A stretch of DNA of 36,359 nt from Cyclobacteriaceae bacterium (lineage in GTDB: Bacteria > Bacteroidota > Bacteroidia > Cytophagales > Cyclobacteriaceae): contig VFKK01000140.1 of NCBI GenBank assembly GCA_009885605.1, positions 1 through 36,359 of the forward strand, given 5' to 3'. Every line of letters starts with the position of its first letter. Position 1 is the stretch's first letter. The translations under genes were made by a program, and so were the position numbers. Of this stretch, positions 1-36,359 are shown in pieces. Below the pieces are notes generated by a model. The model did no database searches and was not told the DNA's origin. It worked only from the letters and a program-made list of their open reading frames with translations.

Positions 1-507
1 GACGAAATGAGTAACTTTCCCGTCCGTATCTTTCCAGATTTCGGGTCCGGTGGTTTTGTAATGAGCCAGGTAATTGTCAGGATTTGCAAATTGGTTGAGC
101 ATGAAATAGCCTTCTTCATCCCGCATTTGCTCGGATAAGGTTCTCGAGTATTCGATCGTCTTTGCAGCAGGAGTCAGGATTACTTTGGCACCATAAGCTT
201 CCATAGAAAGGACCCGCTCTTTGGTGGAATTATCCGGCATGATCAATGTCATTTCCAGTCCAAGCACCTTTGCGACCATCGCCAACGCAATTCCTGTATT
301 GCCGCTTGTAGCTTCGACTAATCTATCACCCCTTTTAATATCTCTCCGGTCAAGAGCACTTCGAAGCATGTTGTACGCCGCGCGATCTTTCACGCTTCCG
401 CCCGGATTTTGACCTTCCAGTTTACAAAGGATTTTTACGTTAGGATTTACAGGAATATGTTCCAGTTCAATCAGAGGTGTATTTCCTATCAATTCAAATA
501 ACTTCAT
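1..507 (-). CDS. cysM: Cysteine synthase (CysM/CysK family), C-terminus cut by window edge
   Basis: Hand translation from the ATG at 507: MKLFELIGNTPLIELEHIPVNPNVKILCKLEGQNPGGSVKDRAAYNML...VEATSGNTGIALAMVAKVLGLEMTLIMPDN. Has the PLP-lysine motif (GGSVKDRAA) and SGNTGIA typical of cysteine synthases. Open to base 1, so absent from the ORF track. Confidence 0.93.
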   Translation of the reverse strand, partial: MKLFELIGNTPLIELEHIPVNPNVKILCKLEGQNPGGSVKDRAAYNMLRSALDRRDIKRGDRLVEATSGNTGIALAMVAKVLGLEMTLIMPDNSTKERVLSMEAYGAKVILTPAAKTIEYSRTLSEQMRDEEGYFMLNQFANPDNYLAHYKTTGPEIWKDTDGKVTHFV

Positions 508-1339
508 TCGAATCGTTTTTAAACACATACAAATCAGTTACCTCGCTGTCGGCATGATACATTTGGGTTTGGTAATAAACCTTGCTTCCTGCAGGCACGC
601 TCTTGGTAAGCCATACATTTCCCCCGATCACGCTATTCTTTCCTATAGTTGTATTTCCACCTAAAATCGTGGCCCCTGAATAAATCACGACATTATCCTC
701 GATTGTTGGATGGCGCTTCAGATCTGCATCCGCTTTGTCCACACTCAATGCTCCAAGCGTGACGCCCTGATAGATTTTGACGTGATTTCCGATCACGGTT
801 GTTTCTCCGATTACCACTCCGGTACCGTGGTCGATGCAGAAAGAATGGCCAATTTGAGCTCCCGGATGAATATCAATTCCGGTTCTGCTATGGGCGATCT
901 CGGTGATCATCCTTGGAATAAGTTTGATCCCAAGATTGTGGAGTAGGTTTGCAATTCGGAAAGCTGCAATCGCATAAAACCCCGGATAGCTTCTTAAAAT
1001 CTCTGTTCTTGATTTTGCAGCAGGATCACCTTCGTACATCGCATCCACATCCTCGTGGACCATGTCAAATACTTTCTCCAGACCTTTAAAAAATTCATAG
1101 GCAAGTGCTTTGCCATCACCTCCATGCAAATGAATATTTCGCTCTAAAATGATGGAAAGTGAATTTCTCAATCTGTCAAATTGAGCTTCGACCTCAGTTT
1201 TTTCTTTGATTTTGTTGACTGAATATTCCGGGAAAAGTAATCCGAGTAATTCCTCGAAAAAATTCTTGATTACCTTAGGTGAAGGGCAATCAGTACATTC
1301 CTGATGCGCCTTATGTATTTTGGTAATTAGTGATTGCAT
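494..1339 (-). CDS. cysE: Serine O-acetyltransferase
   Basis: Left-handed beta-helix hexapeptide repeats (GIDIHPGAQIGHSFCIDHGTGVVIGETTVIGNHVKIYQGVTLGA); start of cysM overlaps its end. Confidence 0.93.
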   Translation of the reverse strand: MQSLITKIHKAHQECTDCPSPKVIKNFFEELLGLLFPEYSVNKIKEKTEVEAQFDRLRNSLSIILERNIHLHGGDGKALAYEFFKGLEKVFDMVHEDVDAMYEGDPAAKSRTEILRSYPGFYAIAAFRIANLLHNLGIKLIPRMITEIAHSRTGIDIHPGAQIGHSFCIDHGTGVVIGETTVIGNHVKIYQGVTLGALSVDKADADLKRHPTIEDNVVIYSGATILGGNTTIGKNSVIGGNVWLTKSVPAGSKVYYQTQMYHADSEVTDLYVFKNDSNEVI

Positions 1340-1360
1340 GGTTTGAGTTGGGAGGTCTTA

Positions 1361-1915
1361 TCACATGACAAAACCCACTCGAATCACATATGGTTCACCA
1401 TAAGGAGACTGAAGATTATCATATAGTACATTGTAGAGGAAAGTAAAATTTGCTCCGCCTCTGGAACCGAAAGGTGCAAAGTACCCTCCCCCCAAAAATA
1501 GTGCATCCGACCAGATTCTGCTAAACCGTTCTGTCAAAAAATTGTAGTTGTCATAATTGAGTTTTTCATACTCGCCATGCAGAAAAACATTTGGCAAAAC
1601 ATTGAATCGAGAGAAAATCCTGCCTCCATAGGCATTGGATTCTCCTCCGGAATAGCGAGAATCATTGAAATATTGATAAGTGATCCCAAGACCTGAAGAG
1701 AATCTGGGCGTAATCATTACACCAGCCAATGGAGAAAGGTCTATTAAAGTAATCGTACCAAATTGCATCCCGAAATTCCCTCCGAAATACAAACGATCTT
1801 TGAATGGAATGGAGTCAGAATCAGTGTAAATCTCCCGCTGAGCAAATGAGTTGGTTTGAAAAAAGGCGAAGGACACGAAAGCCAGGATTGCGAATTTATT
1901 TTTTAACAATGACAT
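1361..1915 (-). CDS. Small secreted/outer-membrane beta-barrel-like protein of unknown function
   Basis: 184 aa with N-terminal signal-like peptide (MSLLKNKFAILAFVSFAFFQTNSFAQ) and alternating aromatic/Gly strands; overlaps the end of the ftsB-like gene by 20 nt. Confidence 0.7.
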   Translation of the reverse strand: MSLLKNKFAILAFVSFAFFQTNSFAQREIYTDSDSIPFKDRLYFGGNFGMQFGTITLIDLSPLAGVMITPRFSSGLGITYQYFNDSRYSGGESNAYGGRIFSRFNVLPNVFLHGEYEKLNYDNYNFLTERFSRIWSDALFLGGGYFAPFGSRGGANFTFLYNVLYDNLQSPYGEPYVIRVGFVM

Positions 1916-2183
1916 AGAGATCTTCAGTCTTTTTTTTCATAAAATACTTTTCACGAGCGAATTTCTCCAAAAGTTCGGGGTTGCTCATCAACTCCTCCCG
2001 TTCGGCTTGAATTTTCTCTTTTCGCTCGATGTAAAATTCTTTTTGATCCTCAAGCTGATTCAGTTTTCTGCTCAGTCTGAATTGATTGACCACGTTATTG
2101 GAGTCAATAAAAATCATCCAAAACAGGAAAAACGCAGTGGAGAGAAAATAAAAATTCTTGGTGTACTTGAGGTACTTTCTCAT
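1896..2183 (-). CDS. FtsB/DivIC-family septum formation initiator
   Basis: 95 aa: one N-terminal TM segment, then a coiled coil (RKLNQLEDQKEFYIERKEKIQAEREELMSNPELLEKFAREKYFMKKKTEDLYVI), typical of septum formation initiators. Confidence 0.8.
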   Translation of the reverse strand: MRKYLKYTKNFYFLSTAFFLFWMIFIDSNNVVNQFRLSRKLNQLEDQKEFYIERKEKIQAEREELMSNPELLEKFAREKYFMKKKTEDLYVIVKK

Positions 2184-2233
2184 ACGAGCTTGGGTAAAAA
2201 TTCTAAGATCAAGTTACAAAAATGATGCAAAAA

Positions 2234-2261
2234 AAAAGACAGCCTCGAAAGACTGTCTTTT
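2234..2261 (-). terminator. Rho-independent terminator downstream of eno
   Basis: AAAAGACAG / CTGTCTTTT inverted repeat; on the minus strand followed by a run of T. Confidence 0.75.
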
Positions 2262-2282
2262 AATATTGAAAATCACTAGTTA

Positions 2283-4686
<2,404 letters not shown>

Positions 4687-4702
4687 TTTTTTGAAAGTTG
4701 CC

Positions 4703-4710
4703 CAAAGTTA
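4703..4710 (-). promoter_or_regulatory. Candidate Bacteroidota -7 element (TAACTTTG) upstream of carA
   Basis: Minus-strand TAACTTTG matches TAnnTTTG 16 nt before the carA ATG; no clear TTTG at the expected -33 position. Confidence 0.4.
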
Positions 4711-4751
4711 AAGATTTATTGGGAAGGAGAATGAATGGTAGGGTTATAAAA

Positions 4752-4781
4752 AAAGGATTGAACGTATGTCCAATCCTTTTA
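4752..4781 (-). terminator. Rho-independent terminator downstream of rplQ
   Basis: AAAAGGATTG / CAATCCTTTT 10-bp inverted repeat between the rplQ stop and carA start, followed on the minus strand by T-rich sequence. Confidence 0.75.
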
Positions 4782-4801
4782 TTTATAAGTGATTTCTCAA
4801 C

Positions 4802-5350
4802 TTATTTTTCCTCTGATTCATCAGTTGATTCAGCAGAAGCTTCCGGAGCACTAGGCTCTTCAGATTTTGCTTCGGCAGCAGGAGCTTTCGTCGCAGGAGC
4901 CTTTGCAGCAACTGCAGCTGGTGCAGCACCGGTACCTCTTCTGGATCTTCTTGTAGTCTTCTTCGCAGGCTCTGCATTTTTCAGCATCAATTCGTTGAAG
5001 TCAACCAATTCGATGATACACATTTCAGCATTATCTCCAAGACGGAAGCCTGTTTTAATAATTCTGGTATATCCTCCAGGACGAGTTGATACTTTCTCAA
5101 TCACTTCACCAAAAAGGACGATGATCGCCTCTTTGTTTTTAAGATAGGAGAAAGCCATACGTCTGTTGTGAGTCGTATCGTCTTTAGCTCTGGTAATCAG
5201 AGGCTCGACGTATTTCTTCAATTCTTTAGCCTTGGCAAGCGTGGTTGAGATACGCTTGTGAAGAAGTAGAGAGGTAGCCATATTAGAAAGCATTGCCTTC
5301 CTGTGAGCGGTCTTTCTTCCAAGGTGGTTAAATTTCTTACCGTGTCTCAT
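4802..5350 (-). CDS. rplQ: Ribosomal protein L17 with Ala/Glu-rich C-terminal tail
   Basis: [34 protein letters not shown]...; tail [41 protein letters not shown]. Confidence 0.98.
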
Positions 5351-5356
5351 TGTTAT

Positions 5357-6346
5357 TTATTCTTCGTCAAGTTTATACTTTGAAATATCCATACCAAAGG
5401 TCAAGCCTTTTTCCTGGATGAGTTGCTCCAATTCAGCGAGAGATTTCTTTCCAAAGTTTCTAAATTTCATCATGTCAGAAATTTCAAGTTTAGCAAGATC
5501 ACCCAATGTCTTTACATCAGCAGCTTTAAGACAATTGAACGCACGAACAGAAAGGTCAAGATCACTCAAAGACGTTTTCAAAAGCTTTCTCATATGAAGG
5601 AATTCTTCATCGATAGGCTCAGGCTCCGCTACTCCTGTTTGATCAAGGACCATAGTCTGGTCAGAGAACAACATAAAGTGCTGAATCAAGATTTTTGCAG
5701 ATTCCTGAAGAGCTTTTTCTGGATGGATAGATCCATCCGTAGTTACTTCTAAAATCAGTTTCTCAAAGTCTGTCTTCTGCTCAACTCGGGTGTTTTCGAC
5801 GCTGTACTTCACATTCTTTATTGGAGTGAAAATGGCATCGATGGCGATTACACCAAAAACCTGATCTTTAGGTTTTGACTCATCAGCCGGCATATACCCT
5901 CTTCCTTTTTCTACTGTAAGTTCAATTTCAAACCCCTTAGTTTCATCTATATGACAGATGATAAGCTCAGGATTCAAAATATCAAAGGAAGAAGTGAACT
6001 TAGCAATGTCCCCGGCCGTGAGAACAGACTGATTTTTGATCTCTACAGTGATTTTTCCATCGAAAGCTTCATGAACCTTCTTGAATCTCACTTGCTTCAA
6101 ATTCAAAATAATATCAGTTACGTCTTCAACTACACCTTCGATGGTGGAAAACTCATGCACTACACCAGGAATTTTGATTGAAGTGATGGCGTATCCCTCC
6201 AAGGAAGAAAGCAATATTCTTCTCAGGGCGTTACCAATAGTAACTCCATAGCCTTTTTCGAGCGGTTTGAAGGTAAATAAGCCATGAAAGTCATCGGCTT
6301 TCTCCATCACCACTTTCTCTGGCATTTGAAATGCTAGTATGGACAT
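5357..6346 (-). CDS. rpoA: RNA polymerase alpha subunit
   Basis: [54 protein letters not shown]-terminal domain [20 protein letters not shown]. Confidence 0.99.
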
Positions 6347-6384
6347 ATATCTCGTTCTTTTTTTAAAAGCTGAAAATATTAAGA

Positions 6385-6990
6385 TTACTTAGAGTAAAGT
6401 TCGACAATGAGCTGCTCCTTGATATTCTCAGGAATATCATTTCTGCTAGGAATACTGACGAATTTGCCGGTCAATGAAGCGCCATCCCACTCTAACCAGG
6501 AATATTTATTGACACCTCTACCAGCCAAGCTGTTTGTGATAGCTTCAAGAGACTTAGATCTTTCTCTTACTGAAACTACATCACCCGGCTTAAGGGTAAA
6601 TGAAGGAATGTTAACTACCTCACCATTCACCAGCAAATGCTTGTGAGAAACGAATTGTCTTGCACCTCTTCTTGTTGGGGCGATACCCAACCTGTACACC
6701 GTGTTGTCCAATCTTGCTTCAAGAAGCTGAAGAAGGTTTTCACCAGTGATACCAGTTTTTCTGGAAGCAATACCAAACATTTTGGCAAATTGTCTTTCCA
6801 AGACTCCATAGATGTATTTAGCCTTCTGCTTTTCAGCAAGTTGGATTGCATATTCTGACTGCTTCTTTCTTCTACCTTTTCCGTGTTGTCCCGGACCGTA
6901 GTTTTTCTTCTGAAGTGCCTTGCTATGCCCCTCGATAGGCTCACCAAATTTTCTGGCGATCTTTGCTTTAGGACCTGTATATCTAGCCAT
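6385..6990 (-). CDS. rpsD: Ribosomal protein S4
   Basis: [19 protein letters not shown]..., [32 protein letters not shown]4 domain. Confidence 0.98.
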
Positions 6991-7008
6991 TCTATTACAA
7001 TTTTATAA

Positions 7009-7407
7009 TTAAACTCTTCTACGCTTAGGTGGACGACAGCCATTGTGTGGCATTGGAGTCACGTCAGTGATGGTAGTCACATCCAATCCTACATTTTGCA
7101 ATGTTCTGATCGCAGATTCACGACCAGCACCGGGACCTTTTACAAATACTTCGATTTTTCTCAAACCTAAGTCAAATGCCACTTGTCCGCAATTTTGAGC
7201 GGCCATCTGAGCAGCGTAAGGAGTATTTTTCTTTGAACCTCTGAAACCCATTTTACCGGCAGAAGCCCAAGAGATCACTTGACCTGCATTATTGGTAATA
7301 GAGATAATGATATTATTGAAGGAAGCTCTTATGTGAGCTTGCCCGACAGCTTCTACCTTTACTACTCTTTTTTTACCCTTTGCTTTATCGTTTCTTTTCT
7401 GAGCCAT
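7009..7407 (-). CDS. rpsK: Ribosomal protein S11
   Basis: [46 protein letters not shown] ... [16 protein letters not shown]. Confidence 0.98.
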
Positions 7408-7422
7408 AATCTAAATCAGGTT

Positions 7423-7800
7423 TTATTTAGTTGCTTTCTTTTTGTTGGCAACTGTCTTTCTCTTACCCTTCCTTGTTCTAGCGTTGTTCTTGGTATGCTG
7501 ACCGCGAACAGGAAGCCCTTTTCTATGTCTTAAACCTCTGTAGCAACCGATGTCCATCAGTCGTTTGATGTTCAATTGGATCTCTGACTTCAATACACCT
7601 TCAGTTCTGAATTCCTCGCCAATAAGAGTACGGATGGCTGTTGATTCTTCATCATTCCACTCGCCTGCCTTTTTGTCGAAAGAGATACCGGCTTTGCTCA
7701 GGATCGCTTGAGCTGAACTTCTACCAATACCGAAGATATAAGTAAGTCCGATCTCGCCACGTTTATTGTCTGGTATATCTACACCTGCAATTCTAGCCAT
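7423..7800 (-). CDS. rpsM: Ribosomal protein S13
   Basis: [31 protein letters not shown]..., [25 protein letters not shown]. Confidence 0.98.
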
Positions 7801-7804
7801 AATC

Positions 7805-7921
7805 TTAACCTTGTCTTTGTTTATACTTAGGATTTTTCTTGTTGATCACGTAAAGTACTCCCTTCCTTCTGATCAACTTACAGTCAACACTTCTTTTTTT
7901 AATAGATGTCTTTACTTTCAT
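7805..7921 (-). CDS. rpmJ: Ribosomal protein L36, lacking the zinc-binding residues
   Basis: Hand translation: [38 protein letters not shown]. Too short for the ORF track; lies between infA and rpsM as expected. Confidence 0.96.
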
Positions 7922-7927
7922 GTCAGT

Positions 7928-8146
7928 CTATTTATATCTATATACTATTCTACCTTTTGATAAATCGTATGGAGACAACTCTAATTTTACTCTGTCCCCA
8001 GGAAGAATCTTTATATAATTCATCCTCATTTTACCGGAAATATGAGCAATAAGCTGATGTCCATTTTCCAATTCCACTTTAAACATCGCATTGGACAATG
8101 CTTCCGTGATGGTCCCGTCCTGTTCTATTGATGTTTGTTTCGCCAT
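7928..8146 (-). CDS. infA: Translation initiation factor IF-1
   Basis: 72 aa: [72 protein letters not shown]. Confidence 0.98.
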
Positions 8147-8147
8147 A

Positions 8148-8921
8148 TTAGAATTTAAAATTCTCTTCTATGTATTTATGGGTCGTCAAGACCTCTGTTC
8201 TATCTTCAAATATTGCAACCGTATGCTCATAGTGAGCTGAAGCCTTTCTATCAGCAGTGCGGATAGTCCAACCATCTTTCTCCTGAACAATGTTCCTTGT
8301 TCCAAGATTTACCATTGGCTCGATCGCAATCACCATTCCTGCTTTGAGAGGAATTCCACTCCCTTTCTTTCCATAATTTGGAACCTCAGGGGCTTCGTGA
8401 AGATTTTTTCCCAATCCATGTCCGACAAGTTCTCTGACTACTGTATAGCCCTTTGCCTCTACGAACTTTTGAATTGCAAAACCGATATCTCCGACTCTAT
8501 TCCCAAAAACAGCTTGCTCAATACCTAGATAAAGTGAATCTCTGGTGGACTTTAATAAGTCAATGATTGAAGCGGATACTTCACCAATAGGGTACGTATA
8601 AGCGGAATCGCTATGAAAACCTTGGTGAAAGACTCCACAATCTATTGAGATTATATCGCCATCTTTCAATTCATACTGAGAAGGAAAACCGTGAACGACT
8701 ACTTCATTCACTGAAATACAAAGCGAAGCAGGGAAACCATTGTAGCCTTTAAAAGAAGGCACTGCATTATTATCCCTGATAAACTCCTCAGCTATTTTAT
8801 CTAATAAAGAGGTCTTTACCCCTTCTTTAACATGTTTGGCTACTTCCCCATGGGCTTTACCAAGAATGTCAGCACTTTTTTTAATCAACTCAACTTCTTC
8901 CGAAGTCTTATAATGAATCAT
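8148..8921 (-). CDS. map: Type I methionine aminopeptidase
   Basis: [72 protein letters not shown] metal-ligand motifs. Confidence 0.97.
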
Positions 8922-8923
8922 TT

Positions 8924-10243
8924 CTAGGCAATCTGGTAATTGGAAGGATTGTTCTTCATATTACCGCTTTTCATCATTCCTTCGTAATGTCTCATCAAAA
9001 GGTAACTTTCAATTTGTCTTAAAGTATCCATGATCACACCGATCATAATTAAGAGAGAAGTTCCTCCGTAGAATTGAGCGAACTCAGTTCCTACTCCAGA
9101 AATGATTGCTAAAGCGGGCAAAATGGCCACCGCAGCTAACAGAACGGATCCAGGTAAAGTTATTTTAGAAATAATTCCATCGATAAATTCTGCTGTAGGA
9201 GCTCCAGGTTTGATGCCGGGAACAAAACCACCGTTTCTCTTCATATCTTCTGCAATTTGCTCAGGGTTAACTGTGATAGCAGTGTAGAAGAATGTGAAAA
9301 CGATAATAAGAACAGCAAATAACAAGTTGTATTGCCAAGATGTAAAGTCACTAAATGTGGCTCCTATGTAGTTAGCAATATCGCTTTCAGATGCCCAAAT
9401 TTGAGAAATCAAAGCTGGCAGGAACATTAATGATTGAGCGAAAATGATTGGCATAACTCCAGAGGCATTAACCTTAATAGGAATATACTGTCTCTGTCCG
9501 CCGTACACCTTACCTCCAACTACTTGCTTTGCATATTGAACAGGAATCCTTCTTGTTGCTTCTGTCAAGGCTATAACACCTACCACAACAAAAAACAGAA
9601 CCAAGGCCTCAATGATGAGTAGCAACATTCCGGAAGATCCTTTCTCCAGTCCTTCAGCAATAATTGCACCTGGAAACCTGGAGATAATACCGATCATGAT
9701 CAGCATCGAAATTCCATTTCCAATACCTTTTTCGGTGATTTTCTCTCCAAGCCACATGCAAAACATGGTACCTGCGGAAAGTAAAACCAATGAACTGAAC
9801 ATGAATAGCGATGTACTTACCATTACAGCGCCGGTTGGCAAAATAGTGGCAGTTACATATCCGATACCCTGGGCAATCGTGATAGCTATTGTTAATACCC
9901 GGGTGATCTGGTTGATTCTTTTTCTTCCAGATTCTCCCTCTTTTTGCATCTTCTGAAAATAAGGAACTCCGACAGTCAATAGCTGCAACACGATGGAAGC
10001 AGATATATACGGCATGATACCAAGACCGAAGATGGAAGCATTACTAAATGCACCACCAAGGAAAGTATCAATCAAACCAAAGATTCCCTCCGGAGCTGCA
10101 CCTAACTTAGAAGGATCCACCCCTGGAAGAACGATGAAAGAACCTAGTCTGAAGATGATCAGAAAACCGATCGTGTTCAGGATTCTCACTCGTAGATCTT
10201 CGATAGAGAAAATATTCTTAACTGTCGAGATAAACTTTTTCAT
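8924..10243 (-). CDS. secY: Protein translocase subunit SecY
   Basis: RILNTIGFLIIFRLGSFIVLPGVDP..., GIMPYISASIVLQLL, RRIPVQYAKQVVGGKVYGGQRQYIPIKVNASGVMPIIFAQSL, multiple TM segments. Confidence 0.98.
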   Translation of the reverse strand: MKKFISTVKNIFSIEDLRVRILNTIGFLIIFRLGSFIVLPGVDPSKLGAAPEGIFGLIDTFLGGAFSNASIFGLGIMPYISASIVLQLLTVGVPYFQKMQKEGESGRKRINQITRVLTIAITIAQGIGYVTATILPTGAVMVSTSLFMFSSLVLLSAGTMFCMWLGEKITEKGIGNGISMLIMIGIISRFPGAIIAEGLEKGSSGMLLLIIEALVLFFVVVGVIALTEATRRIPVQYAKQVVGGKVYGGQRQYIPIKVNASGVMPIIFAQSLMFLPALISQIWASESDIANYIGATFSDFTSWQYNLLFAVLIIVFTFFYTAITVNPEQIAEDMKRNGGFVPGIKPGAPTAEFIDGIISKITLPGSVLLAAVAILPALAIISGVGTEFAQFYGGTSLLIMIGVIMDTLRQIESYLLMRHYEGMMKSGNMKNNPSNYQIA

Positions 10244-10247
10244 TTAC

Positions 10248-10694
10248 TTAAATCTTGTTTACAGATCCCCCAAGAGTTTCGATTGCTGCAACAGCAGTCT
10301 CCGAAAACTTATGAGCAGTCACATTCAATTTGGATTTCAATTCGCCACCACCAAGGATTTTGATTTTATCATTCTTGGAAGCAATTCCATGAGCTACTAA
10401 AGCTTCCATGTCAATTACTTCAAGATTGAATTGATCAGCTAGGCCTTGCAAGGTATCCAAATTTACTGGTTTGAACTCAACTCTATTGAAGCTTTTGAAT
10501 CCAAATTTAGGAACTCGCCTTTGAAGGGGCATCTGACCACCTTCGAAACCAGATTTGGACTTATATCCAGATCTTGATTTTGCTCCTTTGTGACCTCTTG
10601 TAGAAGTACCTCCTCTTCCGGAACCCGTACCTCTACCTATTCTCTTGCGAGATTTAGTAGATCCATCGGCTGGTTTTAATGTATGCAGTTTCAT
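10248..10694 (-). CDS. rplO: Ribosomal protein L15
   Basis: MKLHTLKPADGSTKSRKRIGRGTGSGRGGTSTRGHKGAKSRSGYKSKSGFEGGQMPLQRRVPKFGF. Confidence 0.98.
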   Translation of the reverse strand: MKLHTLKPADGSTKSRKRIGRGTGSGRGGTSTRGHKGAKSRSGYKSKSGFEGGQMPLQRRVPKFGFKSFNRVEFKPVNLDTLQGLADQFNLEVIDMEALVAHGIASKNDKIKILGGGELKSKLNVTAHKFSETAVAAIETLGGSVNKI

Positions 10695-10696
10695 AA

Positions 10697-10876
10697 TTAA
10701 GCTTCTTCAACTTTTACAAGGTGACTAACTTTTTTTACCATTCCAGCAATCTGAGGAGTGTTTTCAACAATCTTGGACTTACTGATTTTACCAAGTCCTA
10801 AAGCAACGATAGTGGCTTTCTGATCTTTTGGTCTGTCAATGGTACTTTTGGTCTGAGTGATTTTTATCTTTCCCAT
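10697..10876 (-). CDS. rpmD: Ribosomal protein L30
   Basis: Hand translation (below ORF-track length): [59 protein letters not shown]; between rpsE and rplO. Confidence 0.95.
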
Positions 10877-10881
10877 GATGA

Positions 10882-11400
10882 TTATCCATTAAAGACTTTG
10901 GCCATTTTCACACCTCTCTGTTGAGAAACTGCAATAGCATCTCTCAATTGAATCAATGCGTCGATGGTAGCTTTTACCACGTTGTGAGGATTTGATGAGC
11001 CTTTAGATTTAGCCAAAACGTCTGTAACGCCAGCACTTTCTAAAACCGCACGCATCGCTCCACCGGCAATTACGCCTGTACCAGCAGCAGCTGGCTTGAT
11101 CAATACAAAACCTCCACCGAATTTACCTAATTGCTCGTGGGGGATTGTTCCTTTCAAAACCGGAACTTTAACCAAATTTTTCTTAGCATCTTCGATGCCT
11201 TTAGTGATCGCATCAGTTACTTCGTTGGCTTTACCCAAACCGTAACCCACAACTCCTTGGCCATCGCCTACCACTACTATAGCTGAAAAAGAGAATCTTC
11301 TACCACCTTTAACCACTTTGGCTACTCGGTTGATCGCTACTACTTTTTCCTTAAGTTCTGTATCTGTAGCCCGAATGGGCTTTCTTTTTACTTGAGACAT
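10882..11400 (-). CDS. rpsE: Ribosomal protein S5
   Basis: [77 protein letters not shown]. Confidence 0.98.
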
Positions 11401-11406
11401 ATCGGA

Positions 11407-11757
11407 TTAAAATTTAAGGCCACCTTCTCTGGCACCATCTGCCAAAGCTTTCACATTACCATGATACAAGTAGCCATTTCTATCGAATACTACTTCGCTC
11501 ACCCCATTAGCTACTGCTCTTTCAGCAAGCTTTTTACCTACTTCAGCTGAAACAGATAATGTGGTGTTGGCTTTTGCTCCAAGTTCTTTTGAGGATGCTT
11601 GTGCCAATGTGTGACCTTTAAGATCATCAACAAGTTGCGCATATATGCCAGTATTGCTTTTGAAAACTGACAACCGAGGTCTGGAATCAGTACCAGAAAT
11701 CTTTCTTCTGATACCCTGCTTGATTCTAAGTCTTCTGGAATTCTTATTAAATGCCAT
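11407..11757 (-). CDS. rplR: Ribosomal protein L18
   Basis: [35 protein letters not shown] ... [28 protein letters not shown]. Confidence 0.98.
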
Positions 11758-11763
11758 AACCTA

Positions 11764-12321
11764 TTATTTTTTACCGGCAGTTTTACCAGCCTTACGTCTA
11801 ACTTGTTCACCAACGAAGCGCACACCTTTTCCTTTGTAAGGTTCAACCTTACGAAGAGATTTGATTTTTGCTGCTATTTGACCGATCAATTCCTTGTCAA
11901 TTGCTTCCAATGTAATAATCGGGTTTTTACCTTTTGGAGTCTCGGTTTTCAAAGAGACGCTCTGTGGCAATGCAAAGAAAATGTTGTGGGAATATCCAAG
12001 ACTTAGTTCAAGAACTTGTCCTTGATTGGTTGCCTTATAACCTACGCCTACAAGCTCCAAGTCTCTTTTGTAACCTTCAGATACACCTATGATCATATTA
12101 TTGATCAATGATCTGTAAAGCCCGTGCATAGACTTGTGTCTTTTAGAATCAGTTGGTCTTGAAACAACAACTTCCTGACCTTCTACTTTCACCTCAATAT
12201 CGGGATTCACATCCTGAGTGAGAGTACCTTTTGGACCTTTAACAGTGACCAGCCCATGAGCTGACACGTCTACAGTAACACCGCCAGGTATATTTATTGG
12301 TTTTTTACCTATTCTAGACAT
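11764..12321 (-). CDS. rplF: Ribosomal protein L6
   Basis: MSRIGKKPINIPGGVTVDVSAHGLVTVKGPKGTL ... RKVEPYKGKGVRFVGEQVRRKAGKTAGKK. Confidence 0.98.
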   Translation of the reverse strand: MSRIGKKPINIPGGVTVDVSAHGLVTVKGPKGTLTQDVNPDIEVKVEGQEVVVSRPTDSKRHKSMHGLYRSLINNMIIGVSEGYKRDLELVGVGYKATNQGQVLELSLGYSHNIFFALPQSVSLKTETPKGKNPIITLEAIDKELIGQIAAKIKSLRKVEPYKGKGVRFVGEQVRRKAGKTAGKK

Positions 12322-12330
12322 GATAGTAAA

Positions 12331-12726
12331 TTAATATACGTAGCAAAGTACTTCGCCTCCAACACCTTCGGTGCGAGCTTCTTTGTCTGTCATTACACCT
12401 TTTGATGTAGAAACGATTGCAATACCAAGTCCATTAATGACTCTAGGTAAGCTGTCATGCTTTACATACTTTCTCAGACCTGGAGTACTTACTCTTCTCA
12501 GGCTCACGATTGCATTTTGCTTCGTAGTTGGACTATATTTCAAAGCGATTTTGATGGTTCCCTGAGGGCCATTGTCTTCAAACTTGTAATTTTGAATATA
12601 TCCTTTCTCGTGCAATACTTTCGTAATCTCCTTTTTAAGGTTGGACGCAGGTATCTCGACAATTCTATGAGAAGCCTTGATGGCATTTCTCAATCTGGTC
12701 AGATAATCAGCTATTGGATCAGTCAT
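12331..12726 (-). CDS. rpsH: Ribosomal protein S8
   Basis: MTDPIADYLTRLRNAIKASHRIVEIPASNLKKEI ... VSTSKGVMTDKEARTEGVGGEVLCYVY. Confidence 0.98.
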   Translation of the reverse strand: MTDPIADYLTRLRNAIKASHRIVEIPASNLKKEITKVLHEKGYIQNYKFEDNGPQGTIKIALKYSPTTKQNAIVSLRRVSTPGLRKYVKHDSLPRVINGLGIAIVSTSKGVMTDKEARTEGVGGEVLCYVY

Positions 12727-12763
12727 GGTTCATTTAAGTCTAGCTCCACCCGAATTGGGCGTG

Positions 12764-12771
12764 CAAAGTTA
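12764..12771 (-). promoter_or_regulatory. Candidate -7 element (TAACTTTG) in the rpsN-rpsH gap
   Basis: Minus strand TAACTTTGC in an 82-nt intergenic gap inside the spc cluster; only a weak TTTT where -33 TTTG is expected. Confidence 0.4.
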
Positions 12772-12808
12772 CGAATTGATTTTTAGAATAAAAACTACTG
12801 TCGTGATT

Positions 12809-13078
12809 TTACCAGCTGGACTTAGTGATTCCAGGAATTTTGCCCGCTGAGGCCATTTCCCTGAAAGTAACCCTGTTGATACCGAACTTTCTCATGTAGC
12901 CTTTTGGACGACCTGTTAACTTACATCTGTTGTGAAGTCTAACAGGGGAAGCGTTCTTTGGCAATTTGTCAAGAGCCGCATAGTCACCGGCTGCTTTCAG
13001 CTCAGCTCTTTTCTTGGCATACTTGGCTACCAGACCTTCTCTTTTTCTCTCGCGAGCTTTGATGGATTCTCTTGCCAT
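12809..13078 (-). CDS. rpsN: Ribosomal protein S14, long zinc-independent form
   Basis: [33 protein letters not shown]...[42 protein letters not shown]; no CxxC pairs. Confidence 0.97.
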
Positions 13079-13080
13079 GA

Positions 13081-13641
13081 TTATTCTGGATTATTTTTAT
13101 TTACGAAAGGCATTCCAAAAGCTTTCAATAATGCCAAACTTTCCTCGTCTGTTTTTGCGGTAGTCACAAAAGTAATATCCATACCAGAGATCCTGTTCAC
13201 CTTTTCGATGCTGATCTCAGGGAAAATAATTTGTTCTGTAACACCTAAGGTATAGTTACCTCTTCCGTCAAACCCTTTGTCAGAAATTCCTTTGAAATCT
13301 CTAACTCGTGGCAGAGCAACGGTCATCAAACGATCTAAAAATTCATACATCTTATCTCCTCTGAGAGTAACTTTTGCCCCGATAGGCATTCCTTCTCTCA
13401 ATTTGAAGTTGGATACTGAAGTCTTAGCTTTTGTAGAAACTGCTCTCTGACCAGTGATCAAAGAAAGCTCTTCAACGCCCTGATCAACCAATTTCTTATC
13501 TGCTACAGCTGCTCCGATACCTTTGTTAAGCACAATCTTGCTCAACTTAGGAACTTGCATCACCGAAGAGTATTGAAATTTTTCTTTCATAGCCGGAACA
13601 ATATCGTTCAGGTATTTTTGCTTGATTCTTGGATTAGCCAT
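13081..13641 (-). CDS. rplE: Ribosomal protein L5
   Basis: [40 protein letters not shown] ... [18 protein letters not shown]; 8-nt overlap with rplX end. Confidence 0.98.
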
Positions 13642-13978
13642 TGATCACCTCCCCAGTTTTCTTAGAGTATCTCACTAGTTTTCCTTTATCGTTAGCCTTA
13701 CGACCAGTTCTGGTAGTTTCACCAGTTTTCGGATCTACTAACATTAAATTACTGATATGGATGCCAGCTTCCTTCTTTTCGATTCCGCCTTGTGGCTTAG
13801 CCGCAGTTGGCTTCACATGTTTTGTAATCATGTTTAGACCTTCTACGATTGCTCTGCTTTTTGCTTTGTCTACAGAAAGAACTTTTCCCGTTTTTCCGTT
13901 ATCATCACCTGCGATCACCTTCACTGTGTCTCCAGTTTTGATGTGCAGTTTTGTCTGCGTGTTCAATTTTCTTTCCAT
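13634..13978 (-). CDS. rplX: Ribosomal protein L24
   Basis: [81 protein letters not shown]. Confidence 0.97.
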
Positions 13979-13980
13979 GA

Positions 13981-14349
13981 TTACAATACTTCTGGGGCCA
14001 GGGAAACGATTTTCATAAACTGCTTCTCTCTCAATTCTCTGGCAACTGGGCCGAAAATACGAGTGCCTCTTGGCTCGTCGTTGTTATTCAACAACACAGC
14101 AGCATTATCTTCAAATCGGATATAAGAACCGTCTTTTCTTCTTATTTCTTTTTTGGTGCGTACGATAACCGCTTTGGAAACGGTACCTTTTTTCATATTG
14201 CTGGATGAAAGGGCTGATTTTACAGTAACGACTACTTTGTCACCAATAGAAGCATAGCGCTTCCCAGTTCCACCCAATACACGGATAACCAATACCTCTT
14301 TGGCACCGGAATTGTCCGCCACACTTAGTCTGGATTCTTGTTGTATCAT
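13981..14349 (-). CDS. rplN: Ribosomal protein L14
   Basis: [46 protein letters not shown] ... [28 protein letters not shown]. Confidence 0.98.
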
Positions 14350-14351
14350 GA

Positions 14352-14615
14352 TTACTTAGCCCTCTCTATAATTTCAACTACTCTCCAACGTTTGTTCTTA
14401 CTCAGCGGACGAGTTTCACTTATTTTAACGATGTCACCTGGGTTACACTCGTTTTTCTCGTCATGAGCCATAAATTTGGTAGTCTTCGCGACGAACTTAC
14501 CATAGATACCGTGCTTTACACGACGCTCTACAGCCACAGTGATGGATTTATCCATCTTGTTGCTCACCACTTTACCAACTCTTTCTTTTCGAAGATTTCT
14601 CTCTATCGTAGCCAT
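14352..14615 (-). CDS. rpsQ: Ribosomal protein S17
   Basis: [82 protein letters not shown]. Confidence 0.98.
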
Positions 14616-14634
14616 TTTCTTTTCTGTTAGCTAG

Positions 14635-14817
14635 TTATTTGGCAGTCAGGGCTGTCTTCAATCTTGCGATCAAGCGCTTAGACTCACGGATTCTGTTAGG
14701 ATTCTCTATCGGAGTAATGGAATGAGCAAACCTAAGTTTGGTCAAATTCTCCTTTTCAGCAACGATTCGCTCGGCTGTTTCACTTGCGGAAAGTGATTTT
14801 ATCTCAGTGTTTTTCAT
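14635..14817 (-). CDS. rpmC: Ribosomal protein L29
   Basis: Start trimmed to MKNTEIKSLSASETAERIVAEKENLTKLRFAHSITPIENPNRIRESKRLIARLKTALTAK; the ORF-track start at 14853 runs into rplP. Confidence 0.95.
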   Translation of the reverse strand: MKNTEIKSLSASETAERIVAEKENLTKLRFAHSITPIENPNRIRESKRLIARLKTALTAK

Positions 14818-14824
14818 AGTCTTA

Positions 14825-15244
14825 TTATTCTGCGAAATCTCTACGAACAACAAATCTGGTACTTACTGGAAGTTTCTGCTGCGCAAGTCTTAACGCCTCT
14901 TGAGCGGTCTCCAAGCTCACGCCTGTAGCTTCAAAAAGGATCGTTCCTGGCTTAATTACTGCTACCCAATATTCTGGAGCACCTTTACCTTTACCCATAC
15001 GTACTTCTGCAGGTTTCTTGGTGATAGGTTTGTCAGGAAATATCCTGATCCAAACCTGACCTTCTCTTTTCATGGCTCTCGTCATAGCGATACGAGCTGC
15101 CTCGATCTGGCGGGAGGTGATCCATCCTGGCTCCAGGGATTTGATGCCAAAGTTGCCAAAAGAAAGCTCATGCCCTCTGGTAGCTAGACCTTTGACACGG
15201 CCCTTATGCATTTTCCTATATTTAGTTCTTTTCGGCTGTAACAT
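14825..15244 (-). CDS. rplP: Ribosomal protein L16
   Basis: [73 protein letters not shown]. Confidence 0.98.
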
Positions 15245-15272
15245 GATTTCTCACTTAGTCGGTGAAAATTAG

Positions 15273-16010
15273 TTATTTCTTATTTCTGCGTCGTGGACCA
15301 CTGTTGTCTCTCTTTGGACCCGGAGCGTTACTACGTACGCCTTTCGGCTCGTTAGCTGCACCTTGGTTAGGAGACAAGTCTCTTTTTCCGTACACTTCAC
15401 CTTTGAAGATCCAAACTTTGATACCGATCAATCCATAAACCGTTAAGGCCTCTGAAAGTGCGTAATCAATGTCTGCTCTTAAAGTATGAAGAGGAATTCT
15501 TCCCTCTTTGTACATTTCTGAACGGGCCATTTCGGCTCCACCCAGACGACCAGAAAGTTTAACTTTAATTCCTTCCGCTCCCACTCTCATGGATGCTGCA
15601 ATTGCTTGCTTCATTGCTCTTCTGAAGGAAATTCTAGCTTGAAGTTGCTGAGCGATAGATTCACCTACCAATTTCGCATCCAGTTCAGGACGCTTGATCT
15701 CAAAGATATTAATCTGAATATCCTTGTTGGTGATCTTCTTAAGTTCTTCTTTCAGCTTATCTACTTCGGCTCCACCTTTACCAATAACTACTCCTGGTCG
15801 GGCTGTATGAATGGTAAGCGTGATTCTCTTGAGCGTTCGCTCAATGATCACCTTAGCAATCCCCCCTTTAGGAATTCTGGCAAGGACGTACTTACGGATT
15901 TGTTGATCTTCGTATAGTTTTTCAGCAAAGTCTTTCCCACCATACCAGTTGGAATCCCAGCCTTTGACTACACCAAGTCTAAATCCTATTGGGTTGATCT
16001 TTTGTCCCAT
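15273..16010 (-). CDS. rpsC: Ribosomal protein S3
   Basis: [44 protein letters not shown] domain [18 protein letters not shown]; basic C-terminal tail. Confidence 0.98.
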
Positions 16011-16019
16011 AGTCTGTTC

Positions 16020-16412
16020 TTAATTTGCCTTTTCGTTTGTTACTAATTCACCAGCGGTAACATCCTGTGCAATGATTGTATCAATTACAAGGGTTACATG
16101 ATTTGATCTTTTGCGGATTCTATGACCTCTTCCCTGAGGAGCTGGTCTCAATCTCTTAAGTGATCTTCCTTCGTCAACCATAACAGTTTTGATATACAGA
16201 TCAGCTTCTTCAAGCTTTGTATCAGGATTTTTGGCTTGCCAGTTTGCAACTGCAGAAAGCACTAATTTCTCTAATCTTATCGCACCGTGGTTAGGTGTGA
16301 ACTTTAAGATAGACAAAGCAATACCTACTCTTTTGCCTCTAACCAAGTCGGCTACAAGGCGCATCTTGCGCGGAGATGTAGGGACGTTATTTAATCTTGC
16401 TGATGCTTCCAT
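16020..16412 (-). CDS. rplV: Ribosomal protein L22
   Basis: [37 protein letters not shown] ... [26 protein letters not shown]. Confidence 0.98.
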
Positions 16413-16414
16413 GA

Positions 16415-16693
16415 TTATCTCTTTCCTTTATCTTTTTTGGCAACGTGGCCTCTGAAATTTCTGGTAGGAGCAAATTCACCAAGCTTGTGGCCTACCATGT
16501 TGTCTGTAACAAAAACAGGAATAAACTTATTTCCATTATGCACAGCGAAGGTATGTCCTACGAAATCTGGAGAAATCATAGATCTTCTTGACCAAGTCTT
16601 GATGACAGATTTCTTTCCGGACTCGTTCATAACATCCACCTTTTTCAAAAGATGGTGCTCGATATAAGGACCTTTTTTTAATGAACGTGCCAT
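16415..16693 (-). CDS. rpsS: Ribosomal protein S19
   Basis: [20 protein letters not shown] ... [50 protein letters not shown]. Confidence 0.98.
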
Positions 16694-16695
16694 AA

Positions 16696-17520
16696 TTATT
16701 TAGATCTTTTACTTACGATAAAGTTATTTGAATACTTCTTAGGTGATCTGGTTTTCTTACCCTTCGACAAAAGACCTTTTCTTGATCTTGGATGTCCTCC
16801 GGAAGAACGACCTTCACCACCACCCATCGGGTGATCGACTGGGTTCATCGCAACACCTCTTGTACGAGGTCTAACTCCTAGCCATCTCATACGGCCGGCT
16901 TTTCCAAGAACCACATTCATATGGTCACCGTTTGATACAGTTCCTACTGTAGCCATACAAGTTCCCAATACGAGTCTCATCTCACCTGAAGGAAGTTTTA
17001 CCGTCACGTATTTACCCTCACGTGCAACGATCTGTGCATAACCACCAGCACTTCTTGCCATCACTCCACCTTTACCTGGCTTCAATTCCAAGTTATGTAC
17101 AATTGTACCCATTGGAATGTTTGCCAGAGGCATTGCATTACCAACTTCTGGAGCTACTTGCTCACCGGAAATCACTGTTTGTCCAACTTGCAAACCTTCC
17201 GGCGCGATAATGTAGGCCTTTGCACCGTCCACATAATACAGTAGGGCAAGACGGGCTGTTCTGTTTGGATCATACTCGATAGACTTAACTACCGCAGGTA
17301 CACCAAACTTATTTCTCTTGAAGTCTACAATTCTGAGTCTTCTTTTATGACCACCACCAATGTAGCGAGCGGTCATTTTGCCTTCATTATTTCTACCACC
17401 TGACTTCTTATTAGGAGCAAGAAGAGATTTCTCTGGCTTAGACGCAGTTATTTCGTCAAACGCCGGGGCTACTCTGAATCTTGTTCCTGGAGTTACAGGC
17501 TTCAATTTTTTAATTGCCAT
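16696..17520 (-). CDS. rplB: Ribosomal protein L2
   Basis: [25 protein letters not shown] ... [41 protein letters not shown]. Confidence 0.98.
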
Positions 17521-17533
17521 GATATTGATTCAA

Positions 17534-17821
17534 TTAAATTTCTCCGTAAAAATCAATTACCTCACCATCGGCTACTTGCACAATTGCTTTCTTAAAAGAA
17601 TTGGTGAAGCCTGATACTACTTTATTGTTGGTGTAGCGAGTTTTTTGCTTTGCAGCGTATCTCATGGTCTTGATAGAAACCACTTTTACACCAAACGTTT
17701 TTTCTACAGCTTTCTTGATTTCTGGTTTCTTCGCAGTTTTCTCAACGATGAATCCATAAACGCCTCTTTCATTCATGGCGGAAATCTTCTCTGTAATCAA
17801 AGGTTGTTTCAGAATATCCAT
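17534..17821 (-). CDS. rplW: Ribosomal protein L23
   Basis: MDILKQPLITEKISAMNERGVYGFIVEKTAKKPEIKKAVEKTFGVKVVSIKTMRYAAKQKTRY. Confidence 0.97.
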   Translation of the reverse strand: MDILKQPLITEKISAMNERGVYGFIVEKTAKKPEIKKAVEKTFGVKVVSIKTMRYAAKQKTRYTNNKVVSGFTNSFKKAIVQVADGEVIDFYGEI

Positions 17822-17825
17822 TGTC

Positions 17826-18455
17826 TTATTTCGATAAAATGGTTTCTAACATACTTACAGAACCTTCACAAATAACCAATTGGTCAGCGTGGAGCACTTG
17901 ATAAGTATTTACATCATTTACAGTTACAACCTTTGCCTTTGGCAAGTTTCTGCTAGACAGATACACATTCTTGTTTTCTTCAGGAAGAACCAACAACGTC
18001 TTTTTGTCTGTCAAAGAAAGGCCAGAAAGCAAAGCCAGATAGTTTTTAGTTTTTGGAGCATCGAATTGGATATTTTCCAAAACCAAAATACTGTTGTCTT
18101 TCACTTTATAAGCAATGGCAGACTTTCTGGCTAATTGTTTAACTTTTTTATTCAATTTGAAGGAATAATCTCTTGGTCTTGGACCAAATACTCTTCCTCC
18201 ACCTCTGAAAAGCGGCGACTTTATAGATCCAGCTCTTGCACCACCGGTGCCTTTTTGCTTTTTGATCTTTTTAGTAGAGCCTGCAATTTCATTTCTCTCT
18301 TTTGATTTGTGAGTACCCTGTCTTTGGTTAGCCAAGTACTGCTTCACATCCAGATAGATCGCGTGATCGTTTGGAACGATAGCGAAAATTTCGTCAGACA
18401 AGCTAACTGTTCTACCGGTGTTCTCTCCTTTATGATTAATTACTGCTAATTCCAT
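17826..18455 (-). CDS. rplD: Ribosomal protein L4
   Basis: [71 protein letters not shown]. Confidence 0.98.
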
Positions 18456-18458
18456 GGC

Positions 18459-19091
18459 TTACTTCTCTAGAATAACGAAAGAATTTTTTGGGCCAGGTAC
18501 TGAACCAGAAACTAACAGGAGGTTTTGCTCAGGGTAAATTCTCAACACTCGAAGGTTGATTACTTTTACTCTGTCACCACCAGTTCTTCCTGCCATTCTC
18601 ATTCCTTTAAATACTCTGGAAGGCCAAGAACATGCACCAATTGAACCCGGGTGCCTAAGTCTGTTGTGCTGACCGTGAGTTGTTCCACCCACACCAGCAA
18701 AACCATGACGTTTTACAACACCTTGGAAACCTTTACCTTTAGAAGTACCAATAGCATCTACGAAGTCACCTTCAATAAATACTTGCTCAGCCTTCACAGT
18801 CTTACCCAGATCAACCTGACCGTCAAATTCGACGCGGAAATCTCTGAACTCCACAACTTTCTGCTTTGGTGTTGTACCGGCCTTTTTGAAATGACCCATT
18901 AGTGGCTTAGGAGTGTTTTTCTCCTTACGCTCACCGAATGCCAACTGCACTGCGTTGTACCCGTCTGTATCGACGTTTTTTACTTGCGTCACTACGCAAG
19001 GACCAGCTTCTATTAGCGTGCATGCGACGTTACGTCCATCGGCACTGAAAATGCTAGTCATACCTACTTTTTTTCCTATAATACCAGACAT
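18459..19091 (-). CDS. rplC: Ribosomal protein L3
   Basis: Start trimmed to [38 protein letters not shown]...; [46 protein letters not shown]. The ORF-track start at 19184 lies in the promoter region. Confidence 0.96.
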
Positions 19092-19117
19092 CTTTAATAA
19101 GATATATTGATAATCAA

Positions 19118-19135
19118 CAGGCAAATGTCTGCCTG
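19118..19135 (-). promoter_or_regulatory. Hairpin in the predicted rplC 5' leader
   Basis: Perfect 6-bp inverted repeat CAGGCA-N6-TGCCTG between the predicted TSS (about 19148) and the rplC ATG. Confidence 0.4.
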
Positions 19136-19154
19136 AGCCCTTTTTTAGGGACTG

Positions 19155-19185
19155 CAAAGTTACTGAAATAAAATTCTGCAACAAA
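19155..19185 (-). promoter_or_regulatory. Bacteroidota-type promoter of rplC (TTTG-N19-TAACTTTG)
   Basis: Minus strand TTTG (19185-19182), 19-nt spacer, TAACTTTG (19162-19155), fitting the -33 TTTG / -7 TAnnTTTG consensus. Confidence 0.7.
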
Positions 19186-19288
19186 CGCCAACTCCTATAT
19201 TTTCAAACAATTAGGAAATATTTAATTTGGCGTTTTTCTGATTAACCTATAAGGAACCAATTGAAATCGAAATGTGGATCTAAAAGCA

Positions 19289-19318
19289 AAAAGACCTGAG
19301 CTTCCGCACAGGCCTTTT
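19289..19318 (-). terminator. Rho-independent terminator downstream of rpsJ
   Basis: Minus strand AAAAGGCCTGTGC GGAA GCTCAGGTCTTTTT: long stem, 4-nt loop, U tract; 21 nt past the rpsJ stop. Confidence 0.75.
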
Positions 19319-19338
19319 CTACAAGATTTGAGGTCCTG

Positions 19339-19644
19339 TCAGACTTTGATCTCTACATCAACTCCGCTAGGAAGCTCGATTTTCATCAAAGCGTCCACTG
19401 TTTTTGAAGAGTTAGAGTAGATATCTACCAGTCTCTTGTAAGTACAAAGCTGATATTGATCTCTGGCCTTTTTGTTTACGTGTGGGGATTTCAAAACTGT
19501 GAATTTCTCCTTTTTCGTAGGCAAAGGAATAGGTCCTACAACGATTGCTCCAGTGGCTTTTACAGCCTTCACGATCTTCTCTGATGACTTATCCACCAGG
19601 CTATGATCGTATGATTTAAGTTTTATTCTGATTTTCTGATTCAT
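19339..19644 (-). CDS. rpsJ: Ribosomal protein S10
   Basis: [77 protein letters not shown]. Confidence 0.98.
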
Positions 19645-19656
19645 TTCAATTAGAAT

Positions 19657-21774
19657 TTAGGATTTTTCACCTTTAACTTTTGCGATTACTGCTTCAGCAA
19701 TGTTGTTAGGAACCGGCTCGTAGTGAGAGAACGTCAGTGAAGCAGAAGCTCTGCCTGATGAGTTTGTTCTCAAGTCAGTTACATAACCGAATAATTCAGA
19801 CAATGGAACATTAGCTTTGATTACAGAGGAAGTTCCTTTGGTATCCATTCCTTTCATTACGCCTCTTCTTCTGTTCAAATCACCAGTGATAGGACCAGTG
19901 TATTCGTCAGGAGTAACTACCTCCACAGACATGATTGGCTCCAAAAGTTGTGGCTTGCATTTTCTTGCAGCTTCTTTGAAACCAATCCTTGCAGCCAATT
20001 CAAAGGAAAGGGCATCAGAATCGACATCGTGGAATGATCCGTGGAATAGTCTCACTTTCATTGCCTCGATAGGATATCCAGCCAATGGACCATTTTTCAT
20101 GGCCTCGTTGAAACCTTTCTGGATAGCAGGGATGAATTCTCTTGGAATAACACCACCCACGATTCCGTTGACGAAATCCAACCCTGGCTTAATTTCTCCT
20201 GATTCCGCATCAGGTGCTTTTGGACCAAGTTCGAATAAGATGTCTGCGAATTTACCTTTACCACCAGTCTGCTTCTTGTAAACTTCTTTGTGCTCAACAT
20301 TTGCAAAAAGAGCTTCTTTGTAAGCCACCTGAGGTGCACCCTGGTTGATTTCAACTTTAAATTCTCTCTTAAGACGATCGATGATAATCTCCAAGTGAAG
20401 TTCACCCATACCTCTTAGAATAGTTTGACCAGTTTCCTGATCAGTATTTACTACGAGTGTTGGATCTTCTTCAACCAATTTGGAAATGGCCATACCCAAT
20501 CTATCAGCATCTACCTGCTTCTTAGGCTCGATAGCATATCCGATAACCGGCTCTGGGAAAACCATTGATTCTAATACCACCTTGCGCTTTTCGTCGCAAA
20601 GAGTGTCACCTGTCTTAATATCTTTGAATCCAACTACAGCACCAATATCACCAGCAACCAATCTTTCGATTTGATTTTGCTTATTAGCGTGCATTTGGAA
20701 TACTCTTGAAATACGTTCTTTATTGCCTGATCGACTATTGAAAATATAAGAACCAGACTCAAGCGTACCAGAGTATGCTCTTACAAAACAAAGTCTACCT
20801 ACAAATGGGTCTGTGGCGATTTTGAAAGCAAGACCAGCAAATGGTTCTTTTTCATCAGGTCGAATTGCAACTGGCTCTTCTGAATCAAGACCCGTAGCTA
20901 CAATATCATCTTTATCCAATGGTGATGGAAGTAATTCCATTACAAGGTCAAGCATTGTTTGTACACCTTTATTTTTGAATGAAGAACCACAAACCATAGG
21001 GACAATTTTCATGTCAATGGTTGCTTTTCTCAAAGCACTCAAAATCTCGGACTCTGTAATTGAATTTGGATCGTCAAAAAACTTCTCCATCAATGCCTCG
21101 TCGTAGTCAGCCACTGCTTCAAGCAAATGCTCTCTGTATTCGGCTACTTCTTCGATCATATCTGCAGGAATTGGAACTTCTCTAAAGGTCATGCCTTTGT
21201 CATCCTCGTTCCACTCGATTGCACGATTATTGATCAAATCAACAACACCTGTAAAGTTTTCTTCAGCACCAATTGGAAGTTGCAGTGGAACTGCATGGCT
21301 ACCCAGCATTTCTCTTACTTGCTTACAAACTCCTAAGAAATCTGCTCCGGCACGGTCCATTTTGTTAACGAATCCGATACGAGCAACTTTATAGTTATCT
21401 GCAAGTCTCCAGTTGGTTTCAGATTGAGGTTCTACTCCGTCTACTGCACTAAACAAAAATACCAATCCATCGAGAACACGAAGTGATCTGTTTACCTCTA
21501 CGGTAAAGTCAACGTGACCGGGAGTATCGATGATGTTTATTTGATATTTGTTACTTCTGTAATCCCAAAAAACTGTAGTAGCAGCTGAAGTGATGGTAAT
21601 ACCTCTCTCCTGCTCTTGCTCCATCCAGTCCATAGTGGCTGCACCATCGTGCACCTCACCAATTTTGTGACTCACACCTGAATAATAAAGAATTCGCTCA
21701 GTGGTGGTAGTTTTACCGGCATCAATATGTGCCGCAATTCCAATGTTCCTTGTGAATTTTAAATCTCTTGCCAT
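19657..21774 (-). CDS. fusA: Elongation factor G
   Basis: [54 protein letters not shown]; 705 aa. Confidence 0.98.
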
Positions 21775-21779
21775 CTTAA

Positions 21780-22247
21780 TTAAAATCTAAAGTGAGAGAA
21801 CGCTTTGTTGGCTTCAGCCATTCTGTGCGTATCATCTTTTTTCTTCACACCGGCACCTTCGCCTTTTGAAGCAGCGATGATTTCGCCGGCTAATCTGTCC
21901 ATCATTGTCTTCTCTCCTCTTTTTCTGGCGTAGTTGATCATCCACTTGATACCAAGTGAAATTTTTCTGTCAGGTCGAACTTCCATTGGAACCTGGAACG
22001 TAGCACCACCAACTCTACGACTCTTCACCTCTACGGATGGAGCTATATTGTTAAGCGCTTTTTTCCAAACCTCAAGACCATTCTCACCTACTTTTGTTTC
22101 TACTTTCGCTACCGCGTCGTAGAAAATTTTGTAAGCGATACTCTTCTTCCCATCTACCATTAGACAGTTCACAAACTTGGTTACCAAGGTGTCATTGAAC
22201 TTTGGATCAGGAAGAATATATCTCTTCTTTGGTTTCGCTTTTCTCAT
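21780..22247 (-). CDS. rpsG: Ribosomal protein S7
   Basis: [46 protein letters not shown] ... [19 protein letters not shown]. Confidence 0.98.
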
Positions 22248-22262
22248 TTCTTTGGATTGTTA

Positions 22263-22691
22263 TTATTTTTTCTTTTTTGCTGGAGCACCTTTGGCTGCAG
22301 CTACTGGAGCACCTTTTCCAGCTTTAGGTCTCTTAGCACCGTACTTGGAACGACCTTGCTTACGGTCTTTAACTCCCGCTGTATCGAGTGCACCACGGAT
22401 GATGTGATATCTTACTCCTGGAAGATCCTTAACACGACCACCTCTGATCAATACGATCGAGTGCTCCTGTAGATTGTGACCTTCTCCTGGAATGTAAGCA
22501 TTCACTTCTTTTCCATTTGTCAATCTCACCCTGGCCACCTTTCTCATCGCAGAGTTAGGCTTCTTAGGGGTTGTAGTATACACTCTGGTACAAACACCTC
22601 TACGCTGAGGACATGCATCCAAAGCTCTAGATTTTGATTTGGTCTCCAGTGTGGTTCTACCTTTTCTTACTAACTGTTGAATAGTAGGCAT
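22263..22691 (-). CDS. rpsL: Ribosomal protein S12 with Ala/Lys-rich C-terminal tail
   Basis: [57 protein letters not shown] ... [58 protein letters not shown]. Confidence 0.98.
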
Positions 22692-22738
22692 TAACTGATA
22701 AAATTTAGTTTTCCCGTAAACTGTTGAATTTTGGACTG

Positions 22739-22769
22739 CAAAGGTAAAGAAAGTAATAAGAGGAACAAA
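22739..22769 (-). promoter_or_regulatory. Bacteroidota-type promoter of rpsL (TTTG-N19-TACCTTTG)
   Basis: Minus strand TTTG (22769-22766), 19-nt spacer, TACCTTTG (22746-22739), just upstream of rpsL. Confidence 0.7.
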
Positions 22770-22789
22770 ATTAAGTAATTATATTTTTG

Positions 22790-23113
22790 TTACGCTTCCC
22801 CGGGTGTTCCAAATGAAATTGGAAATTGCGGAGCATTTCCTGATTGATTTATCTTACCAAATGCTGCCTCATATTTTTCGATGTTATCCTTGAGGGCTGC
22901 CACCAATCGTTTCGCATGATCCGGAGTCACAATGATTCTGGACTTTACTTTTGCTTTTGGCACTCCCGGCATCAATCGAATAAAATCGATCACAAATTCA
23001 GAATTAGAATGTGCGATCATCGCAAGATTTGAGTAGATCCCTTCAGCTACTTCTTCTGAAAGCTCCACATTGATCTGCTGATTATTTCGGTTTACTCCAT
23101 TCTCGTCTTCCAT
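22790..23113 (-). CDS. DUF3467-family small protein
   Basis: 107 aa: QQINVELSEEVAEGIYSNLAMIAHSNSEFVIDFIRLMPGVPKAKVKSRIIVTPDHAKRLVAALKDNIEKYEAAFG, which I recognise as DUF3467-like. Confidence 0.8.
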   Translation of the reverse strand: MEDENGVNRNNQQINVELSEEVAEGIYSNLAMIAHSNSEFVIDFIRLMPGVPKAKVKSRIIVTPDHAKRLVAALKDNIEKYEAAFGKINQSGNAPQFPISFGTPGEA

Positions 23114-23128
23114 GAGTTGATTTGATTA

Positions 23129-23158
23129 AAAAAGGCCTGTACAAAGACAGGCCTTTTT
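23129..23158 (-). terminator. Rho-independent terminator downstream of rpoC
   Basis: AAAAAGGCCTGT-ACAAAG-ACAGGCCTTTTT, 12-bp perfect stem, T tract on the minus strand. Confidence 0.85.
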
Positions 23159-23177
23159 ATATTGGTTAATTTTCTAG

Positions 23178-26100
23178 TTATAGAATTGCTTCGCTAGATC
23201 TTTTAGAGGTACGCTCCATATTTTCAGAAAGCTTCTCATACTCTTCCTGAGATCCAACAATGATTCCCTGGATTGCTCTCTGACCGGTACCGGCAGGGAT
23301 CAAATGTCCAACAATCACGTTTTCTTTCAATCCAAGCAAGAAGTCACGCTTTCCTCTGATTGCAGCTTCCGAAAGTACTTTGGTAGTTTCCTGGAAGGAA
23401 GCAGCCGAAATAAAGCTTTCAGTTCCCAAAGATGCGGCAGTGATACCTTGTAAGGTAGGAGCAGAAACCGCAGTCTCAGCATCTCTTACTTGTACCAACT
23501 TCAAATCTTTACGCTTAAGGCTGGAATTTTCGTCTCTCAATCTTCTTGCACTGATGATCATACCTGGCTTCAAAGTAGAAGAGTCTCCTGCATCCATCAC
23601 AACTTTCTTATCCAGAATGTTGTCGTTTTCTTCTCTGAATGCCCACTTATCAACCACTTGGTTTTGAAGGAATCCGGTATCTCCTGCATCTAGAATTTCT
23701 ACTTTCTGCATCATTTGGCTCACGATTACTTCAATGTGCTTATCGTTAATCTTCACACCTTGCAATCTGTAAACTTCCTGAATTTCGTTTACCAGATACT
23801 CCTGGACCGCTGTAGGGCCTTTGATGGAAAGGATATCATTTGGAGTGATAGCTCCATCTGACAGAGGTTCGCCAGCACGGATGAAGTCATTTTCCTGTAC
23901 AAGGATATGCTTGGAAAGAGATACCATGTATTTCTTGATCACTCCATCTTTTGATTCGATGACAATCTCCCTGTTACCACGCTTTATACCTCCGTAAGTT
24001 ACGACACCATCGATTTCGGAGACCACAGCCGGATTGGATGGGTTACGTGCCTCGAACAATTCCGTTACTCTTGGAAGACCTCCGGTAATATCTCTTGTCT
24101 TACCTACCGATCTTGGGATTTTCACCAATATCTGTCCGGATTTTACTTTCTCTCCCGCTTCTACTGCAAGGTGAGCTCCTACCGGAATATTGTAAGCTTT
24201 GGATTCTTCTCCATAGTTTACCAATATCGCAGGGTTCTTGGTTCTATCTTTTGTTTCGATAATTACTTTCTCACGGAAACCAGTCTGATCATCGGAAACT
24301 TCTTTGTATGTGATACCTTCTACCACCGCATCGAATTCAACCAAACCGTCAAATTCGGAAAGGATAACTGCGTTATATGGATCCCAAGTACAAAGTGGTT
24401 CCCCTTTAGAGATTTTCTGACCATCTTTCACGTTCAACATAGCGCCATAAGGCACGTGGTTGGAAACGAGTGTTTTTCCTGATTTGGCATCATTGATCTT
24501 GATCTCACCAGATCTTCCCATTACCATGGCAACAGGCTCTCCGCTTTTATTTGTGGTTTCTATCCATCTGAGTTCTTCTTCAAATTCGATGACTCCGTCA
24601 AACTTTGCAGGAACACTGGCTTCAACAGCCATGTTGGATGCTGTACCACCTACGTGAAAAGTTCTCAATGTCAACTGAGTACCCGGCTCACCGATAGACT
24701 GTGCGGCAATTACACCTACAGCTTCTCCGGCTTGTACCATTGCACCAGTTGCCAAGTTTCTACCATAGCATTTTGCACAAACACCTCTTCGGGTTTCGCA
24801 AGTTAAGACTGATCTTATTTCTACTTCTTCGATCGCTGATTCATCTACCATTTTGGCAACGTCATCACCGATTTCGATTCCTGCAGGAATGATAAGTTTA
24901 TCTGTGATCGGATCGTAGACGTCATGAACTGACACACGACCTAAGATTCTTTCAGAAAGTGGCTCTACGATTTCGTCATTGTCTTTTAAAGGCTGAACTA
25001 CCAGACCTCTCAAAGTACCACAATCATCTTCTGTGATAATCATATCCTGTGCTACGTCAACCAATCTTCTGGTCAGGTAACCAGCATCCGCAGTTTTCAA
25101 GGCTGTATCCGCCAGACCTTTACGCGCACCGTGGGTAGAGATGAAGTACTCCAATACATCAAGCCCTTCTTTGAAGTTGGAAAGGATTGGGTTTTCGATG
25201 ATTTCACCGACAGATCCCTGAAGATTTTTCTGTGGCTTAGCCATCAAACCTCTCATACCACCCAGCTGACGAATTTGCTCTCTTGAACCTCTGGCTCCTG
25301 AGTGCATCATCATGTAGATCGCATTGAATCCTTGCTTGTCTTCTTCCATCTTCTTCATCAGATTATTAGTCAAATGAGAGTTGGTACGTGTCCAGATATC
25401 AATTACTTGGTTGTAACGTTCGTTGTCCGTGATCAGACCCATCAGATAGTTATTCCAAACCTGATCAACCTCTTCCTTAGCTTTGGCGATCATAGGTACT
25501 TTTTCTGCGGGAATGATAACGTCGTTCAGACCCATCGACAGACCACCTTGGTAGGCACTCTGGAATCCAAGATGCTTGATATCATCCAGGAATTGTGCTG
25601 TACGGGCAATACCACATACTTTCACAACTTCTGCAATGATCTGCTGAAGCTTCTTCTTAGTCAATAGTTCGTTTACATAACCAACTTGCTCAGGCACGAA
25701 TTGGTTGAAAATCAACCTTCCCGCTACCGTATCAATAAGCTGGACTTTGATCTCTCCCTCAGGAGTTCTCACTTTCACTTTACACTTGATGTGTGCGTGC
25801 TTAGAGAGTTTGCCTTCGTTCAAAGCAATAATTACTTCCTCCTGACTGTAGAAAGTCATGCCTTCACCGGCTACGATTTCTTCAGGAGTTGATTTCTTAC
25901 CCTTAGTCACATAGTAAAGTCCGAGTACCATGTCCTGAGAAGGAACGGTAATTGGCGCACCATTGGCCGGGTTCAAAATATTATGTGAAGAAAGCATCAG
26001 GGTAGACGCTTCCAATATAGCCTCATGTCCAAGTGGTACGTGAACCGCCATCTGGTCACCGTCAAAATCGGCGTTGAATGCTGTACAAACCAAAGGGTGA

Positions 26101-27488
26101 AGTTGAATTGCTTTTCCTTCGATAAGTTTTGGTTGGAAAGCCTGGATACCCAGTCTGTGAAGAGTTGGGGCACGGTTAAGGAGCACAGGGTGTCCTTTCA
26201 ACACGTTTTCCAAAATATCCCAAACAACAGGATCTTTACGATCAACAATTTTCTTGGCGGATTTTACTGTCTTTACAATACCTCTTTCGATCAGCTTTCT
26301 GATGATAAATGGTTTGAAAAGCTCAGCTGCCATGTTTTTAGGAAGACCACACTCATGAAGCTTCAACTCAGGTCCTACGACGATTACTGAACGACCGGAG
26401 TAATCCACACGCTTTCCAAGTAAGTTTTGACGGAAACGTCCTTGCTTACCTTTCAACATGTCTGAAAGTGACTTCAATGCTCTGTTACCGTCAGATCTTA
26501 CGGCATTTACTTTTCTTGAGTTATCGAAAAGCGAATCTACAGCCTCCTGAAGCATTCTTTTCTCGTTTCTCAAAATCACCTCAGGCGCTTTGATATCGAT
26601 CAGTCTCTTCAGACGGTTGTTTCTGATAATTACTCTTCTGTACAGGTCATTCAAATCAGAAGTAGCAAATCTACCTCCGTCCAAAGGAACCAATGGTCTC
26701 AATTCTGGTGGAATGACAGGAACCATCCTTACAACCATCCACTCAGGACGGTTTTCGATTCTGGTTCTTGCATCACGGAATGCTTCAACTACTTTCAGAC
26801 GCTTAAGTGCTTCTGCCTTTCTTTGCTGAGAAGTATCTGTCGCTGCTTGGTGACGAAGTGAATACGAAAGATCATCCAAGTCCAATCTGGAAAGAAGCAT
26901 CTCAAGACCTTCTGCACCCATTCTGGCGATGAATTTATTCGGATCATCATCATCAAGCATGTGGTTTTCCTTAGGAAGCTTATCCATGATGTCCAAATAT
27001 TCGTCTTCCGTTAGGAAGTCAAGATACTGAACACCTTCTTCAGCTTTCACACCAGCTTGCACGACTACATATCGCTCGTAATAAACGATTTGGTCAAGCT
27101 TTTTGGTAGGAAGCCCTAGTAGGTAACCTATTTTATTTGGGAGAGATTTAAAGTACCAAATGTGAGCAACTGGAACTACCAGCTCAATATGGCCCATTCT
27201 TTCTCTTCTTACTTTCTTTTCTGTCACTTCTACGCCGCAACGGTCACAGATAATTCCTTTGTATCTGATTCTCTTGTATTTGCCGCAATGACACTCCCAA
27301 TCTTTTACCGGACCGAAGATTCTCTCACAGAACAACCCGCCCATTTCAGGCTTGTAGGTTCTGTAATTGATTGTCTCTGGCTGGGTCACTTCGCCATTTG
27401 AACTATCCAGAATTGATTCCGGAGAGGCCAAACTGATCGTGACTCTGGAAAAGTCGTTGTTGAGTTTTTTATTTTTTCTGAACCCCAT
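23178..27488 (-). CDS. rpoC: RNA polymerase beta' subunit
   Basis: [12 protein letters not shown] catalytic motif; N-terminal zinc ligands [23 protein letters not shown]; 1436 aa. Confidence 0.99.
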
Positions 27489-27508
27489 AGTTTTTGAAAG
27501 ATATGTAA

Positions 27509-27526
27509 AGGGCTCTTGCGAGCCCT
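27509..27526 (-). other. Intergenic hairpin between rpoB and rpoC
   Basis: Minus strand AGGGCTC-GCAA-GAGCCCT: 7-bp perfect stem with a GNRA-type loop. Confidence 0.55.
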
Positions 27527-27537
27527 AATGAGCTTAA

Positions 27538-30500
27538 TTAATCCAGAGTAATTTCAAGAGCCAAACCTCTTAATTCATGAACCAATACATTGAATGATTC
27601 AGGGATGTTAGGTTTTGGAAGGTTTTCACCTTTAACAATAGCTTCATAAGCCTTGGCTCTGCCGATTACGTCATCAGACTTTACAGTCAGGATTTCTTGA
27701 AGAACATGAGATGCACCGAATGCTTCCAGTGCCCACACTTCCATTTCACCAAATCTCTGTCCACCAAACTGTGCCTTACCACCCAGCGGCTGCTGAGTAA
27801 TCAACGAGTATGGTCCGATTGATCTTGCGTGCATCTTATCATCCACGAGGTGACCAAGCTTAAGCATATAAGATACACCAACAGTAATTGGCTGATCAAA
27901 CTTAGCTCCTGATAGACCGTCATATAAATAAGTACGTCCGTAAGCTGGCAAACCTGCTAATTCCAATTCGTGGGCAACTTCTTCCATAGAAGCCCCGTCG
28001 AAAATCGGTGTAGCATATTTTTTACCCAACTTCTGCCCTGCCCAAGCAAGAACTGTTTCGAAGATCTGTCCGATGTTCATTCGAGAAGGTACACCAAGTG
28101 GATTCAATACGATATCCATTGGAGTCCCATCCTCAAGGAATGGCATGTCCTCATCTCTTACGATTCTTGCAACGATACCTTTGTTACCGTGACGACCCGC
28201 CATTTTATCACCCACTTTCAGCTTTCGCTTCTTAGCGATGTAAACTTTAGCCAATTGTACAATACCTGCAGGAAGCTCATCACCTACTTCAAGTGTGAAT
28301 CGATCTCTCTTGAATCTTCCGCTGATCTCATTTCGAGAATTCACGAAGTTTTTCACCAATTGAACGACCAATTTATTGGTATGAGCATTTTCAGTCCAGT
28401 CATCTAAAATGATGTCTGAAATCAAATTTGCTTCTTCCGGAACATTGTAATTACTCTCGTCCCTGTAAGGATTCTTAGCAGGGAAAAGGTTATTCTCAAT
28501 ATTCTTTAGGTTGAATTTGGTTCCTTTAGTGATGATCTCATCACCAAACTTATGCTTCACGCCCTGAGAAGTTTTGCCTTCCAGCAAAGTCACCAATTTG
28601 TTGATCATGCGAGCTCTGATTCCCAACAGATCTTTGGAGTACTTTCCTTTCAGTTTTTCAACATCCGCTTTAGACTTGGCTCTTACGTCCTTATCTTTCT
28701 TTGGTCTTGAGAAAAGTTTGGTTTCGATAACCACACCATTGAGTGATGGAGACGCTTTCAATGAAGCATCTTTCACGTCACCTGCTTTGTCACCAAAGAT
28801 GGCTCTCAATAGTTTTTCTTCAGGAGTTGGATCTGTTTCACCTTTTGGAGTGATCTTACCGATGATGATATCGCCTTCTTTTACCTCGGCTCCAATCATG
28901 ATAATTCCATTCTCATCAAGGTGCTTTACAGCCTCCTCAGATACGTTAGGAATTTCCGAAGTCAATTCTTCTTCCCCTCTCTTGGTATCTCTTACTTCCA
29001 GCTGGAACTCTTCCACGTGAATGGAAGTGAAAATATCCTCGCGAACTACTCGCTCAGAAATTACGATCGCATCTTCGAAGTTGTATCCTTGCCAAGGCAT
29101 GTAAGCTACTCTCAGGTTTTTACCCAAAGCCAACTCACCATTATTAGTAGAATAACCTTCTACCAACACCTGGCCTTTGTATACTTTCTCACCCTTCAAC
29201 ACTAATGGTGTAAGGTTGATAGTAGTATCCTGGTTTGTTCTTCTGAATTTGATCAGGTCGTACGATCTGTATTCGTCTGTAAAATTAACCAACAACTGAT
29301 CGTCAGTCAGATCATATTTAATCACGATTCTCTTCGCATCAACATAATCCACAACACCATTCTCCTCAGCGATGATCAATGCTCTTGAATCCACCGCAGC
29401 TTTTGCTTCAAGACCTGTACCCACGATAGGCGCTTCGGCTTTCAACAAAGGAACGGCCTGACGCTGCATGTTTGATCCCATCAAGGCTCTGTTTGCATCA
29501 TCATGCTCCAGGAATGGAATCAATGAAGCAGCTACAGAAACAATTTGATTAGGAGCAACATCCATATAGGTGATCTCAGACGGATCCAATACAGGGAAGT
29601 CACCTTCAAATCTTGCTTTTACTTTATCGTCAATAATCTTCCCTGAATCATCCAGAGTTGCGTTTGCCTGCGCGATGTTATGATTATCTTCTTCTTCAGC
29701 AGTCAGATAAATTATGTCTTCCAGCTTCATGCCTACTTTACTATCCTTCACTTTTCTGTAGGGAGTTTCAAGGAAGCCCATTGAGTTCACTTTTGCATGA
29801 ACACAAAGAGAAGAAATCAAACCAATGTTTGGACCTTCAGGAGTTTCGATAGTACAAAGACGACCGTAGTGTGTATAGTGAACATCTCGAACTTCGAAAC
29901 CTGCTCTTTCTCTTGAAAGACCTCCCGGACCCAAGGCTGAAAGTCTTCTCTTGTGAGTCAACTCTGCCAATGGATTGGTTTGATCCATGAACTGAGAAAG
30001 CTGGTTGGTACCAAAGAATGAGTTAATTACAGAAGAAAGAGTACGTGCGTTGATCAAATCGACTGGTTTAAAGTCTTCATTGTCACGTACGTTCATTCTT
30101 TCACGGATTGTTCTGGACATTCTGGCCAAACCAACACCGAACTGACTATAAAGCTGCTCACCTACTGTTCTTACTCTTCTGTTACTTAAGTGGTCAATAT
30201 CATCGACAACAGCTTTAGAATTGATCAAGCCAATCAGGTATTTCACGATTGAAATGATGTCTTCTTTTGTCAATACAATTTTCTCAGAATCAATGTTTAG
30301 ACCGAGTTTTTTGTTAATTCTGTATCGACCTACTTCACCCAAGTCATATCTCTTGTCAGAGAAGAACAAGCTTTGGATTACCTCTCGAGCTGTCGCTTCA
30401 TCAGGAGCTTCAGTATTTCTCAATTGACGGTAAATTACCTCTACTGCTTCTTTTTCTGAGTTGGAGCTATCCTTATGTAGCGTATTATAAATAATTGAGA

Positions 30501-31413
30501 AATCGGCTACATTCACATCTTCTCTGTGGAGAATGATGCTTTTTGAGCCAGAGTCCAATATCATTTCAATGTCTTCGTCTGTCAAGACGGTATCTCTTTC
30601 GAGCAATACTTCATTTCTGTCGATAGAAACCACTTCTCCAGTGTCTTCATCCACGAAATCTTCTACCCAAGTTCTCAAAACCCTCGCAGCAAGTTTACGC
30701 CCAGACGCCTTTTTCAAAGCATTCTTGGTAGCGGAAACTTCTTCAGAGAGTCCGAACAAATCAAGGATGTCTTTATCAGATCCGTAACCAATTGCTCTAA
30801 GCAAAGTAGTTACAGGGAATTTTTTCTTACGATCGATGTATGCATACATGACGTTGTTGATGTCAGTAGCAAATTCAATCCAAGATCCTTTGAAAGGAAT
30901 AATTCGGGCCGAATAAAGCTTAGTTCCGTTGGTATGCTTACTTTGAGCAAAGAAAACACCAGGTGATCTGTGAAGCTGGGAAACGATTACTCGTTCAGCA
31001 CCATTGATCACGAAAGAGCCCTTCTCTGTCATGTAAGGAAGGTTACCCAAGAACACTTCTTGCTCAATAGTCTCGAAATCTTCATTGTCCTCATCATGGC
31101 AAAGTAATCTCAACTTTGCTTTAAGTGGAACAGAATAGGTCAAGCCACGGTCAATGCACTCTTCCACACTATATTTTGGTGGATCTACTGCGTAATCAAT
31201 AAATTCAAGAGTAAAATTCTCTCTTGAATCACTGATAGGGAAGTTTTCTGCGAATACTTTGAATAACCCGTCTGCCCTTCTTTTCTCTGCGGGAGTATCC
31301 AGCTGGAAAAAGTCTTTGAATGACTGCAGCTGAATATCGAGAAAATCCGGATAGTCTTTGACCACCTTAATGGAGGAGAAACTTTTCCTTTCGGTTTGAT
31401 TCTTGATAGCCAA
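27538..31413 (-). CDS. rpoB: RNA polymerase beta subunit, TTG start
   Basis: [71 protein letters not shown]; ends GLALEITLD; start codon 31411-31413 reads TTG on the minus strand. Confidence 0.98.
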
Positions 31414-31503
31414 GGTAGTGTTGTTTATAGTGAAAGATAATAAGGGAATGCGACAATTATCGCTTGGAATAATGCAATTTTAATCCTGAGCATAAACAGG
31501 AAA

Positions 31504-31528
31504 AGACCTGACTAAATTAGTCAGGTCT
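31504..31528 (-). terminator. Hairpin/attenuator 1 in the rplL-rpoB gap
   Basis: AGACCTGACT-AAATT-AGTCAGGTCT perfect 10-bp stem, followed on the minus strand by TTTTCC. Confidence 0.6.
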
Positions 31529-31535
31529 CAGGAGC

Positions 31536-31563
31536 TAAACCTTAACCTCTTGGGTCAGGTTTA
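31536..31563 (-). other. Hairpin 2 immediately after the rplL stop
   Basis: Imperfect inverted repeat TAAACCTTAACC / GGGTCAGGTTTA. Confidence 0.45.
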
Positions 31564-31568
31564 GCAAA

Positions 31569-31952
31569 TTATTTGATCTCTACTTCAGCACCAGCTTCTT
31601 CCAAAGACTTCTTCAAGCCTTCAGCTTCGTCCTTAGTAACTCCTTCTTTCAGAGCCTTTGGAGCAGAGTCAACTAGATCTTTTGCTTCTTTCAAGCCAAG
31701 ACCTGTCAATTCTTTTACAAGCTTAACCACTGCAAGTTTAGCTCCACCTGCTGCTTTCAAGATAACATCGAAAGAAGTTTTTTCTTCTTCAGCAGGTGCT
31801 TCTGCACCTGCTCCAGGTCCACCAGCAACCATGATTGCTCCAGCTGCTGCTGGCTCAATTCCGTATTGCTCCTTAAGGATATCTGTCAATTCTTTAACTT
31901 CTTTTACAGTCAAGTTCACCAACTGATCTGCAAGTTGTGTAAGATCTGCCAT
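31569..31952 (-). CDS. rplL: Ribosomal protein L7/L12
   Basis: [38 protein letters not shown] ... [48 protein letters not shown]. Confidence 0.98.
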
Positions 31953-31993
31953 CGTATTTAAATTTTAATTTGTTTGAATGATTTTTTTAGAAC

Positions 31994-32536
31994 TTATTTT
32001 TTTTCTCTTTCTGCAAGAGTTTTCAGCACGCCTGTGATGTTGTTTTGACCACTTAGCAATGCGGAAACGAGGTTTTTCGCAGGGGACTGTAGCAATCCAA
32101 TAAGATCGCCAAGCAGTTCGTTCTTCGATTTAAGAGTTGACAATACTTCAAGGTTTGCTTCTCCGATGAATACATCAGAATCAATTCCAGCTCCTTTAAA
32201 CAAAGGTCTAACTTCTTTTTTACCCAGTTTCTTTCTGAAATCCAACAATACTTTTGCTGGAAGGTTGCTTGTCTCTTTTGAGAAAATTATTCCGGAGAAT
32301 CCTTTCAGAGCCTCTTCGGACAATTTTGAATAATCTGAATCCAGATTCTCCAAAGCTTTCTTGATCAAGGTGTTTTTGTACACTTTGTACTCAACTCCTT
32401 TGTCATAACATGTCCTTCTGAAGGCGTTTATCTGAGCTACAGAGAAACCTGAAGCATCAGTGATGTAGAAGAAAGGGTTTTCTTTAAACTTCTCAGTAAG
32501 ACCGTCGATTATTACTTTCTTTTCGTCTCTAGTCAT
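31994..32536 (-). CDS. rplJ: Ribosomal protein L10
   Basis: MTRDEKKVIIDGLTEKFKENPFFYITDASGFSVAQINAFRRTCYDKGVEYKVYKNTLIKKAL. Confidence 0.97.
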   Translation of the reverse strand: MTRDEKKVIIDGLTEKFKENPFFYITDASGFSVAQINAFRRTCYDKGVEYKVYKNTLIKKALENLDSDYSKLSEEALKGFSGIIFSKETSNLPAKVLLDFRKKLGKKEVRPLFKGAGIDSDVFIGEANLEVLSTLKSKNELLGDLIGLLQSPAKNLVSALLSGQNNITGVLKTLAEREKK

Positions 32537-32538
32537 GA

Positions 32539-33237
32539 TTAAATACCTTGAATGCTACCCTTGTCTACTGCTATTCCAGGAGACATTGTGCTGGATAAAT
32601 GAATACTCTTGAAATATGTTCCTTTAGAAGAGGAAGGCTTTAGTTTAGAGATAGTCATGATCAGTTCTTTCACGTTATCCTGAATCTGCTCAGGTGAGAA
32701 AGACACTTTACCTATTCCGGCATGAATGATTCCAAACTTATCTACTTTGAAATCAATTTTACCTGCTTTCACTTCTCTTACAGCCTTCGCAACATCCAAT
32801 GTTACAGTTCCTGATTTAGGGTTTGGCATCAGACCTCTAGGACCCAATACTCTACCTAATCTACCTACTTTAGCCATTACGTTAGGCATAGTGATGATGA
32901 CGTCAACGTCAGTCCATCCGCCTTCAATCTTTGCTATATAGTCGTCCAAGCCCACGTAGTCTGCACCTGCTTCGGTGGCTTCTGCTACTTTGTCGGGAGT
33001 ACAAAGAACCAATACTTTGATGTCTTTGCCAGTACCATGAGGAAGGGCAACTACGCCTCTTACCATTTGATCTGCTTTCCGAGGATCTACGCCCAAACGA
33101 ACGTCTACATCCACTGAAGCATCAAACTTAGTCATGGTAATGTCCTTCACGATAGAAGAAGCTGCCTCCAGGGAGTACACTTGGCTTGGGTCGTACTTAG
33201 AAAGAGCTTCTTTTTGCTTTTTTGTTAACTTAGCCAT
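32539..33237 (-). CDS. rplA: Ribosomal protein L1
   Basis: [35 protein letters not shown] ... [22 protein letters not shown]. Confidence 0.98.
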
Positions 33238-33247
33238 TGTTTTTTAT

Positions 33248-33691
33248 TTATACTTCCCAAGGGGCTTTTCCAGATACTGTGATACCCATGCTTCTAGCTG
33301 TACCTGCTACCATTTTCATAGCAGATTCAATTTTAAAGGCATTCAGGTCAGGCATTTTCACCTCGGCAATCTCTCTCACCTGATCCCAGGTCACAGAGCC
33401 TACCTTTTTTCTGTTTGGTTCAGCTGAACCACTCTTGATTTTAGCAGCCTCTAACAACATGTTTGGTGCCGGAGGAGTTTTTACCACGAATTCAAAAGTT
33501 TTATCAGAATAAACCGTAATCAATACAGGAAGCACTTGACCAATTTTATCTTGGGTACGTGCATTGTATTGCTTACAGAACTCCATAATGTTCAGACCCT
33601 TTGAACCAAGGGCTGGACCTACAGGAGGTGACGGATTAGCCTGGCCACCTTTCACTTGCAGTTTTACATAACCGGTGATTTCCTTAGCCAT
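33248..33691 (-). CDS. rplK: Ribosomal protein L11
   Basis: [66 protein letters not shown]. Confidence 0.98.
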
Positions 33692-33694
33692 TGC

Positions 33695-34252
33695 TTAGTC
33701 TTGTTTTTCTACTTGTATAAAGTTTAACTCTACAGGAGTATTTCGGCCGAAGATCTTAACCATAACATTAAGTTTCTTCTTCTCCTCAAATATCTCCTCA
33801 ATTGTCCCGGTAAATCCACTGAAGGGGCCGTCCATTACTTTAACTGCCTCTCCTACTATAAATGGTGTATCCCTTTTCTCGGCAAACTCATCAATCTCTT
33901 CAACCTTACCTAAAATACGGTTGACTTCTGATTGGCGTAATGGCTCAGGGGTTTTGGAAGCTCCCCCTTTGTTTGATCCTAAGAAACCGATTACTCCCGG
34001 AATGCTTGTTATTACGTGATTGGCTTCTCCATTAGAAAGATCCGCGTTGACTAAAACGTATCCAGGAAAGAAATTTCTTTCTCTTACACGTTTTTTACCA
34101 TTACGCATCTCATATACCTTCTCAGATGGAATCAGGACTTCAGGAATAAAATCCTCCAGTTTTTGCCTGGCGATTTCATTATCGAGATAAGTCTTAGTCT
34201 TTTTCTCTTGTCCCGCTACTACTCTGAGTACGTACCACTTTTGTTCAGCCAT
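33695..34252 (-). CDS. nusG: Transcription termination/antitermination protein NusG
   Basis: [23 protein letters not shown] ... [12 protein letters not shown] ... [21 protein letters not shown] (KOW). Confidence 0.98.
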
Positions 34253-34270
34253 TATGTAATGTCAATTCAA

Positions 34271-34459
34271 TTAGAATAAATCATAAAACCATGTCATGAT
34301 GTTTTCAAATCCAAGATCGACTGCTCCAATAAAAAGGGCGAAAATCAAAGAAGCTACTAACACCAATACTGCACTATTTTGAAGAAATGAAAATTTAGGC
34401 CAAGTGACCTTATTTACCATTTCATCATAAGATTCCAGAACAAAGTTTTTCAGATTCAT
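34271..34459 (-). CDS. secE: Protein translocase subunit SecE
   Basis: Start trimmed to MNLKNFVLESYDEMVNKVTWPKFSFLQNSAVLVLVASLIFALFIGAVDLGFENIMTWFYDLF; the ORF-track N-terminus is translated tRNA-Trp sequence. Confidence 0.95.
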   Translation of the reverse strand: MNLKNFVLESYDEMVNKVTWPKFSFLQNSAVLVLVASLIFALFIGAVDLGFENIMTWFYDLF

Positions 34460-34477
34460 AGTGTACTTGCTTACTAC

Positions 34478-34551
34478 TGGCACGGGCAGAGAGATTCGAA
34501 CTCCCATCAACGGTTTTGGAGACCGCTATTCTGCCGTTGAACTATGCCCGT
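34478..34551 (-). tRNA. tRNA-Trp (anticodon CCA), 3' CCA encoded
   Basis: ACGGGCATAGTTCAACGGCAGAATAGCGGTCTCCAAAACCGTTGATGGGAGTTCGAATCTCTCTGCCCGTGCCA; acceptor ACGGGCA/TGCCCGT, anticodon loop CTCCAAA. Confidence 0.95.
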
Positions 34552-34579
34552 GTGAATGAACGCTCCGCCAATGGGAACG

Positions 34580-34611
34580 CAAAATTAGGTATTGATTGAT
34601 AAAGAAACAAA
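34580..34611 (-). promoter_or_regulatory. Candidate promoter of the tRNA-Trp/secE/nusG unit (TTTG-N20-TAATTTTG)
   Basis: Minus strand TTTG (34611-34608), 20-nt spacer, TAATTTTG (34587-34580), between the tuf terminator and tRNA-Trp. Confidence 0.55.
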
Positions 34612-34640
34612 TGCGATCCCAAAATACTTTGGGATCGCAT
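34611..34640 (-). terminator. Hairpin terminator downstream of tuf
   Basis: ATGCGATCCCAAA-ATAC-TTTGGGATCGCAT, 13-bp perfect stem; T-rich on the minus-strand 3' side. Confidence 0.75.
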
Positions 34641-34662
34641 CGTTCAATATGTCTGACTTGAA

Positions 34663-35850
<1,188 letters not shown>

Positions 35851-35909
35851 GCGTGTAAATCCTCAGTTTAAGTTTAAAGATATGTTTAAATTAATTTAAT
35901 GCCGTTATG

Positions 35910-35981
35910 AGCCAACGACGGGAATTGAACCCGTGACCCATTCCTTACCAAGGAAGTACTCTACCCCTGAGCTACGTCGGC
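35910..35981 (-). tRNA. tRNA-Thr (anticodon GGT)
   Basis: GCCGACGTAGCTCAGGGGTAGAGTACTTCCTTGGTAAGGAATGGGTCACGGGTTCAATTCCCGTCGTTGGCT; loop TTGGTAA. Confidence 0.95.
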
Positions 35982-36010
35982 TTAAACCCGATACTTCCTA
36001 GAAAGTATTG

Positions 36011-36083
36011 AGCGGGAGACGAGGCTCGAACCCGCGACCTGCAGCTTGGAAGGCTGCCGCTCTACCAACTGAGCTACTCCCGC
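36011..36083 (-). tRNA. tRNA-Gly (anticodon TCC)
   Basis: GCGGGAGTAGCTCAGTTGGTAGAGCGGCAGCCTTCCAAGCTGCAGGTCGCGGGTTCGAGCCTCGTCTCCCGCT; loop CTTCCAA. Confidence 0.95.
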
Positions 36084-36359
36084 CCGGGCCGGCATCATAG
36101 CCCAGCTCAACGCGCGATCAGGCCGTGCGGTCCCTGGAGCAGCAGCGCGGCAGCCGTTGTGGCGAAGCGACCGTCATGGCGCGGCGCGTCCGGCGCTCCG
36201 CGTGATCGATCGAGCCACCCGCAGGGCAAGCTCGATGGACTCGTCGAGCGTCAGTTCGGCGCCCTCCTCGAACAGGTGGGCGAAGCGGTCGGGTTCGACC
36301 CGCACTCGGAGCGAGTCCTCGGTGCCGGCGCCGTAGCCGCCGGGATCCGCGACGAGGCC
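36084..36359. other. High-GC segment compositionally foreign to the rest of the window
   Basis: Hand count: 200 of 276 bases are G/C (about 72%), against a visibly AT-richer Bacteroidota-like background up to the edge of tRNA-Gly. Confidence 0.9.
36174..36359 (-). CDS. C-terminal fragment of an unidentified protein in the high-GC segment (tentatively actinobacterial-like)
   Basis: Open minus-strand frame from the window edge to a TGA: GLVADPGGYGAGTEDSLRVRVEPDRFAHLFEEGAELTLDESIELALRVARSITRSAGRAAP*. The ...LFEEGAELTLDESIELAL stretch resembles C-termini of large actinobacterial LuxR/ATPase-type regulators, from memory only. Confidence 0.4.
   Translation of the reverse strand, partial: GLVADPGGYGAGTEDSLRVRVEPDRFAHLFEEGAELTLDESIELALRVARSITRSAGRAAP

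Follow-up and report, generated by a model that had tools for sequence, protein, structure and literature searches.

Contig C234 is almost certainly a chimera: the sequence comparisons point to a low-GC locus that runs to position 36083, to which DNA of a GC-rich bacterium would have been added in assembly. The window, that is the whole stretch of 36,359 nucleotides analysed here, is the complete contig, and for this reason the high-GC anomaly stands at the very end of a contig, in an assembly (G000) of 349 contigs which is ~75% complete. The preliminary description had put the last 276 bases at about 72% GC and everything before them at roughly 40%, and the measured values are 72.5% for 36084-36359 and 41.4% for 1-36083. 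Taken over all 276-base stretches of 1-36083, mean GC is 41.3% (sd 2.9) and the maximum is 50.4%; the tail lies ~10 sd from this mean, and its composition is far beyond chance. The change point of GC likelihood falls at 36011, at the 3′ edge of the tRNA-Gly, because the tRNA gene is itself GC-rich, and comparison with relatives shows that native sequence is lost exactly at 36083/36084. This bears out the earlier placement of the switch at the 5′ boundary of the tRNA-Gly; the start of the gene, previously given as 36011, was one base off (Table 1). A sudden shift in composition where two sequences meet, as found here, is one mark of interspecies chimeric contigs. Such a fault at tRNA ends is not general in this assembly, since contigs C331 and C225, which carry other tRNAs near their ends, have no GC jump.

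The native order of the locus is known from relatives. The tRNA-Gly of C234 is shared without a single difference over its 74 bases by 21 congeneric genomes, and thus the gene is the host's own and the foreign DNA begins at its 5′ end. Beyond the tRNA-Gly, a tRNA-Tyr follows in low-GC DNA at 22 of 22 same-genus loci (the 21 genomes and G488; in one of the 21, G005, a contig end separates Gly from Thr, and only Gly-Tyr is visible), and it is present on contig C216 of G000 as well, as had been expected before any relative was compared. G488, the closest relative found, carries the order Trp-tuf-Thr-Gly-Tyr-peptidase on a single 630-kb contig. C234 matches it with 95.6% identity over 4.1 kb, a match that runs through to the final base of the tRNA-Gly, and the tail has no match at the G488 locus and is absent from 60 other genomes of the genus. 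Synteny in close relatives, which had been proposed as a check, is consistent with a false join: the native Tyr side is kept in 22 relatives and the tail is missing from the genus. A native continuation that is conserved elsewhere, in this case in the 22 relatives and on C216, is a second mark of chimeric contigs.

Contig C216 holds the Tyr side of the locus, in the order 38 AT-rich bases, tRNA-Gly, a spacer of the genus type, tRNA-Tyr and an M1 peptidase gene. From the tRNA-Gly onward, covering Tyr and the peptidase gene, it is 84.7% identical to G488, which is lower than the identity of C234; C216 may for this reason belong to a close relative and have been misbinned, although the genes that it covers are less conserved. 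The case for a chimeric tail is independent of C216, because the relatives alone give the native order. The tRNA-Gly of C216 is identical to the native gene in its first 26 bases and then has 6 differences, C216 departs from the G488 sequence inside this gene exactly past these 26 bases, and its 38-base 3′ flank has no match to the native Gly-Thr spacer. The body of the gene is that of the Gly gene at the Thr-Gly-Tyr locus of G195, which belongs to a different genus, and it is unlike the Gly of all 21 same-genus genomes compared. Judged from these matches, positions 1-112 of C216 are probably a second chimeric end, formed at the same 26-mer as that of C234. C234 leaves the native order upstream, where it enters GC-rich DNA, and C216 leaves it downstream, past base 26; that both do so in one tRNA is as expected for a collapsed short repeat. 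It is also conceivable, though rather unlikely, that C216 is correct and that the host has a real tandem of Gly genes (Tyr-Gly2-Gly1-Thr), a reading that concerns C216 alone, is compatible with a chimeric tail on C234 and would leave only that high-GC tail as an artefact. The tRNA-Gly of C216 is indeed complete and scores well, but two Gly genes are found at none of the 22 same-genus loci, G488 included, and the native match of C216 stops exactly where the shared 26-mer ends.

The 26-mer, GCGGGAGTAGCTCAGTTGGTAGAGCG, is present in exact form in 51 stretches of a viral collection, among them 7 loci (8 occurrences) of at least 60% overall GC, where identity stops at base 26. Unrelated high-GC sequences carry it without mismatch in their tRNA genes. 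A short identical sequence common to other organisms therefore lies at the join, which is a third mark of chimeric contigs. The route suggested in the preliminary description, a crossover between genomes at a k-mer of the tRNA 5′ part, holds in kind, as the 26-mer occurs in unrelated high-GC tRNAs and C216 crosses there; what C234 has in common with its real donor may extend beyond these 26 bases.

tRNA genes are frequent integration sites, and C234 is like tRNA-targeted integrative elements in having foreign DNA directly adjoining a tRNA gene; moreover, two contigs of G000 end near the tRNA-Gly with Gly copies on both sides, as the boundaries of an element can. A real insertion between tRNA-Gly and tRNA-Tyr, either of an integrative element or of a transferred high-GC segment and with the Gly of C216 as the other boundary, would mean that strain-specific GC-rich DNA splits a Tyr/Gly/Thr/tuf order from which the genus does not otherwise deviate, and we regard it as very improbable, since the would-be ends differ grossly (the 72.5% GC tail against the AT-rich 38 bases of C216), the two tRNA-Gly genes have differences to either side of the anticodon stem, a pattern that simple duplication of an attachment site does not yield, the tail is in no relative, and the boundaries lack the directly repeated tRNA end that flanks tRNA-integrated elements. 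Unlike such elements, the tail adjoins the 5′ end of the tRNA and lacks a matching second boundary; no integrase or other element gene is seen in its 276 bases, a stretch too short to exclude them. It had been pointed out earlier that integrative elements usually insert at the 3′ end or anticodon region of a tRNA, and a position of the foreign DNA at the 5′ end agrees with a native Gly unchanged in 21 relatives and a tail that starts only past 36083.

For the chimeric join, which we prefer, we infer the following route through the assembly graph and the following kind of donor. Positions 1-36083 would be the tuf-tRNA-Thr-tRNA-Gly locus of a low-GC genome of Bacteroidota type, and the 5′ part of its tRNA-Gly would have been merged in the graph with identical sequence that other bacteria of the sample carry. 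The path would then exit via the upstream side of the tRNA gene of a GC-rich bacterium, add 276 bases and end, and the native upstream side (spacer, tRNA-Tyr and M1 peptidase) would be left on C216, which would cross into the body of a different tRNA-Gly at the shared 26-mer. One node merged from several genomes at the 26-mer would account for both crossovers. Synteny, composition, C216 and the shared 26-mer all support the assembly join at the tRNA-Gly that was initially suspected. The joining of two organisms' DNA is a known but uncommon assembly error, and chimeric scaffolds of this kind are recognised by lost read-pair support or by a change in coverage or phylogeny (PMC7111523). C234 resembles interspecies chimeric contigs of short-read metagenomes in its join at a shared sequence, its contrast of composition and its position at a contig end; the present case is known from synteny and composition only. 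The tail is very probably an ordinary artefact and not a real feature. It is relevant to genome clean-up only, and 36084-36359 should be trimmed; if left in place, these bases could suggest a false gene end or a false transfer event in G000. Moreover, to judge from the paired crossover on C216, two contigs can be damaged simultaneously by a single tRNA k-mer.

Table 1. Features at the end of contig C234 and the evidence for each.
Feature	Position	Strand	Evidence
tRNA-Thr(GGT), native conserved neighbour	35909..35981	-	tRNA call and locus comparison
tRNA-Gly(TCC), native	36010..36083	-	ARAGORN; all 74 bases identical in 21 same-genus genomes
First 26 bases of tRNA-Gly, GCGGGAGTAGCTCAGTTGGTAGAGCG, presumed crossover node	36058..36083	-	exact in C216 and in tRNAs of unrelated high-GC sequences
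Foreign high-GC tail, 72.5% GC, without counterpart in the genus	36084..36359	.	GC and genus searches
Presumed donor spacer, high-GC, 90 bases	36084..36173	-	sequence, promoter scan
Open-ended frame, presumed donor protein (its final 61 codons), then stop	36174..36359	-	ORF list, codon-position GC

The layout of the tail is what one would expect upstream of a tRNA gene in a bacterium of high GC. The 61-codon frame on its minus strand has a codon-position GC of 0.80/0.54/0.85, with third positions that are GC-rich. In the spacer, TATGAT at 36094-36099, 10 bases before the tRNA-Gly, is similar to a -10 box on visual inspection alone, and a consensus scan of the spacer gave no promoter. Genome, viral, plasmid and phage searches returned no relative of the tail: among about 400 Bacteroidota genomes, a few had short weak matches (24-48 bases, best E 3.7e-5), plasmids matched its DNA in short pieces only, and Rfam gave no match. 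The 61-residue frame had no match of meaningful score in viral contigs, plasmids, Pfam, NCBIfam or PDB; its sole match in the genome collection (43% over 37 residues) is in low-GC cyanobacterial DNA and was taken as chance. A supposed likeness of the frame to the C-terminus of actinobacterial LuxR-type regulators found no support in the searches and was discarded. Elsewhere in G000, on contig C242 (3589-3747), one of two adjacent GerE-domain matches contains an in-frame TGA, which is possibly the mark of a pseudogene or a sequencing error.
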